The translations under genes and the position numbers were made by a program. DNA of 41,655 nucleotides. Source: a virus. Shown here one piece after another: positions 1 through 41,655 of the stretch. The first letter of the stretch is position 1. Every line of letters starts with the position of its first letter. The DNA lies in the IMG/VR virus record IMGVR_UViG_3300025309_000244, positions 1 to 41,655 of that record; one strand, 5' to 3'. Below the pieces are notes generated by a model. It saw only the letters and a list, made by a program, of their open reading frames with translations, did no database searches and was not told where the DNA came from.

Positions 1-306
1 TTCCCCTCCAGCCGCCGTTACGCTCAGGCCATGACCCTGCTTCCGCTGGCCGAAGAAATGGATCAATTGCGCCGACACACCATTGGCGCTGAAGATGATG
101 AGCAAAGTGCAGCTTACTGGAATGCGATCCATCTGGTGACCCGCGGTAAAATCACGTCCGCGCAGGATGGGCTGTTGGATGTGTTGCGTTTGGACAAGCA
201 TGATTCGAAGTCCAGAAAAGTCATTCTTGCGCTGCTGGAGTTGCTCGGCGACGACAATCCCCTCACCCGCGAATACCGCAAAGAGCTCTCTTCAATTTTG
301 TTTTGA
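1..306 (+). CDS. C-terminal part of a thioredoxin/TPR co-chaperone (YbbN-like), 5' truncated by window
   Basis: The frame is open from base 1 to a TGA at 304-306, so the gene starts outside the window. The visible 101 residues are helical and end with the pattern typical of the C-terminal TPR-like part of YbbN/CnoX thioredoxin-fold holdases: a sequence like AQDGLLDVLRLDKHDS, then LLELLGDDNPLTREYRKELS and a final LF. In that family the N-terminal thioredoxin domain is followed by TPR repeats that act in protein folding in the cytoplasm. The thioredoxin domain itself is not in view, so the assignment rests on the tail only. It converges with the lipoprotein gene downstream. Confidence 0.6.
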   Translation, partial: FPSSRRYAQAMTLLPLAEEMDQLRRHTIGAEDDEQSAAYWNAIHLVTRGKITSAQDGLLDVLRLDKHDSKSRKVILALLELLGDDNPLTREYRKELSSILF

Positions 307-324
307 CTCTGACCTTCGTGCGAT

Positions 325-452
325 GCACCTTTCAGGTGCGTTGCACGTGCAATTGACGATGTGAATTTCGGGTGCTGACGTACAGGTGCGTCGCTCCCGG
401 GTAATGGCTCAACCGGCGTGTAATCCCGCCAGGAGCAACGCACCCGAAATTC
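325..452. terminator. structured convergent intergenic region (two inverted repeats)
   Basis: Between two converging host genes lie a short hairpin, GCACCT-TTC-AGGTGC (325-339), and a perfect 13-bp inverted repeat, GAATTTCGGGTGC (363-375) with GCACCCGAAATTC (440-452). The 64-nt loop of the second contains an inner pair GCTCC (393-397)/GGAGC (432-436). There is no clear U-tract, so a bidirectional terminator or RNA-stabilising structure is an inference from position. Confidence 0.45.
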
Positions 453-453
453 T

Positions 454-1404
454 TTATTGCTTCAATTCCAGTAAAGCCCAGGTGGTTGGATCACGGAAAT
501 CACGGTTTAATACGCTGGACATCACGCTTTGCTGAATATTCTGGCTCTCACTGTCATTATCATTCAGTGACAGTGCAAAGCCAAACTGTTTGCCGCTTGT
601 CGGTGAAACACCCAGCACGTTCCATGGAATGGCAATTTCCGTGCGGATAATACCGGCACCATAGACCACGGCAATTTTGACCGTAGCTCGCGGGCCAGCG
701 ACATTCGATGGATAGTACAGGTAGGTCTCTTTCACGCCGTTGACGCCGCCCTTACCTGCTGAAAAGACCAGTTGGTAGTCATCGCTGTTGAGCTCGTTCG
801 AATTTACATCGCCAACCAAATCAACATCAAACAGCAGTTCGATTGAATCCCCTTTGAATATATTAACGTCGGTCGCGTTCTGGACGTATTTTTCGTCGTA
901 AACTTTAGTTGCCAGGTAAAGATAGGTGTTATCCCAGCCAACCCGGAAGGAACCTTCCAGATCAGCCTTATCCGCAACATTTTCTTTACCAAACACGATG
1001 AACTTGGCGGGGTATGCGGTATTGGTCCATTCATCCCATGGGCCGTCAAGGACCGGGGCGGTGGTCATGAAATCGGCGGTGAATTTACCCGCCGGGCGTG
1101 GTTCGGTGGTAGGCAGAGGAGTAGTAGTAACCAGCTGCAGAGGAGTGATCGCGCTGGTCGGGCTGGCGGCTGGGGGTTGTGGGTTGTTCGTGCCTGGCAC
1201 AGTAGTCATCGTGACATCCGGTGCTACGGGCGTGGATATGCCTGGCGCTTTCGTGACAATACTGAAAAGCGCCGTCATGGTCATGTTGGGTGTCGGTACG
1301 GAGGAGGTCGGTTGAGCATCGCGACCGGGAAGGTTGCATGCCAGAATAGCGCCAATCAAAATGAGCGATACAAATCCCAAACGTTTGGCTGCTTTGTGCT
1401 TCAT
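454..1404 (-). CDS. secreted lipoprotein with C-terminal CBM9/DOMON-like sugar-binding domain
   Basis: The 316-residue product starts at ATG 1404, chosen because GGAGG lies 6 bases upstream; an in-frame ATG six codons earlier has no ribosome site. A lysine-rich N-terminus, hydrophobic stretch and lipobox ending AILAC (Cys23) predict a lipoprotein anchored outside the cytoplasmic membrane. Residues about 30-110 form a Pro/Thr/Ser-rich linker. The rest has the pattern of a family 9 carbohydrate-binding/DOMON-like beta-sandwich: APVLDGPWDEWTN, then VGWDNTYLYLATKVYDE, GDSIELLFDVD, and TEIAIPWNVLGV. Such domains bind sugars or mediate envelope attachment. The exact ligand cannot be read from sequence. 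Confidence 0.65.
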   Translation of the reverse strand: MKHKAAKRLGFVSLILIGAILACNLPGRDAQPTSSVPTPNMTMTALFSIVTKAPGISTPVAPDVTMTTVPGTNNPQPPAASPTSAITPLQLVTTTPLPTTEPRPAGKFTADFMTTAPVLDGPWDEWTNTAYPAKFIVFGKENVADKADLEGSFRVGWDNTYLYLATKVYDEKYVQNATDVNIFKGDSIELLFDVDLVGDVNSNELNSDDYQLVFSAGKGGVNGVKETYLYYPSNVAGPRATVKIAVVYGAGIIRTEIAIPWNVLGVSPTSGKQFGFALSLNDNDSESQNIQQSVMSSVLNRDFRDPTTWALLELKQ

Positions 1405-1484
1405 ACCCGTCCTCCTGTTCAAACGCGGCTTTTTGACGTCCGCGTCAGCCGCCCCTTTTCTTCCGAAATAATTTCAATCACCGC

Positions 1485-1503
1485 TATAATCATTTTAATG
1501 ATT
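1485..1503 (+). promoter_or_regulatory. candidate -10 overlapped by a 16-bp AT palindrome (autoregulatory operator?)
   Basis: TATAAT at 1485-1490 sits about 55 bases before the start of the NrtR-like regulator. It overlaps the perfect palindrome AATCATTTTAATGATT (1488-1503). No good -35 is seen 17 bp upstream. NrtR regulators bind palindromes at their own and neighbouring promoters, so an autoregulatory operator is plausible but unproven. Confidence 0.4.
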
Positions 1504-1544
1504 TATACCATCGGTTGGAAGACACCAGGAACTTTGAAATCCAT

Positions 1545-2198
1545 ATGTTAACGCTGTCTGACCTTGAAGTGCGGGTAGTCGTCTTCACCCTGCAAAACAA
1601 TCAGTTGCAAGTATTGCTCCATCCCATCAGCGACCATGAGCTGTGGATACTGCCAGGCTGCGGGTTGTTCGAAAATGCGAACCTGGAAAGCGCTGCTGCC
1701 AGCTGTGTTGAAGGGTTGACCGGTTTAAAAGAAGTTTTTCTCGAACAGCTTTATACCTACAGCGACCCGGATCGCCATCCGCAAGGAAGGGTGGTCTCCG
1801 TGGTTTATTTTGCGCTTCTGGCAGCCGGTTCGCTCTCACCGGAACGGATCGAGCAGGTTCAGGCAGCCTGGCAGTCGGTTGGTGATCTGCCGGCGTTAGC
1901 TAGCGACCATGCTGAAATCCTGACCTATGCAATCCGCCGCCTGCGCTACAAAATAGAATACTCGGCAGTCGGGTTTGAACTTCTACCTGAGGTCTTTACC
2001 TTGAGTGAATTGCAACACACTTATGAGCTGATTTTGGGGGAGCATCTCGACAAGCGCAATTTCAGACGCCGCATTTTGGGGGCTAGAATCATCGAACCGA
2101 CCCCTGAACGGCGCTCCGGCGAAGGGCGACCTGCACAGCTCTATCGTTACCGTGCAGACGCCGTCGCCGAGGTCAAAGCCCGCCGGTTGTTTCCGTAA
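1545..2198 (+). CDS. NrtR-family transcriptional regulator (Nudix-like domain plus winged helix)
   Basis: The 217-residue product starts at ATG 1545 (MLTLSDLEVRVVVFTL); a TTG ten codons upstream is possible but lacks a ribosome site. The N-terminal half has Nudix-fold order, but the Nudix box is degenerate: the PGCGLFENANLESAAASC segment lacks the catalytic Arg-Glu and the paired glutamates that coordinate metal. The C-terminal half (from about residue 140) has the winged-helix signature of COG4111/NrtR, LDKRNFRRRILGARIIE followed by GRPAQLYRYR. NrtR proteins sense ADP-ribose or related nucleotides and control NAD salvage or sugar genes. Loss of the catalytic residues fits a sensor that binds but does not hydrolyse its ligand. 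A terminator follows at 2242. Confidence 0.75.
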   Translation: MLTLSDLEVRVVVFTLQNNQLQVLLHPISDHELWILPGCGLFENANLESAAASCVEGLTGLKEVFLEQLYTYSDPDRHPQGRVVSVVYFALLAAGSLSPERIEQVQAAWQSVGDLPALASDHAEILTYAIRRLRYKIEYSAVGFELLPEVFTLSELQHTYELILGEHLDKRNFRRRILGARIIEPTPERRSGEGRPAQLYRYRADAVAEVKARRLFP

Positions 2199-2241
2199 GA
2201 TATTCAACAGGAATAGTATTTGTCATCCGACCATTTTATGG

Positions 2242-2271
2242 GGTTTGATCTATAAAATGTTCAAACCTTTT
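2242..2271 (+). terminator. intrinsic terminator of the NrtR-like gene
   Basis: GGTTTGA (2242-2248) and TCAAACC (2261-2267) form a 7-bp stem with a 12-nt loop, followed by TTTT. The region 2199-2439 between two converging genes holds this element and a smaller stem TTCGTC/GACGAA (2297-2312). No gene is seen there. Confidence 0.6.
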
Positions 2272-2439
2272 GGTAATGCAAGTCATTCCGAGTGATTTCG
2301 TCATAAGACGAAGTTTGCCATAGCTTACACCACTCACACATTTATAAATGCAGGTCGTCACAGATTTAAATCTTTGACGAGTCCCGGTAGGATACTACGC
2401 TCTCATCATTCCCTGCTTTGCTCACGTTCAACGAAAGGA

Positions 2440-3180
2440 TCAATGCTTCCTGAAAATCCCAAATAGGACTGCGAACCCGGCCAGGATGAGTAAGGTGGGC
2501 GTCAAGATCCTCCAGCTAACGCCCAGCAGAGCGATCAAGCCGACCGATATCGTCATCAGTCCAAAGAGCAGCGAGCCAAAGCCGCCGATGGCAGCCTTAC
2601 CGCCGCGCAGCATGCAGACCAAACCGCCCAACAGCGCTCCCACCCCTGGAATCAGGATGGCAACTGCCCACCAGCGGAAGGGGTCAAAAACGGCTGGAAC
2701 GTCGTAAATGCCAAGGTTCTTGGCTAAAAAACCGGCGCCAAGGAACATCGCGCCCAAGCCAATCCACAACCCAATATTGAGTATCCCCCCGACTCCAGTG
2801 GGCGCTTGGGTGCCGAAACCTTCCAGGAAAATTGCCAAACCGGAAACCAGCACCATCAACGGCCACCATTTTGACCAGTCCAGTCCGAAGAGGAACATGA
2901 GCGACAGGGTCACCAGAATCAGCCCGCCGCCCAGCCCGGCGCGTACCGCAGCACCAAACCTGCCAGAACGTTGTAGTTCCGAAAAGCCGCCGCCGAGGGA
3001 CGCCAGCGCCGGAACCAGAATGAATAAGGCCCACCAGTTATAGCGGGCGCCAAGCCAGCCAACCTGTTGGGCGAGAAGTATGATACCGCCAATGATGAAA
3101 ACCAATCCCCAGATCCAACTGCTGCGTTTTTCACGCTTTTCCGGTAACCGTGTTTGCGTTTCGACCGACTGTTGATTCAT
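2440..3180 (-). CDS. multi-pass membrane protein (LiaI/LiaF-like transmembrane region)
   Basis: The 246-residue product starts at ATG 3180 with GGAGG five bases upstream. A short charged N-terminus (about 20 residues) precedes roughly seven or eight hydrophobic segments, many starting with Trp-Trp and containing runs such as GGIILLAQQVGWLG and ALFILVPALASLGGG. This resembles the transmembrane region of LiaI/LiaF/DUF5668-type proteins, which occur in envelope-stress contexts. No extracellular C-terminal LiaF domain is present, so it may be a stand-alone membrane module. It is the last host gene before attL; its upstream region lies next to the attachment core. Confidence 0.6.
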   Translation of the reverse strand: MNQQSVETQTRLPEKREKRSSWIWGLVFIIGGIILLAQQVGWLGARYNWWALFILVPALASLGGGFSELQRSGRFGAAVRAGLGGGLILVTLSLMFLFGLDWSKWWPLMVLVSGLAIFLEGFGTQAPTGVGGILNIGLWIGLGAMFLGAGFLAKNLGIYDVPAVFDPFRWWAVAILIPGVGALLGGLVCMLRGGKAAIGGFGSLLFGLMTISVGLIALLGVSWRILTPTLLILAGFAVLFGIFRKH

Positions 3181-3263
3181 AGCACCCTCCTACACATCTC
3201 GCCATGCCTTGATTTCATAGTACTGTTAAATAAATACGAGTTCAAGCTGGAAAAGGTTGCTTA

Positions 3264-3281
3264 AAATGTCAAACGCCCGGG
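3264..3281 (+). repeat. attL core, 18-bp direct repeat
   Basis: AAATGTCAAACGCCCGGG is identical to 41529-41546. The flanks differ at once on both sides (A versus T before the repeat, A versus T after it), as expected for attachment-site products. The repeat lies between the host membrane-protein gene and the end of the phage tail operon. Confidence 0.85.
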
Positions 3282-3289
3282 AGGGGCGT
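3267..3289 (-). terminator. terminator-like hairpin in attL for the leftward late operon
   Basis: On the minus strand a 6-bp GC stem ACGCCC/GGGCGT (3289-3273) is followed by TTTGACATTTT. It lies about 50 bases beyond the stop of the last tail gene, so it could end the late transcript. Half of the stem is attachment core and half is phage DNA. Confidence 0.45.
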
Positions 3290-3338
3290 CATCTATACAC
3301 ATAAATTCTCGCATTTTTATTGATTATATCATTGTCGT

Positions 3339-6005
3339 TTACGCATTGTTCCACGCATCGATATCTGCAAACAGATAGTTCGCAGCACTAACGCTCAGCA
3401 CGAATCCCGCCCGCGTCGGCGTGAATGCGAAATGCGGCGCACCGGTGGAGCCTAATAAAACAGTTGGTATTCCCGGCCCGAGTAAATAAAAATCCACATA
3501 CCAGTCGCTCCACTGGGTGCCAACGACGTATGGATACAACGTGGCCCAGGGGATCGGCGCCGGGTAGTTTTTCAGCAGCGTTTCGGTCGCCGCACCCCCT
3601 CCCGTGCGAACTTTCTTCAGCAGAGAGAATGACCCGTCAGACTGTGGCGCGTGATAATACTCGGCATAGTTGTTATCGCTGCCATCATCGATCCGCCAGC
3701 CGACGTAGTTCGCCGCTGACAGACGGTACACCGGGCAGAGCAGATAATAATTTCGCGCGGTCGTGATCGCTTTATACAGGAACGACCTGGATGCGGCCGT
3801 GTACCCGGTCCAGCGCAATATCGTGTTATCTACCAGGGTGACCGTTGGCGGGGTGACAAATGGGCTGGCCGCCCACGCCCAGCCACTGGGCAGGTTGGCT
3901 CTGAAATCCTCGCTGAACACTCGGCCGCGATAAAAATGATTTTCCCACGCAGGCTGTCCGCTCAGCACTGTTTGGACCTGTCCCTCCGTGCCAATCGGCA
4001 GCCTGGATGGATCGTTGGTGGCGCCGGAAATTGTGAACGTGCGCGTGTCGCCATAAATGGCGACCGTGGATGCGCCGGTTGCGTCGCTGGTGAGCACATA
4101 TCGTCCGGTCGTGACCAGAGTGTCGACCATCGATGAGGTGAATTGTTGATCGTGCCCGGCGACTGAGTCGGTTGCCATCGTTTTTTCCTGCGACCACAAA
4201 ATCTCCCCGTTGACGCTATCCCGCCGCAGCCGGACCATCACTTTTTTCTGCGTCCCGAGCTGGCTCATGCTGACCCAAACATTCCAGGCTATGGTTATGT
4301 TCCCCAGTGGGTTCGGGATCGTCAGATCGCAGATCGGAATGATACGTTCGGTGCTGGACGGGCTTTCGTTTATGATCTTATTGCCGGTTGCATCCGAGTT
4401 GGCCAGCGCCAGGTTTGCCGGTTGGTAGATCATGTCGCCCGCGGTGGTCATCGGATTGATCATGTAGTTGGCCGTGTCGATCTCAGTAATTTCTTTCCAC
4501 ACCGCCGCGCCAACTGTCGCATCCAGACAGATGTAGGCTCGTTTGTTGGTTATATCGAGCCACACGCTGTTGGCTGAAAAACCGTCTCCACTGTCGTCAT
4601 ATATTGTTGGAGCGGTTATTGCATCCGTTTTATTCAGCACCGGCGTAACCCAGGCCGGTTTACCGCTGACGAGTGTCAGGACATCGCCATTCAAACTGGC
4701 GGGTAACCGCCCCAGCCCGGCGATCGCAACCGCGCGGTACAGCCGCCACTCGAAAATTTTCCAGGGGCCGGTCCCGCCGCTATCTGCATAAATGCGGTAG
4801 TATCGGTGGGCGCCGACATGCGTTCCGCCCGCTGGGTTGTAAACCTCCTCATAACTGGCGGAACCTCCGTATAGGGAGGACTGCACGTACGTCACGCCAT
4901 CATCGCTGTAGTATAAATACCAAATGGCCGCACTGGCAGGATCCTCAGACTGTACTAGCTCACAACTCCACAACTCAACCGCTGCCCCCAGATCGACATC
5001 GATATAGCTGCCTGCAACGGGGGACACCCCCGCCTGCCAATAGGTCGTCAGCGACCAGTCAGTGACATATCCAACCTCGTGACCAATGACCTCAGATGAG
5101 GCACTGAGGCTGGCGTAATTTAGATTAATTGCGTTTTCGCCCTTGATCAGATCGGTCGCATACTCGCGAAATATTAGGTCTCCAATTGCGGTGGTCGGAT
5201 CGATCATCCCGCTGCCTCCTCCGCCACTCGACCCATCTGCGGAGTGGTTGTGGATGATCGGGTAACGTAGATCGATGATGTCTGTGCTGTTGCGGTTTAC
5301 CGCGATGGAATCCTGCCCGTAATACAGCCGCACCGCCGCCAGGACCATCAGCGTGTCGGCTGGCGGGGCAGGGATGTCCGATAGAGCCAGCGCCGTCAGG
5401 TCCATCTCAGCGCCGCGCGTCATCACAACCGCGCCTGCCTGATTGATCGATATCAACACATAAACTGCCTTGCCGACAACGTTGGTTCCCTCATAGGTCA
5501 TGTCCAGTGTTTTCGGGATCGGCATACCAAGGGCATTGGTGTCTGCGATCAACAAATAATTCAGCGACCCACGGATGATGCCTGGATAGATGGCAACCGT
5601 CAATCCAGAAAACGGGAAAACCCGCAGTGGCATGAACTGTGGCAATTGCACTTTGACGACGTCCGTTCCGCCAATCGGGCCAGTGCCCATATACTCATGA
5701 CTGGCTGCATGCGCCGCCACTCCTGGCTGCGGTTGTGAGGCACTGGTGCCGTATCCCACCCGCTGCCCCAGCACCTGTAGCACATCCGGCTGGTGCGGCG
5801 TGTACCCTACCCAAACCTGTAAACCGGCGATTTTTGGCGTGGTCAGACATAGCGCCACCTCCACCGTCTGCGCCACCTGCACGTACACCATACCCCCGCC
5901 CGCGTTGACCTGGCCCGAAAAATCGCCCAAAACGCCCGGCATGGCAGGCAGAGCATCCTGTTTTTGGTTTAACCGATCGTTGAATTCGCGTCGTAAATTT
6001 TTCAT
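3339..6005 (-). CDS. tail fibre / receptor-binding protein with discoidin-like domain
   Basis: 888 residues, start ATG 6005 directly after the stop of the preceding tail gene. It is the last gene of the late operon, the usual place for fibres. Residues 1-250 look like a baseplate-attachment region. About 300-435 resemble an F5/8 type C (discoidin) carbohydrate-binding sandwich: SSEVIGHEVGYVTDWSLTTY, then GSYIDVDLGAAVELWSCELV. Two copies of a repeated unit occur: IDPTTAIGDLI (from 267) ending GDVLTLVSGKPAWV, and INPMTTAGDMI (from 515) ending GQVQTVLSGQPAWE. Such NPMTTAGD...GQVL...PAW units are common in phage fibres. The C-terminal 190 residues are a further beta-rich domain, probably for receptor contact. 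No collagen repeats or intramolecular chaperone were recognised. Confidence 0.7.
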   Translation of the reverse strand: MKNLRREFNDRLNQKQDALPAMPGVLGDFSGQVNAGGGMVYVQVAQTVEVALCLTTPKIAGLQVWVGYTPHQPDVLQVLGQRVGYGTSASQPQPGVAAHAASHEYMGTGPIGGTDVVKVQLPQFMPLRVFPFSGLTVAIYPGIIRGSLNYLLIADTNALGMPIPKTLDMTYEGTNVVGKAVYVLISINQAGAVVMTRGAEMDLTALALSDIPAPPADTLMVLAAVRLYYGQDSIAVNRNSTDIIDLRYPIIHNHSADGSSGGGGSGMIDPTTAIGDLIFREYATDLIKGENAINLNYASLSASSEVIGHEVGYVTDWSLTTYWQAGVSPVAGSYIDVDLGAAVELWSCELVQSEDPASAAIWYLYYSDDGVTYVQSSLYGGSASYEEVYNPAGGTHVGAHRYYRIYADSGGTGPWKIFEWRLYRAVAIAGLGRLPASLNGDVLTLVSGKPAWVTPVLNKTDAITAPTIYDDSGDGFSANSVWLDITNKRAYICLDATVGAAVWKEITEIDTANYMINPMTTAGDMIYQPANLALANSDATGNKIINESPSSTERIIPICDLTIPNPLGNITIAWNVWVSMSQLGTQKKVMVRLRRDSVNGEILWSQEKTMATDSVAGHDQQFTSSMVDTLVTTGRYVLTSDATGASTVAIYGDTRTFTISGATNDPSRLPIGTEGQVQTVLSGQPAWENHFYRGRVFSEDFRANLPSGWAWAASPFVTPPTVTLVDNTILRWTGYTAASRSFLYKAITTARNYYLLCPVYRLSAANYVGWRIDDGSDNNYAEYYHAPQSDGSFSLLKKVRTGGGAATETLLKNYPAPIPWATLYPYVVGTQWSDWYVDFYLLGPGIPTVLLGSTGAPHFAFTPTRAGFVLSVSAANYLFADIDAWNNA

Positions 6006-6006
6006 A

Positions 6007-8889
6007 TCATCCTATCGGGCAGACATTCCAGAGTAGGGTTTGTGTGAGGTGCATTCGGTAGGTCGCTGTCGGCAGCACCGTCAAAAACTGGTGCGATCGG
6101 ATCAAAAATGCAGGGGTATTCGCCGGGATGAACGCGCCGATGTTGATGTAACTGACTGCCTCTATCCCGGGCGTCGCGGTAAACTCATGTTTTTGGGTGA
6201 GGTAGGACAACACATCATCGTTCGGCCCCTCCTCCCATGATCCCTGCCCGGCGAAACTGCCGTGGGCATACGCCTGGATGTCACCCGGCGGCGTGACCAG
6301 TTGATAGCCGTTATGCCGGATGCGCAGTGTTTTCCCGTTGAACTCATAGTTCTCGCCGAGTTTGATCTTATTGATGATGCCGCCGTTCATGAATTCGCCG
6401 AAAGGCCAGACGCCGGTCGAACTCGCGATTTCAACATTCATCAGCACCGCCCAAATTCCAGCCCCGTAATATCCCCACTTCAGATCCCCTGGGTAGGATA
6501 TCGGCCACCAGAAATGGCTGGTCTCACTGACTGCCGATACAACCGTCGGCCGCACCAGGTCTGCCAGAATGCGAATGCGCAGGTAGGCAATCGGCGTGGC
6601 GGCCGGCGCATCCAGATATCCGCTGCGCACCCGCAGGTTGGTAACCGGGTTGTGCACGCCGGTCGCTACCACCGCGCCGCTGGCCGATATGCCCTCCACC
6701 TCATACCAGGCGTCGTCTGCTGTTTCCTGCCACACCCCGTTGACCAATTTCTCGAAAATGCCGCGCAGCTCATAGGTGGTCCGATTGCCATGGGTGCTGG
6801 TACGGATCACTACCGCGATGCCGCCGGTCGCGATGTAGGTGTCATCCACGCTGATCATCCCGCTGATCGGCACGACGTACGGTCCGTTAGCGGGCGCATC
6901 GCTCGGGCAGGTAGCGCCCGGTGAGATCGGCACCTGCGGCTCACCGGGAATATAGTCCGGCGGTGGCATACCGGGCGCCAGCGGGGTCAGCGCGGGCCAG
7001 TTACCCCAGCCCTCGAAATCTGGGATGTCGAAACCGATGTCGCCGTCGCCGATCAGCGGCGGCGGTGTGATGATCACCGTCTGGCCGTCGATCGCCCCGG
7101 TTCCGCCGCTCTCGGCCTCGCACTCCAGTTGCACCGTCAGATGACCGCTCTCGGCATCGAACTCATACGACACCCGCCGCGGTAGCAAATATTTTGACGT
7201 CCACGTCAGCCCGCGCGGGGTATCGCCCGCCGCCAGCGAGAGCGCGATCCGCTGTCGCGGCGCAATGCCGATCATTCGGTCGTTCTGCCCCAGCTCCAGA
7301 TCCACGTTGGGGAACTCGTTGTTGAGCCAGGCGAAATAGTTTCCGGCCAGCGCGTTGGCATCCGCCTGGTTGTCCAGCAGCAAATTCTCCACGCTCTGCG
7401 CCGTGCCGTACAGTGTAAAAACTCCGCCGCGCGCCCAGCTCATCAGCGGCCCGCCGGTATCGTCCTGGATGCCGCTCAACTGCAGCATGGAACAGCGCCG
7501 TACCGTGGCGCGCGCCACGTTGATCGTGCCGCTCCAGTCATCCTGCGTGATTTCCTGCACCACCGGGATGCTCGCCCGGGCGGCAGTCGCCAAAAACTGG
7601 GTGTCGATCTGGCAGAACAATCGGCCGTAGCGATCGCATACCGGTTTGGCCAGAATGGTTTGGAAACCCAGCGTCTCCAGTTGTGACCAGATGCTGGTTG
7701 CCGGTGCTTCCGCCACCGGCAGGCTGCGCGTGTCGCCTGGTAAAAATGCGTCCATGCACAGGCTGGCTGTGCTGCGCCAGTGCAGCAGGTGCCACAGGCC
7801 ATGATCCACCGTCAGCCCCTGCAATTGCGTCCAGGCGGTTGCCGCCGCGCTGGTGCGCTCGATACCTACCGGATAGCCCGGCATTTGCTCCAGCCAGTAA
7901 TGCGGCCCCTGCACGGTAAATTCGGCCAATCCGTTGTCGGAATTTACCGAAATGCTCTCGCCCTCGATCCAGCCGCTGGCGAGGATGTTCTCATGGCCGG
8001 TTACCGGCCCCAGGCTGCCTGCCGCGCTGCCGTACCAGTCTCGCGCGAACAAAATCACCCGCGCCCGGTCGCGCACGTCTGCAATTGCAGCCTCGGCGAA
8101 CATGCGCACTGAAAATTCCCAGCCGCCGCCCTCGTAACTGCCCGCGCAGCTCAGCAGCTCGAACTGCGTCACCGGCGGCGCCGCGTCCGAGAAAACGCGC
8201 ACCGTGCGGTAACCGGTCGCCGTTACACCGTTGGCCGCCGTCACCAGGCAACTTACCCGGTAGGTGCCCGCCGCGTTGTAGGTAATGGTCGGCGTCGCGG
8301 TATTGAGATTCAGGGTGGCCGATGCCCCCGGCGCCGCCCACAGGTAGCTGCTGATGGTCGATCCCAGCACCCAGGATCCGGATGCATCCGGCAACAACTG
8401 CACCGTCCCGCCGGTCGGCAGCCACAGCACCGCATCCGGGCCTAAAACCGGGTACGGCGCCAGCAGCGCGTGCTGGTCGCTGTAGCCGATGTCATAATCC
8501 ATGTAGGCCGTCGGCCCCGCCAGCCGCAGGTGTCGCGGCCACAGGCCGAACTCGTCCACCACCGTCAGATAGTCGTTGTCCGCCCAGGCGATCTCGCTGG
8601 TCTCGCCGATGTAAAAAACCGTGGCGCTGGGCGTTTTGCGGATGCGGTACAGCCCCTTGTCGTAGCCGCCAGCCGCGCTGCCAACGTACAGCGTCATGCC
8701 GGGCAGAACGGCTGCCAGCGTACCGGTACCGGTATCGTAGGTGATTTCGGCAAGCGGGTCGTTGAAGGTCGTCTGATTGACCCTCGCGCTGTAAACCGTT
8801 GCCGGTTTGAGGATGGCTAAAAATAGCTCCGATTTTTGGCCATCGGAGCGCAGTTTGACCAATTCGTCCGCCGTTATCGCCCGCGCCAT
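6007..8889 (-). CDS. large distal-tail / tail-hub protein with embedded PKD-like domain
   Basis: 960 residues; ATG 8889 overlaps the TAA of the upstream gene. Residues about 155-245 form a PKD/Ig-like insertion (GSWVLGSTISSYLWAAPG, then TYNAAGTYRVSCLV), a fold used for surface adhesion. The central 400 residues resemble hub-type minor tail proteins by position and composition, including ENLLLDNQADANALAGNY and a following beta-rich stretch. A Pro-rich linker near residues 620-680 leads to a C-terminal beta domain. Its place between the small tail protein and the fibre suggests the tail-tip hub connecting tube and fibre. Family membership was not confirmed. Confidence 0.55.
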   Translation of the reverse strand: MARAITADELVKLRSDGQKSELFLAILKPATVYSARVNQTTFNDPLAEITYDTGTGTLAAVLPGMTLYVGSAAGGYDKGLYRIRKTPSATVFYIGETSEIAWADNDYLTVVDEFGLWPRHLRLAGPTAYMDYDIGYSDQHALLAPYPVLGPDAVLWLPTGGTVQLLPDASGSWVLGSTISSYLWAAPGASATLNLNTATPTITYNAAGTYRVSCLVTAANGVTATGYRTVRVFSDAAPPVTQFELLSCAGSYEGGGWEFSVRMFAEAAIADVRDRARVILFARDWYGSAAGSLGPVTGHENILASGWIEGESISVNSDNGLAEFTVQGPHYWLEQMPGYPVGIERTSAAATAWTQLQGLTVDHGLWHLLHWRSTASLCMDAFLPGDTRSLPVAEAPATSIWSQLETLGFQTILAKPVCDRYGRLFCQIDTQFLATAARASIPVVQEITQDDWSGTINVARATVRRCSMLQLSGIQDDTGGPLMSWARGGVFTLYGTAQSVENLLLDNQADANALAGNYFAWLNNEFPNVDLELGQNDRMIGIAPRQRIALSLAAGDTPRGLTWTSKYLLPRRVSYEFDAESGHLTVQLECEAESGGTGAIDGQTVIITPPPLIGDGDIGFDIPDFEGWGNWPALTPLAPGMPPPDYIPGEPQVPISPGATCPSDAPANGPYVVPISGMISVDDTYIATGGIAVVIRTSTHGNRTTYELRGIFEKLVNGVWQETADDAWYEVEGISASGAVVATGVHNPVTNLRVRSGYLDAPAATPIAYLRIRILADLVRPTVVSAVSETSHFWWPISYPGDLKWGYYGAGIWAVLMNVEIASSTGVWPFGEFMNGGIINKIKLGENYEFNGKTLRIRHNGYQLVTPPGDIQAYAHGSFAGQGSWEEGPNDDVLSYLTQKHEFTATPGIEAVSYINIGAFIPANTPAFLIRSHQFLTVLPTATYRMHLTQTLLWNVCPIG

Positions 8890-9266
8890 TACACCACCTC
8901 GATCAGGTGCCGGAATTCAAGCGTGAAATCCGGATAAATCTCGACCGTGGGCTCCTCGCCCGCTGGCCAGATCATCACCGCCCGGAACGTTTTATAGCTC
9001 AGATCGTTGACCAGCGTTTTGATGTACACCTCAGCCGATTTGCCCGTGCAAAATGTTCGCAGTTTTGTCCTTTCGGCCTTTTCCAGATGTCCCCAGATCC
9101 AACTGGCCGTGGGATAACCCATCCCGCGCACCTTGCCGTTGGCCAGCTCCACCTCGGCCGAGTAATCGCTGTAGCTCCAGTCCGGCGGGATCACCGGCGT
9201 GGACAGGCTCTCCAGGTTGAGCATGCCGCCCTGGGTCGCGCCGATCTCGAACGAGTATCTAGCCAC
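8889..9266 (-). CDS. small tail-tip protein
   Basis: 125 residues. The start is GTG 9266, which overlaps the TAG of the tape-measure gene. The sequence is beta-rich with aromatic residues and ends TLEFRHLIEVV. A gene of this size directly after the tape measure is usually a distal tail or minor tail protein. I do not recognise a named family; the role is inferred from position. Confidence 0.55.
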   Translation of the reverse strand: MARYSFEIGATQGGMLNLESLSTPVIPPDWSYSDYSAEVELANGKVRGMGYPTASWIWGHLEKAERTKLRTFCTGKSAEVYIKTLVNDLSYKTFRAVMIWPAGEEPTVEIYPDFTLEFRHLIEVV

Positions 9267-11145
9267 CGAACACCTCCCCGAGCTGGACTGCCAGGTCCCG
9301 CCGGATCGCTTTGCGGTCCTCGGAACTCAACCGGCTGTCGAAGCGCCGGTTATCGACGTAGTTATAGTTGTTACCGCCCGCGCCGCCTCTGGCCAGTAGC
9401 GCCAGCATGTTGTCCTGATTAAGTTTTTTGCCTGCCAGGCGTTCCGCTGCGCTGGTAACGTCCGGACGTAACACAAATTCGCCGCGTTTCATGCGGTACA
9501 ACCCGTCGCCGGTGTAACCGCCGCCGTGCCGCGTTGGGATGGCCACGCCCGCCGCGCTCATGGCGGCGCGCAGATCGGCCAGCATGGCCTGCGTGAACTG
9601 GGCGCGCAGCTCGCGCTCCTTGGCCAGTCCATCCGCCAGGTCGCGCAGTTGATCGATCATCGCCTGGCGTCGTTTGACCCTGTCCTCGTTGTACTGGCGC
9701 GTCAGTTCGGCCTGTTGCTGTCGGTACTGCTGTTCTGCCTGCCGCCGCTGTTCCTGGTAGGCGGCTGAATTGTCGGCCATCTGCTGCTGGAATTGCGCCA
9801 GTCTCTGTTCGCGCTGGGCGGCAAACTCTGCCGCCTGTTCGGCCTGCTGGATGGCAAAATCCTGCGACCGGCGCGCTGCCTCGACGGTATAATCCTCCTC
9901 GGCCCGCCGCCGCTGGCGCTCATACTCGCGCGTTGCCTGCACCAGCCCCAGCGCATCCCGTTTGCCGATCAGATCCTCCATCGTCTGGGAGTTGTCCTCC
10001 TGCATGCGCTGCATCTCGCGCTGGAAATCCTCTTCGGCGCGCGCCACCTCAGTGCCGTACGCCCGGGCGGCCTGCATGCGGCTGCGGTAGTAATCGCTCT
10101 CGGCCTGTTTCTCCAAGTTGTAGAACGCCCGCATCGCCTGGGATTGGTTGCGGTTGTATTCCGCCTGCGCCTGTGCCTGCTGCTGCAGGTAGTTTTTGCT
10201 CAGCTCCACCTGGCGCTGCCGGTATTCCACGGTCGCCTCGCGCTCGGCCTTGGCATAGTTCAGATAGGCACGCATTTGCGCCTGCGCCGTTTTGCTCAAC
10301 GCGCTGGAGGCTTTTTCAGTCTCGTCAGCCACCTCCGGCAAAACGCCGGTCAATTTCCCCATGGCTGCGCCCCATTTATACGCCAGCTCCGGCCCGCCCA
10401 GCATTTTGCCCCACATATACGCCAGCGACGTCTGATATTTCCCGAGGATCTCGCCCGCGCTGTCCCGTCCGGTTGCCTGGGCAATGGCGTTATAACCGGT
10501 CACGCCCAGCGCAATCCCTCCGGTCGCCAGTCCGGCTGCCGCGCCCAGGCCAGATCCGGCAATTTTAGCTGCAATCCCGGCGCCCCTGCCCGCGACCGGA
10601 CCCATGGCGAGCAATTGCACCGTGGCGATTAATCGCTGCACCTGCGCGATCATGGTAACCACTGTACCGGCGCCCGCCAGCCCTACGCCCACCGTGAGAA
10701 TGCCCTTCAATAAATCTGGATTTTTTTCGATCAATCCCGCGAATTTATCGGCCAGATCTGCGCCCTTATCCAGCAGCGGCAGCATAGCCTCGGTCGTCTC
10801 CCGTCCGATGCGGATCTGCGCATTTTTCAATCGTTCCGATGATTCCGTCCATCTGCGCGAGGTCGCCTCGCCCTGCCCGACATACTGGTTGTAACTGCGT
10901 ACTGCCAGTAACAGCGGTGCCACGATCGCCGCGCTGGCCATCGCCAGCGTGGAGCCAACCTGCTGCAATTTCTCGGCGCTCTCGCGCATGGCCATCAACC
11001 GCCGGCGCGCATCCTCCGTCGACATGGAGGTTTTGATCAGTCCCTTATCGATTGCCTCGACGGCTTTTTTCGCCTGTTCCAGCGTGACCTGGTCGACGGC
11101 AAAACGCAGTTGAGCCAGGAGTTCCTGCTCGGTTAGGTTTTTCAT
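9259..11145 (-). CDS. tail tape-measure protein
   Basis: 628 residues from ATG 11145. That start overlaps the TGA of the frameshifted chaperone (ATGA), and the frame upstream of it is the other reading of the chaperone extension. Hydrophobic, Gly/Ala-rich stretches near residues 62-82, 150-170 and 185-222 are typical of the membrane-active part of tape measures. Residues about 285-500 form a very long Gln/Glu/Arg/Ala-rich coiled coil with tandem EYRQRQVEL, AEYNRNQ and QRRQAEQQYRQQQAEL-like heptads. In the virion it sets tail length; using the known 0.15 nm per residue, about 90 nm. No peptidase motif was seen. The ribosome site is weak (GGAG about 18 bases upstream), so translation probably depends on coupling to the upstream gene. 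Confidence 0.85.
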   Translation of the reverse strand: MKNLTEQELLAQLRFAVDQVTLEQAKKAVEAIDKGLIKTSMSTEDARRRLMAMRESAEKLQQVGSTLAMASAAIVAPLLLAVRSYNQYVGQGEATSRRWTESSERLKNAQIRIGRETTEAMLPLLDKGADLADKFAGLIEKNPDLLKGILTVGVGLAGAGTVVTMIAQVQRLIATVQLLAMGPVAGRGAGIAAKIAGSGLGAAAGLATGGIALGVTGYNAIAQATGRDSAGEILGKYQTSLAYMWGKMLGGPELAYKWGAAMGKLTGVLPEVADETEKASSALSKTAQAQMRAYLNYAKAEREATVEYRQRQVELSKNYLQQQAQAQAEYNRNQSQAMRAFYNLEKQAESDYYRSRMQAARAYGTEVARAEEDFQREMQRMQEDNSQTMEDLIGKRDALGLVQATREYERQRRRAEEDYTVEAARRSQDFAIQQAEQAAEFAAQREQRLAQFQQQMADNSAAYQEQRRQAEQQYRQQQAELTRQYNEDRVKRRQAMIDQLRDLADGLAKERELRAQFTQAMLADLRAAMSAAGVAIPTRHGGGYTGDGLYRMKRGEFVLRPDVTSAAERLAGKKLNQDNMLALLARGGAGGNNYNYVDNRRFDSRLSSEDRKAIRRDLAVQLGEVFGG

Positions 11146-11728
11146 GTTTGTTTTTTTATGATCTCCAGATCCGCTGACAGTGCAAACAGGTCGTCCATCA
11201 ACCAGTCCGGCTGAGCCAGTAACTCGCTGGGCAGGTGCCGCCAGCTGGTCGCCTCCATCCACGTAAATACGCGCCAGGACAAATCGGGGTTGTTGAGCTG
11301 GAGTACCGGCGCCAGATTGCCAGACCCGGCCTGCGTTTTATGAGCGAACGCATGCAGGCGCCGCCGGGTCTCTAAACTTTTTTTTGCGTGGTCTCGTCGA
11401 CCGGCAGCTCCAGCCAGTGCGGGTTGAGCGTGTAAACCAGCGTGCCCCAGCGTTCCAGCAGCGCATCCGGCAGCTCGAGGAAGACCTCGAACGTCAGCGG
11501 ATCCGGCAGCCCCTGGCTCTTCGCCAGGCAGGACACATAATCCGGATAGCTGACCAGCCGCAAAATGTGCGCTGCCTCGTCCTGCTGCACCGGCGCCATT
11601 TTTTGGGCGTCCTTGGCATCCGGCTGGAACGCCTCATTGCGCAGCAACTGGCGCCGCATGCCCATCAGCGCGGTTGCCTCGGATACCGTCACGCTGATCT
11701 CGCCGAACTCAACGGTCTCAGATCTCAT
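11142..11728 (-). CDS. tail assembly chaperone, -1 frameshift fusion product (GT type)
   Basis: If ribosomes slip back one base on the run of eight A at 11385-11378, the 118-residue G protein loses only its last residue. It continues in the -1 frame for 78 codons (from AGT TTA GAG at 11378) to TGA at 11144-11142, giving about 195 residues. The extension is open, has coding character (WRVFTWMEATSWRHLPSELL, then a DDLFALSADLEI tail) and ends in an ATGA overlap with the tape measure. This arrangement is the conserved G/GT pair of long-tailed phages, where the long form binds the tape measure and recruits tube subunits and the short form is more abundant. I see the frame and slippery run directly; the slip itself is inferred. 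Confidence 0.8.
11372..11386 (-). promoter_or_regulatory. programmed -1 ribosomal frameshift site (A-run)
   Basis: On the minus strand C-AAAAAAAA-G (11386-11377) precedes the in-frame TAG at 11374-11372. A AAA AAA in the zero frame re-pairs perfectly after a one-base slip. A GC-rich stretch (ACCCGGCGGCGCC) starting a few bases after the slip site could form the stimulatory structure. Confidence 0.75.
11372..11728 (-). CDS. tail assembly chaperone, short form (G type)
   Basis: 118 residues from ATG 11728, which overlaps the end of the tail-tube gene by 11 bases; stops at TAG 11374-11372 straight after the slippery run (codons CAA AAA AAA GTT TAG). The sequence (MRSETVEFGEISVTVSEATALMGMRRQLL at the start, split here only for description) begins with a beta hairpin and continues helical, as in other chaperones between tube and tape measure. 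It acts in the cytoplasm during tail assembly and is not normally found in virions. Confidence 0.75.
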   Translation of the reverse strand: MRSETVEFGEISVTVSEATALMGMRRQLLRNEAFQPDAKDAQKMAPVQQDEAAHILRLVSYPDYVSCLAKSQGLPDPLTFEVFLELPDALLERWGTLVYTLNPHWLELPVDETTQKKV

Positions 11729-12521
11729 ACCACACCGTGATGATATCGGTCACGAGCGGCGCGACGGTGAAGGTGATTTTAGTGACAGTCGGGGTCATGC
11801 CGGTCGTGATCTTGACGCCGTTTTTATAAACCTCGATTTTGGCTATACTGAGCGCTGGTTCGCCCACCGGAAACAGGAAATCGACCGCCACTCCATCGCC
11901 CTTGAAACCGACCACCGCCGGTTTTCCTTCGCTGTCATACTCGAAAATCCCGGCATCCACGATGCCGTCATCCACCGCCGTCAGGGTTTTGCCCCATAGC
12001 CGCTGCGTGGCCGGGGTGGGCGCAATCTGGTAGCTGACCTCGCCCGGGTTATCGTTCATCGATCCCGGCTGCAGGACGCAGCGACATTTTGGGATGATAT
12101 AGCTGTGCCAGGTGAGCAGCCCGGTGTCCAGGTCCTGCGATTGCTGGTACAGCATCAGCGCCACCGTGGGTTCATATCCCTGCTGGCTGGTGACATGCGG
12201 AAATTCTTTGGCTTCGCCAACCGTCCCCACCGGCACATTGGCCAAAATCGATTGGATGTCGAAACGATAATCCGACACCCGCAGCACCGCCGAGGCCACC
12301 TCTTTGGTCGGCAAAATGGCAGTGCGCAGCACGCGGTCGGCGCCCGGGTGCGGGATGATGCGCGCCTGCGGGAAGGTCAGGTCGAACGCCAGCGGGCCTG
12401 ACCAGCGCAATCCGCTGTACGCCGTCACCGCGCCGGCCTTCGGACGCCCGGTGGTATCCAACTCGTACACGGCGGCAAAACGCATGCCAACCGGTAAAAA
12501 TTTTCCAGTTCTTGCGGTCAT
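11718..12521 (-). CDS. major tail (tube) protein
   Basis: 267 residues. It lies between the tail terminator candidate and the chaperone pair, where tube proteins lie in siphophages. The sequence is beta-rich with no membrane segments. The last 60 residues (KIEVYKNGVKITTG, then PTVTKITFTVAP) look like an added Ig-like or surface domain, common at tube C-termini. It forms stacked hexameric rings around the tape measure. Assignment is from position and composition; no motif is diagnostic. Confidence 0.65.
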   Translation of the reverse strand: MTARTGKFLPVGMRFAAVYELDTTGRPKAGAVTAYSGLRWSGPLAFDLTFPQARIIPHPGADRVLRTAILPTKEVASAVLRVSDYRFDIQSILANVPVGTVGEAKEFPHVTSQQGYEPTVALMLYQQSQDLDTGLLTWHSYIIPKCRCVLQPGSMNDNPGEVSYQIAPTPATQRLWGKTLTAVDDGIVDAGIFEYDSEGKPAVVGFKGDGVAVDFLFPVGEPALSIAKIEVYKNGVKITTGMTPTVTKITFTVAPLVTDIITVWYEI

Positions 12522-12523
12522 AG

Positions 12524-12979
12524 CTACTCTCCTTGATAGGTGCGCGGCTCGAGGGTCTCGACCTGCAGCCTGATCTCAAATCCGATGAATTTCCCGCCCC
12601 ATTCGGGCAGGATGACGATACCGCTGTCGGACATCACGCGCGCATTGCGCACATAGGCCGTGCGGTTCAACAACGGAAATTTCCGGTAGTGCTCGATGGT
12701 GGTCTGCAGCAGCGGGCGTATCTGATTTTCGCGCGTGCTGGGGTTGCCCTGCCCGGTCGGGATGACCGCCACCTGCACCCGGTAGATGCGCGTGGTTAAT
12801 ACCCGGTTGGGTCCATAAACGCTTTCGTTATGGCTGGCCGACCCCAAAAACGCATACAGCGCGGGCATATGCGCCGTTTCTACGGCCACCGGCGGCGGAT
12901 TGAACGCCGTAACAATCCCCGGCGCCAGCGCGCCCACCGTTTTGATCCCCGCGCACACCTCCTCGATGATGGTCGTCAT
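12524..12979 (-). CDS. tail terminator / head-tail joining protein
   Basis: 151 residues. ATG 12979 overlaps the stop of the connector gene (ATGA). The alpha/beta sequence has a central TTRIYRVQVAVIPTGQG and a C-terminal GGKFIGFEIRLQVETLEPRTY. Length and position between connector and tube fit the lambda-gpU/SPP1-gp17-like tail terminator, which caps the tube and joins it to the head. This is inference from position. Confidence 0.5.
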   Translation of the reverse strand: MTTIIEEVCAGIKTVGALAPGIVTAFNPPPVAVETAHMPALYAFLGSASHNESVYGPNRVLTTRIYRVQVAVIPTGQGNPSTRENQIRPLLQTTIEHYRKFPLLNRTAYVRNARVMSDSGIVILPEWGGKFIGFEIRLQVETLEPRTYQGE

Positions 12980-13833
12980 AGCCGCACCTTATGCGCACCT
13001 AAAATCCGTGCCACGTCGATCGGGATGCTGGTAGGCATGGTCATCACGCCCGATCCCATCACGTAGGAGTGGTCGAACTGGTCGGCGTCCTTCTGCACAT
13101 AGCGCCATTTGACTAGCCGCATGCACACCTGGCTGATCGTCCCCGACGTCTGGTAAATGGATATCGGTGTGGCCAGCGCATGCGCCGCCGCGCTGGTCCC
13201 GTTTACCGCCCGCTCGACCGTCAGTTTTTTGCCGACCGCGTCGATCTCCTCGAGGAGCATGAACTCATCCTCCAGTTTCAGCAGTTGGCCGACCTCATAG
13301 TCCGCGGCATCCGTGATATTGATCAGCACATCCCCGATCAGCACGTTGGCCACCTGCACCGTATCGACCGCCCGCCAGGCCTCGGCATAGCGTTCGTGAT
13401 AGCCCCACAGCCCGGTCAGCGCAATCGCCTGTTCCGGCCCATCCTCTGAATCGAGCCATACAGTCCCGGCGCGCAGTCGCACCCGATTTTTGGGATAGAA
13501 ATTGGCCGGTTCCAGCACGTAATCCGTGCTGGGGATCGCGATCCCGTCGCCGTTTTTGAGTTCGATGATTGCCAGCAGGTCATCGTCCAGCCGCAGCACC
13601 GGGTTGGTAGCTCCCGCCAGCAGGCTGGCATCGTACACGCCGAACAGTGTACCGCCTGCCGACGGAGTGTTGAACACCCGCGTTTCCCGGCGCACGTCGA
13701 AGCGGCGCTCCTTCCACCACTCCACCAATCGCGCCGCCCAGCCGATGAAATCGACCAGCCGGTCGTCATCGGACGTGTTGATCGCCCCGCCGATATACCG
13801 TTTGACCATGGCCAGCGTGATGTAGTTGTACAT
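12976..13833 (-). CDS. head-tail connector (adaptor) protein
   Basis: 285 residues. The N-terminus (MYNYITLAMVKRYIGG, then SDDDRLVDFIGWAARLVEWW) is helical, like the start of gp6/SPP1-gp15-type adaptors where a short helix bundle docks below the portal. The rest is beta-rich with LRLDDDLLAIIELKNG. It is longer than the usual 100-170-residue adaptor, so an extra domain is probably inserted (residues about 130-240, including ITDAADYEVGQLLKLEDEFM). Role assigned from position between capsid and tail genes. Confidence 0.55.
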   Translation of the reverse strand: MYNYITLAMVKRYIGGAINTSDDDRLVDFIGWAARLVEWWKERRFDVRRETRVFNTPSAGGTLFGVYDASLLAGATNPVLRLDDDLLAIIELKNGDGIAIPSTDYVLEPANFYPKNRVRLRAGTVWLDSEDGPEQAIALTGLWGYHERYAEAWRAVDTVQVANVLIGDVLINITDAADYEVGQLLKLEDEFMLLEEIDAVGKKLTVERAVNGTSAAAHALATPISIYQTSGTISQVCMRLVKWRYVQKDADQFDHSYVMGSGVMTMPTSIPIDVARILGAHKVRL

Positions 13834-13836
13834 CGG

Positions 13837-14109
13837 TTACCCCAAAAATGGATTGGACGGCGGCGTTTTTTTAGCGGTTCTGGCTGCAACCCTGGCCTCG
13901 CGTTTTTTCGCAGCGGCTGCCGCTCTGGCGGCTTTTTTGGCCGCAGCCGCGGTCTCGTCCTCAGCCGGAGTCAGGAGCTGGCCGTTGCCGTCCGCAGCCA
14001 TCTGCTGGGCGTACCACTCACGCGTCTCCAGCAGATCGCCTGCCTGGCACTTTTGCGCCCGCAGCTCCTCGTTCATGTACGTCCCGGCGACCTTGATTTT
14101 GATCTGCAT
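13837..14109 (-). CDS. small protein with Ala/Lys-rich tail, head-module hypothetical
   Basis: 90 residues from ATG 14109, preceded by GGAGG four bases upstream; an in-frame ATG six codons earlier lacks this. The first 45 residues are a compact beta domain (MQIKIKVAGTYMNEELRA). The C-terminal half is an Ala/Lys/Arg run (AAAAKKAARAAAAAKKREAR) that would be basic and helical. Similar small proteins sit between capsid and connector genes in many phages, with no firm function. The basic tail could touch packaged DNA; that is a guess. Confidence 0.6.
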   Translation of the reverse strand: MQIKIKVAGTYMNEELRAQKCQAGDLLETREWYAQQMAADGNGQLLTPAEDETAAAAKKAARAAAAAKKREARVAARTAKKTPPSNPFLG

Positions 14110-14128
14110 GTTGCCTCCGATCTCCAAT

Positions 14129-14148
14129 GGGGGCGGTTGCCCGCCCCC
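14129..14148 (-). other. perfect GC hairpin between head genes
   Basis: GGGGGCGG (14129-14136), loop TTGC, CCGCCCCC (14141-14148). It has no U-tract on either strand, so it is probably an mRNA-stabilising or partial-attenuation element rather than a standard terminator. It overlaps no gene and lies 20 bases upstream of the next start. Confidence 0.55.
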
Positions 14149-14169
14149 TCTCGGATTTCACAAAAGTTT

Positions 14170-14613
14170 TTATCCGGCGACCACAACCACGGCGCCCTTG
14201 TCCGCTCCCTGGGTCGCCGGGGCTGGCCCGTTGAGCCCAAAGAACGTAATCGCGCCGAAATCGTTGATCCCCGCCGGGCCGGTCAGCGTCAGGGTCACAT
14301 AGTTGTACCCGTTGTTGATGTCCAAACGGGCGGTCTGCACCTCGATCAGGTACCACTTGCTATCCCCGGTCGCCGCAATGACGACCACCGCGTCGGTCAC
14401 GTTCTTCAACGCGCCGTTGATCGTGGCGGCCTGCTGCACCTGGCAGGTAATTTCCGAATCCAGCACGCCAGCCTCGACCAGGAACGCGAAGCGCTCGAAC
14501 TGGCTCACGTCGATGAACGCGCCGGAGGCGGGGTAGGATGCCGCAGCCAGCGCCACCTCCACGTTGAGCTGCACGATTTTGGCAGCTTCACTGAAAAGCT
14601 CATTTACACGCAT
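14170..14613 (-). CDS. probable head decoration or minor capsid protein
   Basis: 147 residues, ATG 14613 with GAGGTG upstream. It sits immediately after the major capsid gene, as decoration proteins often do, and is flanked on both sides by strong GC hairpins. The sequence is beta-rich: FIDVSQFERFAFLVEAGVLD and YNYVTLTLTGPAGINDFGAI. No conserved motif was recognised. The pattern of an N-terminal helix followed by FERFAFLVEAG-like strands resembles small phage structural proteins. The role is inferred from context. Confidence 0.5.
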   Translation of the reverse strand: MRVNELFSEAAKIVQLNVEVALAAASYPASGAFIDVSQFERFAFLVEAGVLDSEITCQVQQAATINGALKNVTDAVVVIAATGDSKWYLIEVQTARLDINNGYNYVTLTLTGPAGINDFGAITFFGLNGPAPATQGADKGAVVVVAG

Positions 14614-14637
14614 GATTCACCTCGCAAAATTTCCGGT

Positions 14638-14660
14638 GGGGCGGCCATTTCAGCCGCCCC
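14638..14660 (-). other. perfect 8-bp GC hairpin downstream of the capsid gene
   Basis: GGGGCGGC (14638-14645), loop CATTTCA, GCCGCCCC (14653-14660). There is no U-tract. It could protect the capsid mRNA 3' end or lower transcription into downstream genes. Confidence 0.5.
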
Positions 14661-14682
14661 GGTTGATTTCAGGAATTACAGA

Positions 14683-16821
14683 TTAGGCTTCAACCTTCTG
14701 CACCGCAAACATCCATGGTTTTTCCAGCTTGCCGCCGATGCGACGTCGCACATGGAATTCGATTTTGTTGGGGCCGGTGCCCGAGTCCATGAAGCGCTCG
14801 ATGCTCATTCCCAGCCGTTCGACGATGGTGTAGCCACTCATGTCTGCAAACAGCAGCGGGAAGGCATTGGCGGCTACGTCGGGTATGGCACCCGATTCAG
14901 AGATGGCCCTGTTCAACAGCTTTTCCGTCTCGGACATGTCCGGGAAGACGAATTCGCCGGTGGCCACGGTGACCAATTGCTCGATCGCGCCGTAGGTGTC
15001 ACTGTTGCCGACAAATCGGGCTGATTTGCGGTACTGGCTGGCTACGCCGCGCTTGAGCGCCTTGATGCCAGCTGCAGTCAATGCAGCCGCAGCGCCAGAC
15101 TTGACTGACTTGAGGGCGTGGGCGTTGGCACCACCTGGCAGGATCCCTTCGGGTTTGCCAGCGCCGTCACCGACTAAGTCGGCTTCGTCCTCGTCGATGG
15201 CAGCTGTGATTGCGATGTCTTCCTCAACCAGGCTGACCAGGTTGGCCGCATCCTCCACCAGCGAGCGTGAGAAGGGTACTTTGTAGGTGTAAATGTGTGC
15301 AAACACCGGCACCATTTGCAGCTTGAAATTTTTTTCCACCGGGGTCTGTGTTTCAGTCCCCCACTGGCCGCGCATCAGGCCGATCCAGCGGTCGCTATCC
15401 CCAACGTACTGCGGGATCTCGATGCTGTTGCTGTTGATCAGCTGCACCACGCGAGCGCCGCCGCCGCGGACTGCGGTCAGCCCAGGCAAACGCCGGTCGA
15501 TTTCGCTCTGCACATTCGGGGGCACCGCAATGCCACCCAATTCGCCAATCGCTTCCACCTGGGTGGCTTTGATCGTGCGGGTATCGAAACCCTCGCGCAC
15601 CAGGCGGGTGACCTGGTCGATGGGGAAGTACATCGCTTTGAGCGATTTGTACTCTGCACTGGTGAGGGCTCGCTCGCCGCCGCGCAGGTAGCGGCCAAAG
15701 GCCACGTTTTGTTCGTGGATGATTTGGGGATAATTCTGTCCGATCACGTCAGACAGAATAGCTTTTTGCGCCTCGTTCTCAGTGGCGAAACGCAGCATGT
15801 GGGCGGCGCCTACCGCTTTGGCGGCGCGTTTGGCTTCGTCATCGTCGTCATCGTCTTCCTTGGCGGGAGCGAATTGGAACGGCGGACGGACAACCGCTTT
15901 CTTGGCGGCGGGTTTCTGACCTGGCAAAACCACGTCGTAGTCCAACGCCTTGAGTTCCGTGGTCAGCTTCGACAGCGGAATGGATTTGAGTTCCTCGCCA
16001 GCCTCGTCAGTGACGGGGGCATCGGTGGGGGAAATGGCCATGCCAGCCATGCCAAGGACTGCGGCGAGCTGTTCATATTGCTCGGCGGTGAGTCCCGGCA
16101 CAAGTTTCTTGATTGCAGTCAGGATGTCCATAGATTTAACCTCACGTTTGTTGGATCCCGTTGACGTCCGGCTGCTGGCGCGGTCACCTCGATTTGTGCC
16201 GCCTCTGCCGCCGCCGCTCTGGTCGCTCGGGTTGGTTGATGAACTCTCTTCGAGCAGTTTTTTGACTGCTGAAAATTCTTTGGATAATGCCTTCAGCGCC
16301 CGCAGGGTGTTACCCTGCAGCATTTTCGGCTCGGCTGGCATGACCGTCAGCGTGTCGCGCATCAACGGCCAGGCCACAATCGCGCCGTCTGCTAACTTTT
16401 TGACCTGTTCGGGCATTGCCTCGGACGAGTTGCCGATCAAACCTGCCTCGATCAATTCGTCCACCAGTTGGATGTAGCGTTTGCGCCGGTTCAAAACGCG
16501 TTCGACAAAAATCCCTTTTTCATCGCGCCGGGCCGTGTTCCAATCGACATAGCCCAAATTTCCATTTTTTACGCTGGGAAACCCGTCGATGACGTCTGGA
16601 TCATCGCCGTGCTCGAAATCGACCTCCAGCCGTCCCTGACGAGTAAACGGCGATTCGACCTCGACTGTCGAAGCAAAATATTCGCCCAGAGAACCATCCA
16701 GATTTTTGCCCTTGTTCATAAATTCGAGATCCCGCGAGTTGAACAGGACGATATAATTTCCGACCCGTATTTCGGAATCGGTTTTTGAAATGGATTTCAG
16801 TGCGTTGTCGAATTTAGGCAT
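14683..16821 (-). CDS. prohead protease fused to HK97-fold major capsid protein
   Basis: 712 residues from ATG 16821; the earlier in-frame codons overlap the upstream gene in another frame and are not credible. Residues about 15-165 look like an HK97-type prohead protease: IVLFNSRDLEF at the start, His71 in VDFEHGDD and Ser132/133 in LIGNSSEAM as probable catalytic residues. A Ser/Gly/Arg-rich linker (about 195-225) and an acidic/Ala scaffold region (about 230-345, with a run of Asp) follow. From about 345 comes the HK97-fold capsid, with GDGAGKPEGILPGG near 550 matching the family's GNGTGxPxGIL loop. In most phages protease and capsid are separate genes. An internal start at 16131 would give capsid with scaffold alone. 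Self-cleavage in the linker would free both. Confidence 0.85.
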   Translation of the reverse strand: MPKFDNALKSISKTDSEIRVGNYIVLFNSRDLEFMNKGKNLDGSLGEYFASTVEVESPFTRQGRLEVDFEHGDDPDVIDGFPSVKNGNLGYVDWNTARRDEKGIFVERVLNRRKRYIQLVDELIEAGLIGNSSEAMPEQVKKLADGAIVAWPLMRDTLTVMPAEPKMLQGNTLRALKALSKEFSAVKKLLEESSSTNPSDQSGGGRGGTNRGDRASSRTSTGSNKREVKSMDILTAIKKLVPGLTAEQYEQLAAVLGMAGMAISPTDAPVTDEAGEELKSIPLSKLTTELKALDYDVVLPGQKPAAKKAVVRPPFQFAPAKEDDDDDDEAKRAAKAVGAAHMLRFATENEAQKAILSDVIGQNYPQIIHEQNVAFGRYLRGGERALTSAEYKSLKAMYFPIDQVTRLVREGFDTRTIKATQVEAIGELGGIAVPPNVQSEIDRRLPGLTAVRGGGARVVQLINSNSIEIPQYVGDSDRWIGLMRGQWGTETQTPVEKNFKLQMVPVFAHIYTYKVPFSRSLVEDAANLVSLVEEDIAITAAIDEDEADLVGDGAGKPEGILPGGANAHALKSVKSGAAAALTAAGIKALKRGVASQYRKSARFVGNSDTYGAIEQLVTVATGEFVFPDMSETEKLLNRAISESGAIPDVAANAFPLLFADMSGYTIVERLGMSIERFMDSGTGPNKIEFHVRRRIGGKLEKPWMFAVQKVEA
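16129..16143 (-). promoter_or_regulatory. internal ribosome site and start for capsid-only product
   Basis: On the minus strand GAGG (16143-16140), eight bases, then ATG (16131-16129), in frame in the middle of the protease-capsid gene. Starting there gives a 482-residue protein beginning MDILTAIKKLVPG: scaffold (delta-like) domain plus capsid. This would raise capsid over protease without a separate gene. Confidence 0.55.
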
Positions 16822-17281
16822 GGATTTCTCCCGTTTTAGCCGCCTGTTGGATACGTTCCCTGAACTCCGGCCAGAATTTTTGTTCGAATTCATCCCAGGC
16901 GCCCTCCTCGCTGGCGTTGACCACATCCTCGAACTGCCACCAGCGATCCACATGCACCTGCGCCTGGAATTTTTGCCGTCCGCCGTGCATTTTTCCCGGG
17001 AAATCCTCTCCCACCACCCACGGCGCGTACGCCAGGTTGGTGCCAAGCTCGCCGATCACCGCATTGCTCTCGATATCGACGGCCTCTGTAAATCTGCGCC
17101 CCAGCATGCCGGTGCGCTTGTAGCTCGAGCCCGGTATCGCCGGCGGATAATCGGGCAGCTCGCCGTGCAGAAAAATCAGCGCATCCACCATCGCCGGTTG
17201 CGCCGCATCCAGCGCCAGCTCCGGCAGCATCTCGATCATCGTCATCAACTCCTCGGTCCCGTAATAGATGAATTCCGGCAT
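16814..17281 (-). CDS. HK97 gp10-like head-tail / minor structural protein
   Basis: 155 residues from ATG 17281 (MPEFIYYGTEEL), which overlaps the stop of the portal fusion; its own stop overlaps the capsid start by eight bases. The central segment SSYKRTGMLGRRFTEAVD followed by NLAYAPWVVGED matches the pattern of the HK97 gp10/tail-completion family, which has an RTGxL core and a Y-A-x-x-V-E strand. Members usually lie after the capsid; here the gene lies between portal and capsid. The C-terminus is acidic and helical. Confidence 0.55.
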   Translation of the reverse strand: MPEFIYYGTEELMTMIEMLPELALDAAQPAMVDALIFLHGELPDYPPAIPGSSYKRTGMLGRRFTEAVDIESNAVIGELGTNLAYAPWVVGEDFPGKMHGGRQKFQAQVHVDRWWQFEDVVNASEEGAWDEFEQKFWPEFRERIQQAAKTGEIHA

Positions 17282-19557
17282 TATTCCGCCTTTTTCCCCA
17301 GGTGCGGCCCCTCGGATATCACCACGCGGTGCAGATCGCGGCAGCCGTCCACCGCTCCCCATGGGGTGGTCAGCGGCTGGGTGCACACCCGCTCATCCCG
17401 CGCCGTGTACCATACCAGAACTTTCGTTCCATCGCTCATTTTCCATGGCTGCAGGTAACAGCGGCATTTCACGTGCGCCGCGGGTTTGTATGCCGCCGGT
17501 GCGTAACCCGCCTGCTGCCAGCTCATCGCGTTGGCCGCCGAGAAACTGTTGGTGGCCTCGGTAATCGCGATCGTTTCGGCGCGTTCCGGGCTGAAAATCC
17601 GGCTGCCCTCCTCGGTCAGGCTGCCGATGCGCTGGGTCAGGCCGTCCAGTCCCTCGCCGGTCTGCGACCACTGCGCCACCTGCTGGCCGATCTCGCGTTT
17701 GGTGGTATCCATCACGCCCGTCACCAGCTCGCCGGCGTGCCGTTTGGCCCAGGTCGCCACCTGTTCGTTGGCAAGCTCCCAGTTGACGCTGATAGCAGTT
17801 TTACCCAGCGTCGCCTGCACCCGCGCCACTGCCTGTTTGGTCAGCTCAAGCAAGACCGGCTCAATGGTGCCCTGCAGTTGAGTGGCCATCGCCGTCCACA
17901 GCGCCGCATCCTCCAGGCTGGCCGGATCCCCGTTTTCGCGCAATTTGCTGATCAGCGCATCGGCCTGGTCGCGCAGCACCGGCGCCAGTTCGGCTGCCAG
18001 GCGCTCTTCGTAACTGGACCACGGCCGCCACGAGCGGATCACATTTTTGCGCGCCCGCTCGAAAATCGTTGCCACATCCTCCGCCTGACTCGCGCAGGAC
18101 AGCCCATCCGAAATTAACTCGGCCAGTGATGGCTCGATGGCGCTGGAGGTAAACCCAACCGCTGCAGACTGCCCCAGTTTGAGGGATTTCACCGCCTTGG
18201 CCCGCCAGTTGCGCAGGTCCACCTCGCGCAAAGCGCGAGCGGACTCCATCAGCGCGTTGTTGGGTTGTGGCAGCACGTCCGCCATAAACCCGTCCTCCAG
18301 CCCGGCGGACGGCGCGCCAACCTGTCCCTCCGGCGCAGGCAGTTTGTCGCCATCCGGATGCGGCGGCAGGTTCCAGAAACGTTTGCGCCGCTCGTTGATG
18401 GTCATGTCCTGCCGGCTGGCATCCGCCTCGCGCAGCCGCATGTCCTGGTTGATCGGGCGCACATCGGCAAATCGCGCCTCCAGGTCATCCCCATACCAGG
18501 GGTGGATGATCTGGGTATTGATCTGCTCGGCATACAGGCCGTGCACCGCGTAGATGCGCTCCATAAATTTGGCGTAACCTACCGTCGAGTTGGACTCGGT
18601 CGCGTTTTTGTCGGCGTAGCCCGGTGGGTATCCCAGCACCTGGTAGATTTCGTCTTTGGTCGCTGCCCGTCCGCCCAAAAAGTCCATGTCTTTGGCGTTG
18701 TAGCCCAGCAGGTTGACCGCCATTTGATAGGCATTGGTCACCACCGTTCTGCGCCGGTAGGCCGCATAGTCATCCTCAAGCTGCGATTTGACCGCGTCCA
18801 CGTCCGCCGGGTCGATCGGCGCGTTCGGGTTGCCCGAGCTCAGGTTGATCACCGCGCTCGGCATGACGTTGTCCGAGCCGAAAAATGCCCCGTTCCAGCG
18901 CGCCATGGCCATGTCGCTGTCCACCGGCAGCATCCCGGCCACCAGCGGCGACAGCCCGCGGAAAATATCGAACGGGTTGGGGTACTTGAAATGGCAAATG
19001 TACTCTGCCGGAATTTTATAGATCATGCCGTTGGCCTGGTACTCGAAATAATCCACCATGCGCCCCGCTGAGCCCGGCCAGATGTTGACCGCATTCGACG
19101 GCAGCGGCCAGATTTCCGCCAGCTCGCCCATATCATCCGGCGCCAGAAACCAGTACGAATTGCCGTCCAGATCCTGCCACCAGTGGGTGAACTGCCACAG
19201 CAGCGCCCGCCCCATGATCGGGTTCGGCTGCCGTATGACCCGCGTGAACGGATGCCCGTTGATCACCAATCCCTCATCGTTTTGCCCGTCATCCCGGTAA
19301 ACCGACAACCGCCCCTTGCTGACCTCCATCGCCTTTTCGTTGATGGCGGTGAAAACCCAGGAATTCTGGATGGCGCGCTGCTGGGCGCCGGTGCGTTCCG
19401 GCGAAAAATTCCCGCCGCGCCATTTTCCGGCTTCAGCGGTTGCGCCCAGAAATGCCGGGCGCTTGGCGGTCGTATCATCGCTCATTCCGCTGCGGAATGC
19501 CCGCAGCGTTTTCCCCAGGCCAAACGCAATTCGTTCCGCGATATTGATTTGATTCAT
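17281..19557 (-). CDS. portal protein fused to Mu gpF-like head morphogenesis domain
   Basis: 758 residues; ATG 19557 overlaps the TGA of the terminase. Residues about 60-420 are an HK97-family portal: NSWVFTAINEKAMEV, GHPFTRVIRQPNP, then GLSPLVAGMLP and YPPGYADKNATESNSTVGYAKFM. The dodecamer forms the DNA gate at one capsid vertex. After a Pro-rich linker (about 400-440), residues 450-758 are helical and end in a Mu-F-like region: RAETIAITEATNSFSAANA and W-Y-T-A-R-D-E-R-V-C. The C-terminal zinc-type motif has an odd order: the PAAHVKCRCYLQ element comes before TARDERVC, whereas it normally follows. Portal-F fusions are known in some phages. The fusion helps explain why no separate F gene is present. 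Confidence 0.8.
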   Translation of the reverse strand: MNQINIAERIAFGLGKTLRAFRSGMSDDTTAKRPAFLGATAEAGKWRGGNFSPERTGAQQRAIQNSWVFTAINEKAMEVSKGRLSVYRDDGQNDEGLVINGHPFTRVIRQPNPIMGRALLWQFTHWWQDLDGNSYWFLAPDDMGELAEIWPLPSNAVNIWPGSAGRMVDYFEYQANGMIYKIPAEYICHFKYPNPFDIFRGLSPLVAGMLPVDSDMAMARWNGAFFGSDNVMPSAVINLSSGNPNAPIDPADVDAVKSQLEDDYAAYRRRTVVTNAYQMAVNLLGYNAKDMDFLGGRAATKDEIYQVLGYPPGYADKNATESNSTVGYAKFMERIYAVHGLYAEQINTQIIHPWYGDDLEARFADVRPINQDMRLREADASRQDMTINERRKRFWNLPPHPDGDKLPAPEGQVGAPSAGLEDGFMADVLPQPNNALMESARALREVDLRNWRAKAVKSLKLGQSAAVGFTSSAIEPSLAELISDGLSCASQAEDVATIFERARKNVIRSWRPWSSYEERLAAELAPVLRDQADALISKLRENGDPASLEDAALWTAMATQLQGTIEPVLLELTKQAVARVQATLGKTAISVNWELANEQVATWAKRHAGELVTGVMDTTKREIGQQVAQWSQTGEGLDGLTQRIGSLTEEGSRIFSPERAETIAITEATNSFSAANAMSWQQAGYAPAAYKPAAHVKCRCYLQPWKMSDGTKVLVWYTARDERVCTQPLTTPWGAVDGCRDLHRVVISEGPHLGKKAE

Positions 19558-21131
19558 GCCTGTTTGCTCCTGGCCTTTTGTCCGACGTGCAGCCGGGTGG
19601 TTTTGGGTGTCGCCAGCATTTGCAGCCCTCCCGAGGCCGTGTCGACCTGGTCGTCATGCGCCCCGGTCGGAAAATCGACAAATTCCGCAATGAACGCTTC
19701 GATCCATGGCCCGCGTACCAGAAAAACTTTCCCGCCCTTGGCCCGCCCCTGCAGCGGGCGCGCCCGCATGACCTTGTCATCACTGACCGTGATTCCACGT
19801 ATTGCCACCCCGATCAAATCCGGATCGCTGATCAGCTCCTGGAACGCCAGCTCCTGGAACGCGTTATTCTCAACGCCCCAGTCCGTGCCCAGCTCTTCCT
19901 CGGTCAGCATCGCCGTTTTGATCCGGCTCTTGAACTCGATCCAGCCCCTGGCGCGGATCATGCCCCGCAGATACAGGTTGGCGCTTGCATCCATTGCGAT
20001 GGCGATGGTCGAATTCCAGTCCGCGCGCGTACTTTTGGAGATGGCCAGATCGCAGTACCGCACCCAGCGCAGCCCGGCTGGCAACTGGTTGCGTTCAATC
20101 ACTTTGAAATCGCCCGCCCCGAAATAATCTCCCTCCTGGGGCCGCGGTTGCTGTTGATACAGCGAGTGCCAGTCGCCGCCGTTGCCCTGTGCCTCCAGGC
20201 TGGCTTTGAGAGAATCCAGAATCGACCGCGGGAACTGTTCCTTCCAAAGTACTTCGCCCGGTTTCCTGCCCAGCGGGTCGCTCAGGTTGAGGTAGATTCC
20301 CTCGCGCATTTTCTCGCGCTGCTGTGCCTCATCGACGGCATATTCCTCGGGTTCCAGCGCAATCGCTGGCAGGCACAAAATATCCCATTGATCGGCGCGT
20401 TCATCCTGCACCATCGCCCGCAGCAGTTCACCGGTCAGATCCAGCCGGTGCCAGCGCGTGTGCATGATCACCACCGCCGAACCCTTGCGCAGCCGGGTCA
20501 TGGCGCTGGATCCAAACCATGAAATGACGCTCTTGCGATATTGCAGGCTGTCCGCCTGCTCACGGTTTTTGAATGGGTCATCCACCACCAGCAGATCCGC
20601 CGGTCGTCCGGTGATACCGCCGCCCACGCCGGCCGCGATCACCCCGCCCTGATGTGGCGCCCGCAGCGCCCAGCTCGTGCTGGATCTCGAATCAGTGCTG
20701 ATGTCAACTGGCTCCTCCAGTGTTGATCGCTCGCCAAAAACATTGCTGTAACGGTCGCTGGTGATCATGTTGCGCACCTTGCGGCTGTTCTCGCTCGCTA
20801 AATCTGCGCCGTATGACGTTAGAATGATGTTAGAGTCGGGTCTGCGTCCCAACAGCCATGCCGGGAACCGCTGGGCAGCCCAGGTCGTCTTGTTGTGTTG
20901 TGGCGGCATTTCAACAATTAGCCGCCCAATGCCCTCTGTCCCGCCGCTGGCGATGTAGCGCTCGACCTGTTCCAGTTTCTTGCATAGCAAAAAATGATGA
21001 GGGCCAAGTATCTGATCCGGCATCATATACTGGCCAAACTGCGCCAGCCGTCGTTTTGCCAGCTCGCGCCGCGCGCGTTCCGCCTGTGCCTCCACCGGCG
21101 TGATCCGTTCGGTTCTACTCGTCGCCAGCAT
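19554..21131 (-). CDS. terL: terminase large subunit (ATPase-nuclease)
   Basis: 525 residues from ATG 21131, chosen because GAGG lies six bases upstream; an ATG eight codons earlier lacks a ribosome site. The ATPase domain has an unusual Walker A, EMPPQHNKTTWA (near residue 80), where His-Asn replaces the usual Arg-x-Gly-Lys arrangement, and Walker B DLLVVDDPFKN. A coupling-type Thr/Ser motif follows at VVIMHTRWH. The RNase-H-like nuclease has Asp in VRYCDLAISK and a C-terminal GAHDDQVDT. It packages DNA into the prohead using ATP and cuts it at termini. It is overlapped by the small subunit upstream and overlaps the portal downstream. Confidence 0.92.
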   Translation of the reverse strand: MLATSRTERITPVEAQAERARRELAKRRLAQFGQYMMPDQILGPHHFLLCKKLEQVERYIASGGTEGIGRLIVEMPPQHNKTTWAAQRFPAWLLGRRPDSNIILTSYGADLASENSRKVRNMITSDRYSNVFGERSTLEEPVDISTDSRSSTSWALRAPHQGGVIAAGVGGGITGRPADLLVVDDPFKNREQADSLQYRKSVISWFGSSAMTRLRKGSAVVIMHTRWHRLDLTGELLRAMVQDERADQWDILCLPAIALEPEEYAVDEAQQREKMREGIYLNLSDPLGRKPGEVLWKEQFPRSILDSLKASLEAQGNGGDWHSLYQQQPRPQEGDYFGAGDFKVIERNQLPAGLRWVRYCDLAISKSTRADWNSTIAIAMDASANLYLRGMIRARGWIEFKSRIKTAMLTEEELGTDWGVENNAFQELAFQELISDPDLIGVAIRGITVSDDKVMRARPLQGRAKGGKVFLVRGPWIEAFIAEFVDFPTGAHDDQVDTASGGLQMLATPKTTRLHVGQKARSKQA

Positions 21132-21768
21132 CGTTTTCCTCGCTGTCGGCGTCATTTTCGGTCGTCGCTACCGGTCCCGTTTTCCCGAGGCTGGCGATCT
21201 GCCGTAGTTCCTCCTCGGTCATTTGACCCAGGTCATCCGGTTTATGGCGTTCGGCATCCACCTGCACGCGTGGCACGTAATCGCCCATCATTTCCAGTGC
21301 CATTTTGCGGTCCTGGAAATTTTTGTAGTCCTTCGTGCTCGCGGAGGTGATCAGCGCGTCCATGATGTCCGCCCGGTGCTCGAACAGTGGGGCGGCCTGG
21401 AACAGCGCCACCGTCTCATCGATGGCCGGGTTTTTAACCCGCCAGGTCCAGATCTGTCGGTCACTGGTTAATCCCAGCACGTTGGTCGCCAGCTCCTCCT
21501 GGGTTTCAGGAGATCGGCTTTTGCGCGGGCAGCTCGCCCAGGCGATGTAACAGGCTACCCGCCAGCTCCAACCCGCCGACCGCAGCTCGGCATAACGCGC
21601 AAACCATTCCGGTTTGTCAGCGCCGTCGTCCAGTTGCAAACGCGCCGTCTCGGAACGCAGCCGCGCCTCGTCCGGCGTGACCATGCCCGGCTCGATCTCG
21701 TCGATCTCGAGCCCGAGCGGCATCTGCTGTAGTACGCTCCAATCCGGTTTTTGCAGCGGTCGTTTCAT
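21115..21768 (-). CDS. terminase small subunit candidate
   Basis: 217 residues, start ATG 21768. It lies immediately before the large terminase and overlaps its start by 17 bases. The N-terminal third has a helix-turn-helix-like pattern (WFARYAELRSAGWSWRVACYIAW, then TDRQIWTWRVKNPAIDETVALF), as in DNA-recognising small terminases. The C-terminus is acidic. The role in recognising the packaging site is inferred from position and the HTH pattern. Confidence 0.6.
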   Translation of the reverse strand: MKRPLQKPDWSVLQQMPLGLEIDEIEPGMVTPDEARLRSETARLQLDDGADKPEWFARYAELRSAGWSWRVACYIAWASCPRKSRSPETQEELATNVLGLTSDRQIWTWRVKNPAIDETVALFQAAPLFEHRADIMDALITSASTKDYKNFQDRKMALEMMGDYVPRVQVDAERHKPDDLGQMTEEELRQIASLGKTGPVATTENDADSEENDAGDE

Positions 21769-21772
21769 GGTT

Positions 21773-22666
21773 TCACCGTACCGACGGCCCGTTATAGCCG
21801 ACTGTCCGCGCCCATTCGTCGATCAGCCGCGCCCACAAATCCAGGCTGACTGTATCCGGCGTCGGATCGCTGGCCGCAAAACCGGCCATGTCGGCCAGTT
21901 GCGCCCAGATTTCCGGCAGCGCTTTGGCATGCTGCATCGACCACCAGGTGATCCCCGGCAGACCGATTTCCCGCGCCGTTTGTTCGAACGCGCGCAGCGC
22001 ATCCGCTTTGGGCGTGCCGCCGTCGCCGATGTAGGCTCGCCCCGCCGGGACGATCGGTTTATCGGTAAACTGGCGCCATTGCGCCAGGCTGTTTGTCAAC
22101 CAGTACAGCGCGTCCGCCACGGTTTCGCCGCCCCAGTACACCATCGGCATGCCCACATCGCAGAACTGCATGTACGCGCGCGCCACCGGCAGCGGGTGCC
22201 AGGTTGCTCCGCTGCGCGGGCTGCGCCACAGCGCCCACGAGCAAAATGCCGCTGGGGTTACCGGGCAGGATTTGCGGAACCGGCTCATCACCGCGTAGGC
22301 GTTGGCCTCCGCATTGGACCGGCCGTCGAACTGACCCTCGACGTCGAACACATAGCCGTCCAACCCGTAGCGGTTGACCTGGGTGATGGCGATGTCCGCC
22401 TCGCCGGTTGCGTTGGCGCCGTACAAAAATCCGTAACCCATCACCGCGATGCCGCGAGCGCGCAGCGCAGACACCAGCGGCGCGGACAGGTTTTCGCTCC
22501 AGCCGATGACCGGCGGTTTGTAGGCCCAGGGCCCATCCGCTACCTTGACGATCACCCCCTCGTACCCGGCGTTTTTCAGCCAGTCGACGATTTCAGTCGG
22601 TTTCCCGCCTGCTACCGCCGGAACCTGCCACAGGAAAATAGTTTTTCGGAAAAATGGATTTTTCAC
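21773..22666 (-). CDS. TIM-barrel glycoside-hydrolase-like protein, probable endolysin
   Basis: 297 residues from GTG 22666, with GGAGGG upstream; the start overlaps the TGA of the preceding membrane protein. The alpha/beta pattern looks like a TIM barrel: IFLWQVPAVAGGK, GVIVKVADGPWAY, AVMGYGFLYG, then LDGYVFDVEGQFDG with an acidic pair after a strand, GMPMVYWGG, and ITWWSMQHA. This recalls GH25-like lysozymes and related DUF glycosidases, where an Asp/Glu at the strand end is catalytic. No signal peptide. Its place after two membrane proteins makes an endolysin likely, but the exact GH family is not established. Confidence 0.6.
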   Translation of the reverse strand: MKNPFFRKTIFLWQVPAVAGGKPTEIVDWLKNAGYEGVIVKVADGPWAYKPPVIGWSENLSAPLVSALRARGIAVMGYGFLYGANATGEADIAITQVNRYGLDGYVFDVEGQFDGRSNAEANAYAVMSRFRKSCPVTPAAFCSWALWRSPRSGATWHPLPVARAYMQFCDVGMPMVYWGGETVADALYWLTNSLAQWRQFTDKPIVPAGRAYIGDGGTPKADALRAFEQTAREIGLPGITWWSMQHAKALPEIWAQLADMAGFAASDPTPDTVSLDLWARLIDEWARTVGYNGPSVR

Positions 22667-23091
22667 GCTGCCCTCCGTTTGCGCACGACCCCGTTGGCCA
22701 CATTTTCGATGCGGTCGGCGCGCTCCGCCGATTTGCGGTCATGCACCGTCAGCGTCTCGGTCAACATATCGATGCGGGAGATCAATTTACCCAGCACCTC
22801 GTTGTTGTCCCGGTCACGTCGCGCCTGGTGATCCTGGATTTGCTGGTAGAACTGCTGCCATTTCAAATCGCGCAACCCCTGCGAGTCATCGCGTTTGGCC
22901 TCCATGGACTCATACCAGCTACGCTGCTGCAAATTTTCACCGGTCTGCCACGCGCGGTATTCCCGGAAAATTCGCCAGGCTGCCAAAATTGCAAAACAGA
23001 AAACCACGAAAACGATGGCAGCCACGGCGTATTGGTCCCACATGGTTGCCTGAGGCACGGGTAATGTTGGCATGGGAGTGATCTCGCTCAT
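22663..23091 (-). CDS. single-TM protein with cytoplasmic coiled coil, lysis cassette
   Basis: 142 residues from ATG 23091 (MSEITPMPTLP), just after the stop of the holin-like gene. One transmembrane segment (about 18-41, QYAVAAIVFVVFCFAILAAW) is followed by a long helical region rich in Arg/Asp/Glu/Gln ending with a basic tail. Such proteins in lysis cassettes can be holin partners, antiholins or spanin-like; without a signal or lipobox it is not a typical spanin. Confidence 0.5.
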   Translation of the reverse strand: MSEITPMPTLPVPQATMWDQYAVAAIVFVVFCFAILAAWRIFREYRAWQTGENLQQRSWYESMEAKRDDSQGLRDLKWQQFYQQIQDHQARRDRDNNEVLGKLISRIDMLTETLTVHDRKSAERADRIENVANGVVRKRRAA

Positions 23092-23092
23092 G

Positions 23093-23464
23093 TCAACGGG
23101 TGGGGTTGAACGAGGGTATTTTGCCCTCCAGGGCCACCCCTGCGATATACGCTCCCAGCACGACTGCAATGTCCGCCAGTTGCCCCTCCGTGATGCCGAA
23201 CGGTAGTTTCACACCGAATCCATCCAAAAATATGACCGTCAATCCCACCGCAGCCGCCCAAAATTTGCGCGAGCGGAACACCCCGGCCCAGCCGCCCGGG
23301 CCTGGGTCCACGCTGACTCCGATGACATAACTGACCACAATCACGGCCAGGCCAGCCCCCCGCTCCTGGTCGATGGCAAACGAGGGTACGAACGCGCTGA
23401 TGATGATCACCAGCAGCGCCAGAACGGTCATCCAAAATTTACGCGACGTGAACAATTCCTTCAT
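23093..23464 (-). CDS. holin-like membrane protein with internal duplication
   Basis: 123 residues from ATG 23464 with GGAGGG four bases upstream. Two copies of a roughly 50-residue unit lie in tandem: residues 4-55 (SRKFWMTVLALLVIII...VSYVIGVSVDPG) and 61-113 (SRKFWAAAVGLTVIFL...LGAYIAGVALEG). Each has two hydrophobic segments, so four membrane helices in all. It is the first gene of the late operon and precedes the TM protein and lysin, the usual holin position. It should form lesions in the cytoplasmic membrane. A holin is inferred from topology and context. Confidence 0.55.
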   Translation of the reverse strand: MKELFTSRKFWMTVLALLVIIISAFVPSFAIDQERGAGLAVIVVSYVIGVSVDPGPGGWAGVFRSRKFWAAAVGLTVIFLDGFGVKLPFGITEGQLADIAVVLGAYIAGVALEGKIPSFNPTR

Positions 23465-23493
23465 GTTTCCCTCCGTTGGGTTAAAAACGAAAA

Positions 23494-23555
23494 CGCCCGA
23501 CATCCAATGGATGCCGGGCGCTCATCTCCGACTGGTGCCCGAACAAATATCGGGC
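23494..23555 (-). ncRNA. late-operon leader with two competing hairpins and an intrinsic terminator
   Basis: Reading the minus strand: hairpin 1 GCCCGA...TCGGGC (23555-23537), a 16-base spacer, then hairpin 2 CGCCCGGCATCC/GGATGTCGGGCG (23520-23494, one mismatch, loop ATT), followed by TTTTCGTTTTT. The second is a convincing intrinsic terminator placed before the first late gene. The 3' arm of hairpin 1 (CGGGC) can also pair with the 5' arm of hairpin 2 (GCCCG), so the two structures are mutually exclusive. This is the layout of an attenuator or antitermination target. Confidence 0.6.
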
Positions 23556-23570
23556 TTGCAATATGCTATT

Positions 23571-23599
23571 TTTATAACACAAACCGAATCGGATTACAA
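23571..23599 (-). promoter_or_regulatory. candidate late promoter
   Basis: On the minus strand TTGTAA (23599-23594), 17 bp, TATAAA (23576-23571). It would start transcription near 23564, just before the two leader hairpins, and read into the holin-like gene. It is the best match in the interval. The rest of 23465-23739 holds the leader structures, an AT-rich stretch and the opposing promoter; no gene is seen. Confidence 0.45.
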
Positions 23600-23673
23600 C
23601 TGCACAATTTTCATAGAACAGTTAGAACATTAGATTAGAGTTTGCAAAACAGTTCGCAATCCCTCAAAACCTA

Positions 23674-23702
23674 TTGACATTTGAATTGAATATGTATATA
23701 AT
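23674..23702 (+). promoter_or_regulatory. perfect sigma-70 consensus promoter of the three-gene island
   Basis: TTGACA (23674-23679), exactly 17 bp, TATAAT (23697-23702), in a locally AT-rich stretch. Expected start near 23709, leaving about a 30-base leader with GGAGG before the ATG at 23740. No obvious operator overlaps it, so it may be active in the lysogen. Confidence 0.75.
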
Positions 23703-23739
23703 CATATCAAATAATTAATCTACTTCAACGGAGGGTGAG

Positions 23740-24210
23740 ATGAACGAATCGAGCGACATACCTGAAAAAACGAGTGGATTTGGGATCGGAGAGCTGGGCA
23801 CTGTGCCCGAGAGTAATCCAGAAAACATTGCGGAAACGCTGAGCATCGAAAACGAACAGTCTATCGCCTGGCATAAACACGATGAGCAACTCCGCCTCAA
23901 CTACGGGTGCACAGAAAACACTACGCCAGGTGCAGGCTACCATCAGTGTGGAGAGATCATATCAACGCGCGTGTACCACTCTGGAACGATGGGTAGCCGT
24001 GTCCTGTGCGAGGCGCACTGGATCGAGTACCACTCCAGCAGTCTGCCAGGCGTGGAAAAAAACTTCGGCGCTATTATGACAGCCCTGGATGAGCGCGCTG
24101 GTGTCGAACGCTCACGCCCTAAAAAATGCGCTCGCTGCGGAAGTACTGATGCCACCTGGAACAGTGGCGCTGGCGAAGATTTATGTTCAAATCACTGGGA
24201 CTCATATTAA
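23740..24210 (+). CDS. zinc-motif protein, first gene of the moron-like island
   Basis: 156 residues, ATG 23740 with GGAGG seven bases upstream. The N-terminal 55 residues are acidic and probably disordered. Two Cys/His clusters follow: C-x(13)-C then RVLCEAHW (about residues 55-95), and a C-terminal CARCGSTDATWN...LCSNHW. Both look like zinc-ribbon or treble-clef type sites. No known function. It is read against the direction of the late and replication genes and has its own promoter, so expression in the lysogen is likely. Confidence 0.7.
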   Translation: MNESSDIPEKTSGFGIGELGTVPESNPENIAETLSIENEQSIAWHKHDEQLRLNYGCTENTTPGAGYHQCGEIISTRVYHSGTMGSRVLCEAHWIEYHSSSLPGVEKNFGAIMTALDERAGVERSRPKKCARCGSTDATWNSGAGEDLCSNHWDSY

Positions 24211-24228
24211 TCACTGGTGTAGGCAACA

Positions 24229-24630
24229 ATGAAAACCAAAACGATTTATAACATTGAAACTGGTGCCGATGTCGCCACCGCGATCACGGGCACTTACTCC
24301 GGGGTGGGAGTTTATGTCATGAACGACGTAATCGCCACTCTGGGTGGCATCGAAACTGCGTTCCACGAGATCAAACGCCTGGAAAACCTCAATTTCCTGC
24401 CCCGTATGGGTGGCGAGGGCCACCCCATAACCCTGCGAGACATGGCTCTGGCTCGTGAAAATGAGCGGTTGGGAAAACGGCATTGGCGGTGGTACCACCT
24501 CGAGGGGTCGAGCGTTCACGCATCGACCGGCTATGATGTGGTGTACGGGTACGGGTATGCTGAGAACGAAAAAATCATTATCGTTGACGCTCATGGGAAA
24601 ACAGTTTATCAGGTGAACTATGACCGGTAA
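24229..24630 (+). CDS. hypothetical protein, second gene of the island
   Basis: 133 residues, ATG 24229, 18 bases after the previous stop with only a weak ribosome site, so translation is probably coupled. The sequence is alpha/beta (TIYNIETGADVATAITG, then EKIIIVDAHGKTVYQVNY), without Cys clusters, membrane segments or recognised motifs. It overlaps the next gene by 11 bases. I cannot assign a function. Confidence 0.65.
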   Translation: MKTKTIYNIETGADVATAITGTYSGVGVYVMNDVIATLGGIETAFHEIKRLENLNFLPRMGGEGHPITLRDMALARENERLGKRHWRWYHLEGSSVHASTGYDVVYGYGYAENEKIIIVDAHGKTVYQVNYDR

Positions 24631-25036
24631 ACCGGGAAAATCAGGCGGTTCGCGTCCAGGTGCCGGGGCAAAACCCGGCACTTCTGGCGGCGCTCGCCCC
24701 GGCGCAGGCCGCCCAAAAAAAAATCTATATCTGTCCATGGGCGACCAGGTGCTCATCAATAACGCTCCATACACCGTGGCAGGCATCGCCGGAAATCTCA
24801 TCACGTTGATGTCCGGCAGCGAAACAGTGACCTTCGAGCGCGTTCCGCTCACTACAGGCGGCAATCACGTCACAGCAGATGAACGCAACGAAATCCTGTC
24901 CTATGTTTCGTCCCTGACCGGGACCGACGAAGAAAAAATCGCTATGGTCATGAACCATTTTGGTATTAATCGCTATCGTGCGATGTCTGCGGTTGCAACG
25001 ATAACACGCAGGCAGCGCGCGCCCTACCAAAAATAA
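24620..25036 (+). CDS. protein with Gly/Pro/Arg repeats of the GRPGAGRP type, third gene of the island
   Basis: 138 residues from ATG 24620. The N-terminus carries repeats GGSRPGAGAKPG and GGARPGAGRPKK, an AT-hook-like motif seen at the start of many phage and plasmid DNA-associated proteins. A small beta domain follows (MGDQVLINNAPYTVAGIAG, about 45-80), then a helical C-terminus with a helix-turn-helix-like DEEKIAMVMNHFGINRYRAM. DNA binding is plausible but not shown. It ends 17 bases before the island's terminator. Confidence 0.65.
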   Translation: MTGKPGKSGGSRPGAGAKPGTSGGARPGAGRPKKNLYLSMGDQVLINNAPYTVAGIAGNLITLMSGSETVTFERVPLTTGGNHVTADERNEILSYVSSLTGTDEEKIAMVMNHFGINRYRAMSAVATITRRQRAPYQK

Positions 25037-25053
25037 AAAAATCAATAAAATCT

Positions 25054-25080
25054 AAGCCCGCCGGTGAAGGCGGGCTTTTT
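25054..25080. terminator. bidirectional intrinsic terminator
   Basis: AAGCCCGCC (25054-25062), loop GGTGAA, GGCGGGCTT (25069-25077), TTTTT-type tail to 25080. The reverse strand is also followed by T-rich DNA. It separates the rightward island from the converging replication operon and overlaps that operon's last stop codon. Confidence 0.85.
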
Positions 25081-25358
25081 CATTGTGCCCGGTTCATCGC
25101 CCTGGTCCGCTCCAGCAGTTGCTGCAGCGCCTCCTCGCCCGGGATCCAGGTGCGCACCGATCCGCACACGCTGCAGCGCACATCCGTCACATACCCCTCG
25201 ATGATGGCGATTACATCTATCTCCCCCAGTTGCGCCACCGACTGACCCAGATCCAGCGCCTGACGGTACAACAGCAAGACCCGCACGCCCGACCCATTGC
25301 GTACCACCTGCCCCATCTGATGCCCGCCTGGGCAATGCCAAATTTTGATCTCGCTCAT
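25080..25358 (-). CDS. small zinc-motif protein at the end of the replication operon
   Basis: 92 residues, start ATG 25358 overlapping the previous stop. An N-terminal C-x3-H (HCPGGH) with VVRNGSGVRVLLLYRQAL and a later CSVCGSVRTWIPGEEA suggest one zinc site made of the two halves. The C-terminus is helical. It has the look of a conserved phage protein, but no function is known to me. Confidence 0.65.
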   Translation of the reverse strand: MSEIKIWHCPGGHQMGQVVRNGSGVRVLLLYRQALDLGQSVAQLGEIDVIAIIEGYVTDVRCSVCGSVRTWIPGEEALQQLLERTRAMNRAQ

Positions 25359-25840
25359 TTCGCCCTCTCAACCATCAGGATATACCCGCGCGGCAGCTCG
25401 GGCAGTGACTCCAGCCGCACCGCAATCTGTTCATCCGCATCCGCATAAACCATGACCGTGTCGGTCGCTCCGTTCGGGATGCTCTGTACCAGCGCTGCCG
25501 TTGGCCAGCGACAGACCAGATCGACATACGCGATTCCCGCGTAGCAGATTGCCTCGCGCAGCGTCTGATTTTTATCGACCATCCATAACAACGCCTGGCG
25601 CCCCTCCAGCCAGGCCGGTCCGTTGTGGATGGCCACCAGCTCGCGGGCTGGCCACCACAACCGCAGGTGATGCAGATCCAATCCCCGCTCGACCTGGTGC
25701 TGCGTTTCGACCAGCGGACGCGAGTAATGCGGCACGCGCGCCAGCCATGGAGCGGCCTCGACCGGCGCGCCCATCTGTGCCAGGTGCATCCAGCGCAGCC
25801 CGTTTTGGTTTAATGTGTTTTCCAAAATTTCCACGCTCAT
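25355..25840 (-). CDS. hypothetical phage protein
   Basis: 161 residues from ATG 25840, which has GGAG eight to nine bases upstream and overlaps the stop of the preceding 56-residue gene (ATGA). Trp- and Leu-rich, mixed alpha/beta (LHHLRLWWPARELVAIHNG, then AGIAYVDLVCRW, and a PELPRGYILMVERAK end). No motif recognised and no membrane segment. Confidence 0.6.
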   Translation of the reverse strand: MSVEILENTLNQNGLRWMHLAQMGAPVEAAPWLARVPHYSRPLVETQHQVERGLDLHHLRLWWPARELVAIHNGPAWLEGRQALLWMVDKNQTLREAICYAGIAYVDLVCRWPTAALVQSIPNGATDTVMVYADADEQIAVRLESLPELPRGYILMVERAK

Positions 25841-26007
25841 TGTTTCGTCTCCTCGCCAAATACATCCCGCCACTGTAGCCCGCCCAGGATGATGCCAACC
25901 TCATCCTGACCGTCGCGGTACAGCCGGATGAACTGCACCCGTATCCCTGCCCGCTGCAGGATACGCAGGATTTCGGTTAACCAGGTAATGGGTTTAGGCA
26001 TGGCCAT
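25837..26007 (-). CDS. 56-residue small protein in the overlapping gene chain
   Basis: ATG 26007 (or the second Met at 26001) to TGA 25839-25837. The product begins MAMPKPITWLTEILRILQRAG and ends WRDVFGEETKQ. The start lies inside the end of the upstream gene and the stop overlaps the next ATG, which fits the ATGA-coupled chain of this operon. It is amphipathic and alpha/beta, with no known family. It is short and easily missed by length cut-offs. Confidence 0.6.
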   Translation of the reverse strand: MAMPKPITWLTEILRILQRAGIRVQFIRLYRDGQDEVGIILGGLQWRDVFGEETKQ

Positions 26008-26236
26008 GTTTTTTCAGTTTCTCGCGCCGCGCCTGGCGCGCTTTGGCTGCTGCCCGCCGCCGGTCATGCCGGTTGGGGATGAAATAGGCGGACGCGGTTG
26101 GATCCTGCTCGTATTTCTCCTCAGCGGTATTTTTCTCATAACATTCATCGATATATCCAATCACTGCCGCCCGTGGATCTATGCCGGTGCGAATTTCCTC
26201 TTCAATTTCGAGGAGACGTTTTTCTTCTTCGTTCAT
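25994..26236 (-). CDS. small basic/acidic helical protein
   Basis: 80 residues from ATG 26236 (MNEEEKRLLEI), which overlaps the TGA of the gene before. The acidic N-terminal helix is followed by a segment ending in NRHDRRRAAAKARQARREKLKKHG, a strongly basic helix that could bind nucleic acid. The basic tail and AYFIPNRHDRRRAAA pattern resemble short phage proteins of unknown role. Confidence 0.6.
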   Translation of the reverse strand: MNEEEKRLLEIEEEIRTGIDPRAAVIGYIDECYEKNTAEEKYEQDPTASAYFIPNRHDRRRAAAKARQARREKLKKHGHA

Positions 26237-26550
26237 TTTTGGCCATCCATTTTCAGGGCAGTGAACGCGATTTTGCGCATGTCGGCCAGATGATTTTGAG
26301 TGGCCAAGAGCGACCCGGCGCTGCCCGATCCCTCGGTAGGCCGAATCCCACAGTTCCACAGTTGATCCATCAATGCCTGTGCGGCCTCATAATCGATCTG
26401 GAGCGATGCATTCGGAATACCATCTGCCTCGCGCAGTTCTTGAAAAATCACCTCGCCAACTGCGTGGGTGGTGGCCGTGTCGCTGATGATCAGCAGCTCA
26501 AACCGTGGGCTCCACGCCGCCCGTTGTGCTAAGACAGAAATTTTGTTCAT
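26233..26550 (-). CDS. hypothetical phage protein
   Basis: 105 residues, ATG 26550 with GGAGG four bases upstream. The helical C-terminal half has DYEAAQALMDQLWNCGIRPTEG followed by SGSAGSLLATQNHLADMRKIAF, a combination seen in phage proteins without known function. It directly follows the Spo11-like gene and overlaps its stop, so the two are translationally coupled. Confidence 0.6.
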   Translation of the reverse strand: MNKISVLAQRAAWSPRFELLIISDTATTHAVGEVIFQELREADGIPNASLQIDYEAAQALMDQLWNCGIRPTEGSGSAGSLLATQNHLADMRKIAFTALKMDGQK

Positions 26551-27443
26551 CGCTCCTCCTGATCGTCATCAAACTTTTTGGCAAACTCAAAAAGCAACGA
26601 GCGCATGTGTTCCTCGACCACCCATGCATCGTTCCATAGATCCGCATCCCTGCGCTCCAGCACCGCGGTCTTCACCAGCTCGGCCAACTGCGCCGGTTCG
26701 ATCGCGTCCAGCTCCCAGGATGACTCTCCGAACTGCCGGGCATAATTGGAAAAACGCGAATCTGTTTCCTTTGCCGGGTTTTCGGGTGGTTGCCAGATCT
26801 CGATTTGCTCTCTGTTCAACGCCAGCCGGTCGACTTCGATGTTGTGCAGACGCGAGTACATCTCGAGCCGTTCGCGCACGTCGCGGGTCATATCGATCCC
26901 GCTGGGATCATGGTCGCCCAGGTAAAGTACGCATATTTTTTTACCGGCCTTGCGTTTTTCATCGATGCGCTTGCCGATTTCGTACATTGTCGAGGAGCTG
27001 CAATAGCCCTTGTTGGCGGTTATGCCGATGTCCAGCTCGCGGCAAACCGGCACCAGCACCCCCGATAGGGCGTCCTTTTCGACCATCACCTCGATGTGGT
27101 AGGGCTGTACGCGCCATTTGTCGATTCGGAACTGCTGAGCCGCCGAGTTGACAATTTCGCCCGGGCTGTTCCAGTGGCCGGGGATGTTGGTGTCGCGGTT
27201 GCGATCCTCGATCATGCCCCAGTCGATCAAACCTGCCTGCCGGGCGTTGCTAACCAGGTTGCCGATATTTTTGTACGACCGCAGGCTATTGGGAATGATG
27301 TCTCTGGCAACTAGCTGGTAGTAAAGCTGCCGTAGTGAAAGCCGGTATCCCTGGCGGCGATACTCCTCCAGTACCTGGTTGATCCGTCGGATCATCAGTA
27401 CGTTGGCAGCGCCGAACGTCCGTTCTATGAACGCCTCTTTCAT
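26547..27443 (-). CDS. Spo11/Top6A-like protein with Toprim domain (Mini-A candidate)
   Basis: 298 residues, ATG 27443 overlapping the previous stop. The N-terminal half has the winged-helix (5Y-CAP-like) arrangement of Top6A/Spo11: SLRQLYYQLV with adjacent Tyr41-Tyr42 where the catalytic tyrosine of the family lies (R-x-x-Y-Y), then SNARQAGLIDWGMIEDR. The C-terminal half is a Toprim fold: Glu122 in VMVEKDALSG and the metal site LGDHDPSGIDM (Asp177, Asp179), matching the D-x-D-P-x-G of Top6A. It has no GHKL ATPase partner nearby. Stand-alone Top6A-like proteins named Mini-A are known in mobile elements; this one is much like them. It probably cuts or relaxes DNA during replication or recombination, but activity is not established. 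Confidence 0.7.
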   Translation of the reverse strand: MKEAFIERTFGAANVLMIRRINQVLEEYRRQGYRLSLRQLYYQLVARDIIPNSLRSYKNIGNLVSNARQAGLIDWGMIEDRNRDTNIPGHWNSPGEIVNSAAQQFRIDKWRVQPYHIEVMVEKDALSGVLVPVCRELDIGITANKGYCSSSTMYEIGKRIDEKRKAGKKICVLYLGDHDPSGIDMTRDVRERLEMYSRLHNIEVDRLALNREQIEIWQPPENPAKETDSRFSNYARQFGESSWELDAIEPAQLAELVKTAVLERRDADLWNDAWVVEEHMRSLLFEFAKKFDDDQEER

Positions 27444-28414
27444 CGCTCCACCGCCGGAAACTCATTCCACTCGCGGCCATCCAGCATCCGGCCAGCGGCT
27501 TTTTTGCCACAACGGAACATGCAACCAATGTGACCAGGGTGTGGCCATTCGATGATTTTGTGAGGTTCTTTCGTATCGCACAAATAATCAGGTGCCCACT
27601 CCCCCCACTGTTTGAAGAAAAACGGCACTTCCGCAGCAACGCACTGATCCCGCAAACGTCGCGCCCAATCCGGGTGCATCAGCCTGGCATTCGGGCCGCT
27701 TTCGCCGCCGGTAATGACCCAATCTAATTTTGGACCATATTGAGGTTCCAGTGTGAATGGAAAATGTAGTCCGGTCAATGATTGATAACCATAGGCGCCC
27801 ATGCCCTCCCAGATAGTACGGTTTAGATCCACCGTCCCTAACAGGGGTTCGCAGCTGACGAATCGCACTGCTGCCGGCGTCTGCAGCAATAGCGGGATCC
27901 GTTCATCGGCAGCCTTTTGATCTTCAACCGACACACCCAGCCAAAGGTTTTTGATCGGCCAAAACGGTTTATAAATCCTTCGAGGTTGTGGACCAGAAGA
28001 AGTAATCCAACCTTTCTCGATCTCGGCCCACTTGCTTAAGTAATCCAGCATCCTCTCTGGTCGTTTGGTCAGAACCATAAAGGTATGAGTGGCGCAGCTT
28101 GATATCATCACCAATACTTCTGCCAAAAACCAGTCTGGCACATCCTCATGAAACAGGTCGCTCATGCTGTTCACGAACACCCGCCGCGGCTTTTTCCAGT
28201 GCAGCGGCATCTCCAGACGGTCCGGGTGCAGCTGGATCGTGCTGAATGGTTTGGCATATTGTTCGGGCAACTTCGCCCCTGCCTGGTAAGCCCGGTGCCT
28301 CCGGTCATGCAACGTTTTGGCGTAGCAATGCGCGCAGCCGCTGGAAACCTGGGTGCAGCCTGTGACCACGTTCCACGTGGCATCGCACCATTCGATCTTG
28401 CTTCTATCGCTCAT
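27440..28414 (-). CDS. DUF5131 / phage gp37-gp68 family protein
   Basis: 324 residues, ATG 28414. The start matches the DUF5131 hallmark: SKIEWCDATWNVVTGC, then SGCAHCYA with Cys20, Cys27 and Cys30 in a C-x6-C-x2-C pattern that recalls radical-SAM iron-sulphur binding. Later family blocks are RVFVNSMSDLFHEDVP, FMVLTKRPERM, NLWLGVSVED, RFVSCEPLLG, WVITGGESGPNAR and FFFKQWGEW. It has the family's usual length and looks complete. The reaction is not known; radical-SAM-type chemistry on nucleic acid or protein is often suggested. It is coupled by overlap to the Mini-A candidate. Confidence 0.9.
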   Translation of the reverse strand: MSDRSKIEWCDATWNVVTGCTQVSSGCAHCYAKTLHDRRHRAYQAGAKLPEQYAKPFSTIQLHPDRLEMPLHWKKPRRVFVNSMSDLFHEDVPDWFLAEVLVMISSCATHTFMVLTKRPERMLDYLSKWAEIEKGWITSSGPQPRRIYKPFWPIKNLWLGVSVEDQKAADERIPLLLQTPAAVRFVSCEPLLGTVDLNRTIWEGMGAYGYQSLTGLHFPFTLEPQYGPKLDWVITGGESGPNARLMHPDWARRLRDQCVAAEVPFFFKQWGEWAPDYLCDTKEPHKIIEWPHPGHIGCMFRCGKKAAGRMLDGREWNEFPAVER

Positions 28415-28596
28415 TTTCGTTCGCCTCCATTGACGTTATGCACATGATGGTGCCAGCCGTGCATCGTACGTGTCCAGATTTTCGTCTCGCACCAGGTGCA
28501 GCGGCATTTGCAAACGCCATAACTCATTCCGCATCTCACACAGCGCCCGTTGCTGAAATGTGTCGTCTCCAGCCGTGATTTCTCGCGCGGGGTCAT
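28411..28596 (-). CDS. small Cys-rich zinc-binding protein
   Basis: 61 residues, start ATG 28596 overlapping the stop of the gene before; its own TGA overlaps the DUF5131 start. CVRCG, CKCRC and TWC supply seven cysteines, with a His-rich end (HGWHHHVHN). It probably binds one or two zinc ions. Such micro-proteins are frequent in phage operons; no function is known. Confidence 0.6.
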   Translation of the reverse strand: MTPREKSRLETTHFSNGRCVRCGMSYGVCKCRCTWCETKIWTRTMHGWHHHVHNVNGGERK

Positions 28597-29093
28597 ATTG
28601 ACGGGGATAAAGGGGGCGGTTCGCTGACGGCGTCCCCCGTTTCGACAGGTTTGTCTTTTTGGGGGCGCCGACTGACGGCCTTCTCGTGCAGTTTGCGCTG
28701 GTAGTCCCGGTTGTAGCGTTTTTTCCTTTCAGCCTCGCACTCCGCTGAACAGGTTTTGTGCCGTTTGATATGCACCGGCTCACCGCAAATCACACAGGTT
28801 TTCACGGTTTCAGTCAGGGTCAGCGGTTTGGCTTTGCCGGTTCCCCTGACAACCGTTTTAACTACAGCCCTCCCAGGTTCCGGATCAGGCTCAGTTGGCA
28901 AAATTCCGATCGGTTCCCGGTCGTCCTCCGCGGCCTCGCTTACGAATATCCTGCCGCCCAGGGCAATCGCCACGGCAGCCAGATCCGGATTTTCGATCTC
29001 ATACAGCAGCCGCGGATTGTCCAGCTCGATCCGCATGTGCTGCGCGACCTCCTGCAAAATCATATCCTCGCTGGCATTAATCAAAATTATCAT
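28593..29093 (-). CDS. protein with C-terminal zinc finger (HNH-like C-x2-C / C-x3-C)
   Basis: 166 residues, ATG 29093 overlapping the stop of the methyltransferase. The N-terminal 60 residues are alpha/beta (DMILQEVAQHMRIELDNP). A zinc finger follows at about 98-118: CVICGEPVHIKRHKTCSAEC, then ERKKRYNRDYQRKLHEKA. This C-x2-C...C-x3-C plus basic helix is common in phage proteins that touch DNA. There is no catalytic His-Asn-His, so it is not an HNH nuclease as it stands. Confidence 0.6.
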   Translation of the reverse strand: MIILINASEDMILQEVAQHMRIELDNPRLLYEIENPDLAAVAIALGGRIFVSEAAEDDREPIGILPTEPDPEPGRAVVKTVVRGTGKAKPLTLTETVKTCVICGEPVHIKRHKTCSAECEAERKKRYNRDYQRKLHEKAVSRRPQKDKPVETGDAVSEPPPLSPSI

Positions 29094-29770
29094 CCCTCAC
29101 CTCCTTGTGAAATAAATCCGAGGATAATCAGTTGTTTGCCAATAAATTCCGTATACCTCAGCGGAATAGCATTTCGAATTTCATTCCAGTCCATCCAATC
29201 GATCTCCATTAATTCCTGCGCCTCGTTGAGTGATCTGGCAATACGGCATAACCGGTATTGCCTGTAACTGACGCGCCGTCCATCAGGTCGCTCGCCATAG
29301 ACGCCTATGGTGTAGGGCTGCTTCAAATGGTTGCACTTGGGAATACCCAGAAATAGAACGTTTGACTCGAAATGCCTATGTCGCGCCACGTGGGGAAGGC
29401 CCAAAGCCGCCCCGCAGAGGATGAACTGGGTGTGAAGCGGGCTGTTCTGGACATTTTCAATGACGAATGGTTTCCCGTTTTTCAAAAGTCCCCGCCTGGT
29501 TACTGCGATTAAATCCGGATGGTCTGGAACATGGCCAAACCGTGCGAGAGTGATTCGTCGCATGCCTGTATATAACTGGCATGGTGGGCTGGCATGGATC
29601 ACATCGAACTCACGCCCATGGGCTTCCAGGTAATCCAGCGCATCTGCCTGGTGAAATTCGAATGGATAATGTGGCTGCGGATTAATATCAACTCCAACCA
29701 CTTCGTACCCGGCCTTGTGGTATCCCATGGCTGCGCCTCCAGCTCCGCAATACAGATCGAGCAGCCTCAC
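29090..29770 (-). CDS. small C5-cytosine DNA methyltransferase
   Basis: 226 residues. The start is GTG 29770, with GGAGG six bases upstream and a GTGA overlap with the previous stop; longer in-frame readings overlap that gene and are rejected. Motif I LLDLYCGAGGAAMGYHKAGY and GVDI bind S-adenosylmethionine. Motif IV SPPCQ carries catalytic Cys64. Motif VI is VIENV (Glu105-Asn-Val). Arg/His-rich RHRHFES and the final IPLRYTEFIGKQL correspond to motifs VIII and X. It is much shorter than classical C5 enzymes (over 320 residues), with little room for a target-recognition domain. It may protect phage DNA from host restriction. No partner endonuclease is next to it. Confidence 0.9.
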   Translation of the reverse strand: MRLLDLYCGAGGAAMGYHKAGYEVVGVDINPQPHYPFEFHQADALDYLEAHGREFDVIHASPPCQLYTGMRRITLARFGHVPDHPDLIAVTRRGLLKNGKPFVIENVQNSPLHTQFILCGAALGLPHVARHRHFESNVLFLGIPKCNHLKQPYTIGVYGERPDGRRVSYRQYRLCRIARSLNEAQELMEIDWMDWNEIRNAIPLRYTEFIGKQLIILGFISQGGEG

Positions 29771-30255
29771 ACTCGACCTCCTCGCCTGTTTAACTCCCGG
29801 CACCGGGCCGAGTGAAACCGCTGCCGTGGATGGCGCGGTACGAATTCGATATAACAGGCCGGGTATTCGCATAATCGGGAATCGGCCAGGATCAGCGCGC
29901 CCGGGCGCACATTCCCCAGCGCCTGGATGGTCACAGTGTGGCTTTGGGCCAGCTCGAGCGGGGTATCGTCCAACACCGCGCCCAGCCGGAACATGGCATC
30001 CACCAGTTTTTTGCCCGGCTCGATCTTGCGGTTGAGCACGTTGCGCAGATAGCGCCAGCCCCAGCCCGGTTCGTGATGCGCCAGCTCCGCCAGCCGGTCC
30101 GCCACCCGCTGCAGCTCAGCAACGGATATCAGACTGGGGTCATGATCGAGCGCCCGCAGCAGGTCAGACAGCAGTTCTGCCCCGTCGATGTCCATCAATG
30201 CCGCTCGCGCCTGTTTCGGTTTTTCTAACATGGTTCTAACCTGCGATGAGCTCAT
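29767..30255 (-). CDS. hypothetical protein upstream of the methyltransferase
   Basis: 162 residues from ATG 30255, with GGAGGGG upstream; the longer open frame before it overlaps the adjacent gene and is not used. Mostly helical: ELLSDLLRALDHDP, SVAELQRVADRLAEL, then LNRKIEPGKKLVDAMFRLGAVLD. The C-terminus carries CEYPACYIEF and SARCRELNRRG, a possible C-x4-C...C zinc site similar to mini zinc ribbons. Function unknown. Confidence 0.6.
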   Translation of the reverse strand: MSSSQVRTMLEKPKQARAALMDIDGAELLSDLLRALDHDPSLISVAELQRVADRLAELAHHEPGWGWRYLRNVLNRKIEPGKKLVDAMFRLGAVLDDTPLELAQSHTVTIQALGNVRPGALILADSRLCEYPACYIEFVPRHPRQRFHSARCRELNRRGGRV

Positions 30256-30472
30256 TTCTTTGCCCCTCCTCCACCCCGAGCCACAAGTCGTAGGGCAGCA
30301 ACCGCCGGTCACGCACCACCCGCATGCCGTCCGGCAGTTCGAGCGGCAGCGCCAGGTTCGGGTGCGCCCGGCAGAGGTTGGGCCGCCGGTGGAACTTGCA
30401 CTCATAGTGCGCGATAGCCCGCTCCAGATCGACCGGGATGCCGCAGCGCCAGATCAGATAGATGCTGTCCAT
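30236..30472 (-). CDS. small hypothetical protein
   Basis: 78 residues from ATG 30472 (MDSIYLIWRCGIPVDLERAI), overlapping the next start by 20 bases. CKFHRRPNLCRAHPNL contains two Cys and two His in a short span, possibly a metal site. Direction and chain-like overlaps support a real gene; no family known. Confidence 0.5.
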   Translation of the reverse strand: MDSIYLIWRCGIPVDLERAIAHYECKFHRRPNLCRAHPNLALPLELPDGMRVVRDRRLLPYDLWLGVEEGQRNELIAG

Positions 30473-30481
30473 CGCCGCCGC

Positions 30482-30718
30482 CTACCCAAAAATCGCCACG
30501 ATCAGCAGGATCAGCAGCGCCAGCAGCCCGTAAGCTGCCGTTTCCAGCGGGATGCCAACCATGCGTTCGCGGGCAATCTCATTGCGATATAGGTACTCCA
30601 GGTCGCGGATGATCACCACTGCCCGCTCGCCCACCTGGTCGCTCAGCGATCGGTCGTCATCGATCTCGACGTACCCTTCCTGCCCGTCCGCCGTTTTCAC
30701 ATAACACCAGTTTTTCAT
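30482..30718 (-). CDS. small membrane protein
   Basis: 78 residues from ATG 30718. The first 50 residues look like a small beta domain (WCYVKTADGQEGYVEIDDD). The C-terminus is a single transmembrane segment (about 58-77, TAAYGLLALLILLIVAIFG). No signal peptide; probably cytoplasmic domain with a C-terminal anchor. No function known. Between this gene and the next lie two tandem GAGTATTCAC copies (30770-30789). Confidence 0.55.
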   Translation of the reverse strand: MKNWCYVKTADGQEGYVEIDDDRSLSDQVGERAVVIIRDLEYLYRNEIARERMVGIPLETAAYGLLALLILLIVAIFG

Positions 30719-30785
30719 CTCATTTACTCCTATTGTGAAAAATTACACTTGCTGTGAACTTCAAAAACCGAGTATTCACGAGTAT

Positions 30786-31094
30786 TCACACACTCGCAGC
30801 AGCAGGGTTATCAAAAAACCGACGCGCCATCATATAAGTTAACCAATGTTCAATGTATTCACCCAAAAAGCGGGTGAAATGGGCATTTTGCGGGTTTTTG
30901 ACCTGCGATTCTGCCAATTCTGCTAATTTTGCTGGTTGTGAACTATGAACTATGTGAAGCACATAGGAAGGGGAGAGATTTGTTTTGTGTTGAAGATTAA
31001 AATTTGTGGCCTTTTTGCTGCCGTTTTTAATCTTCGTTACAAAACAAAAGTAGTATCTGCCTGCATAGTTCGCGAAGTTCATCAATTCACGCAT
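30786..31094 (-). CDS. hypothetical protein next to the primase-helicase
   Basis: 102 residues from ATG 31094, with GGAGG eight bases upstream; the start lies inside the last codons of the primase gene. Aromatic- and Lys-rich N-terminus (MNFANYAGRYYFCFVTKIKN), helical C-terminus (FTRFLGEYIEHWLTYMMARRFF). The gene is more AT-rich than its neighbours, which may mark a recent gain. No motif recognised. Confidence 0.55.
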   Translation of the reverse strand: MRELMNFANYAGRYYFCFVTKIKNGSKKATNFNLQHKTNLSPSYVLHIVHSSQPAKLAELAESQVKNPQNAHFTRFLGEYIEHWLTYMMARRFFDNPAAASV

Positions 31095-34092
31095 CGCCGT
31101 TTCCTCCCACCGCCAGCGCTGGTTGGATGGCTCTGGGCTGTTCGGGTTGTGGTCCAAAGTCGGCCGGGTTGATCCCAAATTTGGTGGCCAAGCCGATCAT
31201 TCTTGGCTCGTTCCAGTAGACGAAAAATCCGTCGCGCCGCCGCTCGCTGATCTGTAGTTGCAGCTCGTCCCGCACGATCCGCCCTACCCGCTGGGCTTTC
31301 AGCTCCGTCCGTTTGAATTTCTTTTGCCCCTGGGCGTCATCGTCCTCCTCCTCCTCATCGTTCATCATGTTCATCATGTTCATAATTTCATTGGTCATTT
31401 TGGTAATGTCCCCAATTTTTATGAGGTTATTCCCCTGTTCATCCACCCGCACGCATTCCTTGTGCTTGTCCGGATAGTTCCAGATCGACCATAGCGCCTC
31501 GATCACCCGCGCGGAGAGTGTCATCGATTTGCTCAGGATCGATTCAGCGTAGTAATCCCGCAGCGTCATCCGGATCTCGGCCTGTTGCTCCGGATCATCC
31601 CTGGCGATTGCCAGCAGCGGCCCGGCCACCTGGTTGAGCCGTGGTGAGATGGTCATGTCGTAGAACTCGGCGTCCACCTCGATGTCCGGCTGCCAGTTCT
31701 CCAGCCGCCAGCGCACCAGCAGATTGCGCAGCGCCTGAGCGCGCGCCCGCATCGGCGCGTTGATCGTCAGCGGGATGCCAGCCGCCACCAGCTCGGGCAT
31801 CTCGCGCGATACCAGTTTGATCGTCAGGCTCCGGCTGCCCACCGCATCGTCCCGAAATTCTTTTCGCATAGCCACCAACTTGGGGCAGAACGTTTGGAAC
31901 GCCACGGCCTCCCACGTTTTCTCTCCGTCCGGGCCGGTCATTTCCACCGTGCGCCAGATCGGATTGCCACGCATGGCGCCCAGGTTATAGAATTTGACCA
32001 TGTCGCTCTCGGTGTCCGACTGCTGCAGGTCAGCCTCGTCGATGTACACCGTGCCGCGGTAGCGCTCCAGCGATCGGAACAGGGAACTGGTGGATCCGGC
32101 GCCGTTGGCGGTCATGGTGCGGTAACACACCAGCCCGATGCGCCGCATCAGCTCCGATTTTCCGGCGCCCGCGCTGCCCATGGCTCGCAAATAGATCACT
32201 GTTTCGAACGCATCGTACAGCCAGGTGGTGATCACCCAGTAGGCGATCAGCCTGCCCATTTTGTCGCTCGGCAGCAGGTAAATGGATTTGAGATACATTG
32301 TGATGTAGCTGACCAGCTCGCGGATCGGTTTTTTATCCCCCAGCGCCGACGGGAAAATCACCCCGCCCGATTTCAACACATCGTTGGGCGGAGAGGGCTC
32401 GAAATATCTGCCGTTGATACTTACCCCTGGACCGCTGTCCACTATTCCGTCCGGGTCCCGCCAGGCCAGCATCGCCCGGTCGCTGTCGATGTCATACAGG
32501 TACTCGATCTGCCAGCCGTCCACATAGCCACCCCAGGTGTAGGTCGGGTCGCCCATGCGCTGTGCTTTTTCGATGATCCCGCTCATCGCCCGGATCATGC
32601 GCTCCAGGTCGCGCAGCGTCACCTGGAGTATCTTGGCCAGCCGCCCTTTATGTTGCGACAGGTCGAATTCGTCCAGCCTGCCGATCACCGCCACCGCCAG
32701 TTTGACCGCCTCATCGCGTTCGGCTCCCTCGCGCGCCCCGGCCCAGGCAGTCATGGCCTCCACGTACATCGGCGCCTTATCCAGCAGGCTTTTGATCAGC
32801 CGGTTTTGTTCATCGGCTTCAATGCCAGCCTGCGTAAATGCGCGTAGTAAATCATTGCTGTCCTTGTTGTCCTCGACCAGGTCATCCCGTTGAAATGAGC
32901 TCAGCTTATCCGGTATCGGGTAACGCGGACTGGCGCCGTCGATCCCGCGCAGGATGTTGTTGGCCTGTTGGGTGATCTCGATCATTTTGGCCGCCGCGTC
33001 CGCTTTGGGCGCGAACGTGATGTTGTCCGGGTCCCGCGCCAGTACCAGCCGCACCGTCGGCCCGATCTGGTTGGCGATGCGCCAGGCGCTGTTGATGCCG
33101 GTCACGTCGATATCCACTGCCAGGTACACGGTTTTATGCCGTTTGACCACCTCGGCCAGCTCGTCGCTCCAGTCCACCCCGCACAGCCCGATCGCGGCGT
33201 AGCCCCATACCCCCCAGCTAATGGCATCCGCCTGGCCCTCGCACAGCACTACCACCTCAGCAGCAGTAGCGTACTCCGCGTTGAGATACACCCGTTTTTT
33301 GCCGACCAGCGCCTCGGGCAGGTTGTAATGCGTTTTTTCGGCGATGGAGCGGCAGGAGAGGTAGCGCAACCTGCCGTTTTCGATGTGTGGGTACACCAGC
33401 CGCTTGTGGCCGATCATGCCGGGGATCGATCCCCGTTTCACCCATTCATCGTTTTTGATTTCGACGTCATGCCGCGCCGCCCAGGAGAGCACGTCGCCCT
33501 GGTAGCCCAGGATCGCAATCGCCGCCGGGCTGTCCAGCTCGACCCCCCCAAGTTGCATTTCCCCGCGCATTTCCTCGATTTCGGCGGCACTGCCATCGCC
33601 GGTGTAGCCAAGTAAAGCCCCCGCAGCAGTAGAAGTTGGGCGTTTTTTTTCACCAGGTTCATCCTGAGAGATCGACCAACCCCGCGACGCAACGTAGGCC
33701 ATGGCGTCATCTGATTTTTGCAGCCAGCGCATGAAAACCCGGTGCGCCACGTCCAGCGCTTCCTCGCGCGCTCGGGCAGCAATGCGGGCGGTGTGTTCCT
33801 TCTGGCTCCACTCTGGCAGGGGCAGGTTTGCCCGGCTGCACGCTTCCTCGACTGCGGCTTTGAAATCGGTTTTTGCCCGGTGGGTGCCGCCGTACTGGAT
33901 CCACTGGATGACATCGCCCCACTCTCCGTAGGAGTACCAGTGGTAGAGTTGGTTTTGTGTGTCCACCACCAACCCGCCATCGCCGGAGCGGGTGCATTTG
34001 CGCCAGCGTCCTCGCGGGGTCAACGGCCAGCCGTCAGCCTGGATGATGTCCTCGATGCGGAGCTTGCCCTTGACCTGGTCAACGATATCCAT
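31087..34092 (-). CDS. primase-helicase with degenerate zinc domain, Toprim and P-loop ATPase
   Basis: 1001 residues from ATG 34092 (GGAG six bases upstream). The N-terminus has the fold order of DnaG CHC2 zinc-binding domains (IVDQVKGKLRIEDIIQADG, later YHWYSYGEWGDVIQWIQ), but the zinc ligands are missing: the usual C-P-F-H and C-x2-C positions are occupied by other residues. A Toprim region follows at about 280-350 (VVVLCEGQADAIS with a catalytic Glu, then YLAVDIDVTG). A helicase-type ATPase lies at about 600-800 with Walker A GSAGAGKSEL (near 640) and Walker B VYIDEAD (near 683). The C-terminal 100 residues include a Met/Asn run, an acidic stretch and a basic domain. It should prime and unwind phage DNA at the fork. 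Candidate origin repeats lie just upstream. Confidence 0.8.
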   Translation of the reverse strand: MDIVDQVKGKLRIEDIIQADGWPLTPRGRWRKCTRSGDGGLVVDTQNQLYHWYSYGEWGDVIQWIQYGGTHRAKTDFKAAVEEACSRANLPLPEWSQKEHTARIAARAREEALDVAHRVFMRWLQKSDDAMAYVASRGWSISQDEPGEKKRPTSTAAGALLGYTGDGSAAEIEEMRGEMQLGGVELDSPAAIAILGYQGDVLSWAARHDVEIKNDEWVKRGSIPGMIGHKRLVYPHIENGRLRYLSCRSIAEKTHYNLPEALVGKKRVYLNAEYATAAEVVVLCEGQADAISWGVWGYAAIGLCGVDWSDELAEVVKRHKTVYLAVDIDVTGINSAWRIANQIGPTVRLVLARDPDNITFAPKADAAAKMIEITQQANNILRGIDGASPRYPIPDKLSSFQRDDLVEDNKDSNDLLRAFTQAGIEADEQNRLIKSLLDKAPMYVEAMTAWAGAREGAERDEAVKLAVAVIGRLDEFDLSQHKGRLAKILQVTLRDLERMIRAMSGIIEKAQRMGDPTYTWGGYVDGWQIEYLYDIDSDRAMLAWRDPDGIVDSGPGVSINGRYFEPSPPNDVLKSGGVIFPSALGDKKPIRELVSYITMYLKSIYLLPSDKMGRLIAYWVITTWLYDAFETVIYLRAMGSAGAGKSELMRRIGLVCYRTMTANGAGSTSSLFRSLERYRGTVYIDEADLQQSDTESDMVKFYNLGAMRGNPIWRTVEMTGPDGEKTWEAVAFQTFCPKLVAMRKEFRDDAVGSRSLTIKLVSREMPELVAAGIPLTINAPMRARAQALRNLLVRWRLENWQPDIEVDAEFYDMTISPRLNQVAGPLLAIARDDPEQQAEIRMTLRDYYAESILSKSMTLSARVIEALWSIWNYPDKHKECVRVDEQGNNLIKIGDITKMTNEIMNMMNMMNDEEEEDDDAQGQKKFKRTELKAQRVGRIVRDELQLQISERRRDGFFVYWNEPRMIGLATKFGINPADFGPQPEQPRAIQPALAVGGNGDA

Positions 34093-34136
34093 GAATTTCT
34101 CCGGGCGTTACTGGGATAATTGCAAAATTTGTCAGA

Positions 34137-34318
34137 GGGGGGCACTGACTACCCCCCAGGTCGAGCCGTCAAACCGAACGTAATTGCCCCCGCGCTGGCG
34201 TGCAGCTCGCGGTCATGCAGGTTATGCGACATAAAATAGCGCCGATCCAGGCGGCAAAACAGCCCAAAACGCCATGCCCTGGCCGGTTTTGTGTCGCATA
34301 ATGCGTTGTTATGCGACA
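34137..34318. repeat. candidate replication-origin repeats upstream of the primase gene
   Basis: Decamer TTATGCGACA occurs at 34222-34231 and 34309-34318, with an inverted copy TGTCGCATAA at 34292-34301. The last two form a 10-bp stem with loop TGCGTTG. A separate stem GGGGGG (34137-34142)/CCCCCC (34152-34157) lies nearer the primase start. The interval 34093-34335 has no gene. Three copies of one decamer next to a replication gene look like initiator or origin sites; operator sites are the alternative. Confidence 0.5.
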
Positions 34319-34335
34319 GATTTTTCCCGCTCGCA

Positions 34336-34671
34336 TCATGGCCGGGCGCCCTTTTCTAGGCGTACACCCTTACACAGCACGGTTTGGTGAACTTTGTGAG
34401 TTTTTTCGCTACTGGATTCAGGACTGAATTGTGCGGGCGGGGAGGACGCGAGCCGGTTCGATGCGCGTTGCTGGACGCGGCGGATCAGGCTGGACGCCTG
34501 GCGCAGATCGTCAACTGCTGGCGCAAGCACAGATAGCTGCTGTGTGACCGCCATGGCCGCCTGGATGCGCTCTGCCACCAGGCGCAGATAAACGAGGGAG
34601 CTCCCCAACATGCCGAGATCTCCCTCGATCTCCTCGACCAACTCCGAGCGGTCAGCGGTCATCCGTGCCAT
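34336..34671 (-). CDS. small coiled-coil protein
   Basis: 111 residues from ATG 34671, which overlaps the end of the membrane-protein gene. The first 70 residues are helical with regular hydrophobic spacing (LVEEIEGDLGMLGSSLVYLRLV, shown shortened; then DLRQASSLIRRVQQRASNRL), probably a coiled coil. The C-terminal third is Ser/Pro/Lys-rich and disordered. No family recognised. Confidence 0.5.
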   Translation of the reverse strand: MARMTADRSELVEEIEGDLGMLGSSLVYLRLVAERIQAAMAVTQQLSVLAPAVDDLRQASSLIRRVQQRASNRLASSPPAQFSPESSSEKTHKVHQTVLCKGVRLEKGARP

Positions 34672-34987
34672 GGCCTGGCCTCAGTGACTGCGCCTCATGC
34701 TCGGATATCTCCATGCGCGTGCGCGTTTCCAAATAAACGTCCAACTGATTGACTGCCGCCACTACCAGGCCGCCCAGCAGCGTTATGGCCCACAGCGCGT
34801 ACACGGTGATCCACTCATCCCAGACGATCATCAGCACCGTGAATGGCAGTTGGATTGCCAGCGTCCCCAGCGTGTACGCCCATAGTTTGTTCAGCGGCCG
34901 TTTGATCATCGCCTGCGTTGGCCAGTAATGTTCCACGATCAGCAGCAGACAGCTGATCAGCGCCGTCAAAACAATGTTCCAGATCAT
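34652..34987 (-). CDS. small membrane protein, three predicted TM segments
   Basis: 111 residues from ATG 34987; this second Met has GGAG seven bases upstream, while the first (34993) is too close to it. Three hydrophobic stretches: IVLTALISCLLLIVEHYW, YTLGTLAIQLPFTVLMIVW, and YALWAITLLGGLVVAAVN, followed by a charged helical tail. Similar small membrane proteins in replication regions have no agreed role; superinfection exclusion or membrane tethering are possibilities. Confidence 0.55.
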   Translation of the reverse strand: MIWNIVLTALISCLLLIVEHYWPTQAMIKRPLNKLWAYTLGTLAIQLPFTVLMIVWDEWITVYALWAITLLGGLVVAAVNQLDVYLETRTRMEISEHEAQSLRPGHGTDDR

Positions 34988-35102
34988 CAGCATTCTCCGT
35001 GTGTAGCAAAGCGGCTAATTTTTGGATGGCTAGGTGAAATCGCACTTCACGCCTGCCAGGACAGGGGATCTCGACGCCAGTTAAAACAACTGCCATCCTC
35101 AT
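34815..35102 (-). CDS. uncertain ORF overlapping the membrane-protein gene
   Basis: 95 codons from ATG 35102, which overlaps the preceding stop (ATGA), like true genes in this operon. The first 36 codons (MRMAVVLTGVEIPCPGRREV, then FHLAIQKLAALLHTE) fill an otherwise empty 110-base gap and look coding. The remaining 59 codons lie over the next gene in another frame and look like a shadow. It may be a short gene, a remnant, or chance. Confidence 0.35.
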   Translation of the reverse strand: MRMAVVLTGVEIPCPGRREVRFHLAIQKLAALLHTENADDLEHCFDGADQLSAADRGTLLANAGDDQTAAEQTMGVHAGDAGNPTAIHGADDRLG

Positions 35103-35614
35103 GATGGGATGTCCTCGTATTGCGGTTCCGGCCGCTGCTGAGGATCCGTGATTTTGCTAAATTCCCGGCCGCGGTCGTATGCCTCGGAGAGCGCGATCTC
35201 CAGAAAGGTCGTGCCGTAGCCGTTGTTATAGTTCCAGGCAGGCATGAACAACGCGCTGCTACTGATGGACGGCACCACGTACGAGCCGTCGAACGTGCCG
35301 ACGACCCATTTTTTTATGACCGGGTTGTAGCCCAGGAAAACACGGATGGGCGCAAAATCGGGCACGGAGATTGTGGCGCGTATCCGGTTGATCGACTGCG
35401 GAAAAAAAATAAGGTCTTCATTGTTGGCAAAACCATCCAACGAGACGTAGTTACGGATGTAATCCGGGAAGGCTGAGAGCACCGCATTTTTTAATTGCTC
35501 AACTGCCTCCACCCGAAACTTCTCCTGCTGCCGCTGAAATTCTTTGTGCTTCAATTCTCGAAACGCCAACCGTTCCTTGCCATTCAAAACGGCCTGCTGA
35601 ATTTTGGGGTCCAT
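35099..35614 (-). CDS. hypothetical protein
   Basis: 171 residues from ATG 35614 with GGAGG upstream. The N-terminal 50 residues are a charged helix (ERLAFRELKHKEFQRQQEKF). The rest is beta-rich with many aromatic residues (IRVFLGYNPVIKKWVVGTFDG, shortened here). No motif recognised; possibly a single-strand DNA-associated or recombination accessory protein by position, but that is not supported by a motif. Confidence 0.5.
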   Translation of the reverse strand: MDPKIQQAVLNGKERLAFRELKHKEFQRQQEKFRVEAVEQLKNAVLSAFPDYIRNYVSLDGFANNEDLIFFPQSINRIRATISVPDFAPIRVFLGYNPVIKKWVVGTFDGSYVVPSISSSALFMPAWNYNNGYGTTFLEIALSEAYDRGREFSKITDPQQRPEPQYEDIPS

Positions 35615-35623
35615 TTTTACCTC

Positions 35624-35818
35624 CTATTTCGGAACCGCTGAGATATAAATCCGGCTTTTATCGTCCTCCGGAGGGCGGCAGGGATACGGACTGGTCAACT
35701 CGATGACCTCGTACCCGGCGCTCTCCAGCACGTCCACCATCTGATCCGCAATCGTTTCGATTTTGCTCTGCCCGGCGATCAGGCGCACTTTAACTAAACC
35801 GGCTCTGCTACCTGCCAT
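35624..35818 (-). CDS. small hypothetical protein
   Basis: 64 residues, ATG 35818 with GAGGATC directly upstream. A ferredoxin-like beta-alpha-beta pattern: LVKVRLIAGQ, SKIETIADQMVDVLESAG, YEVIELTSPYP, then SRIYISAVPK. It sits between the recombinase and the 171-residue protein with gaps of only about 10 bases. Small size and a lone alpha/beta unit would suit an accessory DNA-binding protein or an excision factor, but nothing proves either. Confidence 0.55.
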   Translation of the reverse strand: MAGSRAGLVKVRLIAGQSKIETIADQMVDVLESAGYEVIELTSPYPCRPPEDDKSRIYISAVPK

Positions 35819-35827
35819 GGATCCTCC

Positions 35828-36772
35828 TCAGATTAATTTTTCGACTGCCGCGGTCAGATCATCCCAGCCGGGCAGAATATAACGTTTGGTCGTTTCGCTG
35901 CGCGCATGACCGGCCAGCCGCTGAGCCACTGTCACGGGCTCGCCGGCGTCGATCAGGCTCTTGCAAAACGTGTGACGCATGCGGTGCGGCGTCAGCTCCA
36001 GCCCGGCCAGCCGCCCGATTTCAGCCACGCGCCGTTCGACGCTGCGAGTGGTGAGCCGGGCCGTGCCCTTACCGCTAAACACCGGCTCACCACTCTGTCC
36101 GATCCCGCGCAGAGCCAACCAGTAACCCAGCGCCCTGCGCGCTTCGGAGTTCATCGGGATCACACGCCGCTTGTCACCCTTGCCGCGCCGCACCACAATC
36201 CGGCCGGCGCGCTCGCTGAGGATCACATCTCCCAGGTCCAGCGCCACCAGCTCACCGACGCGCAGCCCGCAGTAGCGCATCAGGGCGATCATGGCCTGAT
36301 CGCGTGCAGCCTGCCGGCGCCAGTGCTCCGTGGTCGCGCCGTTGACCAACCGCTCCACCTGGCGCATCATGCGCCCCTGTTCCGGCCGGCTGAGCCAGCG
36401 CGGTTCGAGCTCGACCTCCTCCATGGATTCGACGCCCTGGAAGGGGTTGTACGTGAGATGACCGGCGTGCTGCGCCCACTGGCAGAACACCGCCAGCGAT
36501 GCGCGCCGCCGGTTCCAGGTGGCCGCGGAGATTTTTTCCACGCTCAGCGCATACTCGCGGTAAGCGCGCAGATCGATGCCGGTGATCAGCTCAGGTGTGA
36601 ACGGCTCCCGGTTGATGTCGCAGAACCAGGCGCCAAACCGGTTGATGTCCGAGTTGTAGGCGGCTATGGTTTTGCTGGATTTTCCCCGCTGTTCCAGCCA
36701 GGAGCGAAAATCAGCCTGCCAGCCGGCGGAAATGATTACACGAGTTTGGGAGACGGTGGCCAGGTCGGTCAT
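35828..36772 (-). CDS. tyrosine recombinase (XerC/D-like)
   Basis: 314 residues from ATG 36772 (overlaps the preceding stop). Residues 15-105 form the SAM-like core-binding domain (SWLEQRGKSSKTIAAYNSDI, LAVFCQWAQHAGHL). The catalytic domain has the full set: Arg171 in GLRVGELVAL, Lys198 in RRGKGDKRR, His263-x-x-Arg266 in HRMRHTF, His289 in LAGHARSETT and Tyr298 in KRYIL. All residues are intact. It lies in the replication operon, far from the att sites, and the prophage has a serine integrase at its end. Multimer resolution of replicating DNA or a second recombination activity are more likely than integration. Confidence 0.85.
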   Translation of the reverse strand: MTDLATVSQTRVIISAGWQADFRSWLEQRGKSSKTIAAYNSDINRFGAWFCDINREPFTPELITGIDLRAYREYALSVEKISAATWNRRRASLAVFCQWAQHAGHLTYNPFQGVESMEEVELEPRWLSRPEQGRMMRQVERLVNGATTEHWRRQAARDQAMIALMRYCGLRVGELVALDLGDVILSERAGRIVVRRGKGDKRRVIPMNSEARRALGYWLALRGIGQSGEPVFSGKGTARLTTRSVERRVAEIGRLAGLELTPHRMRHTFCKSLIDAGEPVTVAQRLAGHARSETTKRYILPGWDDLTAAVEKLI

Positions 36773-37110
36773 TTCGCACCGTCGGAGAGAGGTTTTTTAG
36801 CGACTTGTTTGTAACCAATGGCCAAATACCCAGCATCTATGCGATGAGACTGCTGGAGTTTACATATGCCCGTATTCTCAACCGCCTTGTCGATGAGCTG
36901 CTCAACCCAGTTGCGGTGTGCCTGATCGCTCCTGTCCATCGGAATCAACACCGTGAAAGTTTCATTTGGGGCAGGCAACAATATCCGCAGCCGCTCGATC
37001 TCATCCAATGCGGCCAAAAATTTTGCAATCCGCGCATCATGGTCCCGGTATCGGTTGAGCATTTTTCTTTGTCGCGCAATGGTTTCCGGCGTGAATTGGA
37101 TTTCGCTCAT
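36769..37110 (-). CDS. hypothetical protein
   Basis: 113 residues, ATG 37110 overlapping the previous stop. Helical N-terminus (TIARQRKMLNRYRDHDARIAKFLAALDEIERL, here described only in part) then a small alpha/beta section FTVLIPMDRSDQ. No recognised motif. Its place between the winged-helix-like protein and the recombinase suggests an early role. Confidence 0.5.
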   Translation of the reverse strand: MSEIQFTPETIARQRKMLNRYRDHDARIAKFLAALDEIERLRILLPAPNETFTVLIPMDRSDQAHRNWVEQLIDKAVENTGICKLQQSHRIDAGYLAIGYKQVAKKPLSDGAK

Positions 37111-37457
37111 TTCCGCACCGCCAGCGCCGCATCCAGGATGTCGAGCTGGGCGACGTTCCAGAAAATAAGGTAGCCGATATTGACGCGGGTCGACTCGAGG
37201 CCCAGGTCGTGCAGCACCCGTCCGACCAGGTGCGCTGTGGGTCCGCCCTCGATCAGCTCGGCGATCAGGCCGACCTTCATGCTGTAGCTGGTTTCGCCGC
37301 CGGTGTTGAAAATGCGGCAGTGCAGCGGATTTTCCGTTTCGTTCCGCAGCACAGCCAGGCAGGCTCGCGCCACATCGGTGATTTCGAACCCGCCATCCGG
37401 CGAGGCCGCGATGACGCTTCCTATGACTTTTTTGGAAAGTATTCGACTGTGGTACAT
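37107..37457 (-). CDS. early protein with possible winged-helix segment
   Basis: 116 residues, ATG 37457 with AGGAG seven bases upstream; the next start overlaps its stop. Residues about 60-105 (GLIAELIEGGPTAHLVGRVL, then HDLGLESTRVNIGYLIFWNV) have a helix-turn-helix-wing rhythm like the DNA-contact domains at the end of replicative helicases. No conserved catalytic motif. It is the first gene of the replication run after the gap at 37458-37702. Confidence 0.5.
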   Translation of the reverse strand: MYHSRILSKKVIGSVIAASPDGGFEITDVARACLAVLRNETENPLHCRIFNTGGETSYSMKVGLIAELIEGGPTAHLVGRVLHDLGLESTRVNIGYLIFWNVAQLDILDAALAVRK

Positions 37458-37519
37458 GGCATTTGCTCCTATAATTTGCGTATGTGTCGTTATCTGATTT
37501 GGATATGGAGGGAAAAGCG

Positions 37520-37740
37520 ATGGATGAAAAAGCGAAATTCGATGCGTTTTTAGATCAAGCTGAAGTGCAGTAGTTTGCCCGGTGTGTGGCAGTAATGAGT
37601 ACTATGTCAAGATTGTGAAAATCACTGCTATTGAGGTTCATCCTCCCGATCAGCTCTTCTGGGCGGTGATCTGCAAACGCTGCAACCATGCTCGCCTGTT
37701 TGTTAGAGCGAGCGAGGGAACGGGATCAGACCCTTCGTAA
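37520..37740 (+). pseudogene. zinc-ribbon protein gene broken by a frameshift (or needing recoding)
   Basis: A good ribosome site (GGAGGG 37507-37512) precedes ATG 37520, and TATAAT lies at 37470-37475. The frame MDEKAKFDAFLDQAEVQ ends at TAG 37571-37573. In the -1 frame, starting at GTA 37570, 56 codons follow to TAA at 37738-37740: VVCPVCGSNEYYVKIVKI, then AVICKRCNHARLFV, with C-x2-C...C-x2-C zinc-ribbon spacing. That second frame has no start codon of its own. Joined, they make a natural 73-residue protein. The break could be a real mutation, a sequencing error or a programmed shift, though no classical slippery run is present. The 3' end overlaps the converging gene by 38 bases. Confidence 0.6.
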
Positions 37741-38134
37741 AGGCATCAAATTCCCGCAGGTTGCTACACCCAAGCTCGCGCGAAAAAAGCCCTTTGTGCT
37801 GCGAGAGATAGAAATCATCGAGCGCCAAAATTGCCTGGCGCGCTTTATCTGATTCTGCTTCCTTGTCTTCCGGGGCAGCCAAAAGGGCTGATTTGCATAG
37901 ATCGAGAATTGACTGGAGCTTTTCCCGGCGTTCAAACTCGATTTTGGTAACCACTCTGGTGCGGACAAAACAATCCTTGGCCTCGAGCAGCTTGCGCATG
38001 CCGGTAGATTTTTCAGGTCCGTCCGGCAGGGTGTCTTCCATCAGGTGAGCCAGCTCCGCGATTGGCTTGGCCACCTGCTGCAGCGCTTCGGGTAGATGGG
38101 CGTACTCAAAATAGTGGATGGTTGTGGTTGACAT
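37703..38134 (-). CDS. conserved phage early protein (YFEYAHLPE type)
   Basis: 143 residues from ATG 38134, GGAG eight bases upstream. The N-terminal 55 residues, with HYFEYAHLPEALQQVAKPIA and PDGPEKSTGMRKLLEAKDCF, match a block I recall from many actinobacterial and other phage proteins, where it stands alone and has no known function. The C-terminal 80 residues are charged and helical and not part of that block. It follows the terminator after the RHH gene, so its expression probably needs readthrough. Confidence 0.65.
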   Translation of the reverse strand: MSTTTIHYFEYAHLPEALQQVAKPIAELAHLMEDTLPDGPEKSTGMRKLLEAKDCFVRTRVVTKIEFERREKLQSILDLCKSALLAAPEDKEAESDKARQAILALDDFYLSQHKGLFSRELGCSNLREFDAFTKGLIPFPRSL

Positions 38135-38166
38135 TTCAGATCTCCTGTTCTCTGAGTTTGGATACG

Positions 38167-38189
38167 AAAAATCCCCGCGCGCGCGGGGA
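38167..38189 (-). terminator. strong intrinsic terminator after the first early gene
   Basis: Perfect 18-bp palindrome TCCCCGCGCGCGCGGGGA (38172-38189), followed on the minus strand by TTTTT (38171-38167). It lies six bases after the RHH gene's stop. On the plus strand no U-tract follows, so it serves leftward transcripts. Confidence 0.8.
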
Positions 38190-38194
38190 CTGTG

Positions 38195-38395
38195 TTACTT
38201 TGATACTTGCTCCGGCTCGTTGACGCTCTCCCCCTCACTGGCCATCACCCGGGCGTACAGCTCAGCCACCGCCAGGTCGATCACGTTGGCCTTCGAGCGG
38301 AACGTTTTTTTTGATATCTCAACGACCATTTTTTCTGTCAGCTCGAGCAGGGAGTACGTGCGCACAATGCGATTTTCGTTTGTTTCTTGGGTCAT
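38195..38395 (-). CDS. ribbon-helix-helix protein, first leftward early gene
   Basis: 66 residues, ATG 38395 with GAGG five bases upstream. The pattern of a strand (RIVRTYSLLEL) followed by two helices (TEKMVVEISKKTFRSKANV and DLAVAELYARVM) matches RHH DNA-binding proteins of the Arc/CopG type, which dimerise through the strand. It is transcribed from the strong operator-controlled promoter immediately upstream and is ended by its own terminator. It could be a Cro-like second regulator or an early-gene activator. Confidence 0.6.
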   Translation of the reverse strand: MTQETNENRIVRTYSLLELTEKMVVEISKKTFRSKANVIDLAVAELYARVMASEGESVNEPEQVSK

Positions 38396-38422
38396 GTTGG
38401 CCTCATCAGCGAATAAAAATAT

Positions 38423-38462
38423 ATCAGTGAATTTATTATAATCACTGATTGTATTTTGTCAA
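38423..38462 (-). promoter_or_regulatory. early leftward promoter with inverted-repeat operator
   Basis: On the minus strand TTGACA (38462-38457), 16 bp, TATAAT (38440-38435). The -10 sits between the halves of a perfect inverted repeat ATCAGTGA (38423-38430)/TCACTGAT (38442-38449). A dimer bound there would block the promoter. The divergent HTH gene is the obvious candidate repressor. Confidence 0.75.
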
Positions 38463-38501
38463 TAGGTTTATAAATATTTATTAATTTTTATTACTTATGG
38501 C

Positions 38502-38517
38502 TATAATCAGATTCATG
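38502..38517 (+). promoter_or_regulatory. repressor promoter giving a leaderless mRNA
   Basis: TATAAT at 38502-38507 ends seven bases before ATG 38515-38517, so the expected +1 is the A of the start codon itself. There is no Shine-Dalgarno before that ATG. The -35 region is weak and AT-rich. Confidence 0.55.
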
Positions 38518-38925
38518 ACTTGGAAGAATTGGATTACCGAACAATATCTGCAGTGGCGCAGGGACAAACCCGGCCGCGCAGGTTCGGCAGCCAGTTATGC
38601 CCGCGAAATCGGGTTCGATCCTCAAATTCTGAGCAATTGGATGAATCGGGGGTCCACCCCGCGAGAGATGGAGACGATCCAAAAATTAGCGGCCTATTTT
38701 GGGCCGGTTATTTATGATGTTTTGGATATCCCCCAGGTCGATTACGTGTCGCTCGACAAATTGCCATCGGAATTCGGATCGAACTTGAAAACGGCAATAT
38801 TGGAAATAGCGAGTGAATTAAACAAGTATTCCATCGATCCTGAATCGTCCGAGGCCGAGGAAATTTCACGCGCCATTCTCAATAAGCGGCTGTTGACTGT
38901 CAAAAAGGTCAATAATTCAGGATAA
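38515..38925 (+). CDS. HTH transcriptional repressor (phage CI-like role)
   Basis: 136 residues from ATG 38515; an upstream in-frame ATG at 38497 overlaps the -10 box and is unlikely. Residues about 25-55 form a helix-turn-helix of the XRE type: AASYAREIGFDPQILSNWMNRG, followed by STPREMETIQKLAAYF. The C-terminal half is helical and acidic, without a LexA-type Ser-Lys peptidase, so induction by self-cleavage is not expected. It is the only gene transcribed away from the operator on this side and probably maintains lysogeny by binding the inverted repeat at 38423-38449. Confidence 0.75.
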   Translation: MTWKNWITEQYLQWRRDKPGRAGSAASYAREIGFDPQILSNWMNRGSTPREMETIQKLAAYFGPVIYDVLDIPQVDYVSLDKLPSEFGSNLKTAILEIASELNKYSIDPESSEAEEISRAILNKRLLTVKKVNNSG

Positions 38926-39040
38926 CGCGGATCAACAACGATGATTTTCATTTCTATATTCCCCTCTCAAGAATAGTATAGTACACTTGTTCTACTATAA
39001 CAAGAGGGTATTCCTGTTTACAAAATTGTAAGGAGGGGCA

Positions 39041-39385
39041 ATGGATATCGTAATTGCGGGCGGATTGATATTGATCATCCTCATCGTGGCTGCATTGGCG
39101 TACCGGGTCAGGAACAGCAAAATTGATCCACAGATAGTCGCAATTCCAGCAGCGCAACCGGCAGTACCGGTCGCAACTGAAAAGCCGACCATACAAATCT
39201 GCCCATGGTGCAAAGCCGAAATTCCAGCCGATGCATTTACCTGCATGCATTGCGGTCGGGACGTGAACAAACGCATGCTTCAGGAAAAAATGTTCGGACA
39301 GATCGGAAAATTATTATGGCTGGTGTTTCTACTGGGCGGTATTTTGCTTTGTGCTTTGACCGGCGGATTCGGATTGTTGTTTTAA
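39041..39385 (+). CDS. membrane protein with a zinc ribbon between two TM segments
   Basis: 114 residues, ATG 39041 with AGGAGGGG upstream, a strong ribosome site. N-terminal TM (about 2-21), short linker, zinc ribbon CPWCKAEIPADAFTCMHCG (about 53-71), C-terminal TM (about 90-112). Between the repressor and this gene (38926-39040) is an AT-rich stretch with small inverted repeats CTTGTT/AACAAG (38986-39004) and TATAGT/ACTATA, perhaps a second promoter region. Expressed in the lysogen by position; a role in superinfection exclusion or envelope change is a guess. Confidence 0.65.
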   Translation: MDIVIAGGLILIILIVAALAYRVRNSKIDPQIVAIPAAQPAVPVATEKPTIQICPWCKAEIPADAFTCMHCGRDVNKRMLQEKMFGQIGKLLWLVFLLGGILLCALTGGFGLLF

Positions 39386-39397
39386 TCAGAGGAAATA

Positions 39398-40012
39398 ATG
39401 GCCATTTGTAAATACTGTGGGCGAACTGGCATATTTCTGACATTAAACCAACGGGGATTATGTGCAAGATGTCTTAAGAATATCGAAGAAGATATAAAAA
39501 ATAGAGTTAGGATTGTTGAGGAAAGCGCAGAGTTAATTAAAACATCAAACAATCCCTCAACAATTAAAACCAGGTCAAAGGTTATTGTCGATCATTTGAT
39601 TTTTTTCATGCAAGAATACCAATCAAGGGGTATCGAAACCACTCAGCCGGATCCCCAGACGTTTTTAAAAACAATAATCGCTATCAATAAAGAATTGGAC
39701 GACGAGGCTCCAGAAACAAATTCTAAACTCGGAATTCAAATTAATTGGAATTTACCTCTTAATCCAGGCGGAAAAGAACCTGAAACGCCGGAAGAAATTC
39801 GAGAATTCCACCTCAATAAGTGGAAAAACAACCGGGTAACGTTTGTGCGTGTGATGACTGCAAATGATAGTTATGTGTGCGAATATTGCAAATCGATGCA
39901 CAAAAAGGTAATTCCAATCGAAACAGCCCAGGACGGAATTCCTCATGCAAACTGCACCGCACTCAAAGGGTGTAGATGCTATCATCAGCCCGCGAAAGCC
40001 GATGCGTCCTAG
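39398..40012 (+). CDS. two-zinc-motif protein with Mu gpF-like C-terminal cluster
   Basis: 204 residues, ATG 39398, 12 bases after the membrane-protein stop. N-terminal zinc finger CKYCGRTGIFLTLNQRGLCARC. A long helical, AT-rich central part follows. The C-terminal 60 residues, RVTFVRVMTANDSYVCEYCK, then a PHANC and GCRCYHQP, copy the D-x-x-V-C-x2-C...H-x2-C...C-x-C order of Mu gpF/SPP1 gp7 head proteins. Here it stands in the lysogeny arm, not the head operon. Base composition is clearly lower in GC than its neighbours, which suggests separate acquisition. It overlaps the integrase start. Confidence 0.6.
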   Translation: MAICKYCGRTGIFLTLNQRGLCARCLKNIEEDIKNRVRIVEESAELIKTSNNPSTIKTRSKVIVDHLIFFMQEYQSRGIETTQPDPQTFLKTIIAINKELDDEAPETNSKLGIQINWNLPLNPGGKEPETPEEIREFHLNKWKNNRVTFVRVMTANDSYVCEYCKSMHKKVIPIETAQDGIPHANCTALKGCRCYHQPAKADAS

Positions 40013-41549
40013 CTCCGCCTTCCCCCCCGGTGCGAGCGTGGTTGCCTACCTGCGCGACAGTGGCCACGAAGATCAGGAGCTGTCGGTCGATCAGCAGGAG
40101 CACGCCATCCGCTCCTGGTGCGCTGACCATGGCCTGATCCTCACCCGCGTTTTCACCGACGCCGCCGCGCCGGGATCCTCGACCATCGGCCGCGCCGAAT
40201 TCCGCGCCATGATCAGTCATTTTCATGCGGCGAATTGCGCCGATCGCGGCGTGATCATCTGGAAATTTAACCGTTTCGCGCGCGATATTGATGACGCCCA
40301 GTTTTTCAAGGCGGATCTGCGCCGCCGCGGCTACATCGTCCATTCGCTGCATGACTCCGTCCCGGACGGGCTGGACGGTCGGTTTTTCGAGGCGGCCATT
40401 GACTGGATGAACGCCCGCTATCTGGAGGATCTGAGCGCAGACATCAAACGCGGGCTGCATCACCTGGTGGATCAGTATGGTGGCATGCCGGGCAACCCGC
40501 CTAAGGGTCTCAAACGACAGATTTTTGAGCTTGGCAGGCATCGCGACGGCCGGGTGCGTCAGGCCGCGCGCTGGGTGCCAGACACGGACATGCTGGAGAC
40601 GATCCGCCTGGCCTGGAGAATGCGGGCCGGTGGTTTTGGCTATGGCTCGATCCACCAGGCTACAAAACTCTATACCACTCGACAGTCGTATGCTAATTTT
40701 TTTCGCAACCGCATCTACATCGGCGAGCTGGAGTACGGCGGCCGCCTGATCACTGGCTACTGCGAGCCGATCATAGATCGAGACACCTGGGAGGTTGTAC
40801 AAACCGTTATGGACGCCAATCACTCATCCTACCTGCACCTGCGCCAAAACCATCCGCGCCGGGCCAGGTCAAATTTTTTGCTGTCCGGTCTGGTGCAGTG
40901 CGCCATCTGCAAAACTCAGATGTACGGCAACGTTGTCATGCCCAGAGGGCAGCGCTATGGCTACTACGACTGCGCCAACCGGCGAAATGGCGCCTGCCCA
41001 GACGCCAAACCGATCCCTCAGGTGGTGCTCGAGGACGCGGTGATTGATAACCTGGTCAACCACATCCTGCAAACCGACAATCTTACGCAGTTGCTCAAAA
41101 CCTACCGGCAGGACACGGATGATTTGAGACGCTCCACGCAACAACAGATCGATGCGCTAAACCGGCAGCTCGGGAAGGTACGGCGCCAGCTCGGCAACCT
41201 GGCCGACCTGCTGGCGGAGGATGGCCTCCGCTCTCGGGCGCTGATGAATAAGGTCCGCACGCTGGAGGCCAAAGAGTCTGAGCTGGTGCTACAGATCGGG
41301 GAGCTGGCGGTACCTGTGCAGCCGGTCGAGCTCAAACCCATCGACGAGATCATGCCGACAGTCGAGGAGATCAAAACGCGGCTGCTGACGCCGGAACGAA
41401 ATGCGGACACAAAAAATATCCTCGCGGGCCTCATTGATCACATCGAGGTGCGCCGCGAGGGGAAAAATCAGTTAGTGGGGGTGATCTACTACTACCTGCC
41501 ACCGGCCGGTAAGAATATTTTTATGCCTAAATGTCAAACGCCCGGGTGA
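40002..41549 (+). CDS. int: large serine integrase
   Basis: 515 residues from ATG 40002 (MRPSSAFPPG), which overlaps the previous stop; a longer reading from 39945 overlaps that gene. The catalytic domain runs from about 11 to 150: VVAYLRDSGHEDQELSVDQQ with Ser20 as nucleophile, and IIWKFNRFARD with the conserved Arg. The recombinase domain follows (GMPGNPPKGLKR, about 160-270), then a zinc ribbon (SGLVQCAICKTQMYG and YDCANRRNGAC, about 285-335), and a coiled coil (about 375-430) typical of large serine integrases. It catalyses attP x attB recombination. Its last codons are the att core: the stop TGA (41547-41549) lies in host DNA. In the phage circle the frame would go on for 13 residues, RGVIYTHKFSHFY. 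Confidence 0.92.
   Translation: MRPSSAFPPGASVVAYLRDSGHEDQELSVDQQEHAIRSWCADHGLILTRVFTDAAAPGSSTIGRAEFRAMISHFHAANCADRGVIIWKFNRFARDIDDAQFFKADLRRRGYIVHSLHDSVPDGLDGRFFEAAIDWMNARYLEDLSADIKRGLHHLVDQYGGMPGNPPKGLKRQIFELGRHRDGRVRQAARWVPDTDMLETIRLAWRMRAGGFGYGSIHQATKLYTTRQSYANFFRNRIYIGELEYGGRLITGYCEPIIDRDTWEVVQTVMDANHSSYLHLRQNHPRRARSNFLLSGLVQCAICKTQMYGNVVMPRGQRYGYYDCANRRNGACPDAKPIPQVVLEDAVIDNLVNHILQTDNLTQLLKTYRQDTDDLRRSTQQQIDALNRQLGKVRRQLGNLADLLAEDGLRSRALMNKVRTLEAKESELVLQIGELAVPVQPVELKPIDEIMPTVEEIKTRLLTPERNADTKNILAGLIDHIEVRREGKNQLVGVIYYYLPPAGKNIFMPKCQTPG
41529..41546 (+). repeat. attR core, 18-bp direct repeat
   Basis: Same 18 bases as 3264-3281. It encodes the final residues KCQTPG of the integrase and ends exactly at the codon before the stop. 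The sequence after it, to 41655, is host DNA: AT-rich, no gene seen. Confidence 0.85.
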
Positions 41550-41572
41550 GGGGGGCACCCGAACGTTTGACA
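41532..41572 (+). terminator. long hairpin spanning attR, terminator for the integrase
   Basis: TGTCAAACGCCCGGGTG (41532-41548) pairs with CACCCGAACGTTTGACA (41556-41572) at 15 of 17 positions, loop AGGGGGG. ATATTTT follows shortly after. The left arm is att core; the right arm is host. The rejoined attB would contain the whole hairpin, so the phage appears to target a host hairpin, probably an intergenic terminator. Confidence 0.6.
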
Positions 41573-41655
41573 GGCATATTTTAGCATGTATACCAGGTGT
41601 CTACAAGATAATTGTTTGAAAATGGTTTGTCAATTTTGTAAACGATGATTTCACA

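Follow-up and report, generated by a model that had tools for sequence, protein, structure and literature searches.

The attachment site attP lies within the coding sequence of a large serine integrase gene, at its 3' end, so that integration exchanges the last residues of the enzyme; both this architecture and the swap are shown by the sequence. The stretch of DNA analysed, hereafter the window, is a linear IMG/VR contig of 41,655 nucleotides without an attached host genome. The integrase frame likewise passes through the attP centre in 27 relatives whose attP was mapped, and the overlap is a constrained family trait of this serine integrase lineage rather than a quirk of one prophage, although its functional effect is inferred. 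We regard it as likely that the two encoded integrases, complete in the free phage and amputated in the lysogen, constitute a cis-acting one-way switch, whose consequences for activity, stability and excision are inferred.

The integrase gene of the window runs through the attachment core

The integrase contains a resolvase catalytic domain, a recombinase domain and a zinc ribbon with coiled coil (PF00239, PF07508 and PF13408 in Pfam), and its fold matches those of Bxb1, SPbeta, phiC31 and LI, as expected of a large serine recombinase (Table 1). An alternative ATG start is present at 39945, and the alignment with 15 relatives begins near 40002. The same prophage also carries a tyrosine-type recombinase gene (35828-36772, minus strand; Phage_integrase Pfam E 1.8e-33).

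The 18-bp core, AAATGTCAAACGCCCGGG, occurs exactly twice in the window (3264-3281 and 41529-41546), with no further copy even when three mismatches are allowed; shuffled sequences gave a mean of 0.05 matches with up to 3 mismatches, and 0 of 100 shuffles reached two. No other copy of the core was found in a search across the viral contigs. The first-pass annotation had claimed that the core is in frame with the integrase and ends at its last sense codon, that the following TGA is host DNA, and that the attP frame stays open for 13 codons before a TGA at 3321-3323, and all three claims held. In the lysogen the protein ends in ...MPKCQTPG, the final codons being AAA TGT CAA ACG CCC GGG TGA (TGA at 41547-41549), whereas in the attP reconstructed by joining 41546 to 3282 the 13 further codons encode RGVIYTHKFSHFY. 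Its conclusion that the free-phage and lysogen enzymes differ at the C-terminus also held at the encoded level, in the window as well as in relatives with readable attL, attR and attP. The placement of the crossover, however, is corrected: the attP inverted repeat is centred within the GGG codon 41544-41546 (41544/41545; two adjacent centres score 12/17 and 10/17), and the crossover is therefore assigned to this last sense codon and not to the whole core.

Table 1. Features of the window that bear on the integrase-attP overlap
Feature	Position	Strand	Remarks
Large serine integrase, lysogen (attR) form	40002..41549	+	Pfam Resolvase, Recombinase, Zn_ribbon_recom
18-bp core at attR	41529..41546	+	Read in the int frame; GGG 41544-41546 is the final sense codon
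18-bp core at attL	3264..3281	+	Exact repeat of the attR core
Post-crossover coding tail, free phage only	3282..3323	+	RGVIYTHKFSHFY, then TGA 3321-3323; strand-like part HKFSHFY 3300-3320
P arm of attP, ATTTTTATGCCTA	41517..41529	+	Falls in the coding 3' end of int; matches the P' arm as an inverted repeat, 9/13
P' arm of attP, TATACACATAAAT	3294..3306	+	Counterpart of the P arm in the inverted repeat; conserved in the family
Host LiaF-like membrane protein gene, adjoining attB	2440..3180	-	Pfam; 52% identical homologue beside empty attB
Host right half of attB	41547..41577		Gives TGA and completes the terminator-like hairpin; unoccupied copy in another genome

The host origin of the TGA rests on an unoccupied site. 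Cellular genes lie to the left of attL, encoding CBM9, NrtR/NUDIX and LiaF-like proteins (Pfam). When the LiaF-like protein was searched in 396 genomes of one class, the homologue listed in Table 1 was found, and about 95 bp from it, at the matching distance, that other genome contains a prophage-free GTCAAACGCCCGGGTGAGGGGGGCACCCGAACGTTTGACA, the predicted empty attB. Since this site has the same host gene as its neighbour, both the TGA and the hairpin's right half belong to the host. In the hairpin, 41532-41548 pairs with 41556-41572 (-30.3 kcal/mol, z -4.3). The attB of the window is thus a strong terminator-like hairpin (41532-41572), and related phages target tRNA 3' ends or other terminators, which is unusual for serine integrases.

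The overlap recurs in a family of related integrases

The first-pass annotation had proposed searching related prophages for integrase genes that overlap the attachment site in frame, and such genes were found in 27 relatives, with five members lacking the overlap. Relatives were drawn from viral contigs, and nearly all sequences are metagenomic; cultured phage records offer only distant integrases, the best listed identity being 27%. Host genomes of the family are almost all Chloroflexota, mostly Anaerolineae, and many insertion sites are tRNA 3' ends, others being terminators. The attP geometry is such that the int coding region takes in the left arm and the centre but not the right arm, which lies beyond it, as in the L007 inverted repeat, TTTTATGTCTATA-26 nt-TATAGACATAAAA. 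Centres were assigned from the inverted repeats; a few of these assignments, that of the window among them, involved judgement.

Both forms of the enzyme are directly readable. Many contigs contain an uninterrupted attP that gives the long form, and in integrated members the integrase ORF enters host DNA, which encodes the final residues; among the tRNA-derived endings, the most frequent is RGFEPLTSTVRL, which runs antisense to the tRNA. Pairs of attL and attR were identified in L006, L014, L021, L022, L028, L064, L078 and others. Record L004 carries both junctions in one assembly, with an int-core-P' junction at its start and an int-core-tRNA junction (attR) at its end. The short inverted-repeat attP, the attL/attR pairs and the empty attB meet the single-crossover criterion of large serine integrases.

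In five members (L018, L028, L073, L078 and L082) the gene stops before the attP centre. These are scattered on the tree and represent at least 3 independent events, and the tail is therefore dispensable in some lineages and not universal. A peptide resembling the tail can still be read from their DNA in the P' frame, as expected after recent loss but possibly also under a constraint on the DNA itself. L018 and L028 have in-frame stops ahead of attP with the tail peptide intact 3' of them, suggesting recent loss or possible readthrough. The int stop codon of L073, near 4560, shares bases with an ATG (ATGA); the small frame that begins there, MSNLPGDPSYRHKIVSLPIDYNIHK, looks like the family tail, and its separate translation by coupling is possible; the L073 integrase also occurs as a prophage in L025.

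Residues beyond the crossover are constrained at the protein level

The family sequences show that the post-crossover residues are constrained at the protein level, although some DNA-level constraint is not excluded. The linker between the conserved end of the integrase and the P' arm has 18 different lengths, ranging from 48 to 135 nt, and the tree implies at least 20 changes of length; even so, the phase of the P' arm is identical in 26 of the 27 read-through members, an outcome with a chance of about 1e-8 if changes are independent and each keeps phase with probability 1/3. This count takes the lower-scoring attP centre of the window (a 1-bp ambiguity); without the window it is 25/26. In contrast, phase is retained in only 2 of the 5 members that stop before the attP centre (Fisher p = 0.008). 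The distance from the attP centre to the stop is also tight, 22.9 +/- 4.4 codons against an sd of 22.7 for random stops, whereas host-encoded tails are much more variable (about 0.5 codon in the window, 9 in L021 and L006, 14 in L062 and 52 in L064).

Read in the integrase frame, the peptide past the P' arm shows an alternation of hydrophobic with polar residues (z = 4.4, p = 2e-4), which is not significant in the other frames. An unbiased window scan gave z 3.9 and p = 7.5e-4, frame +2 being marginal (0.047); a held-out test by the same scan, on only 4 tails, was not significant (p = 0.11). The first strong conservation outside the P' arm is at the second base of codon 7, a T in 21/27, and such a conserved second base amid free neighbouring bases is inferred from sequence alone to be a coding signature. 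Substitution counts by codon position across divergent pairs revealed no third-position excess, and we therefore make no dN/dS claim for the tail. The window has the shortest tail of the family (13 codons), without the later basic residues, and only a short strand is expected there. Separately, a convergent coding gene was considered as a general cause of the tail constraint and rejected, as no opposite-strand frame consistently spans the strand region.

Structure prediction points to what the tail may form. We modelled two attP-form enzymes, both contiguous in their contigs, with AlphaFold2: L072 has a terminal strand at 514-522 (local pLDDT 78), and L007, from the clade of the window, has one at 528-535 (local pLDDT 90) following a disordered linker below 50. 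In L007 all residues after about 517 are encoded past the crossover. The tail is accordingly predicted by the models to form a beta strand that docks on the folded enzyme. Known large serine integrase folds align to the L072 model only up to 494-498, ending before the linker and strand; alignment ranges that stop short of the strand are no evidence for a new fold.

Alternative explanations for the conserved tail

A constraint acting on DNA is an unlikely alternative, in which the region past P' would be kept as an extended attP or as a bidirectional terminator between int and a convergent gene, the peptide pattern being a by-product. In its favour, the tail-like peptide persists in the five early-stop members, and the lysine-rich ends of tails are often encoded within A-tracts and terminator stems, for example in L015 and L013. 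Against it, past the arm the second base of codon 7 is kept while neighbouring bases are free, the alternation is frame-specific, and in L012, where the P' phase is shifted, the peptide in the actual integrase frame still alternates.

Neutral overlap, in which attP merely abuts the end of int and an accidentally open frame yields a functionless tail, is also improbable. Five members have lost the overlap, the linker ahead of attP is not conserved, and known large serine recombinase folds end before the tail (model 494-498). These points are opposed by a phase held through at least 20 length changes, a tail length much tighter than chance, a strand pattern confined to the integrase frame and a docked strand predicted in two models.

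A degradation tag, which would give the free-phage enzyme a short life and leave the lysogen form stable, as happens in the integration-dependent immunity of mycobacteriophages, shares the topology of that case (attP inside the ORF, a longer viral and a shorter prophage form; PMC4557955) but is very unlikely, given that the tails end in many different residues (Y, S, K, H, R, P, D and others) without a common motif and that the conserved feature is an internal strand.

A proposed cis-acting switch

In the switch that we favour, the gene of the circular free phage would run past the crossover, adding about 14-33 residues that include the predicted docking beta strand, and this full-length enzyme would integrate the phage by attP x attB recombination. 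A crossover at the central GG would exchange the tail DNA for host DNA, leaving a lysogen integrase without the strand that ends in arbitrary host-encoded residues (in the window, at an immediate TGA). The integrase would thus be altered at the moment of its success, with an inferred lower or redirected activity in the lysogen that would be reset on excision. Since the extra C-terminus is under protein-level constraint and a strand is predicted, the difference between the two forms is unlikely to be cosmetic. Nevertheless, the lysogen form keeps all catalytic and DNA-binding domains, and any loss of recombination is only inferred; the earlier suggestion that the overlap biases integration versus excision or tunes stability remains an inference without experimental data.

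The directionality factor of phiC31 binds the integrase via its zinc domain (PMC5814800), and direction has been controlled by fusing this factor to the integrase (PMC5737554), and it is therefore plausible that an element at the C-terminus, adjacent to the zinc domain, biases direction. A bolder reading, which we judge less likely than not, is that these enzymes form a bacterial family of self-altering serine integrases in which the C-terminal strand adjoining the zinc ribbon is a cis-encoded directionality element: the full-length enzyme would be committed to attP x attB, and loss of the strand on integration would lock lysogeny or enable excision without control of int expression. It is equally possible, as an alternative to a direction bias, that the lysogen enzyme is locked down and rescued by an excision factor or a superinfecting phage.

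Directionality is a central question for serine integrases, underlies their use in genome engineering and is credited to a separate directionality factor; integration that edits its own enzyme would be a built-in one-way switch. The family also supplies natural long and short integrase variants for comparison, as well as new integrases directed at tRNA ends and terminators.

Relation to known systems

The closest precedents are the suicidal tyrosine integrases of archaea and the integration-dependent immunity of mycobacteriophages. Self-disrupting recombinases have been called exclusive to archaea (PMC8371274). As in the family described here, the archaeal suicidal integrases (SSV1, pTN3 and pT26-2 types) have the attachment site inside their own gene, which integration alters, and the 27 members satisfy this criterion. 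The archaeal enzymes, however, are tyrosine recombinases split into two fragments that are shown or thought to be inactive, whereas the present enzymes have serine recombinase domains (Pfam), failing the tyrosine-recombinase criterion, and lose only a C-terminal strand. The idea of a self-altering integrase is thereby extended beyond archaeal tyrosine recombinases.

The first-pass annotation had likened the arrangement to integration-dependent control in actinophages with attP in a repressor gene, and this held in part. Mycobacteriophage BPs likewise has attP near the 3' end of an ORF, with a longer viral and a shorter prophage form, but there the truncated gene is the repressor and its tail an ssrA-like degron (PMC4557955). 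Here attP lies in the integrase gene, and no ssrA-like degron is indicated, as no terminal residues are shared among the family tails.

The integrases of phiC31, Bxb1, SPbeta and LI have the same domains, the same fold up to the terminal hairpin and a short attP inverted repeat; alignment to them ends before the linker and the predicted docked strand. To our knowledge, no well-studied large serine integrase has been described with attP inside int, and in the literature searched, open-access only, no serine integrase gene was reported to contain attP.

Further observations at family insertion sites

On the attL side of the L021 prophage, L095 (9049-9131) carries the tRNA-end core as two partial copies separated by 61 bp, which suggests that the same tRNA had been used for integration before. 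A copy of the integrase 3' end precedes attL in L125 (about 17187-17290) and L112 (about 63-195), which suggests tandem prophages or remnants at one site. The ends of L114 / G048 share a 127-bp terminal repeat, indicating a circular assembly with attP at the junction.
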